Assembly (NCBI GenBank): GCA_030835025.1
Contig: JAUQWS010000072.1
Span: forward strand, 1-50,134
Reading direction: 5' to 3'
DNA length: 50,134 bases
DNA from: Ignavibacteria bacterium
GTDB lineage: Bacteria; Bacteroidota; Ignavibacteria; Tepidaquicellales; OLB5
This document shows, one piece after another, positions 1 to 50,134 of the stretch (its first letter is position 1; the number at the start of each line of letters is the position of its first letter). The translations under genes were made by a program, and so were the position numbers. The notes beneath the pieces were generated by a model, which worked only from the letters and a program-made list of their open reading frames with translations, was not told the origin of the DNA and did no database searches.

Positions 1-695
1 ATATTCAGCCTTGATTCTCTTTCATAATCTGCCCTGGCAAGATTGCTTTTTGCTTCGGCTATCTGTTCATCGGTCAGTATTTCTTCGCTTGTCCAGTGAT
101 ATGATCTCCACCCCTTTTCTTTTGCTTTACCCCTCAAAAAATCGTCAAAAAAGTGATTTTTGCCGAACGGACGCCCCTCTTTTATGCACCAGCCGCGTGT
201 ATCATTTATCATCGGTTCAATTGATTCATTATAAACACCCGGGTCACAATCCTGGTACTCCGTTATTACAATACCGTGCATCAGCTGCCCCTGGATTCTC
301 TTGAATTCCCTTAAACCTATTACCCTGATCACCGAATCTCCCTGGAATGTTAATTTAAGATCTACTTCACTTATATTTTTTATCAGTTCACGAGGAGCAA
401 GTTTCTTAAGGTCGCTCCAGAAAATTTCTTTAGCCTGCTGCCTTGTTGGCGCCCCCGCATAATAGATCTTGCCGTCGTTTTCCTCCCTCAGGCATTGGTT
501 CACAAGGTACCGTTTTGCAAACCTTTCAGTTTTGAATGATCTCCTTCCTGCAGCAACAACAATGTTCCTGAACTTTTTCTTTAAAAGGTCACTGTGGAGA
601 CGTTTTTGCTCTGAATTTTTCAAGGCTTTTGGGTTTAAAGGGAACCACCTGCCGTTCAATGATTCTATATTGTTCTTTCTCAATTCAGCTCTCAC
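1..695 (-). CDS. Phage terminase large subunit, N-terminal part (cut by window edge)
   Basis: The ATPase half of a packaging motor that pumps phage DNA into the capsid. About 231 residues are visible; the C-terminal nuclease domain lies outside the window. A Walker A-like segment AAGRRSFKTE is near residues 48-57, an adenine/coupling-type segment YYAGAPTRQQAKEIFWSD near 78-95, and a Walker B-like strand GIVITEYQDC near 140-149. I chose the GTG start at 695 because its GTGA overlaps the stop of the small subunit, the usual coupling for this gene pair. The Walker A has Phe where most families have Gly before Lys. The family call rests on motif order and the neighbouring small subunit; it is strong, but the subfamily is unknown. 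Confidence 0.82.
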   Translation of the reverse strand, partial: MRAELRKNNIESLNGRWFPLNPKALKNSEQKRLHSDLLKKKFRNIVVAAGRRSFKTERFAKRYLVNQCLREENDGKIYYAGAPTRQQAKEIFWSDLKKLAPRELIKNISEVDLKLTFQGDSVIRVIGLREFKRIQGQLMHGIVITEYQDCDPGVYNESIEPMINDTRGWCIKEGRPFGKNHFFDDFLRGKAKEKGWRSYHWTSEEILTDEQIAEAKSNLARADYERESRLN

Positions 696-1165
696 ATGTT
701 TTCTTCAGATTCCTCTGCAGCAATCTTCCTTAAAGCAGAGATTTCGATATTATTGAGATCATTCACCGCTGAAGGGTTCTTGCTCCAGCTGCCGCTTTTC
801 CTGTTAAAAAGCCATATCAGCGCATTTGAAGCATCAGGCGGAACGAATTTCTTAACGAACTTTCGCTCTTTAAACTTCATTAAGCCATCTTCTCCGATCG
901 GCACATAGACCTCGTGTATTTCAGTGGTATCATATCCGGTTGCCCGTTTATAGAGGGCTTCCTCTACTTCAATATCTGCCAGTGTTTTGGCATTTTTTAT
1001 CTTTCTTGAAAAGTCCTTATTGCACTTCAAGAATTCATCAAGCAAAGATTTGTTAAATCCGAGCAAATCAGAAATTTCATTCATTTTAAGTCCGTGCCGT
1101 GCATTTTTTTCTATTCTGTATAGATCATCGGCCGAAGGTTTAAATCTGGATTGCTTTTGTTTCAC
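692..1165 (-). CDS. Phage terminase small subunit
   Basis: A DNA-recognition subunit of the packaging complex, 157 residues. The N-terminal half (about 12-60) reads as a helix-turn-helix of the terminase small subunit kind (LKMNEISDLLGFNKSLLDEF), followed by an oligomerisation region with the typical 'ADIEVEEALYKRATGYD' segment. The C-terminal part ('PPDASNALIWLFNRKS.SW') also matches this family. It sits directly before the large subunit with a 4-base overlap, and 153 bp from a divergent repressor gene. Together these support a prophage or phage remnant whose other genes run off the left edge. Confidence 0.8.
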   Translation of the reverse strand: MKQKQSRFKPSADDLYRIEKNARHGLKMNEISDLLGFNKSLLDEFLKCNKDFSRKIKNAKTLADIEVEEALYKRATGYDTTEIHEVYVPIGEDGLMKFKERKFVKKFVPPDASNALIWLFNRKSGSWSKNPSAVNDLNNIEISALRKIAAEESEENM

Positions 1166-1233
1166 GGATTTATGGGGTAAGTTTGTTTTTGATTATTTAT
1201 TTGTATATTTGCTATAAGCACATAAGCTACGTT

Positions 1234-1290
1234 ACAAATATATATGCCAAATGCATATTTGTCAAGAGTTATTATATGATAATTGCATAT
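1234..1290. promoter_or_regulatory. Twin operator candidates between terminase and repressor genes
   Basis: Two 17-bp dyads sit between the divergent genes: 1242-1258 (ATATGC-N5-GCATAT) and 1274-1290 (ATATG-N7-CATAT). Their centres are 32 bp apart, about three helical turns, so both would face the same side of DNA. The first is nested in a wider dyad, ACAAATAT at 1234-1241 and ATATTTGT at 1255-1262. The size and placement fit operators of the neighbouring S24-type repressor. Binding is inferred. Confidence 0.55.
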
Positions 1291-1318
1291 ATTTTTTCAT
1301 AACTTATTGATATAACAA

Positions 1319-2002
1319 ATGAAATCAACAGGAAAAAGGTCAAAAAAAGACAGGGCATTGACCCGAAAAATTAATGAGAGGCTTTTCCCTATGCTGGCAG
1401 CAAAGGGAATTCCCTCAATTTACGCACTTGCCAACAGCATAGATGAAAATGCGGGCTCGATCAGTAAGATCAAAAGAGGAATGAGCGACTGGACTATTGA
1501 TCAGTTAGACAAGATCCGTGAAAAATTCGGCATTTCCGTTGATACGGTTTTCGGGGCGGAGCCGAAGATCAAATCCGAGGCTGAATTCCGGAATATCAAG
1601 TTCAGGAGAGTGCCGCTGCTCGGATACGCGGAGTGCGGCTCGCCTTCAGTTACATGGCTGGATAGCGCTTCCAAGGTTCTTGATCTCTCTGATGTATCAG
1701 GACTCGCTAATCCTTTTGTGCTGATAGCAAAAGGGGACTCAATGCAGCCATATATCAATCCAGGAGACAGGCTTCTGTGTTCGGAGCATCAGCAGAAATT
1801 CAAGGATCACACAGCGGTTGTGGCAGTTTTCAAATCAATTCCGGATACATTTGAAGCAAATGCGAAGCTGATAAAATGGGACAGAAAGAATAAACTGATA
1901 ACGCTATACAGCATTAATACTAAGTATGCGCCAACGAACCACAATGAGGATGAATTTGTTAAGATCTACAAGGTTAACCGTATAATAAGAGAAGTCAGGT
2001 GA
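1319..2002 (+). CDS. S24-family phage repressor (CI/LexA-like, self-cleaving)
   Basis: A 227-residue lysogeny-type repressor. Residues about 15-80 form an HTH_XRE-like domain. Residues about 95-227 form a LexA/UmuD-type peptidase domain. Catalytic Ser141 is in KGDSMQP and the likely catalytic Lys183 is in AKLIKW. The putative self-cleavage bond is Cys106-Gly107 (YAECGSP), the Cys-Gly type seen in UmuD rather than the Ala-Gly of LexA and lambda CI. By family knowledge it would repress lytic genes until RecA-ssDNA triggers cleavage. Paired dyads upstream (1242-1258, 1274-1290) are likely operators. The ATG lacks a clear ribosome-binding site. Its stop overlaps the next gene. Confidence 0.85.
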   Translation: MKSTGKRSKKDRALTRKINERLFPMLAAKGIPSIYALANSIDENAGSISKIKRGMSDWTIDQLDKIREKFGISVDTVFGAEPKIKSEAEFRNIKFRRVPLLGYAECGSPSVTWLDSASKVLDLSDVSGLANPFVLIAKGDSMQPYINPGDRLLCSEHQQKFKDHTAVVAVFKSIPDTFEANAKLIKWDRKNKLITLYSINTKYAPTNHNEDEFVKIYKVNRIIREVR

Positions 2003-2493
2003 GAATGAAGGTATCAAGATTCCCGTCAAAACTCAGCATAAAGGCACTCGTGTCTTTGATTTTCATCTTTTCGGCACAATGCCTGTATTCTCAGACGGTT
2101 TTTGGCGTGGATGTATCCGATCCGCAAAACACGTCGGGGTATTTGTTCAATAACTCAGGCGATGCTGCGGGCTCTGATATTTACGTAAAATACGATACAG
2201 GAATTTTTGACAGGATCATACTTTCAAAAGGTATCGGATATACATTTACGATCTTCAACCCGACTGCAAACAGGCTGATACAGGTTTCTGACAGTTTGAG
2301 AGCGGCTTTTGGGTATGAAAATGCAACGATGGACTCAATTCCGAATGGAATCGCTGAGGATGATTTTGATGGTCTAACTCTAAGTATACAGGATGGCAGA
2401 GGCAAAATACTCAGATTTTGGTACGAAGAGAAGTTCAACGTAAAACTCGAATTTTCAGGAGAAAATCTGCAGGTACTTTTGGCATATAATTGA
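1999..2493 (+). CDS. Exported protein of unknown function coupled to the repressor
   Basis: I do not recognise this family. About 164 residues begin with a basic stretch and a hydrophobic core ending near residue 32 (LYSQ), typical of a Sec signal peptide in Bacteroidota. The mature part is roughly 130 residues, with repeated short Asn/Asp/Gly turns suggesting a small beta-rich domain. The GTG at 1999 overlaps the repressor stop; an ATG two codons later (2005) is an equally good start. Tight coupling to a prophage repressor suggests expression in the lysogen, which would suit a lysogenic-conversion or exclusion role, but that is inference. Confidence 0.6.
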   Translation: MRMKVSRFPSKLSIKALVSLIFIFSAQCLYSQTVFGVDVSDPQNTSGYLFNNSGDAAGSDIYVKYDTGIFDRIILSKGIGYTFTIFNPTANRLIQVSDSLRAAFGYENATMDSIPNGIAEDDFDGLTLSIQDGRGKILRFWYEEKFNVKLEFSGENLQVLLAYN

Positions 2494-2611
2494 TTAATTA
2501 ATATCGTTTGGGACCATAAAGTACCTAAAATTACGATTTTTTACCAAAAATTTGTCATTTTTTTTGTTGATTTGACTACGTATAATTGTGTAAATTGATT
2601 GCAGTAAAAGT

Positions 2612-2625
2612 ATGACTTTTGTCAT
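2612..2625. promoter_or_regulatory. Crp/Fnr-type box before the first regulator
   Basis: A perfect 14-bp dyad ATGAC-TTTT-GTCAT lies 27 bp before the ATG of the first Crp/Fnr gene. It matches the TGAY-N4-RTCA pattern found before other genes here. No TAnnTTTG element fits between it and the start codon, so the promoter probably lies upstream (weak TATAATTG at 2581-2588). A box downstream of the promoter would block transcription, suggesting autorepression. Confidence 0.6.
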
Positions 2626-2652
2626 TATTGCGACGTAGTATAAAACTGGAAT

Positions 2653-3360
2653 ATGAAACCTCAATTTGAACATCCCGTTTGCGATGAATGCCGCTCAAAA
2701 CTTGGAAATGTATTTTGCACCTTAACTGAATCGCAGACTTCTGAAATGGATTCTGAAAAGAACTGCAGCATTTTCAAAAAAGGTCAGATAATTTTTAATG
2801 AAGGCAATAAACCTGCCGGAGTATATTGTGTAAATAAAGGAAAGATAAAGATCTATCAAACCGGTGAAGAAGGCAAAGAACAGATACTAAGGCTCGCAAA
2901 AGAAGGCGATATACTTGGATACAGGTCACTTATAAGCGGTGAGGCATATTCAGGCACGGCTTCTGTTATGGAAGATGCCACGGTTTGTTTTATTCCCAAA
3001 AGGACTTTTTTTGATTTTCTCCATACAAACTCAGACCTTTCTTCTGCAATGATGCAGCTTCTCTCACACGATCTTAAAGAAGCAGAAGCAAGGCTTACCG
3101 GTCTTGCTCAAAAGCCCGTCAGGGAAAGAATGGCAGAAGCATTATTGATGCTGTTTGAATTCTACGGATCCGATAAAGACGGTGCAATAAACGCAGCTAT
3201 ATCACGCGAAGATATCGCGAACATTGTTGGAACTGCAACTGAAACAACGATTAGAATACTTTCTGATTTCAAGAATGAGAAGCTTATTGAGCTGCTCGGA
3301 AAGAAAATTAAGATCGTTAATCACCAGGGACTCATCAAAACTGCTCACATTTACGACTAG
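2653..3360 (+). CDS. Crp/Fnr family regulator with N-terminal cysteines
   Basis: A 235-residue transcription factor. An N-terminal cysteine stretch has Cys10, Cys13 and Cys22 (CDECRSKLGNVFC) plus Cys38. A cyclic-nucleotide-binding-like beta-roll spans about 40-150 and a C-terminal winged HTH about 160-225 (ISREDIANIVGTATETTIRIL, recognition helix near 195-205). The cysteines resemble the Fe-S ligands of FNR, so oxygen sensing is plausible, but the spacing (C-x2-C-x8-C) is not the E. coli one and cluster binding is unproven. Its position beside a second such regulator, a ferredoxin and the cbb3 oxidase operon, all carrying Crp/Fnr boxes, supports control of a low-oxygen regulon. Confidence 0.85.
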   Translation: MKPQFEHPVCDECRSKLGNVFCTLTESQTSEMDSEKNCSIFKKGQIIFNEGNKPAGVYCVNKGKIKIYQTGEEGKEQILRLAKEGDILGYRSLISGEAYSGTASVMEDATVCFIPKRTFFDFLHTNSDLSSAMMQLLSHDLKEAEARLTGLAQKPVRERMAEALLMLFEFYGSDKDGAINAAISREDIANIVGTATETTIRILSDFKNEKLIELLGKKIKIVNHQGLIKTAHIYD

Positions 3361-3443
3361 TTCCGGCCGGCTTTAATTAGTACAAAACCCTTAAAAATCT
3401 CTCTAAAAGTCATATTTCGGGAATATACAAATCATATTTATTT

Positions 3444-3488
3444 ATGATTGAAATCATTGTTTAGTGCATTGCTGAATGGCTACTTTTG
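3444..3488 (+). promoter_or_regulatory. Promoter of second Crp/Fnr gene with one box
   Basis: A dyad ATGAT-TGAA-ATCAT (3444-3457) overlaps a -33-like TTG at 3457-3459, which is followed after 21 bp by a Bacteroidota -7 element TACTTTTG (3481-3488). The box centre is 30.5 bp upstream of the -7 element. This is the same distance as at the ferredoxin promoter, compatible with class II activation or with repression. A half-box (ATCA at 3431-3434) lies exactly 22 bp upstream of the matching half. Confidence 0.65.
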
Positions 3489-3513
3489 TATTGAAATTGG
3501 AGAGATATAAACA

Positions 3514-4176
3514 ATGGCAATAAACAACGGACTGGAAGAAATAATTAAGAACCAGAAGAATCTGCAGGAGCTGATCTTTCATAAAAACGAACCGCTTTTT
3601 ATGGAAAATGAGCCCCCGGCCGGTATATACTGCATAGAATCCGGGAGTGTCAAGATTTTCAAAGAAGAATCAGCTGAGCTTAGCAGAATTCTTCATTTAG
3701 CAACTGCCGGAGAGATACTCGGACTCCACTCTGTTGTGAATTCGCACCCTTATACAAACTCGGCAGTGGCAATCTCTGATACAAGAGCGTGCTTCATCAC
3801 CTCTGACGATTTCATGGAGCTCATAAATTCCAACAACACGTACAAACTGCTTGTAATGAAAAGCCTTTGCTCGCGAATCGACTCAATGGAAGACCATATA
3901 GTAAGGATCAGCGAGAAAATGTCAGATGAACGCTTTGCTGATACGCTATTGATGCTGATCGATAAATACGGACTCAACCGTACTAAAGAGCTGAATATAA
4001 AACTCAGCATAGATGAATTGGCAAGCTACACGTGCACTTCAAAAAGCTATATGAAGAAGATAATAACCGAGTTTGCACACCGCGGTTTGGTTACTTTCTC
4101 TTCAGGTTCCATTAGAGTGCTGAATCTGCCAATGCTAAAGACTACAGCTGCTCTTAGCCCGGCAAGACAAGCTTAA
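3514..4176 (+). CDS. Crp/Fnr family regulator, second copy
   Basis: A 220-residue factor with an effector-binding beta-roll (about 20-130; 'ENEPPAGIYCIESGSVKIFKE' region), a dimer helix, and a winged HTH near 165-210 (LSIDELASYTCTSKSYMKKI). It lacks the N-terminal cysteine group of the preceding regulator, so it probably senses something else or responds indirectly. The two are similar in layout but clearly diverged. A box and -7 element precede it, so it is likely under Crp/Fnr control itself. The effector is unknown. Confidence 0.83.
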   Translation: MAINNGLEEIIKNQKNLQELIFHKNEPLFMENEPPAGIYCIESGSVKIFKEESAELSRILHLATAGEILGLHSVVNSHPYTNSAVAISDTRACFITSDDFMELINSNNTYKLLVMKSLCSRIDSMEDHIVRISEKMSDERFADTLLMLIDKYGLNRTKELNIKLSIDELASYTCTSKSYMKKIITEFAHRGLVTFSSGSIRVLNLPMLKTTAALSPARQA

Positions 4177-4205
4177 TAATTCACCCGCTTTTTGCCCGTA
4201 CGCAG

Positions 4206-4269
4206 TGATTAACGTCATAATTTTTCTTGATGTTAGTCATAGATAAATTTGAAATGCTTACTTATTTTG
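4206..4269 (+). promoter_or_regulatory. Tandem Crp/Fnr boxes and -7 element before the DUF5661/usp pair
   Basis: Two boxes, TGAT-TAAC-GTCA (4206-4217) and TGAT-GTTA-GTCA (4228-4239), are 22 bp apart. A -7-like TTATTTTG (4262-4269, one mismatch to TAnnTTTG) starts about 29 bp after the centre of the inner box. The same geometry is seen before ccoI and the ferredoxin. A second -7-like TATTTTTG at 4338-4345 could serve an extra promoter, and another (TAAATTTG, 4244-4251) is present but off-register. Confidence 0.6.
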
Positions 4270-4292
4270 TAAGAACAATTTCGGTTCTTACA
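4268..4292. promoter_or_regulatory. Perfect 25-bp inverted repeat in the leader
   Basis: Nine-base arms TGTAAGAAC and GTTCTTACA flank a 7-base centre. It starts on the last bases of the putative -7 element and runs through the likely start point. It could be an operator for another repressor or a leader hairpin. There is no U-tract after it, so a terminator is unlikely. Confidence 0.5.
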
Positions 4293-4416
4293 GCGCTGTT
4301 GATTAAAAGGGGACTACCCGAATTCCTGCTTTTAATCTATTTTTGTGAATTTAGTTAATACAGATTGCAGTTAATGAACATTCATTCATACATTCCATAA
4401 CCAAAAATCTCGGAAC

Positions 4417-4677
4417 ATGACCGGAAAAAAATCATTTTCACTTGAAGAAACAAAATGGATCGGTGACCAGTTGGGAATCAACTGGAACAGATACGATATT
4501 GATCAGTTCAGAATGGGATTGGAGGTTGAACTTGAGCACGGAATAGTTAATCCCGTTACAAATGTTACAAATGATGACCTGATGATGACGGCAAAGATCG
4601 CACTTGCCCATTTGAATGAATTGCCGGATTATTATACAAGGCTTCGAAAGATGGAAACAGAAGCAAAAGTGAAATGA
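4417..4677 (+). CDS. Small DUF5661-like protein
   Basis: An 86-residue soluble protein without signal or membrane segment. The pattern 'GLEVELEHG' (about 35-43), then 'TNVT.DDLMMTAKIALAHLNELPDYYTRL', matches my memory of the DUF5661 family. The function of that family is not known to me. It lies 65 bp before the universal stress protein and behind a promoter with paired Crp/Fnr boxes, so it is probably expressed with the stress protein under low oxygen or another redox signal. Confidence 0.65.
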   Translation: MTGKKSFSLEETKWIGDQLGINWNRYDIDQFRMGLEVELEHGIVNPVTNVTNDDLMMTAKIALAHLNELPDYYTRLRKMETEAKVK

Positions 4678-4742
4678 TGTTGCCGGGTATGTTTGTCATT
4701 GGGGGTAGTACCCGCGTTCTAAGTAATCCATAACAAAATAAA

Positions 4743-5624
4743 ATGAAAACAATACTTGTCCCGACCGATTTTTCAAAGTGTTCAGTAGATGCCTTAAACT
4801 TTGCGGGAGTTATCGCCAGGAAAACCTCTGCATCAATTCACCTGTTCAACTGCACTCAGACTCCTTCATATTACTTTGCTTCTGATCCGCTATCTATGGC
4901 ACCCCCGGCAGCACTTTTGCCGGAAGCTTATGACAACAATATAAGAAAAACTTCACTTAAGAAGCTTGAAGCTCTGAGCAAAAACAAACTTTACAAAGGC
5001 ATTAAGTTCTATTTGAGCAGTGAATCATCACCGAATGTTCATTTTTCTATTCTTGAGCGAGCGGATAAGGTGAAAGCTGATGTAATTGTCCTGGGAACCA
5101 GGGGAGCGGGCAACATTTCCAGCATACTTTTGGGGAGCACGGCAGAAAGAGTCGTGAGGTTTTCGGAAAGACCCGTAATAGTCGTACCGGGAAGAGTTGA
5201 TACTGCGAAACTGAAGAAGATCGTGTTTGCTTCGGATCTAAGCGAAGAAGCTTATGGTATATTTCCGTTTGTCAGAAAAATTTCAGGTATCCTTGGTGCA
5301 GCCATTTATTTGCTGAAGGTAAATACTTCAGAGCAGTTCAACAGGACTCTGGATGATAGAAAGAAACTGGATAAGTTCAGCCAAAGATACGGGGGTGGAT
5401 TTGCTGGTGCAATTTATAATGATTATATGAAAGAAGAGGGAATTCTGAACTATTCACAGGAGATCAAAGCGGGCATGATTGCCATCGGTACGCATGGTAA
5501 AAGGGGATTGAAAAGATTCTTCTCAGAGGATGTTTCTGCCGGGATTGTCAGGCTTTCATTGATCCCAATACTTATCGTAAATCTCAAAAAGTTTAAGAGA
5601 AAATCTGACCTCCACAAAAAGTAG
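4743..5624 (+). CDS. Universal stress protein, two UspA domains
   Basis: A 293-residue tandem Usp protein. The first domain (about 1-145) starts with the usual 'KTILVPTDFSKCSVDALNFA' strand-loop and ends with an ATP-binding type G-x2-G-x9-G-(S/T) motif (GTRGAGNISSILLGSTAERV, about 121-140). The second domain (about 155-280) is shorter and its glycine loop is altered (GTHGKRGLKRFFSEDVSAGI), so nucleotide binding there is doubtful. It follows the small DUF5661-like gene and is closed by a strong terminator at 5663-5692. By family knowledge such proteins aid survival under energy or oxygen limitation. An 11-bp dyad GGGTAGTACCC (4703-4713) lies just upstream. Confidence 0.88.
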   Translation: MKTILVPTDFSKCSVDALNFAGVIARKTSASIHLFNCTQTPSYYFASDPLSMAPPAALLPEAYDNNIRKTSLKKLEALSKNKLYKGIKFYLSSESSPNVHFSILERADKVKADVIVLGTRGAGNISSILLGSTAERVVRFSERPVIVVPGRVDTAKLKKIVFASDLSEEAYGIFPFVRKISGILGAAIYLLKVNTSEQFNRTLDDRKKLDKFSQRYGGGFAGAIYNDYMKEEGILNYSQEIKAGMIAIGTHGKRGLKRFFSEDVSAGIVRLSLIPILIVNLKKFKRKSDLHKK

Positions 5625-5662
5625 CAGATTCCTGAATAAGGGATTACATCAGATCAACAATA

Positions 5663-5692
5663 CCCCGATAGAATTTTTCATCGGGGTTTTTT
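5663..5692 (+). terminator. Rho-independent terminator after the stress protein gene
   Basis: A CCCCGAT stem pairs with ATCGGGG around a 10-base loop and is followed by six T. It is on the plus strand, 39 bp after the stop of the stress protein gene. Confidence 0.85.
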
Positions 5693-5722
5693 GTCCAATT
5701 ATTGCGTTTTTTGGGCTATATT

Positions 5723-5790
5723 TATGATATTTATCATATTAGAAATTGAGCAACATCATAGGAATGGCAGTCACCAAAATGCTATTTTTG
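5723..5790 (+). promoter_or_regulatory. Tandem Crp/Fnr promoter of the ferredoxin operon
   Basis: A perfect dyad TATGAT-ATTT-ATCATA (5723-5738) is followed 22 bp on by a near-perfect box TGAG-CAAC-ATCA (5747-5758). A -7 element TATTTTTG (5783-5790) begins 30.5 bp after the inner box centre. No -33 TTG is visible at the right distance, which fits an activator-dependent promoter. Confidence 0.68.
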
Positions 5791-5879
5791 AGTAATAAAT
5801 GCAACATGACCCATACCTGTTTTTCCGGACGGGTCAGAGTTTGCACTTAGGAAATGCTGCTCCAGAATTATATCTAAAG

Positions 5880-6215
5880 ATGTCAATAATAATTACAGAT
5901 GATTGCATAAACTGCAGCGCCTGCGAAGCAGAGTGCCCGGTACATGCAGTTTACCCGAAGCTTGTGTGTGAACATAAACCGGAGGACTTGTTTATCAACA
6001 ATAAGGCACTGGTGACAGGGTTTGCATCAGGCGATCATTATTTTGTTAATCCCTATCTGTGCAATGGCTGCGAGGGTATTTTTGATGAACCCAGGTGCAA
6101 TTCCGTTTGTCCTGTTTCGTGCTGTATTGCCGAAAGCGAGTATTACGGAACAAGCCTAAGAGGTGTGAAAGTTAAGGTAAATCCGATTACTATTACAAAA
6201 ATTAGCCTGAACTGA
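5880..6215 (+). CDS. Ferredoxin with two 4Fe-4S clusters
   Basis: A small electron carrier of the YfhL/Fdx type, 111 residues. The first cluster motif is C-x2-C-x2-C-x3-C-P (CINCSACEAECP, about 10-21). The second is C-x2-C-x8-C-x3-C-P with the typical insert (CNGCEGIFDEPRCNSVCP, about 61-78). I chose the ATG at 5880 because family members start 'M..IITD.CINC'; an upstream ATG at 5799 would add 27 atypical residues and lies at the predicted transcription start. It is followed after one base by a hemerythrin-like gene. The Crp/Fnr boxes upstream suggest induction at low oxygen. The redox partners are unknown. Confidence 0.87.
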   Translation: MSIIITDDCINCSACEAECPVHAVYPKLVCEHKPEDLFINNKALVTGFASGDHYFVNPYLCNGCEGIFDEPRCNSVCPVSCCIAESEYYGTSLRGVKVKVNPITITKISLN

Positions 6216-6216
6216 C

Positions 6217-6723
6217 ATGAATAATCCCGAACAAACAAAACCCGAAATTATCCAATCCGAGAGGTTTAATATGCAGCTGACTGATAAATATGATAAGATA
6301 AGAGAAAAAGCGGAAATGATTGATGATATGTACTGGGATATAGAAAAGGAAGGGATAAACGGTTATATCATTAAAGGTATAGAAGATCTTGTGATCTCCC
6401 TCCAGGAAGATCTTGCGGCTGCCTTTAGGATCGAAGAAGATCATATATACTGCGTGTTTAAAAACATGATGCCTGATTCTTCTTCTGTTGAGGCTTTTAA
6501 AAATGAGAATTCTAATATTCTGATGATGTTTGATGCGATGAGAGCGCTTCTAAAGGATAAAGAACTCGCAAGGAAAGAAAAAGACCTGCTTCAATCGGAA
6601 ATGATAGCTGCAGCAGACCTGGTGATTCGCAATATTCAGAAAAAAGAGAATATTTTTATTAATGAATTAAGAATTGTTTTGCCGGAGGATAAGCTAAAAT
6701 CTATTGCAGATGAAACTGTATAG
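6217..6723 (+). CDS. Hemerythrin-like helical protein lacking metal-binding histidines
   Basis: A 168-residue, fully helical soluble protein. Segments 'FRIEEDHIYCVF' (about 71-82), 'VEAFKNENSNILMMFDAM' (about 91-108) and 'NIQKKENIFINEL' (about 139-151) line up with the hemerythrin/HHE pattern (H-x-x-x-E-E..., ...EH..., ...H-x-x-x-E-E). At the histidine positions it has Phe, Asn and Asn. A diiron centre therefore looks impossible, and it may have kept the four-helix fold for another role. This fold call is by eye and uncertain. It is one base from the ferredoxin stop, so both share a Crp/Fnr promoter. Confidence 0.55.
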   Translation: MNNPEQTKPEIIQSERFNMQLTDKYDKIREKAEMIDDMYWDIEKEGINGYIIKGIEDLVISLQEDLAAAFRIEEDHIYCVFKNMMPDSSSVEAFKNENSNILMMFDAMRALLKDKELARKEKDLLQSEMIAAADLVIRNIQKKENIFINELRIVLPEDKLKSIADETV

Positions 6724-6732
6724 ATGATTCTT

Positions 6733-6756
6733 TCCGGCGGCAAACATACCGCCGGA
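6733..6756 (+). terminator. Stem-loop after the hemerythrin-like gene
   Basis: Perfect 8-bp arms TCCGGCGG and CCGCCGGA surround an 8-base loop, 10 bp after the stop. No T-run follows. It may be a weak terminator or a processing/stability hairpin between this gene and tonB. Confidence 0.45.
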
Positions 6757-6812
6757 CAATTTGAGCGGAATCTGAATTCCGGGAAAGGATAACAAAGAAG
6801 GAGGAGAAAAAA

Positions 6813-7622
6813 ATGAATTCCACATTTGTTTTTGAATCACTGCCTTCAAGCTTTACTGATGAACTGAAACTCCCTTATAGGAAAAATCTTCGCAAAGGGC
6901 TCATTTATGCAATAATTCTGCATTTTGTGGTAATAGCTGTTTATGCCGGCGGTTATTATTACGGAAATTACCTTACAGAACAGGAAACGAAAAACATTCA
7001 ACAGAGGGTCATCAATGTCACACTTACTGATCTTGAGCCGCCGCCTTCAATGACAGAAGAAGAAGTTCCGCCTGTAAAGCTTGAGGAATTGACTGCTCCT
7101 GCAAAGGACCTCGAAGCGCTTACACCGGAGCCTGTTGCCAGAGAGAAAGCTGATGTACAGACAATCAAAACTCAGCAGCAGCTCGAAGAAATTAAGACAC
7201 CGGTATCCAGTACCGGGGATACAGGTACATTTTCATATTCAGGACCCGTAAAAATAGAAGAACGGAAAATAGAAGAAAAGGTGAAGACAGAAAGAGAAGT
7301 CGAAGAGAAGGAGAAGACAGTATACCAGTCTTTTGAAGTTGAGAAAGCTCCCGAATGCGTAAATCTATCGCAGGTAAGGAGCTCAATGTCTTATCCTCCT
7401 CTTGCAATTGAAGCGGGAATTGAAGGAAAAGTTACCGTAAAGGTTCTTGTTGGCCCGGATGGAAGCGTTTTAAAAGTAGGCTCGGTTAGCGGACCTGATG
7501 TATTCAGGGATGAAGTCTCGGATAAATCTATGATGCTTCAATTCACTCCCGGATTACAGAACGGGAAGCCCGTAAAAGTATGGGTCACTGTCCCTTTCAA
7601 CTTTAAACTGAACAGCAGATAG
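6813..7622 (+). CDS. tonB: Energy transducer TonB
   Basis: A 269-residue inner-membrane protein that passes proton-motive force to outer-membrane receptors. One N-terminal membrane helix is at about 29-50 (LIYAIILHFVVIAVYAGGYY), a Pro/Glu-rich periplasmic spacer spans about 68-185, and the TonB C-terminal domain about 190-269 has 'YPPLAIEAGIEGKVTVKVLV..DGSV' and the terminal 'PFNFKL'. A strong AGGAGG ribosome-binding site sits 9 bases before the ATG, rare in this window. No ExbB/ExbD genes are present nearby, so it is either an extra TonB or depends on a distant ExbBD pair. It ends at a strong terminator (7651-7677). Confidence 0.88.
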   Translation: MNSTFVFESLPSSFTDELKLPYRKNLRKGLIYAIILHFVVIAVYAGGYYYGNYLTEQETKNIQQRVINVTLTDLEPPPSMTEEEVPPVKLEELTAPAKDLEALTPEPVAREKADVQTIKTQQQLEEIKTPVSSTGDTGTFSYSGPVKIEERKIEEKVKTEREVEEKEKTVYQSFEVEKAPECVNLSQVRSSMSYPPLAIEAGIEGKVTVKVLVGPDGSVLKVGSVSGPDVFRDEVSDKSMMLQFTPGLQNGKPVKVWVTVPFNFKLNSR

Positions 7623-7650
7623 AATTCACTCAGGGTTTTTGTTTGATCCA

Positions 7651-7677
7651 AAGCGGACTTTCAAGTCCGCTTTTTAT
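7651..7677 (+). terminator. Terminator after tonB
   Basis: Perfect 10-bp arms AAGCGGACTT and AAGTCCGCTT with a 2-base loop run into TTTTTATTTG on the plus strand, 28 bp after the tonB stop. Confidence 0.85.
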
Positions 7678-7681
7678 TTGC

Positions 7682-7850
7682 GGCTCGGGTGCCGCCTTGA
7701 TAAACCCTTTTCCCTGAAATAAAACAAGGCGGGTAAACCCGCCCCGTGTTTCGATGGCTCGGGTGCCGCCTAGATAAACCCTTTTCCCTGAAATAAAACA
7801 AGGCGGGTAAACCCGCCTCGTGTTTGAATGGCTCAATGCCACCTTCATCC
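7682..7850. repeat. 74-bp tandem repeat with hairpins
   Basis: Two nearly identical 74-bp units (7682-7755 and 7756-7829) are followed by the diverged start of a third (from 7830). Each full unit carries a perfect stem GGCGGGT-AA-ACCCGCC. The period is not a multiple of three, so short reading frames across it read the same DNA in different frames; I treat it as non-coding. Together with the tonB terminator and the promoter at 7887-7951 it fills the gene-free stretch 7623-7996. Confidence 0.75.
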
Positions 7851-7886
7851 ATCCTTACCGAGGAGCAGCCCTCAATAAGTACGATA

Positions 7887-7951
7887 CAAAAATAACACTT
7901 ACCCTAAGGTCGAAAAATGACGCAAGTTAGAGACTTCTATGATTTTTGTCT
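7887..7951 (-). promoter_or_regulatory. Tandem Crp/Fnr-type promoter reading into the 74-bp repeats
   Basis: On the minus strand an outer box AGAC-AAAA-ATCA (7951-7940) and an inner box TAAC-TTGC-GTCA (7929-7918) are 22 bp apart, each with one mismatch. A -7 element TATTTTTG occupies 7894-7887, about 29.5 bp past the inner centre. The outer box shares 12 consecutive bases with the ccoI box. Transcription would start near 7881 and run through the repeats toward tonB's 3' end. Confidence 0.45.
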
Positions 7952-7996
7952 TTTGAAATGCGTTTCCGGTAGTTTTTGAGGCTTTTTTACCGCTGT

Positions 7997-8692
7997 TCAG
8001 TGACAGATCAAATCCTGAGTTTGGGAGCTTTTGTCAACGAGTTTTGGGCTCAAATAGGGAATCCCGAGGTTCAAGCCGCGCAGTATAAATATTACCGCCA
8101 GTGCGATTGAAAGTGCTGGAATAACTCTGGATAGTTTTTGCCGGAAGCTGAGGTTTATTGCTCCACCAACAAGAGAAGTACCCAGCATTACCGGAACAGT
8201 TCCCAGTCCGAACATAGCCATGAATAGCATGCTTTCTGCCGGACTCCCTATTGCAATTGCCCCTGTTACTGCAATATAAACAAATCCGCAGGGGAGGAAA
8301 CCGTTCAGAATTCCGATAATTACCATTGATGAAAGAGAATGTTCCTTCAGCATCTTTCCGAACAGAGATTTTAACAGACTTACAGCTCTGTAAAGGCCAA
8401 GTTTTTGAGAAAGTTTCAATCTGTAAGTTACCGGAGTAATTACAGAAGCAATGATAAGCACTCCGAGTGTAATGGATACAATCTGCTGAAGCCCTATCAT
8501 ATTAAGTCTGGAACCGAGCAGTCCGAAAGCAAGCCCAAGAATAGAATAAGTGACAATTCTTCCGGTATTGTACAAAACCCTGGATGTTACCATAGGACTG
8601 CTTTTCGGCAGAGCAAGAGCAATGGGTCCGCACATTCCTATGCAGTGAAAACTCCCCAGCAGCCCGACCAGAAATCCGCTTAATAACTCCAC
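7997..8692 (-). CDS. DsbD_2/TauE-like membrane protein of the cbb3 operon
   Basis: A 231-residue integral membrane protein with about six helices. It has HCIGMCGP (residues 16-23) and GFLPCGFVY (131-139), the paired Cys-containing motifs of the 'sulfite exporter TauE/SafE' annotation group related to DsbD's membrane domain. Members often end cbb3 operons in Bacteroidota and are thought to aid copper delivery or cytochrome maturation; the exact substrate is not settled. Its ATG touches the stop of ccoH. It is the last gene of the operon. Confidence 0.8.
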   Translation of the reverse strand: MELLSGFLVGLLGSFHCIGMCGPIALALPKSSPMVTSRVLYNTGRIVTYSILGLAFGLLGSRLNMIGLQQIVSITLGVLIIASVITPVTYRLKLSQKLGLYRAVSLLKSLFGKMLKEHSLSSMVIIGILNGFLPCGFVYIAVTGAIAIGSPAESMLFMAMFGLGTVPVMLGTSLVGGAINLSFRQKLSRVIPALSIALAVIFILRGLNLGIPYLSPKLVDKSSQTQDLICH

Positions 8693-9126
8693 TACTGTAT
8701 CATTATTTTTTCTTCATTAAAATAATCTTTCCCGTTCATACTCCAGTTCACCTTTACCCTCCACAACCCCTTTTGAAGCTTATCAGTATCAATTTGCTGC
8801 TTAAATTCATCATTTATTTTTATAGGCATGTGAAAATCTTTCTTAGCATCCGATGGCCTGTAGAATGAGATATCACCTTCGGGATGCCCCTCTGAAGGGA
8901 AAGAAAATATAAGGCTTCCTTCGGAATACTGAATATTAAGCTGCTCTTTCAGGCCGTTTGTATTGTTGATCTTATTAATCTGTTCCTGGTACTTGATCTC
9001 TTTATCGTAATAGTTGGGAGTGACAAGATCAATGTTCTTCGTGACAGAAATATAGACCATCAGTGCCATTCCCATAATGAAGAGTATTATTACGAGTGCT
9101 ATACCTTTACCCCAGTCAAATTTCAT
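8692..9126 (-). CDS. ccoH: Cytochrome cbb3 oxidase assembly protein FixH/CcoH
   Basis: A 144-residue protein with one N-terminal membrane helix (about 8-30) and a periplasmic beta-type domain ('GLWRVKVNWSMNGKDYFNEE' near the C-terminus), which is the FixH/CcoH layout. The N-terminal 'DWGKGIALVIILFIMGM' and following 'NIDLVTPNYYDKEIKYQEQI' are hallmarks of the family. It stabilises the oxidase during assembly. It lies 32 bp after ccoG and overlaps the next gene by one base. Confidence 0.88.
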   Translation of the reverse strand: MKFDWGKGIALVIILFIMGMALMVYISVTKNIDLVTPNYYDKEIKYQEQINKINNTNGLKEQLNIQYSEGSLIFSFPSEGHPEGDISFYRPSDAKKDFHMPIKINDEFKQQIDTDKLQKGLWRVKVNWSMNGKDYFNEEKIMIQ

Positions 9127-9158
9127 TTTGATATTTGTTTTGATTATAATAAAATAAG

Positions 9159-10574
9159 CTACTTTTGAACACCGGGTCCAAGGAATGTTGTTTTGTAAAC
9201 ATCAAACCGTTCACCATTTTTATATACTCCTATCTCCAGCGGCGTATTCATTTTTGTCATCTTTTCTTTTGGCAGCAAGACAAGGAATTTCGTTTCGTTT
9301 ACGTCACTCGGATTCAGTCTTATATCATTGCCGATTATCTTGATCTCTCCATCTATGTTCTCCAGTTTCAACTGCACCGGAACCTCTTCAAAAGTCTTGT
9401 TCGTAAGTTTCATTGTATACAAGTTGCTGATCTTGTTATCAGGCTGTTCCTGGAATATCATTCCCGGTGCCCTGAGTATTGTTACATCTATTGGTTTCCT
9501 TGAAAGGACTAGAAACACGAGTACTGCCGTCAAAATTGTCAGAACAGCTGTGTAACCGATCACCCTGCCTGTAATCTTGAACTTTGTCTTGTCTTTTATA
9601 TTATTTTCTGAAGCAAACCGTATCAATCCCCTCGGCCTTTTAACCTTATCCATAATATCGTCACACGCATCAATACAGGCAGTGCAGTTAACACACTCAA
9701 GCTGTGTACCTTCTCTTATGTCTATTCCCGTAGGACAGACAGCAACACAGGCATTGCAGTCAATACAGTCGCCTTTTTTGTCTTCAATCCCTGTTTTAAG
9801 CTTGCCTCTGGGTTCTCCCCTCACATAATCATAAGCTATGACAGTTGTATTCGGGTCAAGCAGAACTCCCTGCAGCCTGCCATAAGGACAAACATACACG
9901 CATGCATACTCTCTGAACCATGCAAAGATGAAATAGAAAATGCCCGAGAATATCAGCATTGTTATGAAACCGCCCATATGCTGCTTAACAGGGTCAGTAA
10001 CCAACTTAACCAGTTCATCGGTCCCGATTATCCACGCAAGGAAAGTATTGGCTATAAGTAACGATAGAGCGAAAAATATTGACCATTTTGTAAGCTTTTT
10101 AAAGACCTTACCTGGTGACCAGGGAGCTGCATTAAGCTTTTTCTGCCTATAATAATCTCCTTCAATAAAGAATTCAATCTTCCTGAACACCATTTCAAGA
10201 AATACCGTTTGCGGGCACGCCCAGCCGCAGAAAACCCTCCCAAATACTGCGGTGAACAGAATAATAGATACCACAAAGGCAATAAATCCCAGTGCTATGA
10301 TGAAATAATCGTGCGGCCCGAATGCCATTCCGAAAAGAATGAACTTCCTGTTGATTATATCAAACATCATGAAAGGGTGATTTTCGATCTTTATTAAGGG
10401 GACCCCAAAAAGTACTGCAAGCAGCGCAATACTGAATATGGTTCTTGCGTTGTAAAACCTGCCTTTAGGTTTTTTGGGGTAAATTGTCTTTCGGCTTCCT
10501 TCATCAGTAACTATACCCAGCTTGTCTCGAAAGCTTTCGTCTTTTCTCCGGTCCTTTTCAGCTTGCATGTGCAT
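9159..10574 (-). CDS. ccoG: Cytochrome c oxidase accessory protein CcoG
   Basis: A 471-residue membrane ferredoxin-like protein that acts in copper reduction for cbb3 oxidase assembly. Four to five membrane helices are spread over about 43-225 with FCGWACPQTVF (115-125) and CVYVCPYGRLQG (225-236). Two 4Fe-4S motifs follow (Cys 270, 273, 276, 280 and 294, 297, 300, 304). A last helix near 335-360 leads to a C-terminal immunoglobulin-like domain. The length matches the family. It sits between ccoP and ccoH in the usual order. Confidence 0.93.
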   Translation of the reverse strand: MHMQAEKDRRKDESFRDKLGIVTDEGSRKTIYPKKPKGRFYNARTIFSIALLAVLFGVPLIKIENHPFMMFDIINRKFILFGMAFGPHDYFIIALGFIAFVVSIILFTAVFGRVFCGWACPQTVFLEMVFRKIEFFIEGDYYRQKKLNAAPWSPGKVFKKLTKWSIFFALSLLIANTFLAWIIGTDELVKLVTDPVKQHMGGFITMLIFSGIFYFIFAWFREYACVYVCPYGRLQGVLLDPNTTVIAYDYVRGEPRGKLKTGIEDKKGDCIDCNACVAVCPTGIDIREGTQLECVNCTACIDACDDIMDKVKRPRGLIRFASENNIKDKTKFKITGRVIGYTAVLTILTAVLVFLVLSRKPIDVTILRAPGMIFQEQPDNKISNLYTMKLTNKTFEEVPVQLKLENIDGEIKIIGNDIRLNPSDVNETKFLVLLPKEKMTKMNTPLEIGVYKNGERFDVYKTTFLGPGVQK

Positions 10575-10620
10575 TTCAAAAAAAGCCCCTTATGTTGAAG
10601 GTGCATTTATACTTTGATAT

Positions 10621-11580
10621 TTATTTGGTCTTAACTGAATCTTTTTTGGTCTTAGTTGTGTCTGTTTTAGTCTTCAGCGTATCGTTTTTAACTTTGGTAG
10701 AATCGATCTTCACTTTGTTTGAATCACTTGTTTTAGTTGAATCTTTCACAGTCTCTTCAACCCAGATGTTCCCCTCTGGCGGTTTGCCTGTTGGCGGATT
10801 GGTTCCCTGCAGGCTTAAAATATAACTTGCTACCTGCTGTATCTGTTTCGGAGTCAGGGAGGTTTTCCATGATATCATTCCTTTTGCAGGAACACCATTG
10901 ACAATGGTAGCAAATACGTTCTTAATTCCGCCTCCGTGTATCCAGTGTTTATCTGTCAGGTTTGGTCCTACTGTTCCGCCGGCGTCCATTCCGTGGCATT
11001 GTGTGCAGCTTACATTGAATACCTGTTTTCCTTTTTCAAGTTCAGCGGCATCCATCAGCTGCGTTACATTGTTTTCATTTATGAATGCGCCGGTCCTGAT
11101 GAGCTCTTCGCGTTTTTCATTTGCAATTCTGATCTCTTCGACATATTCATCAACCATTACATTTCCTGAGCCGAGAACGTGATAATCGATAAGATAAATT
11201 GCAGCAATAATAATGGTCCCGTAAAAAAGCATATTGAACCATGGGGGGACAGTGTTATTAAGCTCATGGATTCCGTCATATTCATGGTCCATCATAATAT
11301 CCTTTTCCTGTTCAACGGGCACTCCGCGGTTAAGAACTTTTGAGATCTTTGCAAGGAAGGAGTACTTCTGTTTTCGTCTTTGTTTTGAGTATTCATATTT
11401 TGGAGCAGATAGAATAAAGAACAGCACGAAAAGAGACGCCACAAGTATAAACACCATTGCACCGGCAAGCTGCGAATATGTTTCATTCTGGCTATGCCCC
11501 GCCGGAGATGTTTGTGAAAATGTGGCTGCATTAATAGCCGTAAAAAAGCAAAGTGCTGAAATAATATTGAACTTTTTCAT
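10621..11580 (-). CDS. ccoP: cbb3 oxidase subunit III (CcoP) with one haem c and a Lys/Thr-rich tail
   Basis: A 319-residue cytochrome c subunit. It has an N-terminal signal-like segment (1-22), a helix near 38-58, the CcoP hallmark 'DHEYDGIHELNNTVPPWF' (98-115) and a second helix near 116-135. A single haem motif CTQCH (192-196) is followed by the distal Met in 'PAKGMISW'. Proteobacterial CcoP has two haems; single-haem forms are known in Bacteroidota. The last ~45 residues are a repetitive Lys/Thr/Asp tail (KTKTDTTKTKKDS). It overlaps ccoQ by four bases and has a GGGAGG-type ribosome-binding site. Confidence 0.9.
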   Translation of the reverse strand: MKKFNIISALCFFTAINAATFSQTSPAGHSQNETYSQLAGAMVFILVASLFVLFFILSAPKYEYSKQRRKQKYSFLAKISKVLNRGVPVEQEKDIMMDHEYDGIHELNNTVPPWFNMLFYGTIIIAAIYLIDYHVLGSGNVMVDEYVEEIRIANEKREELIRTGAFINENNVTQLMDAAELEKGKQVFNVSCTQCHGMDAGGTVGPNLTDKHWIHGGGIKNVFATIVNGVPAKGMISWKTSLTPKQIQQVASYILSLQGTNPPTGKPPEGNIWVEETVKDSTKTSDSNKVKIDSTKVKNDTLKTKTDTTKTKKDSVKTK

Positions 11581-11759
11581 TTCGATCCTCCCTGCACATT
11601 GTTTCCGTCTAATGGTAAGTTAGACATTCTGCTCAAATAAGATTTGTCGGCTCTAAGAACCCAAATTACTATCACTATAAAGAAGATGAAGAAGACAATA
11701 AGCGAGATGATCGGGAATATTTCAACTCCGTTGATATTTTCAAGTACATTCTTATACAT
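11577..11759 (-). CDS. ccoQ: cbb3 oxidase subunit IV-like (CcoQ)
   Basis: A 60-residue protein with one strongly hydrophobic helix (about 15-35, 'PIISLIVFFIFFIVIVIWVL') followed by a short basic tail ('RADKSYLSRMSNLPLD'), as in CcoQ. It begins one base after the ccoNO stop, with AAAGGAG inside the end of ccoNO, and overlaps ccoP (ATGA). Position and layout make the call; the sequence is short. Confidence 0.85.
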   Translation of the reverse strand: MYKNVLENINGVEIFPIISLIVFFIFFIVIVIWVLRADKSYLSRMSNLPLDGNNVQGGSK

Positions 11760-11760
11760 T

Positions 11761-13896
11761 TTACTTAACTCCTTTCAGATCGGCAGTCTTTGTACCTTTT
11801 ATGTCAGTGCCCAGCCGCTGCAAATAAGCAATGAGGGCAATTATCTCCTTATTGCTTGTGACAGGGGCGCCGTTCTTGTTAAGATCTTCAGTTATAACTA
11901 CTGCCTGTTTCATTAAGTCATCATTTGCTGATTTCTCGTAACCTTCCGGGTATGGAACACCGGTAGTTCGTAGAGCGTTTATTTTGCTTTCTGTTGTAGT
12001 GATATCAAGCTCATCTGTAAGCAGCCATGGATAAGCCGGCATTAATGAGCCGGGCGATATCTGTCTCGGGTCATCCATATGAAGATAATGCCATACGTTC
12101 GGGTATTTCATACCTTCACGGTGAAGATCAGGCCCGGTCCTCTTTGAGCCCCACAGGAACGGGTGATCGTAAACAAATTCCCCGGCCTTTGAATATTCGC
12201 CATACCTTTCAGTTTCCGAACGGAACGGCCTTATCATTTGTGAGTGGCAGTTATTGCATCCTTCACGTATGTACAGGTCACGTCCCTGCAGCTCCAGCGG
12301 AGAGTACGGCTTAACGCTTGATATAGTAGGTACATTTGATTTTACCAAAAAAGTAGGGACCATTTCGACCAAACCGCCTATTAATACAAGTACTGTAGCA
12401 AGAAGTGCAAACTGAAACGGTTTTCTTTCAAGCCATCTGTGTCTTGTTTCCTTTGCTCCCTTCTCAACAATTTCTCTTGCCGGAGCTTCAGCCGGTTCAT
12501 TAGCTTCTGATACTCCCGCCTTGATTGTTTTTGCCAGGTTAAAAACTCCGACCAGTACACCTGTGAAGAACATTGTACCGCCAATTGAACGTATTATATA
12601 CATCGGTACTATCTGTGTAACCGTTTCAAGGAAATTAGGATACTGAAGGATTCCTTCGGGAGTGAACTGTTTCCACATCAATGACTGCGTTATCCCTGAC
12701 CAGTACATCGAAATAGCGTAGAATACTATTCCAAGCGTGCCGATCCAAAAATGGAAGTTTGCGAGTTTCTTTGAGTATAAGGGGGTTTTATAAAGCCTGG
12801 GAATGAGCCAATATAAGATCGCAAAGGTCAGGAATCCGTTCCACCCAAGTGCGCCAATATGCACATGTCCCACTATCCAGTCAGTAAAGTGGGCAATTGC
12901 ATTAACATTTTTCAAGGAAAGCAGCGGTCCTTCAAGGGTTGCCATACCATACGCAGTTACTGCCACAACCATCATCTTCAGTATTGGATCTTCTCTGACT
13001 TTATCCCATGCTCCTCTTAATGTAAGCAGGCCGTTGATCATTCCGCCCCAGGATGGTGCTATGAGCATGAGTGAAAAAACTGTTCCAAGCGATTGCGCCC
13101 AGTCAGGCAGGGCAGTGTAAAGCAGGTGATGCGGTCCGGCCCAGATGTAAATGAATATCAGTGACCAGAAATGAATTATCGATAATTTATATGAATACAC
13201 TGGCCTGTTTGCAGCCTTCGGGAGGTAGTAATACATCAATCCAAGAAACGGGGTAGTTAAGAAAAATGCTACAGCGTTGTGTCCATACCACCACTGAACC
13301 AATGCATCCTGAACGCCTGCATAGAGCGAATAGCTTTTGAAAAGTGTTGCAGGTATTCCCAAAGAATTAACTATGTGCAGCACAGCAACCGTTATTACGG
13401 TTGCTATGTAGAACCAGATAGCAACGTACATATGCTTTTCCCGTCGTTTCACTATTGTCCCGAACATGTTGATGGCAAAAACCACCCACACGAGTGCAAT
13501 CAGGATATCAATAGGCCACTCAAGCTCAGCATATTCCTTGCTAGTAGTTATACCTAAAGGAAGTGTTAGAGCTGCACATAGTATAATAAATTGCCAGCCC
13601 CAGAAGTGGACCTTGCTAAGAAGGTCGCTGAACATTCTGGCTTTGCAAACTCGTTGAAGGGAATAATATATTCCCATAAAAATTGCGTTACCCACAAATG
13701 CAAATATTACAGCATTTGTATGAAGAGGTCTGATGCGGCTGAAAGTTGTATATGGTAAACCAAAATTCAGTGCCGGAATGTATATCTGGAAAGCTATCAG
13801 CAAACCCACAAGCATACCAACTACGCCCCATATCATTGTTGCCAGCGCAAAGTTGCGGACTATCCTGTTATCATAACTGAACTTTTCCATTTCCAT
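11761..13896 (-). CDS. ccoNO: Fused cbb3 oxidase subunits I and II (CcoN-CcoO)
   Basis: A 711-residue fusion. The CcoN part (about 1-460) has twelve-helix oxidase features: haem b ligand His59 (RPLHTN), CuB ligands near His206 (WWYGHNA) and His256-His257 (AGPHHLLY), and the high-spin haem ligand region His344/His346 (VGHVHIGALGWNG). A charged linker (about 460-490) leads to CcoO (about 491-711), with one helix, a haem c site CNNCH (547-551) and likely distal Met619 (SLMPAYPWLL). It reduces oxygen with high affinity and pumps protons in the inner membrane. The start has AAAGGAG eight bases before ATG. The fusion is normal for Bacteroidota. Confidence 0.95.
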   Translation of the reverse strand: MEMEKFSYDNRIVRNFALATMIWGVVGMLVGLLIAFQIYIPALNFGLPYTTFSRIRPLHTNAVIFAFVGNAIFMGIYYSLQRVCKARMFSDLLSKVHFWGWQFIILCAALTLPLGITTSKEYAELEWPIDILIALVWVVFAINMFGTIVKRREKHMYVAIWFYIATVITVAVLHIVNSLGIPATLFKSYSLYAGVQDALVQWWYGHNAVAFFLTTPFLGLMYYYLPKAANRPVYSYKLSIIHFWSLIFIYIWAGPHHLLYTALPDWAQSLGTVFSLMLIAPSWGGMINGLLTLRGAWDKVREDPILKMMVVAVTAYGMATLEGPLLSLKNVNAIAHFTDWIVGHVHIGALGWNGFLTFAILYWLIPRLYKTPLYSKKLANFHFWIGTLGIVFYAISMYWSGITQSLMWKQFTPEGILQYPNFLETVTQIVPMYIIRSIGGTMFFTGVLVGVFNLAKTIKAGVSEANEPAEAPAREIVEKGAKETRHRWLERKPFQFALLATVLVLIGGLVEMVPTFLVKSNVPTISSVKPYSPLELQGRDLYIREGCNNCHSQMIRPFRSETERYGEYSKAGEFVYDHPFLWGSKRTGPDLHREGMKYPNVWHYLHMDDPRQISPGSLMPAYPWLLTDELDITTTESKINALRTTGVPYPEGYEKSANDDLMKQAVVITEDLNKNGAPVTSNKEIIALIAYLQRLGTDIKGTKTADLKGVK

Positions 13897-13946
13897 GATC
13901 TGGAATCTCCTTTGAATTAGTAATGTATTTTCTGTATTGTTCTGTA

Positions 13947-15149
13947 TTAAATTATATCAAGCTCTTTTAAGCAGCGGTGAATTCTCTCATAAGCAATGGA
14001 CATATCGTTATCAAGGCCAACCGAGAATCTTATAAGCCCCTCGCTCAATCCCATTTCCTTTTGCTCTTTTTCAGGGATCTCGCTTGAAGTACTGTGCCCG
14101 GGACAGCTGAACAGTGTTTTAAAATAACCCAGGCTCACAGCAAGGTATCCTACTTTTTCCTCCTGCATACGTGTCATCAGTTTTTCTGCGTTTGAATAAC
14201 TGCCCGTATCAACCGCAAGCATTCCGCTGAAACCAAACCCTTCGTTCATTATATCCTTCATCAGTTTATAGTTACGGCTTGAGCGAAGCCCCGGGTAGAA
14301 TGTCCTTAAACCCAGCTTTTTGAATTTCTCAGCAAGGAACATTGCATTATCACCATGTTTCCGCATTCTGATATGAAGGGTATGCAGGTTCTTTAAGATA
14401 CTTGCAGCGCGAAGGCTATCCAGTACAGGGCCAAGCAGCATGGTTGCCCCTGAGTTTACATCGCAAAGGCTGTTAATGAATTCGTTGGTTGAACATATAC
14501 AGCCTGCAACACAATCGCTTGTGCCGTTTATATACTTTGTCAAACTGTGTACTACTATATCTGCACCAAGCCTTATCGGAGATATCACCATCGGGCTGAA
14601 TGTATTATCAACTACAAGCTTCACACCCCTTCTGCGTGCTATTTTAGCAATTGCGGGGATATCTGTTACTTCAAGAAGGGGATTACTGATAGACTCGGCA
14701 AATATAACTTTGGTTCTCCCTGTGATGGCTTTATCCACTGCATCCGGTTTCTGCATATCAACAAACTTCACGCTGATGCCGAACTTAGGCATGAAATTCT
14801 TAAAGAATGCATATGTGCCGCCGTAAATTGTCCTCTCGGATATCACTTCATCTCCGGCTGAACAGATCTGAAGTATGACCGAGCTAATTGCTCCCATACC
14901 GGATGAAGTTACCTGGGCAGCCTCTGCATCTTCAAGCCTTGCGAGGGCATTGGAAAGATATTTATTGATCGGGTTCCAGTGCCTTGAATACAGGAAGCAC
15001 CCTTCAATATCGTGCTGGAACGAATCCTCCATCGATTTCGGGCTCAGAAAAGTGAAGGTCGAAGAATCGGTTATTGAAGGATTTACATCTCCGAATTCAC
15101 CGAAAACCAGATAATCGTGAATGCTGGTACTGGGATCGAATTTCTTCAT
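13947..15149 (-). CDS. Cys/Met-metabolism PLP enzyme (gamma-lyase or gamma-synthase type) inside the cbb3 operon
   Basis: A 400-residue fold-type I PLP enzyme. Family signatures include YSRHWNPI (54-61), the phosphate-binding SSGMGAI (82-88), the Asp of 'VVDNTFSPMV' (179-188) and the Schiff-base Lys205 in HSLTKYINGTSDCVAG. Such enzymes cleave or form C-gamma-S bonds (methionine gamma-lyase, cystathionine gamma-lyase/synthase, homocysteine synthase). I cannot assign the substrate from sequence alone. It overlaps ccoS by ATGA and is followed 50 bp later by ccoNO, so it is transcribed with the oxidase. This placement is unusual. Confidence 0.85.
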   Translation of the reverse strand: MKKFDPSTSIHDYLVFGEFGDVNPSITDSSTFTFLSPKSMEDSFQHDIEGCFLYSRHWNPINKYLSNALARLEDAEAAQVTSSGMGAISSVILQICSAGDEVISERTIYGGTYAFFKNFMPKFGISVKFVDMQKPDAVDKAITGRTKVIFAESISNPLLEVTDIPAIAKIARRRGVKLVVDNTFSPMVISPIRLGADIVVHSLTKYINGTSDCVAGCICSTNEFINSLCDVNSGATMLLGPVLDSLRAASILKNLHTLHIRMRKHGDNAMFLAEKFKKLGLRTFYPGLRSSRNYKLMKDIMNEGFGFSGMLAVDTGSYSNAEKLMTRMQEEKVGYLAVSLGYFKTLFSCPGHSTSSEIPEKEQKEMGLSEGLIRFSVGLDNDMSIAYERIHRCLKELDII

Positions 15150-15301
15150 TTTGTTGACTCCTTTTCGTTGTCAAATAGAATCCTTACTGAAGGCGTATAC
15201 TTATCTTCGAATTGGCCGGACTTAACCGCCCATAAAAAGGCTGCAAGAAAACCGCCTGCAACAAGCAGACTGAAGAAGATAAGAAGTACTATAACACTCA
15301 T
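15146..15301 (-). CDS. ccoS: cbb3 oxidase assembly protein CcoS
   Basis: A 51-residue single-helix protein that overlaps its neighbours on both sides by four bases (ATGA at each junction). Residues about 3-25 form the membrane helix, followed by the family signature 'LWAVKSGQFEDKYTPSVRIL' and a short charged tail. CcoS is needed for cofactor insertion into the oxidase and is typically next to ccoI, as here. Confidence 0.93.
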   Translation of the reverse strand: MSVIVLLIFFSLLVAGGFLAAFLWAVKSGQFEDKYTPSVRILFDNEKESTK

Positions 15302-17745
15302 TTCAGTCCTTTTGCTTTAGAAATTAAATTTGTTGAAGTAATTGTGAATAACACAACCGAAACCGAACTTAAAGGCATCAAAATCGCGGCAAACATAGGT
15401 GATATTTCAGACCGGAAGGCGAGCATAACACCGATTATGTTGTAGATTATCGAAATCACAAAACTTGCTATTATTATGTGCTTAGTTGCTCTGGTAAAAC
15501 CTATGAATTTACTGAGATTTGAGAATTCAGAAGCATCCAGTATTGCATCACACGACGGGGAAAAATTAGTAATATCTTCTGAAATTGCGATTCCAACATC
15601 ACTCTGTTTTAGCGCACCTGCATCGTTAAGCCCGTCGCCAACCATCAGCACTTTCTTCCCCTGCAGCTGCTGCTTTTTAACAAATTCAAGCTTATCATGG
15701 GGTGATTGGTTAAACTTCATATCTGAACCTGATTCAAAATATCCCAGCAGGTTTTCCTTCTCACCTTCATTATCTCCGGAAAGAACCTTCAGTACGTAAT
15801 TGCTCTTCAGTGATCTTGTGACCATCTCGAGGCCGCTTCTGTAAATATTATTTATCACAAAAAAACCTTTTACTGAGCCGTCAATCGAAAGAAATATCCG
15901 TGAATATGTACTGCCTGTTTTTTTCCCGGTACGTTTCAATACATCACGGTAATCAGCAGCAAATGAAGCAGAACCCAGCCTGATTATCCTGCTATCAACC
16001 ATTGCTTCTATGCCTTTTCCTGAAAGTTCACTGAATTCCTGTACATCATAAAGCTCAGCCGTTTCAAGTGCATTATAGATCTTTGCGCTTAGAGGGTGGG
16101 TAGAATTTCTGACGGCGGATCTTACAAGGCTTTGTTCATAAGAGCTGAGCACAGACCCGTTAAATGTGATCTTTGCATTGCCGGTCTTTGTTATTGTGCC
16201 CGTCTTGTCAAATATGATGGTATCAATTTTTGAGAGCCTCTCCACAACTGAAGCATTCTTCGCGTAGAACTTATTTCTCCCCAATATCCGCAGGGCATTG
16301 CCCAATGCAAACGGATTTGTCAGTGCTATTCCGCAGGGACAGGCTATTATCAGCACTGCAGTCATTGCATTTATTGCTGTCCTTAAGCTGGCTGGATACC
16401 AATAAAAGAAGGCTGCAGCGGCTATTATCAGAATTATAAGGGTGAAGTACTTGCCGACAACATTTACCAGAGAATTGAACTTATCTTCGTCATTTTTTAC
16501 AAATGCATCTTTGTTCCACAATTGTGTAAGATAGCTCTGCGATACAGTCCTTATCACTTCCAGTTCAATAGCGGGCCCGGATTGCCTGCCGCCGGCATAA
16601 ACTATCTCGCCTGCAACCTTTTGAACAGGAATAGATTCGCCCGTCACAAAACTGTAATCAATATTGGCATTTCCACTGAAAAGGATCGCATCGGCGGGAA
16701 TAAGTTCATTATTCCTTATCACAATACGGTCACCTGTTTTGAGGGCTGAAACAGGTATTGATGATTCTGTTCCGGATCTTTTTAATGTGACCGATATCGG
16801 GAAATATGACTTGTAATTCCTTTCAAAGTTCAATGCATCATAAGTCTTGCTCTGGAAAACTTTTCCTATTAATAGGAAGAATATCAGCCCTGTCATTGAG
16901 TCAATGAATCCAACCCCTGTGCCTGTAAAGATCTCAAATACACTGCGGCCAAACAGAACAACCAGTCCAAGTACGATAGGAAAATCAATATTAATGTTTT
17001 TTTGCCTGATGCCGCCCCACGCCGATTTGAAATAATCGGATGCAGAGTAAAACAAAACGGGTATTCCAAGCAGCAGGTTAAGCCAGCCGAAGAATTGTTT
17101 GTAGTAAACTTCAAGTCTGCCGTCTAAAGCCAGGTACTCAGGGAAACTGAGAAGCATAACGTTCCCGAAACAAAAACCCGCTATGCCGATCTTATAATAA
17201 ATACTCTTGTTCGATCTGTATTTAACTTTGTTTTCAATATCGCTAAGGCTTATTTGCGGCTCGTACCCTATAGCACTCAGAAGCTCAACAATTTCCCTGA
17301 GTGTTAATTCTTTTGTTTTATACTTTATGTTTACAATCTTCTGGAGGAAGTTGACCTCGGAATGCAGAACTGCCGGATTGAGCTTATGCAGGTTTTCGAG
17401 CAGCCAGATACAGGAGGAACAATGTATCTGAGGAATTGAGAAGTTTACCACCGAGATATTCCCGTCAGTAAAACCGGTCAACTGCTTTATGATAAGTTCA
17501 TCATCAAGGTAAGAGAACCTGGATTTAAGAGCTTTATCCAGTGGTTTTTGGGATATTCCGGGATTGCGATCTATCTCGTAATATTTACATAGATCATTCT
17601 CGTTCAGGATTTCGTAAACAGTCTTGCAGCCTGAGCAGCAAAAATGCTTATCTCCATCCCGAATATCCAGACCCCCAGTGCATAAATCACCGCAGTGATA
17701 GCAGAGAGTCCCTTCCTTTAGGCTTACTACTTCTGAAATCTGCAT
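15298..17745 (-). CDS. ccoI: Copper-translocating P-type ATPase for cbb3 maturation (CcoI/FixI)
   Basis: An 815-residue heavy-metal P1B ATPase. An N-terminal Cys-rich metal site (CYHCG about 15-19; FCCSGC about 35-40) is typical of CcoI. An HMA domain follows with CSSC (109-112), then TGES (368-371), the transmembrane CPC (469-471), the phosphorylated Asp513 in DKTGT, and a GDGLND hinge near 700. It supplies copper for the oxidase CuB site. I chose the ATG at 17745 over the GTG at 17766 because a -7 element at 17762-17755 places transcription start near 17750, leaving an almost leaderless message. It is the first gene of the cbb3 operon. Confidence 0.92.
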   Translation of the reverse strand: MQISEVVSLKEGTLCYHCGDLCTGGLDIRDGDKHFCCSGCKTVYEILNENDLCKYYEIDRNPGISQKPLDKALKSRFSYLDDELIIKQLTGFTDGNISVVNFSIPQIHCSSCIWLLENLHKLNPAVLHSEVNFLQKIVNIKYKTKELTLREIVELLSAIGYEPQISLSDIENKVKYRSNKSIYYKIGIAGFCFGNVMLLSFPEYLALDGRLEVYYKQFFGWLNLLLGIPVLFYSASDYFKSAWGGIRQKNINIDFPIVLGLVVLFGRSVFEIFTGTGVGFIDSMTGLIFFLLIGKVFQSKTYDALNFERNYKSYFPISVTLKRSGTESSIPVSALKTGDRIVIRNNELIPADAILFSGNANIDYSFVTGESIPVQKVAGEIVYAGGRQSGPAIELEVIRTVSQSYLTQLWNKDAFVKNDEDKFNSLVNVVGKYFTLIILIIAAAAFFYWYPASLRTAINAMTAVLIIACPCGIALTNPFALGNALRILGRNKFYAKNASVVERLSKIDTIIFDKTGTITKTGNAKITFNGSVLSSYEQSLVRSAVRNSTHPLSAKIYNALETAELYDVQEFSELSGKGIEAMVDSRIIRLGSASFAADYRDVLKRTGKKTGSTYSRIFLSIDGSVKGFFVINNIYRSGLEMVTRSLKSNYVLKVLSGDNEGEKENLLGYFESGSDMKFNQSPHDKLEFVKKQQLQGKKVLMVGDGLNDAGALKQSDVGIAISEDITNFSPSCDAILDASEFSNLSKFIGFTRATKHIIIASFVISIIYNIIGVMLAFRSEISPMFAAILMPLSSVSVVLFTITSTNLISKAKGLK

Positions 17746-17754
17746 ATTCTGACA

Positions 17755-17819
17755 CAAAATTAGCACTCACGGTCATATTGTCATATGACGATCATCAGAG
17801 AAAAATATGATTTTTGTCA
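17755..17819 (-). promoter_or_regulatory. Tandem Crp/Fnr promoter of the cbb3 operon
   Basis: On the minus strand the outer box TGAC-AAAA-ATCA (17819-17808) and inner box TGAT-GATC-GTCA (17797-17786) both match perfectly and are 22 bp apart. A perfect -7 element TAATTTTG (17762-17755) starts 29.5 bp past the inner centre. An additional 10-bp palindrome GTCATATGAC (17780-17789) overlaps the inner box. This is the cleanest example of the paired-box arrangement and implies low-oxygen activation of the oxidase. Confidence 0.72.
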
Positions 17820-17961
17820 CCGGATTGCCGGGATTGCTGGTGTACATACGTTCGAAAGCAGGGATTGACAGACGGTCACAACCTAATTTCCATAATTATT
17901 AATTTTCGGAATCATTATATTGGCGGGCACTGCAAAAGTGATTATGTAAATCTTTGATAGA

Positions 17962-18342
17962 ATGATCTCAATAAAAAAGTTAGGGTATGGAGTTGTTATT
18001 GCTGCACTTGTAGTCTTTGCCTTTTCATGCGGCAAAGATTACAACAGGCTTAGCGGGAAATGGACGGCTTCAGGTGATTTGGGTGATACAACTGACCTGC
18101 ATAGCTGGTATATTGAATATGAATTTAAGGGAAAAGAATATACAAAAAAAGGTTACCCGCCAATCAGCGAAGAAGGCAAGATCGAAGTAATCGAAGAACG
18201 CGGTGACAGTCTTAAATTTCTCTTTTTTGTAGTTAAGTCTGACCCCGAACAAAAGAGTTATGAAGAATGGATAGTCTTAAAGGATAGCACAATTCAAATA
18301 GGCGGGCTAATGCTTCGCAAAAGCCCTGTTACTCCGCAATAA
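17962..18342 (+). CDS. Small lipoprotein of unknown function
   Basis: A 126-residue protein. The N-terminus is a lipoprotein signal ending in a lipobox-like AFSC with Cys23. The mature part starts 'GKDYNRLSGKWTASGD', reminiscent of lipocalin-like 'G.W' openings in small Bacteroidota lipoproteins, but I do not recognise a family. It is a single gene diverging from the cbb3 operon and converging on aquaporin. No Crp/Fnr geometry faces this direction. Confidence 0.6.
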   Translation: MISIKKLGYGVVIAALVVFAFSCGKDYNRLSGKWTASGDLGDTTDLHSWYIEYEFKGKEYTKKGYPPISEEGKIEVIEERGDSLKFLFFVVKSDPEQKSYEEWIVLKDSTIQIGGLMLRKSPVTPQ

Positions 18343-18410
18343 AAACCCTTCTTCGAAATTTATCGAATTCTGTTAATGATAATATTCTTCTAAAAGCCTG
18401 AGTCGCTTTC

Positions 18411-19097
18411 TTATGCAGGATCTTTGCTTCCAAGCATCCTGTAAATTATTCCTGCAAGTATTGCACCTGCGATCGGAGCCACTATAAATAGCCAAAGCTG
18501 TTCGATAGCCCAGCCGCCGACAAACAAAGCCTGAGAAATACTGCGCGCAGGATTCACAGAGGTGTTTGTTACGGGAATACTTATCAGATGAATAAGTGTA
18601 AGTGCAAGTCCGATAGCGAGACCTGCAAAGCCTTTCGGTGAGCGTTCATCTGTTGCACCAAGTATAATAATAAGGAACATAAAAGTCATAACAACTTCGC
18701 AAACGAGCGCCGAGATCAAACTGTAGCCGCCGGGTGAATGTTCGGCATATCCGTTTGCTGCAAATCCGCCAATAGCACTGCCGTTACCAGTAGCAATTAC
18801 AAACAATACGGCAGCTGCTGCAATTGCTCCGAGTATTTGAGCAATTATGTAGCCACCTAATTCTTTAGCAGGGAACCTTCCCCCCATCCACAAACCAACA
18901 GATACTGCAGGATTGAGATGTGCACCGGAAATATGACCCAGTGAATATGCAATTGTGAGTACTGTTAATCCAAATGCAAGAGATACTCCAACAAGCCCTA
19001 TGCCCACATTGGGGAAAGCTGCTGCGAGGACTGCACTGCCGCATCCGCCAAACACCAGCCAGAATGTACCGATGAATTCAGCTAATATTTTTTTCAT
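18411..19097 (-). CDS. aqpZ: Aquaporin Z
   Basis: A 228-residue water channel very close to E. coli AqpZ in sequence pattern. It has six helices, the two NPA loops (HLNPAV and VNPARS), and the water-selective constriction residues expected for AqpZ (Phe in 'VSLAFGL', His and Thr in '[13 protein letters not shown]', and Arg after the second NPA). I chose the ATG at 19097, giving the standard N-terminus '[18 protein letters not shown]'; an upstream start would add 19 atypical residues. The strong likeness to proteobacterial AqpZ may hint at transfer, untested. Confidence 0.93.
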
Positions 19098-19304
19098 GTC
19101 ATTGCTTTCTAAATTAATTGGGTTAATAGATTTCAGTAAGGTTAAATTAAGCATTTAATATAAGAGTGGCAAATATTGAATAAAATCCACCTCATTCTTT
19201 TACTTTGAAACTGCCTCAAATTTTGGGTATATTTAAAGATTATATCAAAAATGAAGCGTTTTGGGTGAACTCCGGGCGTCTTTTATTAATAGAAAGGTTC
19301 ATAA

Positions 19305-20321
19305 ATGAGTAAATTCCTGGTTCTGAATATTATAATAGCATTGTCTTTTGTTTTTGTTTACGGATGCGGAGACAAGAAAGATGATAAGATTAATGATAAA
19401 TCAGGCACTGATCTGATCAAAAAAGACAGTATTACCGGCAAGCAGATGGTATCCCTTAAATATGTTGTTAAAAAAGGTGATAAGTTCAGCTATAAGATGG
19501 TTGCTAAGACTTCGAATATGGAAAAATCACCGGCAACTGAAGATAAAGAAGTCAAACAGGAAAATGAAATAAATTACTTTTACACAAAAGAAGTTAATGA
19601 TGTAGATGCAGCGGGGATCATCAGCTACAAGATGACTTTCGATTCGATAACTATCTCGTCCTCAATGGGTGAGCAAAGCATTAAGTATAACTCCAATATT
19701 AACGATAGTGTCAGAATGAATCCTGCATTTGTGCAGTATAATTCTGTTGTGAAGAACCCATTTTACATAAGGGTTGGCTCCAATGGCGAGATAACCGATG
19801 TTTATGGACTTGAAGTCATTTATGACAGCCTGTTTAAGGCACTTGGTGATACTCTTAAAGAAGCAGAAAAGGAAGAGATAAGACAGTCATTTGGAAAAGA
19901 ATCGATAAAAGAAATTCTCCAGCAGGAATACCAGGTATGCCCAAAGGAGCCCCTTGCAGTTGACTCTAACTGGGTGAAGACGTACAACACAACAGTACTT
20001 TTCTTTGAAGTTGTTAATAATGCAAAATATACCCTTAAAGGAATTGAAAACAAAGATGGCAGCAGCATAGCAAATATAGAAGCCATTTTGAACGTTGAGT
20101 TCAAGAACAAGGAAGTAACAGAAAAAGGAATGAAGGTCACTGTTCAGAACTCTGAAACAACAGGAAACGGAAAGATCTCATTCAATCTTAATCGGGGATG
20201 TATCTCATATAAAGAAACAAACACCAATTTAAAGCTTGAACTGAAGCTCTCGGCTCAGGGACAAACAGCGAACTCAACTCAGGCAGTATCAACAAATCTG
20301 ATTGTAACACTGCTGAATTAA
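19305..20321 (+). CDS. Lipoprotein, DUF6263-like
   Basis: A 338-residue outer-membrane or periplasmic lipoprotein. The signal ends in VYGC with Cys21. A low-complexity Lys/Asp stretch is followed by a long beta-rich domain starting 'LKYVVKKGDKFSYKM'. The 'G..Y.Y' opening and later 'PFYIRVGSNGEITDVYGL' resemble DUF6263 proteins common in Bacteroidota; their function is unknown to me. Only 23 bp separate it from upp, so co-transcription is possible though the jobs look unrelated. Confidence 0.62.
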   Translation: MSKFLVLNIIIALSFVFVYGCGDKKDDKINDKSGTDLIKKDSITGKQMVSLKYVVKKGDKFSYKMVAKTSNMEKSPATEDKEVKQENEINYFYTKEVNDVDAAGIISYKMTFDSITISSSMGEQSIKYNSNINDSVRMNPAFVQYNSVVKNPFYIRVGSNGEITDVYGLEVIYDSLFKALGDTLKEAEKEEIRQSFGKESIKEILQQEYQVCPKEPLAVDSNWVKTYNTTVLFFEVVNNAKYTLKGIENKDGSSIANIEAILNVEFKNKEVTEKGMKVTVQNSETTGNGKISFNLNRGCISYKETNTNLKLELKLSAQGQTANSTQAVSTNLIVTLLN

Positions 20322-20344
20322 TTCAGGAATTGAAATTGGCTAAC

Positions 20345-20974
20345 ATGAACCTTGTTCAGTTAACTCACCCGCTGGTTAAAACATACATAACCAAGATACG
20401 GGATAAAAATACTTCATATTTTGAGTTCAGGCAGTACGTTGATAAGCTTTCAACTTTGCTTGCGTATGAAGCAGCAAAAGAGCTTGAGCTGAAACCGAAG
20501 AAAATAAAGACACCGCTTGCCTCAGTGAAGGGTTACGAGCTGAAAAACGAAGTCGTGCTGATGCCTATACTCAGGGCAGGACTCGGGCTTATGAACGGGT
20601 TCAACCATATTTTCCCCGAAGCAAGGATCAGTCATCTGGGGGTTTACAGAAACGAAGAAACGCTGAAGCCTGTTAAGTATTATTTTAAATTTCCAAAGCT
20701 TACGGATAAGAAAAATGCAATTGTGTTTATACTTGACCCGATGCTTGCAACCGGCGGAAGTATGAGCTACGCGATCGATGAACTGAAGAAAGCGGGGATA
20801 AAAAAAATTGTAGTCGCCAGCCTGGTTTCTGCACCTGAAGGAGTAAAAGAGATCCGCAGGAAACACAAAGACGTGAAAATATTCACTTGTGCCCTTGATA
20901 CACACCTTGATGATCGCGGTTATATTGTTCCGGGTCTCGGTGATGCGGGTGACAGGCTCTTCGGGACACTTTAG
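20345..20974 (+). CDS. upp: Uracil phosphoribosyltransferase
   Basis: A 209-residue cytosolic salvage enzyme making UMP from uracil and PRPP. The PRPP loop is 'ILDPMLATGGSM' (about 128-139) and the uracil site is the C-terminal 'GYIVPGLGDAGDRLFGT'. 'LMPILRAGLGLMNG' is also a hallmark. I chose the ATG at 20345, which gives the usual length and the start 'MNLVQLTHPLV'; a TTG five codons earlier is possible. No ribosome-binding site is evident. Confidence 0.95.
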   Translation: MNLVQLTHPLVKTYITKIRDKNTSYFEFRQYVDKLSTLLAYEAAKELELKPKKIKTPLASVKGYELKNEVVLMPILRAGLGLMNGFNHIFPEARISHLGVYRNEETLKPVKYYFKFPKLTDKKNAIVFILDPMLATGGSMSYAIDELKKAGIKKIVVASLVSAPEGVKEIRRKHKDVKIFTCALDTHLDDRGYIVPGLGDAGDRLFGTL

Positions 20975-21046
20975 ATAAATGAAATCTAAACGATAAGGAA
21001 TTACGGCTTAATTTCTGATGTTCATATAGTAAACTATGGATAATTC

Positions 21047-21074
21047 GTAATTTTTAATTTGTAATTTTTAATTG
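21047..21074. repeat. Heptad-based tandem repeat before the (p)ppGpp gene
   Basis: Two 14-bp units, each made of two 7-mers (GTAATTT TTAATTT / GTAATTT TTAATTG), lie just before the start codon of the next gene. This is one of seven heptad-period arrays in the window. Confidence 0.6.
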
Positions 21075-21076
21075 CT

Positions 21077-23302
21077 TTGCTAAGTACATTATATAAAAAG
21101 AAGTTAGATGATCTGCTTGCCTTGTGTAAAAAGAACCTGGGCGAGTTTAACGAGAAGCTGATCTCAGATGCATACAAGTTCAGTCTGAACGCGCATAAGC
21201 TTGATAAGCGCGCATCGGGCGAACCGTTTATTATCCATCCATATGAAGTAGCCTCCATTGTTGCCAAGGAAATCCCGCTGGATGATATTACCGTCGCATC
21301 TGCACTACTTCACGATGTTATCGAAGATACTAAATTCACCTACGAAGATGTTAAGGCTGAGTTCGGCGAAACTATTGCAGATATCGTTGATGGCGCTACC
21401 AAGATAGAGGGAATGTTTGAGAACTATGAAGCTAAGCAAATCGAAAATTACCGCAAAATGCTGCTCTCAATGTCCAATGATGTGCGCGTGATATTGGTTA
21501 AGTTTGCCGACAGGCTTCACAATATGAAAACCCTTGAATACCTGAATCCCGAGAGGCAGGTCAGGATGGCAAGGGAGACAATGGAAATATATGCACCGCT
21601 TGCTCACAGGCTCGGACTCTCGCGGGTAAAGACTGAATTTGAAGACCTTGCGTTCAAGTATCTTGACAGGCAATTCTATAAGGAAGTTTCCAAAAAAGTA
21701 ATTGCCAAGAAAAAAGAACGTGAGGGATATGTCAATAAATTCATCCAGCCGATAAAAGAAGAACTTGATAAGGAAGGTTTTAAGTATGAAGTTTCGGGCA
21801 GGGCAAAGCACCTTTACAGTATTGCAAAAAAAATGGTCTCACGCGGCAAGTCATTTGAAGAAATATATGACCTCTTTGCAGTTAGGATCATCCTTGATAC
21901 AGACGACAGGAATGACTGTTTTACAGTTTACGGCATAGCTTCAGAGATATATATCCCTGTCCCTGAAAGATTCAAAGATTACATTTCGCTTCCAAAGCAG
22001 AACGGTTACCAGTCAATACATACGACTCTCATAGGACCTGAAGGTAAAATGGTCGAAGTGCAGATACGTACACGCGATATGCATGAAGTTGCAGAAAAGG
22101 GTGTTGCGGCACACTGGAAATATAAAGAGAACATTAGTGTTAACGATAACCAGATGGAAGACTGGATAAGCTGGATACGCGACCTTTTTGATAATACTTC
22201 AAAAGAATCAACTCCCAGGCAGATAATGGAAGGGCTTAAGCTCAATCTTTACCAGGATGAGATATATGTATTTACTCCGAAAGGTGACCTCAAGATACTA
22301 CCTGTGAATTCAACTCCTGTTGATTTTGCATTTGATATCCATAGCGAAGTTGGTTATAAGTGCATAGGGGCAAAAGTAAACGGAAAAATAGTACCGCTGG
22401 ATTCAAAACTCAAAAGCGGCGACCAGATTGAAGTAATTACATCTAAAATAAAGAAGCCTCACCAGGACTGGGAGAAGTTTGTTGTTACACATAAAGCAAA
22501 ATCCGAAATACATAAATATTTCAATAATGAGCGCAGGCTGAAGATCGAAGAAGGCAGGGAGATGTGGAACAAGAAGCTTAAGAAAATGAAGCTCTCACTT
22601 TCTGAAGATGAAATGATAAAACTCCTCAGCAGGCTGAAGTTTGACACCATCCAGAATATGTATTACTCATTAGCAGAAGAAAAGCTTACAGCTGATGAGC
22701 TTTATGAGATAATTAAGGACAAGAATAAGCTTTTGAGCGGCGAAATTGAATCTCCGTGGGTAAAAGCCATGGAGAAATCGCAGCTTACCAAGATCAAGGA
22801 AACAGAACAAAGCCTGTTTGAAACTTATATAAAATCCGCCCGTTCATCAAAGAACAAGATTATTGCAGGCGGAGACGTTAAGGACCTGATGTTTTCATAT
22901 GCAAATTGCTGCAACCCTATACCAGGGGAAGATATTATAGGCTTTATTTCCAAAACAGAGGGCATAAAGATACACAAGAAATCCTGCAAAAATCTCTCTA
23001 ACCTGTTTCTTTCCGATCCTCAGCGTATAATTGATGTGCAGTGGCCTGAACAGGTAGAAGACGAATTTTTTGTGGGAATACGAATTAACGGTGAGGACCG
23101 CCCGGGGATGCTGAATGAGATCACAAATGTCATTTCTGTTCACAGCAATACAAATATTAAAAGTGTAAGCATTGCTTCAAAAGGAACACTTTTCGACGGT
23201 ACAGTAATACTTATGGTAAATAACATTACCCATCTTAACGAGCTTATTGATAAAATAAGAAATATTGAAGGTGTTTTTGAAGTAAAAAGATTTGAAGAAT
23301 AA
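21077..23302 (+). CDS. Bifunctional (p)ppGpp synthetase/hydrolase (Rel/SpoT)
   Basis: A 741-residue stringent-response enzyme. It has an N-terminal HD hydrolase (His54, HD 79-80, ED 83-84), a synthetase domain with RFKD at 298-301 (the RxKD form of bifunctional enzymes rather than the ExDD of RelA), then KQNGYQSIHT. A TGS domain (about 393-455), a Cys-containing CC/zinc-finger segment ('YANCCNPIPGEDIIG' and a later Cys) and a C-terminal ACT domain (about 665-741) follow. All key residues look intact. The start is a TTG at 21077 with no good alternative close by, so the N-terminus is uncertain. It is in the same direction as upp, 102 bp away. Confidence 0.93.
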   Translation: MLSTLYKKKLDDLLALCKKNLGEFNEKLISDAYKFSLNAHKLDKRASGEPFIIHPYEVASIVAKEIPLDDITVASALLHDVIEDTKFTYEDVKAEFGETIADIVDGATKIEGMFENYEAKQIENYRKMLLSMSNDVRVILVKFADRLHNMKTLEYLNPERQVRMARETMEIYAPLAHRLGLSRVKTEFEDLAFKYLDRQFYKEVSKKVIAKKKEREGYVNKFIQPIKEELDKEGFKYEVSGRAKHLYSIAKKMVSRGKSFEEIYDLFAVRIILDTDDRNDCFTVYGIASEIYIPVPERFKDYISLPKQNGYQSIHTTLIGPEGKMVEVQIRTRDMHEVAEKGVAAHWKYKENISVNDNQMEDWISWIRDLFDNTSKESTPRQIMEGLKLNLYQDEIYVFTPKGDLKILPVNSTPVDFAFDIHSEVGYKCIGAKVNGKIVPLDSKLKSGDQIEVITSKIKKPHQDWEKFVVTHKAKSEIHKYFNNERRLKIEEGREMWNKKLKKMKLSLSEDEMIKLLSRLKFDTIQNMYYSLAEEKLTADELYEIIKDKNKLLSGEIESPWVKAMEKSQLTKIKETEQSLFETYIKSARSSKNKIIAGGDVKDLMFSYANCCNPIPGEDIIGFISKTEGIKIHKKSCKNLSNLFLSDPQRIIDVQWPEQVEDEFFVGIRINGEDRPGMLNEITNVISVHSNTNIKSVSIASKGTLFDGTVILMVNNITHLNELIDKIRNIEGVFEVKRFEE

Positions 23303-23356
23303 CATTTATTAAATTAATTCCGATCAAACCAATAAATTACAGGAGCATATTCAGAA

Positions 23357-24457
23357 TTGGATAAAAGAAAATATAAAAATATTTTGCTTGTTGCCGCATT
23401 TATATTTGCTGCATCATTTGGGTTTGCATACCTTAACCACGATCAGCAAAACTATTCAGCCGGATTCAATAACTCAGATACTTTGATCTATCCGCAGGAA
23501 AAGCACTTTAAAAATATGCAAATGCTTACCAACGGCGGTGAGAATGCCGAAGCCTATTTCTCATTTGACGGAACAAAGATAATCTTCCAGTCAACACGTC
23601 CGCCTTATGATTGCGACCAGATCTTTACTATGAATATTGATGGTTCTGACCTTAAACTTGTAAGCACCGGAACGGGAAGAACGACATGTTCATACTTTTA
23701 CCCTGACGGCAAACATATTCTGTTTGCTTCAACTCACCTTGGGAGCGATGTATGCCCCAATAAACCGGATTTTTCCAAAGGATACGTTTGGGCTTTGTAC
23801 AGTGACTATGATATTTTCAAAGCCGATCCGGACGGGAAAAACCTTGTAAAACTGACAGATGTAAAAGGGTATGACGCAGAAGCAACAATTTCTCCCAAGG
23901 GCGATAAGATCATTTTTACTTCGACAAGAAATGGTGATATTGACCTGTACTCAATGAATGTGGACGGCAGCGATGTGAAACAGCTTACTGATATTCCGGG
24001 GTACGATGGCGGCGCTTATTATTCATATGACGGTACCATGATAGTTTACAGGGCATCAAGATTTGATGACACAGAAAAACTTAAGGAATACCAGGACCTG
24101 CTTGCAGATGGACTGATTAAGCCGTCTCAGCTTGAAATTTATGTTATGAATGCAGATGGTTCTGAAAAGCGGCAGGTTACAAACAACGGAGCTGCTAACT
24201 TCGGACCTTATTTCTTCCCCGACGGGAAAAGAATAATATATTGCTCAAACCAGGATGACCCCAAAGGCAGGAACTTCGATCTTTATGCTATAAATGTTGA
24301 CGGAACCGGCAATGAAAGAATTACCTACAACAGCACTTTTGACGGATTTCCGATGTTCTCACTGCATGATGGAGGGAAAAAATTTGTATTTTGTTCAAAC
24401 CGGTTCAACGCAAAAGAAGGTGAAACAAATGTCTTTATCTGTGATTGGGCGGAGTAA
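23357..24457 (+). CDS. Exported TolB-like beta-propeller protein (PD40 repeats)
   Basis: A 366-residue protein with an N-terminal signal peptide or anchor (about 9-25). Six blades of the PD40/WD40-like type are visible: FSFDGTKIIFQS, FYPDGKHILFAS, ISPKGDKIIFTS, YSYDGTMIVYRA, FFPDGKRIIYCS and a last 'GGKKFVFCS'. The 'NIDGSDLKLVS'-type connectors are typical of TolB-like propellers. It is too small for TolB and there is no Pal gene beside it. An AGGAG site 11 bases before the TTG at 23357 supports that start. It precedes a peptidase gene in the same direction, so it may help recognise or handle secreted peptides, which is inference. Confidence 0.78.
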   Translation: MDKRKYKNILLVAAFIFAASFGFAYLNHDQQNYSAGFNNSDTLIYPQEKHFKNMQMLTNGGENAEAYFSFDGTKIIFQSTRPPYDCDQIFTMNIDGSDLKLVSTGTGRTTCSYFYPDGKHILFASTHLGSDVCPNKPDFSKGYVWALYSDYDIFKADPDGKNLVKLTDVKGYDAEATISPKGDKIIFTSTRNGDIDLYSMNVDGSDVKQLTDIPGYDGGAYYSYDGTMIVYRASRFDDTEKLKEYQDLLADGLIKPSQLEIYVMNADGSEKRQVTNNGAANFGPYFFPDGKRIIYCSNQDDPKGRNFDLYAINVDGTGNERITYNSTFDGFPMFSLHDGGKKFVFCSNRFNAKEGETNVFICDWAE

Positions 24458-24581
24458 AACAAATGTTAAATTTCAAAGTTCAAATGCCAAATCTTATTTT
24501 AAAAAACTAGTAAACAAACACATTTTCATTGTAAGTTAAGAATAGATTTTTAAACAGCTTCCTAAGTACAGCAATAACAAT

Positions 24582-26384
24582 ATGAAAATATCAAAGTACA
24601 TTTTTTTATTAGCATTACCGTTTTTTCTCTATTTTGTCAGTGTACCCGCTGAAGTAAATAAAAAAGATCCGAAGATCACCTCTTCAGAAGTCATGGATCA
24701 TATTAAATACCTAGCCAGTGACGAGCTTGCCGGAAGATTTCCCGGTACCGAGGGCGATTACAGCACACGTGATTACATAATCAGTGAGCTGGAGTCATAC
24801 GGCGTTAAACCTGCCGGCGAAGACGGATTCCTCCAGCCGTTTGAGTATGTCAGCGAGATAAAACTTGGACCGAAAAACAGATTTTCTGTTTCAGATTTCT
24901 CCCAGGATATCAAAGCTGGAGGGGAGTTTACACCGGTATTCCTTTCATCCAACGGAACTGCCACAGGTAGTATGGTATTTGTGGGTTATGGAATAAACGC
25001 TCCCGAGCTGAATTACAATGACTACGCCGGAATTGACCTCAAAGGGAAAATTGCCGTTTTGCTGCAGTTCTCACCGGGCTATAATAATCCACACGATAAC
25101 CCCTTCAGTAAGTATGAAAGGCTGAGGATAAAATGCCAGGCTGCTAAAGATAACGGCGCTGCCGGTATTATAGTCGTAAAAGGACCCGAAAGCGGAGAAG
25201 ACGAGCTGATAAGGCTTAGAATGTTTGGTGCCGGTGAAAACGTTGATATACCGGTTATAAATGTGAAAAGAGAACTTGTTGAACATATTTTCAAAAGCAG
25301 CAAATACGGCTCTATGCTGAATTCTCAAAAGATGATAGATAGTTTAAGAACGCCTGATTCTTTCGAATATTCGGGCGGAACTGTCAGCTTTACAACCGAT
25401 CTTATCCATGTCCAGGCTAAGACAGGAAATGTGATTGGGAAGCTTGAAGGCAGGGATAAGAACCTTAAGAATGAATACATTGTTATCGGCGCTCATATGG
25501 ATCACCTTGGTGACGGTACAAAATATGGCTCATTATACGACGGCCATGAAGCCTCAATCCACAACGGCGCTGATGATAATGCATCCGGTACGGCGGGGGT
25601 TCTTGAGCTGGCAGAATATTTTGCTTCAAAGAAAAAGGAACTGAAGCGCAGCATTATATTTATGTTCTTCAGCGGTGAAGAAGCGGGTCTTATCGGCTCG
25701 GCTTACTTTACAAAAAGTCCCTTAATGAAAAAGTATAACATTGTATCAATGATAAATCTTGATATGATTGGCAGGCTTACAGATAGCAAGCTTACTATAG
25801 GCGGAACGGGTACCTCATCAATATGGCAGCCGCTGCTTGATTCACTCAACAAAACATCAAACTTTACCGCGGCTTATAATAAGGATGGATACGGACCTTC
25901 TGACCACGCAAGCTTTTACGGGAAAGATATTCCTGTACTGTTCTTCTTCACAGGTCTGCATAAGCAATATCATAGACCCGATGATGACTGGCCGCTTATA
26001 AATACCGAAGGTGAAGTAAACATCCTGAAGATGGTAACAGGAATTGTAACCTATGTTGATAAACTGGCAGTAAAACCTGACTTCATAAAAGTTCAGGAAG
26101 AAAAGAAAGAATCCAACATGGGATTCCGCGTTACGCTTGGTGTTATTCCTGATTATTCATCCACCAAGGAAGGGCTTGAAATTACCGGAGTTAAATCAGG
26201 CGGAGTTGCAGAAAAAGGCGGGCTACTGGGCGGAGATGTTATCACGAAGCTGGGGCAATATGAGATAAAAAACATTTATGATTATACCGATGCTCTGAGT
26301 AAATTCAAACCGGGCGAAGAAACAGACGTTACGTTTGTCAGGGGAACTGAGACTCAAACTGTACGGATAACTTTCGCCAAGTAA
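24582..26384 (+). CDS. Secreted M28 family metallopeptidase with PA and PDZ domains
   Basis: A 600-residue exported zinc aminopeptidase-type enzyme. It has a signal peptide (1-23), a PA-type insert (about 130-235), and an M28 catalytic core with likely zinc ligands His305 (GAHMDH), Asp331 (GADDNASG), Glu367 or its base Glu366 (FSGEEAG), Asp394 (NLDMIG) and His464 (QYHRPDD). A C-terminal PDZ domain (about 513-598, 'GLEITGVKSGGVAEKGGLLGGDVI') follows. Such proteins trim peptides in the periplasm or outside the cell. It ends before a strong terminator at 26434-26458. Confidence 0.9.
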   Translation: MKISKYIFLLALPFFLYFVSVPAEVNKKDPKITSSEVMDHIKYLASDELAGRFPGTEGDYSTRDYIISELESYGVKPAGEDGFLQPFEYVSEIKLGPKNRFSVSDFSQDIKAGGEFTPVFLSSNGTATGSMVFVGYGINAPELNYNDYAGIDLKGKIAVLLQFSPGYNNPHDNPFSKYERLRIKCQAAKDNGAAGIIVVKGPESGEDELIRLRMFGAGENVDIPVINVKRELVEHIFKSSKYGSMLNSQKMIDSLRTPDSFEYSGGTVSFTTDLIHVQAKTGNVIGKLEGRDKNLKNEYIVIGAHMDHLGDGTKYGSLYDGHEASIHNGADDNASGTAGVLELAEYFASKKKELKRSIIFMFFSGEEAGLIGSAYFTKSPLMKKYNIVSMINLDMIGRLTDSKLTIGGTGTSSIWQPLLDSLNKTSNFTAAYNKDGYGPSDHASFYGKDIPVLFFFTGLHKQYHRPDDDWPLINTEGEVNILKMVTGIVTYVDKLAVKPDFIKVQEEKKESNMGFRVTLGVIPDYSSTKEGLEITGVKSGGVAEKGGLLGGDVITKLGQYEIKNIYDYTDALSKFKPGEETDVTFVRGTETQTVRITFAK

Positions 26385-26433
26385 AATTAAGAATCAGGGT
26401 TTTTGCCCGTTTAAAATTACAGGTTTAATTCAG

Positions 26434-26458
26434 AACAAGGGGGCCAGCCCCCTTGTTT
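26434..26458 (+). terminator. Strong terminator after the M28 peptidase
   Basis: Perfect 11-bp arms AACAAGGGGGC and GCCCCCTTGTT have a 2-base loop and a short T/A run. It is 50 bp after the peptidase stop and 28 bp before the next start, so the next gene needs its own promoter in very little space. Confidence 0.8.
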
Positions 26459-26485
26459 ATTATATAGAAGTTAGGAAGTTCAGGT

Positions 26486-27676
26486 ATGAAAGAATACAAA
26501 TACATCATCATCGGCGGGGGAATGACAGCAGACGCCGCAGTCAAAGGGATTCGCGAAGTTGACCCCACAGGCACTATATGCATGATAAGTACCGAACCAG
26601 ATCCACCATACAGCAGGCCGCCGTTAACCAAGGGGTTGTGGAAAAACACGCCGGAACAAAAAATATGGAAACATACGGAAGACCTTATTATTGAGCTTAA
26701 GCTGACCTGTTTGGTTACTTCTGTTGATCCTGCAAAGAAAATGGTAACACTCAACAGCGGTGAGGAACTTGTTTACGGAAAACTGCTAATGGCAACAGGC
26801 GGGACTCCAAGGAGCCTGCCCTTCGAGGAAACTTCCGCGATCTATTATAGAACATACCGTGATTATCTTAAAATAAGGGAGATTGCATCAGCTAAAGAGA
26901 ACTTTACTGTCATTGGGGGCGGATTCATCGGAACTGAAATGGCCGCGGCACTAACAATGAACAGTAAGAAAACATCTATGATATTTCCCGGGAAATTGCT
27001 TGGTGAAAGGGTTTTTCCCTCAGACCTTGCTGAGTTTGTGACCGAGTATTACAGAGGGAAAGGGGTAAGATTATTTACTGATGATTCTGCTGCAGGTATA
27101 ACACAGAATGAAGGCTCACTAATTGTTACAACGGAAAAGGGCAGCAGAATCACCGCAGATGCTGTTATAGCAGGGGTTGGAATAAAACCGAATACAGAGC
27201 TTGCCGAAAGTACCGGAATTGAAACTGAAAACGGAATCATAGTTGATGAATTCTTAAGGACGAACCACCCTGATATTTATTCAGCGGGTGACTGTGCGAA
27301 TTTCTATAATCCGCTGCTGGGCAAGCGCATTAGAGTTGAGCACGAAGATAATGCCAATAAAATGGGTAAACATGCGGGCAGGAACATGGCAGGAGAAAAT
27401 AAGCCTTATGACTATCTGCCGTTCTTCTATTCAGATATGTTTGAGCTTGGTTATGAAGCAGTTGGTGAGCTTGACCCGCGATTGGAGACCTTTTCAGACT
27501 GGAAAGAGAAATTCAAAGAGGGTGTTATTTACTATCTGAAGGATGGCAGGGTAAGGGGAGTGCTGCTGTGGAATGTTTGGGGACAGGTTGAAGCAGCAAG
27601 AGAGCTTATTTCTGAACCCGGCCCTTTTACTCCCGAAAACCTGAAAGGCAAATTACCGGTAAATAGGAGCAGTTAA
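26486..27676 (+). CDS. AIF-like FAD/NAD(P)-dependent oxidoreductase
   Basis: A 396-residue two-dinucleotide-fold flavoprotein. The FAD loop is 'YIIIGGGMTADAAVKGI' (about 6-22), the NAD loop 'FTVIGGGFIGTEMAAAL' (about 138-154), and the second FAD contact 'DIYSAGDCANF' (about 264-274). The C-terminal domain with 'FFYSDMFELGYEAVGELD' and 'VRGVLLWNVWGQVEAAREL' resembles apoptosis-inducing-factor and BphA4-type ferredoxin reductases. No ferredoxin or Rieske gene is adjacent, although a dicluster ferredoxin is encoded 20 kb away, so the partner is unknown. Confidence 0.85.
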   Translation: MKEYKYIIIGGGMTADAAVKGIREVDPTGTICMISTEPDPPYSRPPLTKGLWKNTPEQKIWKHTEDLIIELKLTCLVTSVDPAKKMVTLNSGEELVYGKLLMATGGTPRSLPFEETSAIYYRTYRDYLKIREIASAKENFTVIGGGFIGTEMAAALTMNSKKTSMIFPGKLLGERVFPSDLAEFVTEYYRGKGVRLFTDDSAAGITQNEGSLIVTTEKGSRITADAVIAGVGIKPNTELAESTGIETENGIIVDEFLRTNHPDIYSAGDCANFYNPLLGKRIRVEHEDNANKMGKHAGRNMAGENKPYDYLPFFYSDMFELGYEAVGELDPRLETFSDWKEKFKEGVIYYLKDGRVRGVLLWNVWGQVEAARELISEPGPFTPENLKGKLPVNRSS

Positions 27677-27678
27677 TT

Positions 27679-27723
27679 CCCCTCTTGAGAGGGGTGGCTT
27701 CGCCGAAGGCGAAGACGGGGTGT
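27679..27723. repeat. Intergenic double-hairpin element
   Basis: Two adjacent perfect stems, CCCCTC-N4-GAGGGG (27679-27694) and CTTCGCC-N3-GGCGAAG (27698-27714), are followed by GACGGGGTGTG. The arrangement 'cccctcttgagaggggtggc...gacggggtg' resembles a dispersed intergenic repeat I have seen in Bacteroidota genomes. It starts 3 bp after a stop codon. Confidence 0.5.
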
Positions 27724-27779
27724 GTAAATGCTTGCTTTGTTCCTGTCAGGTCCTCAGATCTGACGAATAATTAATACAA

Positions 27780-27798
27780 AAGGGGCACATTGCCCCTT
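27780..27798 (-). terminator. Terminator after the DUF4920 gene
   Basis: Arms AAGGGGCA and TGCCCCTT with a 3-base loop read into TTTTGTATTAATT on the minus strand, 40 bp beyond the stop of the DUF4920 gene. Confidence 0.65.
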
Positions 27799-27814
27799 CG
27801 TATAAAAGAAAACC

Positions 27815-27842
27815 GTTTCACGTCTGACGTTTCACATCTCAC
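27815..27842. repeat. Heptad-based tandem repeat
   Basis: Four consecutive 7-mers, GTTTCAC GTCTGAC GTTTCAC ATCTCAC, form two 14-bp units. It overlaps the stop codon of the DUF4920 gene. Confidence 0.6.
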
Positions 27843-28324
27843 TTAAGAATTTTTATCCCTGTTGCTTTGATCCTGTACATAGTCTGCGGACCTTTAATCT
27901 CATTCGGATCTTTGCCTGATTCTTCAGCAAAATGTTTTGCCTGCTCTTCCGTTATTTCCTTAGTTGCAAACTCTCCTTCGATAACGACTTTTTTGTTTGT
28001 TATATCCATTTCCTTTGGAAGGATGAACTTATGTAGTGTCATCGCGCGGATATTGTTCTTCCCGTCTGTTACAATTGTCCAGCAGCCTCCTGAACGGCAT
28101 ATTTCGGACATATCACCCTGAACCACAACGGTTTTGCCTTCAAAGCCCTTAAGGTCCGCAAAAATATCAGTAACTGTGAGAACCTTCTGTTCTGCGTTTA
28201 TATCTGCTCCGTAAAGAGTGCCGTCTGCAAGCTCTTTAGCCACAACTTTTTCGCTGTCATGCTGTGTGTAAACGGCTGTTGTAAATGCAAATAAAACAAT
28301 AAGTATTGGAATTATGTATTTCAT
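27839..28324 (-). CDS. Exported DUF4920 protein
   Basis: A 161-residue protein with a Sec signal peptide (about 1-20) and a predicted OB-fold domain. The stretch 'GKTVVVQGDMSEICRSGGCWTIV' with two Cys (about 75-81) is the DUF4920 hallmark. The family is exported and Cys-bearing, which could point to metal or redox handling, but no function is established to my knowledge. It stands alone, with its own terminator. Confidence 0.75.
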   Translation of the reverse strand: MKYIIPILIVLFAFTTAVYTQHDSEKVVAKELADGTLYGADINAEQKVLTVTDIFADLKGFEGKTVVVQGDMSEICRSGGCWTIVTDGKNNIRAMTLHKFILPKEMDITNKKVVIEGEFATKEITEEQAKHFAEESGKDPNEIKGPQTMYRIKATGIKILK

Positions 28325-28406
28325 GCTGTATTTAGATTGAGTTTTAGAATCCAGTATTTACAAAGTTAACTATTGTGAAGATTCTATGTAATGTCAAAAT
28401 ATGGGA

Positions 28407-28433
28407 CAAAAAAGCCGGCACAAAAAGCCGGCT
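28407..28433 (-). terminator. Terminator after glmS
   Basis: Arms AGCCGGC and GCCGGCT around a 7-base loop run into TTTTTT on the minus strand, 25 bp after the glmS stop. Confidence 0.85.
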
Positions 28434-28457
28434 CAAAAGATCAATGTAATCAGGTGT

Positions 28458-30302
28458 TTATTCCACCGTCACACTTTTAGCAAGGTTCCTCGGCTGGTCA
28501 ACATTGCAGCCCCTCAGGACTGCAAGGTGATACGCGAATAACTGCAGCGGTATAGTTGTAAGTATCGGTGAAAGCATTTCCATTGTGTGAGGTATCTTAA
28601 TAATATAATCCGAATACTCATCAATATGACCGTCTGAATCCTCGTCAGTAATAGTTATAACAACCCCTTTTCTGGCTTTAACTTCCCTTATGTTGGAAAT
28701 AACCTTTTCATAGGTAGAATCTTTCGGGGCAATGACAATAACCGGCATGTTCTGATCAATAAGTGCTATCGGGCCGTGTTTCATCTCAGCAGCAGGGTAG
28801 CCTTCAGCGTGGATATATGAAATTTCTTTCAGCTTCAGTGCGCCTTCAAGGGCAACGGGGAAATTATAGCCCCGCCCTAAATAAAGCATATGCTGCGAGA
28901 ACTTGAAAACTTTTGCAATTTCAAGTATCTGGTCATTTAGCTTCAGAATATCCCTGATCTTCTCAGGGAGCTGCAGCAATTCATCAGTAATATTGCGTAT
29001 TTCAATATGGGGCAATGAATTCCGGTACTGTGCAATCATCAGCGAAATCAGCGCAAGTCCGGTAAGCTGAGATGTGAAGGCCTTTGTTGATGCTACACCA
29101 ATTTCAGGTCCGGCGTGCGTGAATATTCCGGCATGGGTTTCCCTGGAAATTGTACTGCCCACTACGTTCACAATTCCGTAAACATCAGCACCCCTTGATT
29201 TAGCCTCTTTCAATGCTGCCAGTGTATCCGCAGTTTCACCGCTCTGGCTGATAACAAACATTATATCATTGGGGTAAATTACAGGATTTCGGTAACGGAA
29301 CTCAGACGCATATTCAACCTCCACGGGGATCTTGCACATTTGTTCTATCATGTACTCGCCAACGAGTCCCGCATGCCACGCTGTACCGCAGGCTGAGATA
29401 ATTATTCTTGGCGCATATTTAAGCTTTTCGGTCACATTCATCAGGCCGCCGAGCTTCACAAGCCCGGTATCTTTTACTATCCTTCCGCGCATTGTGTTGG
29501 TAATTGAATCCGGCTGCTCATTAATTTCCTTGAGCATAAAGTGCTCATAGCCGCCCTTTTCGATCTCTTCGAGGTCAAAGGTAATCTCCTCAAGCTCCCT
29601 GGTTATCTTCTCATCATGTATAGTCTTTATCTCGAACTTATCCTTTGTTACAATTACCATTTCACCATCCATCAGGTAGAGTACCTGGCGGGTATGGGGG
29701 ATTATTGCAGTTGCATCAGAAGCAATTATGTATTCTTTTTCGCCGACACCAAGAACAAGGGGTGAACCTTTTCTTGCAGCGATAATCTTATCAGGCTCAA
29801 ATTTTGAGAGAACACAGATACCATAAGTACCTTCAACTTCAGCAAGTGCAAGTCTGACTGAGGTCTCAAAATCATTTACATTCTTATAATGTGAGCGTAT
29901 AAGGTGAACCAAACATTCAGTATCAGTATCAGTTGTGAAGTGATAACCTTCGCGCTGGAGCTTTGTCTTAAGAGACTTGTAGTTTTCTATGATGCCATTA
30001 TGAATTACAACTATCTCGTTATCTTCATCAAATATTGGGTGAGCATTTGTATTGTTGGGCTCGCCATGTGTTGCCCATCTGGTATGCCCGAAACCGATAC
30101 TTGCATCTTTATCATATCCGTTATCGCTCAAAACAGCCTCAAGATCTGTGACCTTTCCCGCAGTCTTCCTGACTGCTATTTCATTTCCAAACATTAAGGC
30201 AACACCTGCAGAATCATAGCCTCTGTACTCAAGTTTCTTGAGTCCGCTTATGATTATAGGAAGTGCTTGTTTATTACCAAGATACGCAACTATTCCACAC
30301 AT
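28458..30302 (-). CDS. glmS: Glutamine-fructose-6-phosphate aminotransferase (isomerising)
   Basis: A 614-residue enzyme making glucosamine-6-phosphate for cell-wall precursors. The N-terminal class II glutaminase starts at Cys2 (MCGIVAYLG), followed by 'HTRWATHGEPNNTNAHP' and two SIS sugar-isomerase domains ('SQSGETADTLAALKEA' about 355-370; 'GRGYNFPVALEGALKLKE'). The C-terminus 'VDQPRNLAKSVTVE' is canonical. Full length. The 5' leader is only about 80 bp to the next gene, and I see no glmS ribozyme. Confidence 0.97.
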   Translation of the reverse strand: MCGIVAYLGNKQALPIIISGLKKLEYRGYDSAGVALMFGNEIAVRKTAGKVTDLEAVLSDNGYDKDASIGFGHTRWATHGEPNNTNAHPIFDEDNEIVVIHNGIIENYKSLKTKLQREGYHFTTDTDTECLVHLIRSHYKNVNDFETSVRLALAEVEGTYGICVLSKFEPDKIIAARKGSPLVLGVGEKEYIIASDATAIIPHTRQVLYLMDGEMVIVTKDKFEIKTIHDEKITRELEEITFDLEEIEKGGYEHFMLKEINEQPDSITNTMRGRIVKDTGLVKLGGLMNVTEKLKYAPRIIISACGTAWHAGLVGEYMIEQMCKIPVEVEYASEFRYRNPVIYPNDIMFVISQSGETADTLAALKEAKSRGADVYGIVNVVGSTISRETHAGIFTHAGPEIGVASTKAFTSQLTGLALISLMIAQYRNSLPHIEIRNITDELLQLPEKIRDILKLNDQILEIAKVFKFSQHMLYLGRGYNFPVALEGALKLKEISYIHAEGYPAAEMKHGPIALIDQNMPVIVIAPKDSTYEKVISNIREVKARKGVVITITDEDSDGHIDEYSDYIIKIPHTMEMLSPILTTIPLQLFAYHLAVLRGCNVDQPRNLAKSVTVE

Positions 30303-30385
30303 TTTACTATATCAGATTTTCTAATTTTCAGTTATTCAAAGTAAACATACTATTATTAGGGTAGGGATTCAATACCGTTTTGGAG

Positions 30386-31846
30386 TTAGAGTATTTGAGC
30401 TTTAAACACCTCACGACAAAACCGTACCCAACTAATTGCCGGTTCCGGGTAAGTTCCCAAGATCAATACTAAAAATATCAGGACAATCAAAACTACTTTT
30501 TGAAAACTACTAACCAATTTGAGATCACTGTTTATCCCGGTTGAAAATGCGCTGTAAGACAGCTTGAATATGAAGTACAGCAGCGTTATGGAACTTAAAA
30601 CACACACTACAGCCGGAACCGCAAATCCGTTTTTCAGGAGTTCAGGAGTTAACAAAAGCCTGCCCGGGAATCCGGCTGTCAAAGGGAATCCCGCGAACGA
30701 AGCTAAAAAGATCACAAGTGCAATTATCAACAGCGGATTGGATTTCCCAAGTCCTTTAACAGAAGCTAATTCTGTTATCTGATATTCTTCTTCAAGTATT
30801 CTAAGGCAGTAAAATAAGCCGCCTCCTGCAGCTGTGAATACAAGAACATTGAAAAGCATTGCTTCAGTTCCTGATATGGTAGGAGATGCCATTCCCAGAA
30901 TAATGAAGCCTGATTGCGCTATTAACAAGAACGAAAAGATCTTCCGCAGGCTATACTGCCGTAGTATTACCAGGTTGCCGGCCAGAACAGAAATTGTCCC
31001 TATTATGGCGTACATTAAGTCCCATTTAACACCTGCAACAAAACTATATGCAGTACTTTCAGATGCAAAATCACCTGAATCGTGGAATGCAATGGTATAA
31101 AAACGCAGTGCCATTATTGAAAGGACTGTTATCAGTGGTATAGAGATTAGCCCAAATGTCCTTAAAGGAATCTTCTCCGTTAGAGCAGGGTAGTAGAAAT
31201 TGAACGGAAACAAGTACATTTTGAATGCAATTCCTGCTGTGATAAGAATTACCGAGATCGAGAGAGTTAAAGTATTGAACGGATTCTGTGACAGAAAACT
31301 GCCGATAGCATAATAATCAAATGAGCCGCACACTCCGTATAAAATTGTCATACCAAAGAGCATCATTCCGGAAAGCACACTGCCATACACAAAGTACCTG
31401 AACGAAAGCTTCCCGCAACCTGAGATCAAAAGATAAATTGATATACTTATCAATTCAAGAGAAATGAAGGTCAGAACAAGGTTTGAAGAAGATACTGCAA
31501 TCGCCGATGAAAGCGCTATTGCCGGTATGAGAAGAAACTCATTTGATGAATGCTCCTTACGGAAGAAAAATAATGCAATCAATAATATTGCTGAAAGAGA
31601 AACAGATTTACCGAAGTATGACAAATGATCAAGTACCAGCAATCCACCAAATGCTGACTGCATTGGAGTATAGGCCTGCAGCAAGGAGAATACCAGTGCC
31701 GCTGCTAAACCGGTAATAGATGCTATGTATACCCCGGTATCAGAGGTTTTTCTGAGCGAATGCAGAATATTAATTATCACAATAGTAAGAGAAAGAGTTA
31801 ACTCAGGCAGAAAATTGTAGAGAATATTAACTATTTCCGGGTTCAA
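30386..31846 (-). CDS. Diverged NADH-quinone oxidoreductase subunit N (NuoN-like)
   Basis: A 486-residue antiporter-like membrane subunit with about 13-14 helices. It keeps the TM5 Glu131 (FISLELISISIYLL) and TM7 Lys209 (AFKMYLFPFNFYYP). By hand alignment to E. coli NuoN the TM8 lysine is lost (IPLITVLSIMALRF) and the TM12 lysine is Arg (GFPGRLLL). The usual 'AYSSIAH.GY' stretch reads FSFLLIAQSGF. It ends a cluster of NuoA-, J-, K- and partial L-like genes, separated from them by a tRNA. Proton transfer may be weakened or altered. It could also belong to another antiporter-type complex. Confidence 0.78.
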   Translation of the reverse strand: MNPEIVNILYNFLPELTLSLTIVIINILHSLRKTSDTGVYIASITGLAAALVFSLLQAYTPMQSAFGGLLVLDHLSYFGKSVSLSAILLIALFFFRKEHSSNEFLLIPAIALSSAIAVSSSNLVLTFISLELISISIYLLISGCGKLSFRYFVYGSVLSGMMLFGMTILYGVCGSFDYYAIGSFLSQNPFNTLTLSISVILITAGIAFKMYLFPFNFYYPALTEKIPLRTFGLISIPLITVLSIMALRFYTIAFHDSGDFASESTAYSFVAGVKWDLMYAIIGTISVLAGNLVILRQYSLRKIFSFLLIAQSGFIILGMASPTISGTEAMLFNVLVFTAAGGGLFYCLRILEEEYQITELASVKGLGKSNPLLIIALVIFLASFAGFPLTAGFPGRLLLTPELLKNGFAVPAVVCVLSSITLLYFIFKLSYSAFSTGINSDLKLVSSFQKVVLIVLIFLVLILGTYPEPAISWVRFCREVFKAQIL

Positions 31847-31902
31847 TTATTTTCTGTACGATCTGTCTGTTTAGATCTATGGAATCTGCCTGAGATAAGT
31901 TG

Positions 31903-31986
31903 TACCGCCGATCGGACTCGAACCGATACGAAGTTGCCCTCACTAGATTTTGAGTCTAGCGCGTCTACCAATTCCGCCACGGCGGC
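31903..31986 (-). tRNA. tRNA-Leu (anticodon CAA)
   Basis: The 84-base cloverleaf folds by eye. The acceptor GCCGCCG pairs with CGGCGGT (G-U at the end). There is a 3-bp D stem, anticodon stem CTAGA/TCTAG with loop CTCAAAA, a long variable arm as in class II tRNAs, T stem ATCGG/CCGAT with TTCGAGT, and discriminator A. CCA is not encoded. It lies on the same strand as, and inside, the complex I-like cluster. Confidence 0.93.
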
Positions 31987-32014
31987 AAAAAATAAGAACA
32001 CAATAATATGAAAA

Positions 32015-32431
32015 TTAGAAAACAGTTAAAATGAAATAAAATACCACAATTAAGCCTGCCGCTGCAGCAATCATATATTGCTCATTTTCACCATAGAATT
32101 TCCTTATTACAAGTGCGGTCAGATCCACGGGTTCTTCAAATACGAATCTATCCATTTGTGCAGAGAATGCTTCTATCTTACAGCATATCAACGATATTCT
32201 ATTCAGCAAGGAAACGAATGCTGCGAGTATTTTTTGAATTACCTGCACAATGGATCGGTTCACAAAAGCGGTGATCTTGAATATCAACTCATTTTTCATC
32301 GATTTTGAAAAGAATGCATATGAATATTCTCTGCATAACTTGCTGCAATGAAAAAGAGTGTAAATGATCAATATCACATACAAAATCACAGTAAATACTA
32401 TAAAAGCTGTTATGTTAACGCTTTCGGTCAA
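32015..32431 (-). CDS. Free-standing NuoL C-terminal region (lateral-helix-like protein)
   Basis: A 138-residue protein with one N-terminal membrane helix (about 6-27), an 80-residue amphipathic, helix-rich middle and a C-terminal membrane helix (about 118-137). The end ('ENEQYMIAAAAGLIVVFYFIL') aligns with the end of E. coli NuoL ('NGYLRWYVASMSIGAVVVLAL'). TM, long lateral stretch, TM is exactly the layout of NuoL's last part, with the 14-helix antiporter body missing. It overlaps the NuoK-like gene by ATGA, so it is not simply frayed debris. A remnant of a truncated nuoL remains possible. Confidence 0.5.
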   Translation of the reverse strand: MTESVNITAFIVFTVILYVILIIYTLFHCSKLCREYSYAFFSKSMKNELIFKITAFVNRSIVQVIQKILAAFVSLLNRISLICCKIEAFSAQMDRFVFEEPVDLTALVIRKFYGENEQYMIAAAAGLIVVFYFILTVF

Positions 32432-32718
32432 ATGTTTGATTCCGCCTTGTTATTGATTTCACTTCCTTTGTACGATAAAAATATTCCTGTTAAAACAATC
32501 AACAAACAAATCACCGAGACTAATATAAATACAATCTGTCCTTCCGGATTGAACCATTTGAACCCTGAAAATGCTGCTATGTTAAGTAATGAAGCTGAGA
32601 AGAGAAGTGATATACCAATTATTGACTTTGACCTGTTCCTTGCCGAGATAACAGTGTACACCCCGAACCCGAAGACGAGAGCGCTCAATATTATGTAATG
32701 ATTTACACCTACTGCCAT
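32428..32718 (-). CDS. NuoK-like subunit without the proton-channel glutamates
   Basis: A 96-residue three-helix protein. 'NHYIILSALVF' (6-16) and 'EGQIVFIL' (59-66) align directly with E. coli NuoK 'QHGLILAAILF' and 'DGQVMYIL'. At the positions of NuoK Glu36 and Glu72, both needed for proton pumping, it has Ser37 (IIGISLL) and Ile74. MrpC/MnhC proteins also lack the first Glu, so it could descend from an Mrp-type branch, but the rest favours NuoK. It is one base after the NuoJ-like stop and overlaps the next gene. Confidence 0.7.
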   Translation of the reverse strand: MAVGVNHYIILSALVFGFGVYTVISARNRSKSIIGISLLFSASLLNIAAFSGFKWFNPEGQIVFILVSVICLLIVLTGIFLSYKGSEINNKAESNI

Positions 32719-32719
32719 T

Positions 32720-33193
32720 CTAAATGATCTCCTTATTTCTTAAAGATGACAAAACAGTAGGCAGAACAGCTGAGACCACCACTGCCATCAGAAGAATAAC
32801 GGGAAGGTATACGGAAAATATTAAAGCGAAATTTACTTTGGTGAAATCAATATCAAAGACAGGTAATCTTGTTGAGCTTACTAAACTTGATACAATGGCA
32901 GTAAATAAACCGGTTATGAACAGGAATGAATAATTCTTTACATTTGGAGGCTCTTGGTATGCAGGTTCTGTAATCGAATTAGATTTCTCAATTAGCGTTA
33001 GAAGTATCACAGAAATAAACACAAGCATCAATAGAACCAGCGCAATCAAGGCTGAATTTAATAAAACTAGAAGTGCGGAATAAATGAATAAAAAAATTGC
33101 AAAATAGTAAGGAGTCCTTTTCTCCGAAAATGCTGTGAACATGCACGAGGCTATACAAAGCACGGCAAATATGTAGTAGAAAGCTTCGTACAT
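32720..33193 (-). CDS. Diverged NuoJ-like subunit
   Basis: A 157-residue protein with five predicted helices: three in about 5-68, then two near 92-106 and 125-150, as in NuoJ. The start 'YEAFYYIFAVLCIASCMFTAF' resembles NuoJ 'MEFAFYICGLIAILATLRVI'. The conserved TM3 'E..VYAGA..VLF.F..M' is replaced by 'LIALVLLMLVFISVILL', so the strained TM3 important for coupling is not preserved. Its ATG shares a base with the preceding stop. The identification leans on order and topology. Confidence 0.55.
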   Translation of the reverse strand: MYEAFYYIFAVLCIASCMFTAFSEKRTPYYFAIFLFIYSALLVLLNSALIALVLLMLVFISVILLTLIEKSNSITEPAYQEPPNVKNYSFLFITGLFTAIVSSLVSSTRLPVFDIDFTKVNFALIFSVYLPVILLMAVVVSAVLPTVLSSLRNKEII

Positions 33194-33816
33194 TACTTCA
33201 GTTTGTATTCTTTAAGTACATAATATATCGGTTTCAATACCGGGGGATTCGTTCTGTTCGCTCCCCATTTAGCAATTCCAATATCTTTTTTGAACCACAT
33301 TTCATACGAGAAAGTAAAACCGTCAGTCAGTATTACGTAGAAGCAATCAGTAAAATTACCTGCTTCCGTTCTGACAGTATCATTGAAATTGCTCAATCTG
33401 CCTGTAAGTTCACCGAACTTCCATACAAAGCCGTCTTTAAAATTATCCTGTGCCGGAATTATCACTCCTTCGTACCCCATATAGCCGCTAATTTCAATTT
33501 GACCGCCGCTCTTGACCTTTATTGTTCGTGACTCACTATCTTTGGTCAAAAAAGGGAAACAACTCACTTTTAGCTGAACTCCGCTTTCAATCTTTTTGAA
33601 ACCCTTTGCTTTGACTTCAAAAAGCTCAGTTTCCTCCCTAGGTGCTTCGTTTACATAACTCCAGCTATTTCCTTCTGATAACGGGAAATATCTGTTAGAA
33701 TTTTCTCCTGATGAATCAGTTTTCTTAACCTCATTTTTTCCGTTTCCGGAACCATTGCAGTTAAAAGCAGTCAGGAAATGCAAACTTAAAACCAATATAA
33801 GTATTACTTTTGTCAA
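33193..33816 (-). CDS. Exported YFPL-type protein inside the complex I-like cluster
   Basis: A 207-residue protein with a signal sequence ending near Cys20 (LTAFNC, an atypical lipobox). The mature domain opens with 'RYFPLSEGNSWSYVNE'. The same 'YFPL..GN.W' opening occurs in the divergent T9SS cargo protein at 34651-35544, so they share a domain of unknown function. It is coupled on both sides (ATGA with the preceding gene, one-base overlap with the NuoJ-like gene). An exported partner in the middle of membrane-arm genes is odd. Confidence 0.6.
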   Translation of the reverse strand: MTKVILILVLSLHFLTAFNCNGSGNGKNEVKKTDSSGENSNRYFPLSEGNSWSYVNEAPREETELFEVKAKGFKKIESGVQLKVSCFPFLTKDSESRTIKVKSGGQIEISGYMGYEGVIIPAQDNFKDGFVWKFGELTGRLSNFNDTVRTEAGNFTDCFYVILTDGFTFSYEMWFKKDIGIAKWGANRTNPPVLKPIYYVLKEYKLK

Positions 33817-34547
33817 GGTGATTTCTTTTTTGTTTTATGAACGACTGGTTTCTTAGCAGCGCTTTTAGGTGCAGTTTTCGTACGTGCAGTTTTTCTAACG
33901 GGCTGTTTCTTTGTATGCGGATGTTTTACCTCTTCAGTTTTACGCTCATCTTGTGTGATTATCTTCTCTTCAAGAGGTTTCTCCCCAACCACGGCAGGTT
34001 GAGCTGTTTCAACGGTCAGTTCAGCAGCAGTTTCAATCTTATCTTGTAGCGGAATTTCAGCTTCAATTTCATTAGTTTCTTGCGGAGCTATCTCTTCAGA
34101 GACTGGAATAACCTGTTCTGTCAAATCTTCCTCTATATTATCGTTCTCCTGAACAGCCGGCATCTCCTCTGCTTTGATTCTTTGCTCTATCGGCTGAATC
34201 GTAATGGCCGGCTCTGTAATTAATGCTCTTGAAGGGAATTCAATAAAATTTCTAGTTTTTCTCGCAGGTATGAGTCCCAAAACAGGCAGTGTTACGACTA
34301 TAAGAACAGTTCCGGTTAACAAAACAGCATTCCAGCCGAAATCAAATATGAAAGTAAGGTAATACCTGAAGTAAGTGATTTCAATCGTGACTAATGAGAT
34401 GAACAGAAGAGGTACAAAATACTTTATTATTTCAGATCTGAGGTTCAGTCTTCTGTTCTTGTGCAAAGCAGATAAATGCAGAAATGATATCAGCACAGCC
34501 GTAATGAGGGCAGTAAGTAAGATAATTATCTGAGAAATTGATAACAT
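33813..34547 (-). CDS. NuoA-like membrane protein with acidic linker and histone-like tail
   Basis: A 244-residue protein. The first ~95 residues have three helices. 'KYFVPLLFISLVTIEITYF' (about 42-60) aligns without gaps to the NuoA TM2 region 'KFYLVAMFFVIFDVEALYL', keeping the buried Glu but not the Asp two before it. The rest has no NuoA counterpart: a Glu-rich linker (about 100-205), then a Lys/Ala/Pro/Thr tail (about 206-244, 'KKPVVHKTKKKSP') like histone H1-type tails. It is the first gene of the cluster. The NuoA link is by eye and moderate. Confidence 0.5.
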   Translation of the reverse strand: MLSISQIIILLTALITAVLISFLHLSALHKNRRLNLRSEIIKYFVPLLFISLVTIEITYFRYYLTFIFDFGWNAVLLTGTVLIVVTLPVLGLIPARKTRNFIEFPSRALITEPAITIQPIEQRIKAEEMPAVQENDNIEEDLTEQVIPVSEEIAPQETNEIEAEIPLQDKIETAAELTVETAQPAVVGEKPLEEKIITQDERKTEEVKHPHTKKQPVRKTARTKTAPKSAAKKPVVHKTKKKSP

Positions 34548-34584
34548 ACACTGTAAAATTAGCTAAAAATTGATACAAAAGACA

Positions 34585-34626
34585 GGTTTATTACATTAAT
34601 AAACCTCCGTTAATATGCTATATTTG
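34585..34626. promoter_or_regulatory. Divergent promoter region with 21-bp perfect inverted repeat
   Basis: GGTTTATTA-N3-TAATAAACC (34585-34605) is a perfect dyad between the NuoA-like gene and the T9SS gene. A -7 element TATATTTG (34619-34626) follows for the plus-strand gene. The dyad covers the -33 area, so a protein bound there would affect that promoter and perhaps both directions. Confidence 0.5.
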
Positions 34627-34650
34627 TATAACCATTCTCAACAAAATCCT

Positions 34651-35544
34651 TTGAAAAAACTATACATAAATTTCGCTTTTGTTCTATTGCTGCTATTTTA
34701 TGAAACAGCCTCTGCAGTAGACACGAATGCCACAAAGTATTTTCCATTAAAGGTTGGTAATACATGGGTATTCAATTACGAAGTCAGGTATTTTGGTATT
34801 GTTCAATCCACAGAAAAGTACAAGGCAACCGTTCTTTCAGATACGGTTATAAACGGACAAAAATGTTACAGAATCATTGATCTGAAATATATAACACCGG
34901 GGTTTGGTCTTTACAGGATCGACTCTTCCAACGGTGCATTTACATTATTTACAGTTTGTACCGTTGATAGCCTTGGACAGCAGAGTTTCAATAGTTCCTA
35001 CAGAAACTGCACAGATGGTATTAATGTTAAGTTTAAATCAGCAAGTAATATTGTGCTTTTCGGGGTCTCAACTGTTGATATTAATATTGAAAGTATTGTA
35101 GTACCAAGGATATTTAAGACAAGAAGATATGCGAAGGGCTTTGGGTTATATAGTTCATATTATTTGAATGATAAATATCACTATATACATACACTATTGG
35201 GATGTGTAATTGACGGAGTGTCCTATGGCGATACGAGCATGGCTATAAATGCAATTAGTCCTATAAGCAGTATAATTCCTTCGGAATTCAGTTTATATCA
35301 GAATTATCCAAACCCGTTCAATCCTTCAACTGTAATCCGGTTTGATATAGCTTCTGCCGGTTACACCTCAGTAGAAGTTTATGATGTCCTTGGAAGAAAG
35401 ATTGCAGCACTGGTAAATGAGAAGCTTAATCCCGGAAAATACGAGGTAAATTGGGTGCCTGCAGGACTGAATAGTGGCGTTTATTTCTGTCTTTTGAAGG
35501 TCAGTAATTCTGTTTTTGTCAGGAAGATGGTTCTCTTAAAGTAG
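34651..35544 (+). CDS. Secreted YFPL-type protein with type IX sorting domain
   Basis: About 297 residues. A signal peptide (KKLYINFAFVLLLLFYETASA) is followed by a beta-rich domain starting 'KYFPLKVGNTWVFNYEV'. The last ~75 residues form a T9SS type A sorting domain, with YPNPFNPSTVIRFDI, VEVYDVLGRKIAALVNE and SGVYFCLL. It would be exported across the outer membrane and its tail removed. I prefer the TTG at 34651, because an ATG at 34615 overlaps the putative -7 element (34619-34626) and would add residues before a normal signal peptide. It is divergent from the complex I-like cluster, one of whose proteins shares its N-terminal domain. Confidence 0.82.
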   Translation: MKKLYINFAFVLLLLFYETASAVDTNATKYFPLKVGNTWVFNYEVRYFGIVQSTEKYKATVLSDTVINGQKCYRIIDLKYITPGFGLYRIDSSNGAFTLFTVCTVDSLGQQSFNSSYRNCTDGINVKFKSASNIVLFGVSTVDINIESIVVPRIFKTRRYAKGFGLYSSYYLNDKYHYIHTLLGCVIDGVSYGDTSMAINAISPISSIIPSEFSLYQNYPNPFNPSTVIRFDIASAGYTSVEVYDVLGRKIAALVNEKLNPGKYEVNWVPAGLNSGVYFCLLKVSNSVFVRKMVLLK

Positions 35545-35562
35545 CATTTGACTCATCAAAAT

Positions 35563-35591
35563 AAAAAAGACAGGTTTTATGCCTGTCTTTT
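35563..35591. terminator. Bidirectional terminator
   Basis: GACAGG and CCTGTC arms are flanked by A-runs upstream and T-runs downstream, so it can end both the plus-strand T9SS gene and the minus-strand trxA. Confidence 0.8.
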
Positions 35592-35612
35592 CTGGTCCGT
35601 AAATCTAGTCTG

Positions 35613-35942
35613 TCATGCCGGCTGAAGCTGTGAATCCAGCTTCTGTGCAATTGCCTGTTTGGGCACTGCACCTATTATCTGGTCAACAATTTTTCCGTCT
35701 CTGAAAATAAGCATTGTAGGGATGCTTCTTATTCCGTATGTCATTGCAACGTTAGGGTTGTTATCAACATCAAGCTTTCCGATCTTTGCCTTGCCTTCAT
35801 ATTCCGCTGCTAACTCTGTAACAAACGGAGCGATCATCTTGCATGGTCCGCACCAAACTGCCCAGAAATCCACCAGTACCGGTACATCTGATTTCAAAAC
35901 TTCCTGGTCAAAATTAGCGTCTGTAAATTCTATTGGATGCAT
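35613..35942 (-). CDS. trxA: Thioredoxin
   Basis: A 109-residue cytosolic thiol-disulfide reductant of standard length. The active site is WCGPC (30-34), with 'VDFWAVWCGPCKMIAP' and the cis-Pro region 'IRSIPTMLIF' (about 72-81). No signal peptide. Single gene, with a shared terminator downstream. Confidence 0.96.
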   Translation of the reverse strand: MHPIEFTDANFDQEVLKSDVPVLVDFWAVWCGPCKMIAPFVTELAAEYEGKAKIGKLDVDNNPNVAMTYGIRSIPTMLIFRDGKIVDQIIGAVPKQAIAQKLDSQLQPA

Positions 35943-36002
35943 TTTCTCTCCTCTTAAATATGTGTTATGATTGTTATTATGCTTTATGAGTGAATCGTGG
36001 TG

Positions 36003-39000
36003 TTACTGCAATATAATATTATCTTTACCGAAAATCTCTGTTAAAACTTTTTCAGTGTATTTATCATAATGGATTTTTACATTTTCCAGTTCCAGCAAGC
36101 TTTGTTTACTGCCGTTTTTCAGATCGATAAATACGCTTGTTTCACCCTCAGTTGTGTTTAAAATGCTCTTAATTTCATATATTTTGGCGGGATTAAAGGA
36201 GCCTGAGTCTATCCTGATGGTGAGTTTTTCAAAGGTTCTTTCTTCCCTGGATTCGCGCGATAGCGGCTTTATCTCATCGACTATCAGCTTGATTGTGTTG
36301 CCGTTCTCTTCAGCCTTGCCTATTATCGTAACAATTGTATCTGATACAAGGATCTCCCTGTACTGTTCATAGGTCTTCGGGAAAACAACGCACTCACCCT
36401 GCCCCGTGAAATCTTCGAGCATAAAGACTGCAAACCTGTTGCCTTTTTTACTTTGCTTTATCTTCAGGTCGTTTATTATTCCGCACATTCTTACCCTCTG
36501 AAGGCTATTGAGGTCAAACTCACCTGAATCGATATCTGCGACGTCTCCAAACTTGAGCGGATTCAGTTTAGCGATCTCACTCTCATAATCACTTAACGGG
36601 TGCGCGCTCACATAAAGACCAAGCACTGATTTTTCCCTGGAAAGCTTTTCGCGGTCAGACCAGTCGCTGTAATTGTTTCCGAGGGGCTCAAGTATTATAT
36701 CTCTGACGACCTCTTTGGCAGTGCCGCCGAACAAAGATGATTGACCTTTGGTGTCGTTTTTTTTCGTTCCGTACCTGTGGAGCACTGCCTCGAAGTAATC
36801 GAAAAGCTTCTTCCTGTTTGGATCAAGGCAGTCAAATGCACCGGCATATATAAGCGCCTCGAGAGTTTTCTTGTTCACAACCTTGGGATCTACCCTTGAA
36901 CAGAAATCAACAAAACTCTTGAACTCGCCGTGCTCGTCGCGCTCCTTTACTATAATATCAACTGCATTTCTGCCCACATTTTTTATGGCGCTTAAGCCAA
37001 ACAGTATCCTGTTTTCAGCGTTTAAGTCAATTGTAAAATCGGACATGCACACATTGACATTCGGAAGGCTAAGAGTTATCTTCATCCTCTTGCATTCGTT
37101 TATCAAAAGGACCATTTCGTCCATATCTTCATAACGGCAGTTTAGCTGCGAGGTCATGAACTCAAGCGGATAGTGCGTTTTTAAATACGCCGTCTGATAA
37201 GCAAGTATGGAGTATGCAACACTATGGGATTTGTTGAACCCGTAATCCGCAAACTTCAGTATTAACTTAAATATCTCTTTCGCTGTCTTCTTATTATAGC
37301 CTTTTTCCGCGGCTCCTTTAATGAACTCTTCTTCCTGGGCTTTCATCAGCTTCTCGTCTTTTTTGCCCATAGCCCGCCTTACAAGGTCCGCTTTGGCGAG
37401 CGAGTATCCCGCAATCACCCTTACAAGCTGCATTACCTGTTCCTGGTAAACAATTATGCCGTAGGTTTCCTCAAGAACCTGAGCCATGTCATTATGCAGA
37501 TACTTAACTTCTTTTTTGCCGTGCTTTCTTTCGATGAATTCAGGTATTAGATCCATCGGGCCCGGCCTGTAAAGAGCATTCATAGCTGCAAGGTCATTGA
37601 TATCCTTCGGTTTCAGCTTTGCGAGGTATTCCCGCATTTTTGGCCTTGAGAACTGGAATATGCCGATTGTGTGGCCGCTGGAAAAAATCTCGTAAGTCTT
37701 TTCATCGTTCAGCGGCAGGGCTTCAAGGTCGATCCTGATGCCTTTTCTTTTTTCGATAAGGTCAACTGCCTGCTGGAGTATTTTGAGTTCCTTAAGTCCA
37801 AGGAAATCCATTTTTATAAGCCCGGCATCTTCCAGCATCTTCATATCATACTGAGTCATGAACTGGTTATCGACTTGGGGAGTCTTTGCCACAGGAACAT
37901 AATCAGTAATATCCGAAGGAGCTATAACAACTCCCGATGCATGCATGCTCACATTCTTGTTCAGGTTCTCAAGCACTACAGCGTAATCCAGCAGTTTCTT
38001 ACGTTCTTTAGCCTGATCAAAGTATTGTTTGAATTCAGGTATATCCCTGTAACAATCGGTCAATGATTTTATCTTGCCGAATATCGAAGGTACATGCTTG
38101 GTTATTTCGTTGATCGTATCAAAAGGATAGTTCAAAACCCTGCCAACATCTTTCAATACAGCTTTGGTTTTGAGCTTATTGAAAGTTACAATCTGAGAAA
38201 CAGAGTTGACACCGTATTTTTCCTTTGAGTAATTTATGACCTCATCGCGTTTGTCATCCTGAAAATCAATATCAATATCAGGCATTGATACACGCTCGGG
38301 GTTCAGGAATCTTTCAAAAAGCAAATTGTAATCAAGGGGATTCACATTTGTAATACCAAGCGCATAACATACCAGCGAGCCTGCCGCACTTCCTCTGCCC
38401 GGACCGACGAATATTCCGTTTCGTTTGGAGTGATTAACAAAATCAGCAACTATGAGGAAGTAACCTGAAAAATTCATATTCTTTATGACTTCAAGCTCAG
38501 TATTCAGCCTGTCAATTTCAACCTGCGTAACATTCTTTATCTTCTTCCGTAATCCTTCATGAGCAAGTTTCTCAAAATACTCATCAATTGTCTTTGCGCC
38601 GGATTCTTTCGGAATAGGGAAGTTGGGCATGTGATAAACGTCCTTTGGCAGTTCAAGATTGCATTTATCAGCTACTTCCAGAGTGGATTCTATTGCTTCT
38701 GGGAAGTCCTTGAACAATTCACACATTTCCTCTGCGGATTTGAAATACACCTGGTCAGTTCCGTACCTCAGTTCTCTTTCAAGATCTTTGCCTTCCTTAT
38801 CTTTGGATAGATCAGTATTGATATATAAATACAGGTTGTGGGGTATGTGATGCTCATACTTGATATAATGAACGTCGTTGGTAGCAATTAATTTTAAACC
38901 AAGCTCTTTTGCAAGCTTCGGCATGTGTTCTCGCACACGCTCTTCAATTTCCATTCCGTGGTTCTGTATCTCAAGATAGAAATCCTCCGCTCCAAATATA

Positions 39001-39560
39001 TCCTTATATATCTCAGCTGCTTCTTTAGCGGATTTAAGGTCACCGCGCACAATATGAGAAGAAACCACACCTCCCGCACACGCCGAAGTACAAACTAATC
39101 CCTTAGAATGTTCGCGAAGCAAGTCGCTGTCTATTCTGGGCTTATAATAGAATCCCTCAGTATGTCCAAGTGAACACAGCTTGATAAGATTATTGTATCC
39201 TTCAAGGTCTTTGGCAAGAAGCAGTAAATGGTCATAGTTCGATTTGCGGTTGGAAAGCTTGCCTATTGCTTTGCCGTTCTTATCTTTGCCAAGCATAGTG
39301 TCTTCGGGCACATCCTGTTTGCCCTTGTCGAATCTTGAGCCTTTGGTTACAATATAGACTTCGCAGCCTATTATTGGCTTTATTCCCGCTTTTCTGGCTT
39401 TTTTATAGAAATCCATGGCGCCGTACATAACGCCGTGATCGGTAAGGGCAACTGCAGGCATATTGAAATTCTTAGCGGCATCAACAATTCCCTCAATGGT
39501 GCTGATAGCATCAAGAAGTGAATAATGGGAATGGTTATGTAGATGAATGAAGTCCGCCAA
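36003..39560 (-). CDS. dnaE: DNA polymerase III subunit alpha
   Basis: A 1185-residue replicative polymerase. The N-terminal PHP domain (about 5-240) starts 'FIHLHNHSHYSLLDA'. The palm has GPGRGSAAGSLV (386-397) and the catalytic Asp pair in PDIDIDF (427-433). 'YQEQVMQL' and 'GYGFNKSHS'-like (DYGFNKSHSVAY) segments, a helix-hairpin-helix region and a C-terminal OB domain follow. Length and order fit the DnaE1 type. It is a single gene; the next minus-strand gene is trxA, about 60 bp on. Confidence 0.97.
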   Translation of the reverse strand: MADFIHLHNHSHYSLLDAISTIEGIVDAAKNFNMPAVALTDHGVMYGAMDFYKKARKAGIKPIIGCEVYIVTKGSRFDKGKQDVPEDTMLGKDKNGKAIGKLSNRKSNYDHLLLLAKDLEGYNNLIKLCSLGHTEGFYYKPRIDSDLLREHSKGLVCTSACAGGVVSSHIVRGDLKSAKEAAEIYKDIFGAEDFYLEIQNHGMEIEERVREHMPKLAKELGLKLIATNDVHYIKYEHHIPHNLYLYINTDLSKDKEGKDLERELRYGTDQVYFKSAEEMCELFKDFPEAIESTLEVADKCNLELPKDVYHMPNFPIPKESGAKTIDEYFEKLAHEGLRKKIKNVTQVEIDRLNTELEVIKNMNFSGYFLIVADFVNHSKRNGIFVGPGRGSAAGSLVCYALGITNVNPLDYNLLFERFLNPERVSMPDIDIDFQDDKRDEVINYSKEKYGVNSVSQIVTFNKLKTKAVLKDVGRVLNYPFDTINEITKHVPSIFGKIKSLTDCYRDIPEFKQYFDQAKERKKLLDYAVVLENLNKNVSMHASGVVIAPSDITDYVPVAKTPQVDNQFMTQYDMKMLEDAGLIKMDFLGLKELKILQQAVDLIEKRKGIRIDLEALPLNDEKTYEIFSSGHTIGIFQFSRPKMREYLAKLKPKDINDLAAMNALYRPGPMDLIPEFIERKHGKKEVKYLHNDMAQVLEETYGIIVYQEQVMQLVRVIAGYSLAKADLVRRAMGKKDEKLMKAQEEEFIKGAAEKGYNKKTAKEIFKLILKFADYGFNKSHSVAYSILAYQTAYLKTHYPLEFMTSQLNCRYEDMDEMVLLINECKRMKITLSLPNVNVCMSDFTIDLNAENRILFGLSAIKNVGRNAVDIIVKERDEHGEFKSFVDFCSRVDPKVVNKKTLEALIYAGAFDCLDPNRKKLFDYFEAVLHRYGTKKNDTKGQSSLFGGTAKEVVRDIILEPLGNNYSDWSDREKLSREKSVLGLYVSAHPLSDYESEIAKLNPLKFGDVADIDSGEFDLNSLQRVRMCGIINDLKIKQSKKGNRFAVFMLEDFTGQGECVVFPKTYEQYREILVSDTIVTIIGKAEENGNTIKLIVDEIKPLSRESREERTFEKLTIRIDSGSFNPAKIYEIKSILNTTEGETSVFIDLKNGSKQSLLELENVKIHYDKYTEKVLTEIFGKDNIILQ

Positions 39561-39723
39561 TTAAGCAGTAATTATGGAATTTTTCCGGTATGGATACAAA
39601 TATACAAAAATAATTCCAGAGATAGAGATAATTAGCCGTCCGGTATCACAAATTTCCATTGAAACTCATAGATTCTATTGCTTATTTGCAGGAATATCTC
39701 TTAACTAAATATGTAAAAAGGTT

Positions 39724-41133
39724 ATGAGCGACCAGACACAATCTCAGGATCAGTTAATATCCAACAAAATGCCAAAAGGCATTCCTTACATCATAGGCAA
39801 TGAACTTGCCGAGCGCTTCAGCTATTACGGAATGAAAACAATACTCGTTGTTTTCATGACACAGTACATTATGAGCCGTCAGGGCACAGTTGACCCTATG
39901 ACCGATGCCGATGCTACTACTTGGTATCACCTTTTTTCAATGGCTAATTATTTTTTCCCAATACTTGGAGCCATACTTTCTGACGTACTTTGGGGAAAAT
40001 ATAAAACGATTATTACGCTTTCAGTTGTTTACGTGCTTGGACACGTAGCCCTTGCAGTTGATGATACAAGGCTTGGCTTATCTATCGGACTTACCCTGAT
40101 TGCAATGGGCTCCGGCGGTATCAAACCCTGCGTTTCTGCGCATGTTGGTGACCAATTCCAGAAAACAAATAAGCATCTACTTGAAAAAATATTCGGATAT
40201 TTCTACTTTGCAATTAATCTGGGTGCGGCGGGTTCATCGCTTCTGACTCCCGTGCTGCTGGATAGATACGGCCCGCATCTTGCGTTCGGTGTTCCGGGCT
40301 TTTTGATGCTTGTTGCAACAGTTGTATTCTTCATGGGAAGGAAGGTCTTCATAGCAGTACCGCCGGTAGGGTGGAAACAGTACAAGGGCGATGTATTTTC
40401 GCCGCAGGGAAAAAAAGCAATTGTGAACCTGAGCATTATGTATGTTTTTATTGCTGTATTCTGGTCGCTGTTTGACCAGACAGGTTCATCGTGGGTGCTG
40501 CAGGCAGAACAGATGGATAAATGGGTGAACCTTGGATTTGTTAAATTCGAGCTGTTATCATCGCAAATCCAGGCAATAAATCCCATATTGATTATGATAT
40601 TCATTCCGTTATTTACATCATACCTTTATCCTGCGCTGAACAGAATGTTTCATTTAACGATGCTGAGGAAAATTGTTATCGGCATGTTTATAGCGGGATT
40701 TTCGTTTGCTATACTTGCAGTTGCGCAAATACAGGTCATTAACGGGGGAACACCAAGCATCCTGTGGCAGTTCTTTGCTTATCTCATCTTAACCGCAGCT
40801 GAAGTAATGGTCTCAATTACCGGTCTTGAATTTTCTTATACGCAGGCACCTAACAGCATGAAATCTTTTGTAATGGGTCTTTGGCTCTTATCTGTTGCTT
40901 TAGGCAACCTGATAACGGCTCAGGTATCATCGCGCCTGCAGGACTTCATTACGATAGGCACGCCGACATATTTCTGGTTCTACGCAATACTGATGTTTGT
41001 TACGGCGATTGCGTTTGTACTTGTTGCAAGAAGATACAGAGAAGAAAGTTATATCCAGAACCGCGCAGAGAAACCAAAACCGCTCGGTTTCGGTGCGGCA
41101 GAGCTTGAACCTGTTGCAGCAGATAATAAATGA
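39724..41133 (+). CDS. Proton-dependent peptide transporter (POT/PTR family)
   Basis: A 469-residue MFS protein with 12-14 helices. The POT signature ExxERFxYYG is present as NELAERFSYYGMK (about 27-39). 'GSGGIKPCVSAHVGDQF' (about 139-155) and 'FWSLFDQTGSSWVLQAEQM' (about 245-263) are other family marks. It imports di- and tripeptides with protons. Peptide uptake fits the secreted M28 peptidase encoded elsewhere in the window, though they are not linked. The start is ATG with no clear ribosome-binding site. Confidence 0.93.
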   Translation: MSDQTQSQDQLISNKMPKGIPYIIGNELAERFSYYGMKTILVVFMTQYIMSRQGTVDPMTDADATTWYHLFSMANYFFPILGAILSDVLWGKYKTIITLSVVYVLGHVALAVDDTRLGLSIGLTLIAMGSGGIKPCVSAHVGDQFQKTNKHLLEKIFGYFYFAINLGAAGSSLLTPVLLDRYGPHLAFGVPGFLMLVATVVFFMGRKVFIAVPPVGWKQYKGDVFSPQGKKAIVNLSIMYVFIAVFWSLFDQTGSSWVLQAEQMDKWVNLGFVKFELLSSQIQAINPILIMIFIPLFTSYLYPALNRMFHLTMLRKIVIGMFIAGFSFAILAVAQIQVINGGTPSILWQFFAYLILTAAEVMVSITGLEFSYTQAPNSMKSFVMGLWLLSVALGNLITAQVSSRLQDFITIGTPTYFWFYAILMFVTAIAFVLVARRYREESYIQNRAEKPKPLGFGAAELEPVAADNK

Positions 41134-41136
41134 AGC

Positions 41137-41183
41137 AGTTGACAGAGGATAGTTGACAGAGAATAGTTGATAGGGGATAGTTG
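41137..41183. repeat. Heptad-based tandem repeat after the peptide transporter
   Basis: Three 14-bp units plus a partial fourth, each two 7-mers: AGTTGAC AGAGGAT / AGTTGAC AGAGAAT / AGTTGAT AGGGGAT / AGTTG. It begins 4 bp after the stop. With the next repeat it fills the gene-free stretch 41134-41485. Confidence 0.7.
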
Positions 41184-41189
41184 TGCTTT

Positions 41190-41405
41190 AAATCCCCCTT
41201 AAAAAGGGGGATGAAAATCTGGAATTTTGAATTTTACTTGATAGAAGATTCGGGTAAACTCCATCGTAAATCTGTAATGGGGATTTACCTGTTCTTCAAT
41301 AATCTTCAAATCCCCATCTAAGTTCTTCGAAGTAGATATATATTGGTTCAATTATAACTTTAACGCATTTTTAAACTACATCCCCCTTTACAAGGGGGAT
41401 TGAAC
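41190..41405. repeat. ~215-bp intergenic element with inverted-repeat ends, copy 1
   Basis: The ends are snap-back hairpins, ATCCCCCTT-AAA-AAGGGGGAT at the left (41192-41211) and ATCCCCCTT-TAC-AAGGGGGAT at the right. Inside, 'AATGGGGATTT', 'CAAATCCCCATCTA', 'TTCTTCG' and 'GTTCAATT' occur in the same order and spacing as in the copy at 46885-47097. There is no reading frame of note. Confidence 0.7.
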
Positions 41406-41410
41406 TAATG

Positions 41411-41442
41411 TTACTTACTTCTGATTTTTTACTTTTGCCTTT
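41411..41442. repeat. Heptad-based repeat, CTTTTGC type
   Basis: 7-mers TTACTTA CTTCTGA TTTTTTA CTTTTGC run just inside the 3' flank of the next minus-strand gene. The unit CTTTTGC recurs at 41933-41960 and, shifted, at 47187-47219. Confidence 0.5.
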
Positions 41443-41485
41443 CCGGCGCCTAATGCAGGCCCTGCTCCGCGGGTTTACTTTTGCT

Positions 41486-41860
41486 TTAATAGATTCCCCT
41501 ATCAACCATCTCCTGCTTTACTTCAGGCTTGCTTATCATTACCAGTGCTATTATTCCAAATACAGTACCGGTAACATTGAGAGTTAATACAACTATTATA
41601 TCAAAAATAGATGCGAATTTGATCAGACCGTATGTACCGGATTTATTGAAATTCTTAAGCCTGTTATAAACCATGAAGTCAAGAACACAGGCAATGGTAT
41701 TGATTACAGGTAGTACTCCGATTACGCATCCCAGTCCGCAGAAAGCCACTGCTCCTGCAATGGTATTCCCAAGCCACACTACTGCGCTAATAAGGTTCAA
41801 TATTCCGGAAATTAAGAATAGTACTTTAAGTACATTCAGCTGATTATCGTATTGCATCAT
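41486..41860 (-). CDS. Small four-helix membrane protein, paralog A
   Basis: I do not recognise a named family. 124 residues with about three to four helices and a Cys/Gly-rich second helix (AFCGLGCVIGVLPVINTIACVLDFMVYNRL). It is clearly a duplicate of the next gene upstream (41961-42332): both share 'LFLISGILN', 'GLGCVIG/GIGCLFG', 'DFMVYNRL/DFIVYNKL', 'KSGTYG/RTGTYS' and the ending 'MVDRGIY/MVDKGIY'. Both are flanked on the 3' side by heptad repeats, suggesting the duplication carried its flank. Confidence 0.7.
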   Translation of the reverse strand: MMQYDNQLNVLKVLFLISGILNLISAVVWLGNTIAGAVAFCGLGCVIGVLPVINTIACVLDFMVYNRLKNFNKSGTYGLIKFASIFDIIVVLTLNVTGTVFGIIALVMISKPEVKQEMVDRGIY

Positions 41861-41932
41861 TTTTCACGATTAACATTACTTGTAACTTGTGCTTAAAATC
41901 TACTGCAATCAAAACCGGCTTTTCTAAAAACA

Positions 41933-41960
41933 TTTTTGCCTTTTGCTTTTTTACTTTTGC
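41933..41960. repeat. Heptad-based repeat, CTTTTGC type
   Basis: Exact 7-mers TTTTTGC CTTTTGC TTTTTTA CTTTTGC abut the stop codon of the next gene. Confidence 0.6.
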
Positions 41961-42332
41961 CTAATAGATCCCCTTATCAACCATAAACTTCTTCACTTCT
42001 TCATTGTTCATAAACACAAGCGCCACTATGCCGAAGATCATACTTGCAACATTACCTGTCAATATTGTAATAATATCAAACACGGCAGCAAACTGAAGTG
42101 AGCTGTAAGTCCCTGTCCTGTCAAGCCTGTTGAGCTTGTTATAGACTATAAAATCCATTACGCAGGCAATTATGCTGATTACGGGAAAAGCACCGAACAG
42201 GCAGCCTATTCCGCATGTTATCAGTCCCCCTATGATAGTATAAAAGATCCAAGAAACGGCAAACAGTATATTCAGGATCCCAGAAATAAGGAAAAAGATC
42301 TTTAAGAGATTTAATTGTTCATTATTATTCAT
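41961..42332 (-). CDS. Small four-helix membrane protein, paralog B
   Basis: 123 residues, a paralog of the gene at 41486-41860 with the same helix pattern and C-terminal 'MVDKGIY'. Unknown function. It is one of two neighbouring pairs of duplicated small membrane proteins in 41486-43903. Confidence 0.7.
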   Translation of the reverse strand: MNNNEQLNLLKIFFLISGILNILFAVSWIFYTIIGGLITCGIGCLFGAFPVISIIACVMDFIVYNKLNRLDRTGTYSSLQFAAVFDIITILTGNVASMIFGIVALVFMNNEEVKKFMVDKGIY

Positions 42333-42468
42333 TTTTCAATTTGATTTTCTGTGCCTCTTCTATATTAGACTCAGAAACAGCAGATTTAGTTTCACAAAAT
42401 CTGCCGCTTCCGTTCAAATTTACCCCTTTACTGTAAAGAAAAGAGTCATTGCTTGGGAGTCACACTGA

Positions 42469-42726
42469 TCAGAGTATGAATCCGCCTATTGCCCAGCGAA
42501 TAAACCCTAAAACCAATGTAACGATATTCAGCACCATGCCGATTGATGCCTGGCTTTTTTGCTGTGCGTAGGCAGGATTTGAATTTATGACCCCGATAAG
42601 GCTTAATATGAACCCAACAAATGCCAGAGGCAGGGTGAACCAGAAGCTCCACCCAAAGCATGGTACAAATCCAACGCACATTGCTATTATAGCTATGATT
42701 CCGAGAATGAATCCTGCTTTTCCCAT
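42469..42726 (-). CDS. Small DUF4190-like membrane protein
   Basis: 85 residues with three helices and a small loop (SNPAYAQQKSQASI, about 49-62). The layout 'G.ILGIIAI......LPLAFVGFILSLIGVI' and 'IGMVLNIVTLVLG' resembles DUF4190-type small membrane proteins. Unknown role. It belongs to the row of small minus-strand membrane genes. Confidence 0.6.
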   Translation of the reverse strand: MGKAGFILGIIAIIAMCVGFVPCFGWSFWFTLPLAFVGFILSLIGVINSNPAYAQQKSQASIGMVLNIVTLVLGFIRWAIGGFIL

Positions 42727-42738
42727 TTTCTGTACTTT

Positions 42739-43074
42739 CTATTTAAGTTTTCTTTTCCGCAAAAGTTCCATGATTGCGAAGTAAAGGAAAAATATGCTGT
42801 TTACCGAAAACAATCCAAACAGCGGCAATGATGCGCTGTTGTAAGAAGCAGCCGATTCCGGATTCCCGCTTGAAATACTCAAAAAGCCCCTGGTAAGCCC
42901 GCAAGCAGAACACTCAGTGCCGAGTTTTGCTTTCAGTTCGCACTCGGGTGTCAGTCCGGTAAGGGTCTCCTCAGGCAAAACAAATCCCGCGATAAGCCCG
43001 GCAAGTATGCATGCACTTATTGCATACCACGCAGTTCTGAATGAATCTTTGATATAACAGCCGCTGTTACATGT
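42739..43074 (-). CDS. DUF2752 membrane protein
   Basis: 111 residues with two to three helices and the DUF2752 hallmark C-x2-CGLTR ('GTECSACGLTRGFLSISSGN', about 54-73). I chose the ATG at 43074. A start at 43107 would lie inside the terminator of the upstream gene (43095-43126) and so outside any message starting after it. The function is unknown; the Cys-pair motif is constant in the family. Confidence 0.8.
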   Translation of the reverse strand, partial: TCNSGCYIKDSFRTAWYAISACILAGLIAGFVLPEETLTGLTPECELKAKLGTECSACGLTRGFLSISSGNPESAASYNSASLPLFGLFSVNSIFFLYFAIMELLRKRKLK

Positions 43075-43094
43075 CATAAATAAAAACCCCAAAT

Positions 43095-43126
43095 AAAAAA
43101 GGCGCACTCTTTATAAAGAATGCGCC
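43095..43126 (-). terminator. Terminator after the first DUF4870-like gene
   Basis: A long stem GGCGCA...TGCGCC encloses TCTTTATAAAGA, itself self-complementary, and runs into TTTTTTATTT on the minus strand. It lies 25 bp after the stop. Confidence 0.8.
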
Positions 43127-43150
43127 CTAAAGTTTGAAACCCTGATTAAT

Positions 43151-43489
43151 TTACTTTACCAGATTGAACTTCTCTCCAAACTGCCCGATCATCGGGAGCG
43201 GAGTTGCTTCACCCTTGGAAGCATTCATTATTCCCATGATAAGGAAAATTATCCATGGAATGTAAAGAATAAGTCCTATGCCGCAGGTAATTGTTCCGAT
43301 TATTCCGGCAAGTATATTAAGTATGAACAAGGCGATACCCTGCTCTGTGTGGAACATTACAAAGTTGTTTCTTTTCATATCGTCCATTAACAACGGAATA
43401 AAAAAGATCAGATAGGCCAAAATAGCCATAGTTTTTCCATTGTTCACATCTTCCTGCGTAAAGTTAACTTGTCTTGTAGATTCTGCCAT
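43151..43489 (-). CDS. DUF4870-like membrane protein, paralog A
   Basis: 112 residues with three helices. 'AILAYLIFFIPLL', 'NNFVMFHTEQGIALFILNIL' and the C-terminal 'LPMIGQFGEKFNLVK' match DUF4870-type proteins and its neighbour at 43514-43903. The role is unknown. It ends at a strong terminator. Confidence 0.75.
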   Translation of the reverse strand: MAESTRQVNFTQEDVNNGKTMAILAYLIFFIPLLMDDMKRNNFVMFHTEQGIALFILNILAGIIGTITCGIGLILYIPWIIFLIMGIMNASKGEATPLPMIGQFGEKFNLVK

Positions 43490-43513
43490 TTATTTTCTCC
43501 TGAAGTGAGTGTG

Positions 43514-43903
43514 TTATTTTACTAAGTTTAGTTTGGCGCCGTAAGAACCGATCACCGGAAGCTCTTTTACTTTGCCGCCGATAGCGTTAAGCAATCCCAT
43601 GACCCATAATACTAAATAAGCCAGCCAGGGTAAAATTCCGAGAATTGAAACTACACATCCTAATGTGCTGCTTATCTGGTTAACAACAATTGTCAATACC
43701 ATCATAACAATGTATATCAGGATAAAAGCTATCCACAGAATTATTGCCTGCTCTGTGTGGAACATTGCAAACTTCTTGTCTCTTGCTGCAAAAAGCGGTA
43801 TAAGAAAAAGGATATAGGCAAGAATACCCATTACTTTACCGTCTTCTATTTCTGCCTGTGTGATTGATGCTACTGCCGGTCTTGTTGAAGTATTGTCAGT
43901 CAT
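43514..43903 (-). CDS. DUF4870-like membrane protein, paralog B
   Basis: 129 residues, a duplicate of the next gene: 'GILAYILFLIPLF', 'KKFAMFHTEQAIILWIAFIL' and 'LPVIGSYGAKLNLVK'. It has a longer second helix region. First gene of the pair, 24 bp from its paralog, so they are probably one transcript. Confidence 0.75.
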   Translation of the reverse strand: MTDNTSTRPAVASITQAEIEDGKVMGILAYILFLIPLFAARDKKFAMFHTEQAIILWIAFILIYIVMMVLTIVVNQISSTLGCVVSILGILPWLAYLVLWVMGLLNAIGGKVKELPVIGSYGAKLNLVK

Positions 43904-44030
43904 GACTCTCCTTTAGGTTAGTTTAGAAAGAATATGTTTGTTAACAGAAATTTTATAACCTAAATAAAAAGAAATGTAAGGTTTTGAAATTTCGGAAATG
44001 AATACAGCCTTGCAAAGAGCTGCTTAGGAC

Positions 44031-44450
44031 CTATCTGAATATTGCCTTTATACTGCCCCAGGTGTCTCTTACGCTGGATATCACATGCGTAACTGTTATT
44101 GTTTGGCTGTAAACATGGTTACCGTTGTTATCCACAAGCTTTAACCTGTAATAGTATATTGGAACTGAGCTATAGTTGCCTGTGGTTACAATATCACGGA
44201 AATAATAATATGAATTATGTCCAATTGCTGTAACGTTCCCGATATTTACAAAACTGTTTGGCTCAGATGCACTTCTTTCTATTTCAAAACGGGCTAAGTT
44301 ATCTTCCGTTCCGGTTTTCCACTCTAAAAGAATTGAATCTGTTTCATTCTTTCCTGTAAAATATTGAAGCTCCGTTGCAGCATACAGTAATCCGGTAACC
44401 AGTATAATCACCAAACAAGCTGTACTTGTTATTTTCAGTGGCTTTTTCAT
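44031..44450 (-). CDS. Small exported protein with fibronectin III-like domain
   Basis: 139 residues. A signal peptide (about 1-25) is followed by a single domain with 'LEWKTGTEDNLARFEIERS' and 'YYYRLKLVDNNGNHVYS', the pattern of FN3-like domains that precede T9SS sorting tails in Bacteroidota. The sorting tail itself is missing and the protein ends shortly after ('VISSVRDTWGSIKAIFR'). It may be a small periplasmic or surface protein, or a fragment of a larger cargo protein. Confidence 0.6.
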   Translation of the reverse strand: MKKPLKITSTACLVIILVTGLLYAATELQYFTGKNETDSILLEWKTGTEDNLARFEIERSASEPNSFVNIGNVTAIGHNSYYYFRDIVTTGNYSSVPIYYYRLKLVDNNGNHVYSQTITVTHVISSVRDTWGSIKAIFR

Positions 44451-44565
44451 TGGAAATTACTCAAATATATATGTAATTATAAATAAATGCAAGTATTTAA
44501 GGGCTAAAAAATGCGGAAAATTCAATAAATTTAAGCCATTTCTCAGAAGTCGAATACAGTCTTAT

Positions 44566-45705
44566 TTATTCCAGCTTCTTCCGGAATCTGAGTGAACTGA
44601 GTGTTAAGATGAATATGCCAAAAACAAAAAGAGCTATGAACTGGTCATACAACTGCCCGATCCCTACACCCTTGAGGATTATTCCGCGAACTATTGTTAT
44701 GAAATACCTTAACGGTATTACGTATGTTATGTATTGTATCCACACCGGCATGTTCTCTATCGGAAAAGCAAAACCTGAAAGGTAGATCATCGGCATCATC
44801 ACTCCGAAAAATGATGTCATCGTTGCCTGCTGCTGTGTTTTGGATATTGTGGAAACAAAGAGTCCAAGCCCCAGTGTACTCAGCATGAAAAGCAGAGAAG
44901 CAAAATACAGCTGGAACACACTGCCCAGTACCTGGATATTGAACCAGAAACGCATTACGGTTATAACTATAGTGATTGATACAAAACCCAGTATTGAAAA
45001 CGGAACCAGCTTTCCTATTATCATCTGGTAAGATTTCAGTGGAGTAACAATTAGCTGTTCAAACGTTCCTATTTCTCTTTCCTTTACAATTGCAAGTGAT
45101 GTCAGATTGATAGTCACTATCATTATCAGCAGTCCCACAATTCCGGGCAGCATGTAGTTTCGCGTAAGCAGATCCGGGTTATACCATACCCTGGTTTCTG
45201 CCTCAATTGCAGGTACGCGCGTGAGTATGGTATTTTTTCTTCCGCTACGCTCTATTTGTTCGTTCAGGATATTCGCCGCATAGCTGATAGTTATACCCTG
45301 CGAATATCCTGCGGCTATCAGTGCCTTATTCCCGTCTGAGCCGTCAAATATAGTCTGAAGAGATGTTGATCTTCCGCTTAACATATCTTTTTCAAAATCA
45401 GGGGGAATAACAATTGCCATTATTACTTCACCGTTATCTATCAGTTTTTCAAGCTCTTCATAACTTGATACATAGTGAAGAATTTTGAAGTAACCGGATT
45501 TTTCATATTTTTCTATGAACTCCCTGCTGGAAACGCTCCTGTCCTGATCCCAAACGGCAGTATTTATTTCTTTTACATCAAGAGTTGCAGCATAACCAAG
45601 AAAAACAAGCTGGATAACCGGAGCTATCAGGATTACAGCGAACATCCTTTTATCTCGCTTGAACTGCAGGAACTCTTTCTTAATGAAATTAAGTATCAGG
45701 TTCAT
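44566..45705 (-). CDS. ABC-2 type permease, second of the export operon
   Basis: 379 residues of YbhR/YbhS type: an N-terminal helix (about 20-40, 'MFAVILIAPVIQLVFLGYAA'), a large periplasmic domain (about 45-165), then five helices in the C-terminal half with 'VKEREIGTFEQLIVTPL' before them. I chose the ATG at 45705, which overlaps the stop of the preceding permease (TGATG) and gives the family N-terminus 'MNLILNFIKKEFLQFKRD'. A longer frame upstream reads across the neighbouring gene and is not real. Confidence 0.9.
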   Translation of the reverse strand: MNLILNFIKKEFLQFKRDKRMFAVILIAPVIQLVFLGYAATLDVKEINTAVWDQDRSVSSREFIEKYEKSGYFKILHYVSSYEELEKLIDNGEVIMAIVIPPDFEKDMLSGRSTSLQTIFDGSDGNKALIAAGYSQGITISYAANILNEQIERSGRKNTILTRVPAIEAETRVWYNPDLLTRNYMLPGIVGLLIMIVTINLTSLAIVKEREIGTFEQLIVTPLKSYQMIIGKLVPFSILGFVSITIVITVMRFWFNIQVLGSVFQLYFASLLFMLSTLGLGLFVSTISKTQQQATMTSFFGVMMPMIYLSGFAFPIENMPVWIQYITYVIPLRYFITIVRGIILKGVGIGQLYDQFIALFVFGIFILTLSSLRFRKKLE

Positions 45706-46832
45706 CAGGTCTTTGCCCTCCGCATGCGCAATGTGGCAATTCCCAAAAAAACCGTTGCGAATATCACAAGACTGATTATCTGCTTCCAGAATGATTCGAT
45801 ACCTGTACCTTTGAGCATTATGGATCTTAAGATCACTATGTAGAATTTTGCGGGAGTGATATTTGTAAGTATTTGTATTGGCCACGGCATGCTTTCAATA
45901 GGGAATAAGAAGCCTGAAAGAATGAAGGTAGGCAGCATTGTTGCCAGTGAAGCTAACTGGAATGCCACCTGCTGCGAATCTGAAACCGTTGAGATAAAAA
46001 TTCCAATGCTCAATGATGCGATCAGAAAAATTAATGTTGTTGCAAACAACAGCAGGTAACTGCCTTTAATTTCTATACCGAATGCGAGCATACTGAATAT
46101 AAGAGTGAACATTGCCACAAATAAAGCTACAACAGTGTACGGAATTGTTTTTCCGATTATCATCTCAACCGAACCGAGCGGTGAAACTTTGAGCTGCTCC
46201 ATTGATCCCAGTTCCTTTTCACGGACAATTGATAAGCAAGTGAGAATAACTGCGGTAAGAATAAGTATCATAGAAAACAGCCCCGGTATGAGGAATTTAG
46301 TTGTGTTAAGATCGGGGTTGTACCAGAATAAAGGCTGGGGATCTATCGGGAGTACGGCTTTCATTCCGTTCTTATCAAGGAATTCCTGCGTGAACTTGCC
46401 GTTGAAGAACCTGGTCGCCGCTGACAGATAATTCATAATTACTGTTGCAGTATTACCGTCAACACCGTCAATAAGGAATTGTATCTTAGCGATTTTGCCG
46501 GAGCGAAGGTTCTGAGTAAAATCTGAGGGAAATACAACTACACACTGGGCAAGCTTCTCATCCAGATATTTATTCACGTCCTTTTCATCGTGAATGTATG
46601 CCACAACGTTAAAGTAGCTTGAGCTTGAGAGCATCTCAACAAAATCGCGGGTTTCTTCCGAATTGTCGTTGTTGCGTACAGCAATTTTTATGTTCTTTAC
46701 GTCAAGGCTCAGGGCATATCCAAACAGCATCAATAGGAATACGGGGAAAATGAAAATTAGATAAAGAGTCCTTGCATCGCGCTTTATCTGCCGAAACTCC
46801 TTTTTCACTATTGCGTATATTCTGTATAACAT
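45705..46832 (-). CDS. ABC-2 type permease, first of the export operon
   Basis: 375 residues with the same layout as its neighbour: helix 1 about 24-44 ('LYLIFIFPVFLLMLFGYALS'), a periplasmic domain, 'VREKELGSMEQLKVSPLGS' and five C-terminal helices. The two permeases form the heterodimeric channel of a YbhGFSR-like exporter. It follows the ATPase gene after 386 bp that holds a repeat element, so it may need its own promoter. Confidence 0.9.
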   Translation of the reverse strand: MLYRIYAIVKKEFRQIKRDARTLYLIFIFPVFLLMLFGYALSLDVKNIKIAVRNNDNSEETRDFVEMLSSSSYFNVVAYIHDEKDVNKYLDEKLAQCVVVFPSDFTQNLRSGKIAKIQFLIDGVDGNTATVIMNYLSAATRFFNGKFTQEFLDKNGMKAVLPIDPQPLFWYNPDLNTTKFLIPGLFSMILILTAVILTCLSIVREKELGSMEQLKVSPLGSVEMIIGKTIPYTVVALFVAMFTLIFSMLAFGIEIKGSYLLLFATTLIFLIASLSIGIFISTVSDSQQVAFQLASLATMLPTFILSGFLFPIESMPWPIQILTNITPAKFYIVILRSIMLKGTGIESFWKQIISLVIFATVFLGIATLRMRRAKT

Positions 46833-46884
46833 TCTTTGTTTTTAGATCCCCCTTGAAAAGGGGGGTTCTTTTTTTCCTGCTTTT

Positions 46885-47097
46885 AAGTCCCCCTTAAAAA
46901 GGGGGATGAAGACTGTCATTTTCTGTTGTATTTCGATTGAAGATTTAGTTTCTTCCTTCGCAACACTTTAATGGGGATTTTATCTTACTCTTCCCACATC
47001 CAAATCCCCATCTATATTCTTCGGGGTATCTAAAAATAGTTCAATTGTAACCTGTTTGAGTTTCCAAGATCTCATCCCCCTTTAAAAGGGGGACTAA
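46885..47097. repeat. ~215-bp intergenic element with inverted-repeat ends, copy 2
   Basis: Same order of blocks as the copy at 41190-41405, with ends GTCCCCCTT-AAA-AAGGGGGAT and ATCCCCCTT-TAA-AAGGGGGA. A further loose end hairpin (CCCCCTT-GAAA-AGGGGGG followed by T-rich DNA) lies at about 46845-46872. With a heptad repeat (47187-47219) it fills the gene-free stretch 46833-47218; I see no gene in the remaining 47098-47186. Confidence 0.7.
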
Positions 47098-47186
47098 TTT
47101 AAATATGTAAAGCTTTTCTTTCGTTCCCAATCAGCCACGGCGGACGAGCTTGGGGAACACATCGAACGCAGAGAGACCAAATCTTT

Positions 47187-47219
47187 TTTTTACTTTTGCC
47201 TTTTTACTTTTTACTTACT
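47187..47219. repeat. Heptad-based repeat, TTTTTAC type
   Basis: 7-mers TTTTTAC TTTTGCC TTTTTAC TTTTTAC run up to the stop of the ATPase gene. Confidence 0.6.
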
Positions 47220-48154
47220 CATTCTTTTTCCAGCAGATTTACAAACACATCTTCCAGTGATGCAGCAATTCTGTTAATTCTTCTTACTCCTATTCCTTTA
47301 TCCTCAAGTTGTTTCTTTAGCTGTTCTATTCTCCCCATTGTATCCTCCGAGTCTTCAGATCTCAGAGTGACATGTATGTATTCTCCAAAATACGCGCTGC
47401 TCTTTATCAGCTCTGATACATCGAGAATTGCAACCGCTTTATCAGGTTCATCGCATTCAATTTCGATTATCGGGTTGCTTAAATACTTTTCCTTCAGTTC
47501 ACCGGGCGAACCCCCTGCGATTATCTTCCCTGCATCTATCATCATTATTCTGTTGCAGAACTCAGCCTCATCAAGGTAGTGGGTAGTCACAAAAACCGTT
47601 ATCCCGCTTTGTGAAAGATCGTTGATCAGATCCCAGAAATTCTTTCTGGAAATAGGGTCGACTCCTCCTGTTGGTTCATCCAGGAAAACTATCTTCGGTT
47701 CATGTATTACGGCTGTACCCAGGGCAAGCCTTTGTTTCAGTCCGGTCGAAAGTGTGCCCGTAAGAGAATCAGCTCTATCTAAAAGACCCGCAGTCTTGAG
47801 CACCCATTTCTTTCTTTCCTCCAGTTTTTCTCCTTCAAGTCCGTATATGCTGCCGAAGAAGTTGATATTCTCTTCAACTGTAAGGTCACTGTACAAAGAG
47901 AATTTCTGCGACATGTAGCCGATATTCTTTTTTACATCGTCAGGATTGCGCTTAATGCTGAAACCGCCAACCATTGCATCGCCTGCTGTTGGCTCAAGTA
48001 TTCCGCACAGCATTTTTATTGTGGTTGATTTACCCGCTCCGTTAGCTCCCAAAAATCCAAACACCTCACCCTGTTTAACATCAAAGGAGATATTATCCAC
48101 TGATGTGAATTTCCCGAAGCGTTTTGTCAAAGTCTTAACTTCTATTGAATTCAT
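47219..48154 (-). CDS. ABC transporter ATPase, second of the export operon
   Basis: 311 residues. Walker A GANGAGKST (36-44), a signature LSTGLKQRL with Thr in place of the usual Gly, Walker B IVFLDEPTGGVDP, and switch His in 'VFVTTHYLDE'. The C-terminal extension after about 225 is typical of YbhF/DrrA-type exporters. It overlaps the first ATPase gene by four bases. In E. coli YbhF both ATPases are one protein; here they are two genes. Confidence 0.92.
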   Translation of the reverse strand: MNSIEVKTLTKRFGKFTSVDNISFDVKQGEVFGFLGANGAGKSTTIKMLCGILEPTAGDAMVGGFSIKRNPDDVKKNIGYMSQKFSLYSDLTVEENINFFGSIYGLEGEKLEERKKWVLKTAGLLDRADSLTGTLSTGLKQRLALGTAVIHEPKIVFLDEPTGGVDPISRKNFWDLINDLSQSGITVFVTTHYLDEAEFCNRIMMIDAGKIIAGGSPGELKEKYLSNPIIEIECDEPDKAVAILDVSELIKSSAYFGEYIHVTLRSEDSEDTMGRIEQLKKQLEDKGIGVRRINRIAASLEDVFVNLLEKE

Positions 48155-49074
48155 CCGGCTTTAAGCATATGTATGAATACATTTTCCAGTGAAACAGGTT
48201 TTATTCTGTATGAATCTATCTTAATTCCGTTTGAGCCAAGCAATTTTTCTATCTTTGGAAATTCCTCATCATAATTCTCAACTGCAGCATCTATTCTGTC
48301 GCCGAATAATTGAGCCTCAAAATTTTCGGTAATAAGCTTATAGGCTTCCCGCAGGTTTGGAGTGACAAGCTCAATGATAACTCTTTTCATCGATGCTTTT
48401 ATTACTTTGGGAGATTCACTCATAAGCAGCTTTCCGGCGTTCATCATGGCAATGGTGCTGAATCTTTCGGCTTCATCCATGTAGGGAGTGGAAACAACAA
48501 TTGTCACCCCTTCATTGTGGAGTTCTGAAAGTATCTTCCAGAAATCACGCCTCGAGACAGGGTCAACTCCCGTTGTTGGTTCATCCAGAAATATTATTTT
48601 GGGCTTATGTATAAGAGTGCATGAGAGGGCAAGCTTTTGCTTCATTCCTCCGGAAAGCTTCCCTGCGAGGAAACTTCTGAATTTCTTCAGCCTGGTGAAT
48701 TCAAGCAGCTCGTTCCTGCGGTCTTTGTATTTCTTCACACCGTGAAGCTCAGCAAAAAACTCAATATTTTCATCAACAGTCAGGTCGGAATACAGACTGA
48801 ACTTCTGTGATAGATATCCTATCTCATCTTTTATCCTGTTGCTTTGTTTCTTGAGATCGAAACCAAGTATTGAGGCAGTTCCGGAGTCAGGCTCTGCAAG
48901 TCCGCACAACATTCTGATAAGCGTTGTTTTCCCTGCGCCGTCAGGCCCAACAAACCCGAAGACTTCCCCGCGCACGACTGAAAAAGATATATGGTCAACT
49001 GCAACAAGTTTGTCAAATGTCTTTGTTAAGCCGTTAATTACAATTGCTGTCTCTGTATTAATGTTGATTGCCAA
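48151..49074 (-). CDS. ABC transporter ATPase, first of the export operon
   Basis: 307 residues. Walker A GPDGAGKTT (43-51), signature LSGGMKQKL, Walker B IIFLDEPTTGVDP. The usual switch His after 'VVST' is Pro (VVSTPYMDEAERF), so this site may be catalytically weak, as in many asymmetric ABC pairs where only one site turns over ATP well. It pairs with the next gene, in which the His is present. Confidence 0.92.
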   Translation of the reverse strand: MAININTETAIVINGLTKTFDKLVAVDHISFSVVRGEVFGFVGPDGAGKTTLIRMLCGLAEPDSGTASILGFDLKKQSNRIKDEIGYLSQKFSLYSDLTVDENIEFFAELHGVKKYKDRRNELLEFTRLKKFRSFLAGKLSGGMKQKLALSCTLIHKPKIIFLDEPTTGVDPVSRRDFWKILSELHNEGVTIVVSTPYMDEAERFSTIAMMNAGKLLMSESPKVIKASMKRVIIELVTPNLREAYKLITENFEAQLFGDRIDAAVENYDEEFPKIEKLLGSNGIKIDSYRIKPVSLENVFIHMLKAG

Positions 49075-49077
49075 TGC

Positions 49078-49125
49078 TGATTGTTAATTGCTTACTCTGA
49101 TTGTTAACTGCTGATTGATCATTGA
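49078..49125. repeat. Heptad-based tandem repeat
   Basis: 7-mers TGATTGT TAATTGC, a 6-base break, TGATTGT TAACTGC, then TGATTGA TCATTGA. It lies between the adaptor and ATPase genes and overlaps the adaptor's last codons. Confidence 0.6.
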
Positions 49126-50087
49126 TACAGGATCTTTGCATCGGCGGGGAGCCCCGGTTTGAGTTCAAACTGCGGATTCGGGATTTCGATCTTCACTGCA
49201 AACACCAGCTTTGTGCGCTCCTCGGGAGTCTGAATATTCTTCGGCGTGAATTCTGCCTCCGGTGAAATAAATATTATTTTACCTGTATAGGTCTTGTCTT
49301 TGAAAGCATCTATTGTTATTTCTGCGTTTTGACCCAGCTTCACTTTTGAAAGTTCGGTTTCCGGTACATAAATAACCAGGTTCACCGTTTCCAGATTGGA
49401 AACCCTGAGCAGCGATGAAGAAGGTGCTACATTTTCACCGGCTTCGACGAATTTTTTGGATACAAATCCGTCAACAGGTGAGTATACTTTGCAGTCCTCA
49501 ATGCTTTTCTTCAGCAGATCAACTGCCGAGACGGCTCTTTTCAGGTTAGCCTGAGCGGATTCAATTTCTTCCGGCCTGATTATGGTCCTTACTTTTGATA
49601 AATTCTCTTTTGCGGAGTTATATTGAGCTACCGTAAGGTCATACCTGGCCTTTGCGTCGTCAAAAAGCTTAGTTGTGGCTGCATCCTGTTTATAAAGCTC
49701 TTCCGCCCGGTCACGGTCAACTTTTGCGAGGTCCATATTTATTTTAGCCTGTTTAAGCAGTTCCTCGGATTGTTTAATATCTTCACGCCTGGCACCGCTT
49801 CTAAGAAGTTTTAACTGAGCATTTGCAAGGTCAACTCCGGCTTCTGACTGGCGAAGCTGTATATCCAGCAATTCGTGGTCTATCTCAACAAGAAGGTCCC
49901 CCTTCTTAACCCTGTCACCTTCGTTGAAATAAAGCTGCTTAAGCTGCCCTGCAGTTTTAGAGCTTATTGTGACGTTTACAGATTCAATTGTGCCGGATGC
50001 TTTTATGGAATTATTTTCGGTATTGTTACCGCAGCCATATAATAGAAATAACAGGGTAAAAGATAATGATATCAGTATGAGTTTCAT
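49119..50087 (-). CDS. HlyD/YbhG-type membrane fusion lipoprotein
   Basis: A 322-residue periplasmic adaptor. The signal ends in a lipobox-like LYGC (Cys19). The lipoyl-type half domains ('GQLKQLYFNEGDRVKKGDLL' about 47-66 and 'YSPVDGFVSKKFVEAGENV' about 203-221) flank a long coiled coil (about 75-195). A beta-barrel domain with 'VNLVIYVPETELSKVKLGQ' follows. It links the ABC permeases to an outer-membrane channel. The ATG overlaps an upstream stop, so the operon extends beyond the right edge. Confidence 0.92.
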   Translation of the reverse strand: MKLILISLSFTLLFLLYGCGNNTENNSIKASGTIESVNVTISSKTAGQLKQLYFNEGDRVKKGDLLVEIDHELLDIQLRQSEAGVDLANAQLKLLRSGARREDIKQSEELLKQAKINMDLAKVDRDRAEELYKQDAATTKLFDDAKARYDLTVAQYNSAKENLSKVRTIIRPEEIESAQANLKRAVSAVDLLKKSIEDCKVYSPVDGFVSKKFVEAGENVAPSSSLLRVSNLETVNLVIYVPETELSKVKLGQNAEITIDAFKDKTYTGKIIFISPEAEFTPKNIQTPEERTKLVFAVKIEIPNPQFELKPGLPADAKILYQ

Positions 50088-50134
50088 TTCCAGATATTTG
50101 ATTTTTTCAGGATCACATTTCCTTTTTCTGTGAG
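50084..50134 (-). CDS. C-terminal end of an upstream gene (cut by window edge)
   Basis: Sixteen codons in frame (ending 'ILKKSNIWK') run to a TGA that overlaps the ATG of the adaptor gene as ATGA. This is the coupling style used throughout the window, so I take it as a real gene end. In related operons this place is held by a TetR regulator or a TolC-like protein, but nothing here decides between them. Confidence 0.45.
   Translation of the reverse strand, partial: LTEKGNVILKKSNIWK

Follow-up and report, generated by a model that had tools for sequence, protein, structure and literature searches.

Membrane subunits of complex I type also occur apart from electron transfer in the Mrp cation/proton antiporters, in which J-, K- and N-type subunits are present but redox subunits are not. 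The 11-subunit form of complex I (Nuo/NdhABCDHIJKLMN) is exemplified, in the parts of the sources used here, by the Mros2379-2369 cluster of Melioribacter roseus (PMC3534657) and by Desulfitobacterium hafniense (PMC11238625). Marine actinomycetes carry a membrane-only partial nuo operon, nuoA-hypothetical-nuoHJKLMN, for which the relevant section of the source proposes a function in salinity tolerance (PMC6676996). In searches of the open-access literature these partial operons were the only near counterpart of the locus described below; the claim of an earlier sequence-only reading that no counterpart had been described was thus too strong, though the actinomycete operons, as given in that section, retain H, L and M.

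The window (the whole 50,134-nucleotide stretch analysed, from an OLB5-type Ignavibacteria genome) carries the cluster on its minus strand, where all six protein frames are open. A three-TM gene, here called gene A (33813–34547, read from 34547 to 33813; 244 aa), is overlapped by 4 bases by a lipoprotein-like gene (33193–33816; 207 aa), which shares 1 base with a gene for a NuoJ-derived subunit (32720–33193; 157 aa). After a 1-base gap follows a NuoK-derived subunit (32428–32718; 96 aa), overlapped by 4 bases by a stand-alone gene for a NuoL C-terminal remnant (32015–32431; 138 aa). Beyond a tRNA-Leu(CAA) gene (31902–31986) lies a NuoN-derived antiporter-like subunit (30386–31846; 486 aa), and glmS (28458–30302) forms the downstream flank; it lies outside the module but is also found behind several full sister-family operons. 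The coordinates of the first five genes bear out the tight packing, with 4-base or 1-base overlaps and a 1-base gap, that had been noted from the letters. NuoB, C, D, H, I, NuoM and the NuoL body were not found in the cluster by frames, Pfam or family-profile comparison, which confirms the earlier description of a stripped membrane arm without peripheral subunits. A promoter/terminator scan was uninformative, with counts of 16 and 3 where 13.8 and 2.9 were expected, and a composition check of the region gave no lead. Assembly error is ruled out, since nine genomes of the window's own family have the six genes together on one contig; in G009, gene A had no BLAST match and was counted on its position and shape.

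Profile matches identify four of the proteins. NuoK matches Pfam PF00420 (2e-9) and NuoN matches PF00361 (1.7e-29, NuoN type); the best NCBIfam model for the latter is also NuoN, at 6.3e-50, below the cut-off of that model. Comparison of family-alignment profiles assigned J to NuoJ (96%, E 5e-9). The same method placed the 138-aa protein on the final 87 columns of NuoL (69%, E 4e-5), with less than 3% for either protein against the remaining nuo families. With 1 reversed and 39 block-shuffled controls, the highest scores were 18.9 for J and 17.1 for the NuoL tail, against real scores of 60.0 and 40.5. The tail has the architecture TM–amphipathic stretch–last TM; its structure was modelled with low confidence (pLDDT 59), and its profile fails to detect some full NuoL genes of the sister family (G019 and G029, for example). 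In a tree, NuoN of the window's family clusters with NuoN of the sister-family operons, separate from main-type NuoN (99/97); this tree carries a long-branch warning for the window, L042 and main NuoM, omits three (L028, L031 and L032) of the nine main-type NuoN loci wanted, and uses a "main" label on sister-family rows that was assigned in the present analysis. Pfam, family profiles and tree together rule out the absence of any relation to complex I, as the profile searches suggested in the sequence-only reading were meant to decide.

The first two genes are of a different kind. Gene A occupies the place where nuoA would be and encodes about three predicted TM helices with a long, charged, low-complexity tail, which is missing in G006, G010 and G013. 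It had been called NuoA-like, an assignment that the comparisons do not support: local and global profile comparison with NuoA, with and without the tail, gave 0.3–0.5%, and PF00507 found one NuoA at another site in each of 8 genomes of the family, never gene A. The second gene encodes an exported protein with an invariant Cys20 behind a signal-like stretch, a lipoprotein call made by eye, without a predictor. Its model is β-rich, and its best Foldseek matches (E about 2e-5) are BF2203 (3fzx), an exported protein of YmcC-like fold, and the lipoprotein BDI_3050 (4fvs), from which it differs with TM-scores of 0.45–0.46, rmsd of 7.6–8.5 and 12–15% identity; we know of no link between these proteins and complex I. 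Descent from a nuo subunit was rejected (best value 9%, against NuoI across 16 columns). In one relative the gene lies between nuoC and nuoD, in four sister-family genomes the site (the only part of these genomes inspected) is reduced to lipoprotein–tRNA–glmS without nuo genes, and G008 has the membrane genes but has lost the lipoprotein gene. Because G008 lacks it and the four reduced sites keep it without the membrane genes, the exported protein, listed as a partner in the earlier reading, is not an obligate one. By its genomic placement it is an ancestral rider of the nuo operon, and it probably has an additional job of its own.

Module remains were found in 14 of the 15 genomes of the family and all six genes in 11; the gene order of the window recurs in relatives, which had been proposed as a check. 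In the exception, G014 (87% complete), no module and no glmS match at E 1e-150 were found; in G001 and G005, contig ends truncate the locus. NuoH is single-copy in 15/15 genomes, G239 (a contig of 3512 bases) being left out of this count, and in the genome of the window it lies on another contig. Main-type nuo genes are present elsewhere in this genome, with K, L and N on C34, NuoH on C131 and NuoA on C70; a main-type J was not found in this incomplete assembly.

The origin of the cluster is suggested by the sister family, whose full operon reads nuoABCDHIJKL-[tRNA-Leu(CAA)]-MN, with glmS behind it in several cases. The protein sets compared comprised 8 rows each for A, B, C, D, H, I, J and K, 9 for L and 10 for M and N, matches below 50% identity being omitted. 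The tRNA lies between nuoL and nuoM at 9/10 of these operon loci; at the tenth (L056) it precedes nuoM, and NuoL was not found. In the window's family the same tRNA precedes nuoN in 13/13 sequences, with the NuoL tail on its other side in 12. It marks the former nuoL/nuoM boundary, and this comparison supports reading the cluster as what a second complex I operon, of the 11-subunit type, has left behind. The NuoN gene was correctly placed after a tRNA in the earlier reading, but it belongs to the cluster with the other five; the tRNA is the site of the lost NuoM. Deletions took out nuoB, C, D, H and I, nuoM and the body of NuoL. What stayed is J, K, N and the NuoL tail, together with the tRNA of the L/M gap and the lipoprotein gene of the operon; the left end was rearranged as well, with trxA and dnaE in the window's family and biotin ligase in the sister family. 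On the right, glmS directly follows nuoN in 4 sister-family loci and lies about 4 kb away in a fifth, while in G023 and G025 it is found mid-contig elsewhere, not behind the operon. Among 17 sister-family glmS loci it adjoins the tRNA in 8/8 from genomes without operon-type NuoN and in 0/9 from genomes with it. The full operon came first, because the 25 best-matching nuoM loci from other families of the class have no tRNA-Leu(CAA) beside nuoM; insertion of nuo genes around a resident tRNA is unlikely for the same reason, and also because the scar sites retain both flanks of the sister-family operon.

Our main reading, to which we give a probability of about 0.6, is that this remnant has been retained as a quinone-independent J-K-N scaffold clamped by the NuoL tail. 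J, K and N, which adjoin each other in the membrane arm of complex I, would still pack together, and the separate tail, comprising part of the lateral helix and the last TM helix, would hold them. The resulting small inner-membrane complex would have no redox or quinone chemistry and would most likely serve as a platform for binding or scaffolding, perhaps on the periplasmic side. In complex I, the NuoL helix is anchored at its proximal end, and the section of the source used favors a clamp over a piston role for it (PMC3274701); natural NuoL-tail proteins without the NuoL body allow a direct test of this clamp view. The further proposal, that a former energy-converting enzyme became a stable, non-pumping and quinone-independent J-K-N complex with a free-standing NuoL-helix clamp and a new function, as pmf sensor or envelope scaffold, kept through the history of the family, is possible but tentative.

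Selection bears on whether the module might instead be a slowly decaying relic, its membrane genes still translated and under a light constraint that might only guard against toxic misfolding, but without a specific role. In five close pairs from the family, finite NG86 dN/dS values, many dS values being saturated, were 0.06 for the lipoprotein, 0.09–0.15 for K, 0.11–0.17 for N, 0.27 for J, 0.23–0.32 for the NuoL tail and 0.29–0.57 for gene A, all below 1 as the earlier claim of selection would predict and, for K and N, far below it. The full operons gave 0.04 for N, 0.03–0.04 for K and 0.08 for J, so that dN/dS of J, K and N is about three to four times higher in the window's family, a pattern that slow decay would also give. 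Weak constraint on gene A, loss of the lipoprotein in G008, the disappearance of every nuo gene from four sister-family sites and two NuoJ frames with no common start codon where one would be expected likewise favor decay. However, the J, K, NuoL-tail and N frames collected from the family are open and collinear at about 25–55% identity to those of the window. In neutral simulations at 1.0 change per site, copies without a stop numbered 8/2000 for K, 0/2000 for gene A, lipoprotein, J and NuoL tail, and 0/500 for N; at 0.3 change per site they numbered 61/2000 for K, 12/2000 for J and 19/2000 for the tail, with none for gene A, lipoprotein or N. The open frames are not due to chance. NuoN has also acquired residues invariant only in this family (N191, N216 and D256; 13/13 each), and we consider a mere relic unlikely.

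Residue losses weigh against a minimal Mrp-like module, in which the NuoN type with J and K would serve as a non-redox proton or cation leak or antiporter. The NuoN fold family is kept, distal K395 (TM12) is Lys or Arg in 13/13, Mrp antiporters likewise have J-, K- and N-type parts, Mrp D chains are among the NuoN matches and MrpC models match weakly. Against this, the equivalents of NuoK E36 and E72, in columns assigned by motif, are each present in 0/10 sequences of the family and 8/8 of the sister family. In NuoN, E133 is kept in 6/13 and K217 in 5/13 (Arg in one more); central K247 (0/13) is already Ser in 10/10 sister-family operons, and H224 (0/13) is Gln in the main NuoN of the window's genome. 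The window's own NuoN retains E133, K217 and Arg at 395. MrpA, E, F and G profiles had no match in the cluster, and such an ion module seems quite improbable. The loss of proton-path residues noted earlier was confirmed, and with neither NuoH, the NuoK glutamates nor an intact lysine relay, and the NuoN ion pair lost in over half of the sequences, a quinone-driven pump is very unlikely. Less probable still than the ion module are accessory or alternative subunits that lengthen or regulate the main complex I. With main-type genes elsewhere, a further J-K-N unit might in principle attach to that complex; but its set already has its own J in 7/8 and its own A in 8/8 genomes tested, so nothing clearly needs replacing, and the module proteins are far diverged from the main ones.

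The cluster differs from Mrp antiporters in having only J-, K- and N-type matches plus the NuoL tail, with ion-path residues lost; the full A-, D-, C-, B-, E-, F- and G-type set was not found in the cluster with Pfam and NCBIfam. Like the actinomycete partial operon, as presented in the section consulted, it is an extra, partial membrane-subunit set with a non-nuo gene after the nuoA position; that operon belongs to another phylum and keeps H, L and M, whereas the window's cluster has no H, M or L body, so the order differs (PMC6676996). The closest relation is to 11-subunit complex I, the probable direct ancestor by gene order, tRNA marker, profiles and the NuoN tree: J, K, N and the NuoL tail are homologous to the sister-family operon, the tRNA marker is the same and the right flank is the same in several cases, while the left flank is not shared. 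Relative to it the body of NuoL is missing along with subunits B, C, D, H, I and M, A is unrecognisable, channel residues are lost, and there is neither an electron nor a quinone site. One bacterial order preserves the full operon with and without the lipoprotein, the membrane remnant and the bare lipoprotein–tRNA scar, a stepwise record of complex I dismantling in which this cluster shows which membrane-arm parts can persist without the quinone site.

The minus strand of the window, which is contig C129 in a 3.03 Mb assembly that is 95% complete (G000), carries in order dnaE, trxA, gene A, a lipoprotein-like gene, NuoJ-like, NuoK-like and NuoL-tail-like genes, tRNA-Leu(CAA), a NuoN-like gene and glmS. 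Pfam assigns names to K and N alone among the six cluster genes. We compared profiles of the window's family (f1, 15 genomes including its own) with each of the 11 nuo families of a sister family (f2) that has a second complex I operon. J paired with J (96%), K with K (99%), N with N (100%) and the L-tail with the last 87 columns of NuoL (69%); J, K and L-tail scored below 3% against all remaining nuo families, N also matched the related L and M (98–99%), and shuffled controls scored far lower than the real J and L-tail profiles. These four genes are thus placed as the sequence-only reading had proposed; its "NuoA-like" first gene, gene A, encoding a protein with about three TM helices, matched no f2 nuo family. 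Between trxA and gene A, a gene for a T9SS-tailed protein lies on the plus strand (34615-35544); by eye, the N-terminal "YFPL..GN.W" stretch of its product resembles the first residues of the mature lipoprotein, and the two possibly form one exported domain family.

Among 39 relatives (the own genome, 14 other f1 and 24 f2 genomes), the window NuoN has close matches (E <1e-74) in its own genome and 12/14 other f1 genomes. In f2, 10/24 genomes give matches that are weaker and of operon type (E 1e-51 to 1e-43). Regions were fetched from 12 f1 and 10 f2 genomes, with further pieces added later. All six genes share a single contig in 9/15 f1 genomes (G000, G002, G003, G004, G006, G007, G009, G011 and G012) and are spread over two contigs in G010 and G013, where contig ends truncate some of them. 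In G008 five are present and the lipoprotein is missing, contig ends cut G005 (L-tail and N present) and G001 (A, lipoprotein and J present), and none was seen in G014, the last of the 15 f1 genomes surveyed. The lipoprotein occurs in eight loci of named genomes scanned, including "Chlorobi bacterium OLB5" and Ignavibacteria MAGs. In L043:7042-7165 and L045:6715-6859, the NuoJ frame is open directly behind the lipoprotein gene and has no ATG, GTG or TTG there, likely reflecting a rare start codon or coupling. Three f1 genomes have GIY-YIG domain ORFs (PF01541) close to nuoN and the tRNA-Leu (L040:8936-9208, L041:10261-10509, L042:6899-7204), and similar peptides recur, by eye, in several minus-strand ORFs around tRNA-Leu in G008 (L042:5970-6700), as if pieces there had been repeated.

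Across 44 genomes of the order, the L-tail profile found a stand-alone gene in 13/15 f1 and 0/29 f2 genomes. In seven f2 genomes it matched the terminal part of a long frame the size of NuoL (607–686 aa), one further f2 match (G026) being of another kind, and some f2 NuoL genes were missed. In the NuoN tree, f1 sequences form a single clade, joined with NuoN of the f2 operon and separate from six main-type NuoN. Neither a PF00499 NuoJ nor a NuoM above threshold was found in G000; because related f1 genomes possess both, these are probably gaps in the 95% complete assembly.

The f2 operon runs nuoA-B-C-D-H-I-J-K-L-M-N, with E, F and G not interspersed. Biotin ligase lies upstream of nuoA in all nine loci reaching that far (L047–L054, L093), and glmS is found directly behind nuoN in L049, L050, L054 and L056, about 4 kb away in L047, and elsewhere in G023 and G025. 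The tRNA-Leu(CAA) occupies the L|M gap in 9/10 f2 loci and stands ahead of M in the tenth; in f1 it stands ahead of N in 13/13 sequences, with the L-tail on its opposite side in 12/13, and the G010 contig ends beside the tRNA, where the L-tail would stand. NuoM was matched at the threshold used in 146/149 class genomes, main copies counted, and eight f1 genomes have a single match each, of main-type strength. Among the best 30 NuoM loci fetched, the tRNA adjoins nuoM in 5/5 from f2 and 0/25 from other families, which indicates that the operon is old and that the tRNA joined it within this order. The f1 lineage subsequently lost M and the body of NuoL along with B, C, D, H and I, and its left flank (trxA, dnaE), unlike that of f2, indicates that the left end was rearranged too. 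In L055 (G036), nuoM appears in two pieces (1774-2589 and 2635-3354), which may mark a broken frame in an operon that is otherwise of the full type. A second NuoH occurs in f2 genomes G017, G020, G021, G024, G027, G030, G031 and G037, which have no operon-type NuoN match; the order may hold a third kind of nuo cluster.

A lipoprotein profile matched 27 of 391 class genomes at E 1e-3: 12/15 from f1, five from f2, none of these above E 8e-22, plus ten weak matches in other families. In the f2 genome G235 (L093) the gene sits between nuoC and nuoD (A-B-C-lipoprotein-D-H-I-J-K-L). This operon ends with nuoL (L093:14126-14770): behind it the fetched stretch showed neither tRNA-Leu nor nuoM, just genes that have no nuo matches; this ending is perhaps another loss stage or a rearrangement. 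Four f2 genomes (G016, G028, G034, G239) carry a scar, biotin ligase-lipoprotein-tRNA-Leu(CAA)-glmS, with no nuo gene within the fetched stretch, and at 17 f2 glmS loci this tRNA adjoins glmS in 8/8 whose genomes lack an operon-type NuoN and 0/9 whose genomes have one. The G235 operon and the four scars thus indicate that the lipoprotein was in the operon before reduction and is able to outlast it. Its predicted model (pLDDT 81) is closest to YmcC-like-fold proteins, with TM-scores of just 0.45–0.46.

In E. coli, as described in PMC9271201, NuoH together with J and K builds the E-channel, while E36 and E72 of NuoK and E133-K217, K247 and K395 of NuoN make up the relay. Both NuoK glutamates are lost in 10/10 f1 sequences and NuoN K247 in 13/13, which bears out the proposed loss of proton-path residues; K247 is already Ser in 10/10 f2 sequences. 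H224 is Asn in 13/13, weak evidence given Gln in the own main NuoN, while E133 is retained in 6/13, K217 in 5/13, and K395 as K or R in 13/13. NuoH is single-copy in each f1 genome and, together with the lost channel residues, this makes quinone-driven pumping by the module very unlikely. J, K and N are neighbours, in that order, in the complex I membrane arm, and the module retains this connected block. It also retains the end of NuoL by which the lateral helix is anchored on the proximal side, a helix rated a clamp, not a piston, in PMC3274701. J, K and N probably form a complex with the L-tail as its clamp, and our best guess for its role is a scaffold or binding platform.

The main rival is that the module is in decay, and the earlier claim of selection rather than decay holds in part. 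In close f1 pairs none of the six genes reaches 1 in its finite dN/dS values (0 to 0.03 for glmS and trxA), and f1 NuoN has invariants of its own, including N191, N216 and D256, which argue for selection; module dN/dS nevertheless exceeds that of the full operon (two f2 pairs). Identity between G000 and G009 is 34% for module N and 48% for module K, against 78% and 94% for the main copies, and at 45 of the 184 invariant columns of f2 NuoN the f2 residue occurs in no f1 sequence. Judged from these substitutions, constraint on the module is redirected or relaxed, not absent.

The origin of the f1 reduction can be read from its surroundings, and we found no earlier account of it in the open-access literature. 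The broader claim that the cluster has no described counterpart does not hold, since membrane-only partial nuo operons (nuoA, a hypothetical gene and HJKLMN) are already known from marine actinomycetes (PMC6676996). Compared with those operons as outlined there, the f1 module is reduced further, with no H, no M, the tail only of NuoL, and channel residues lost.
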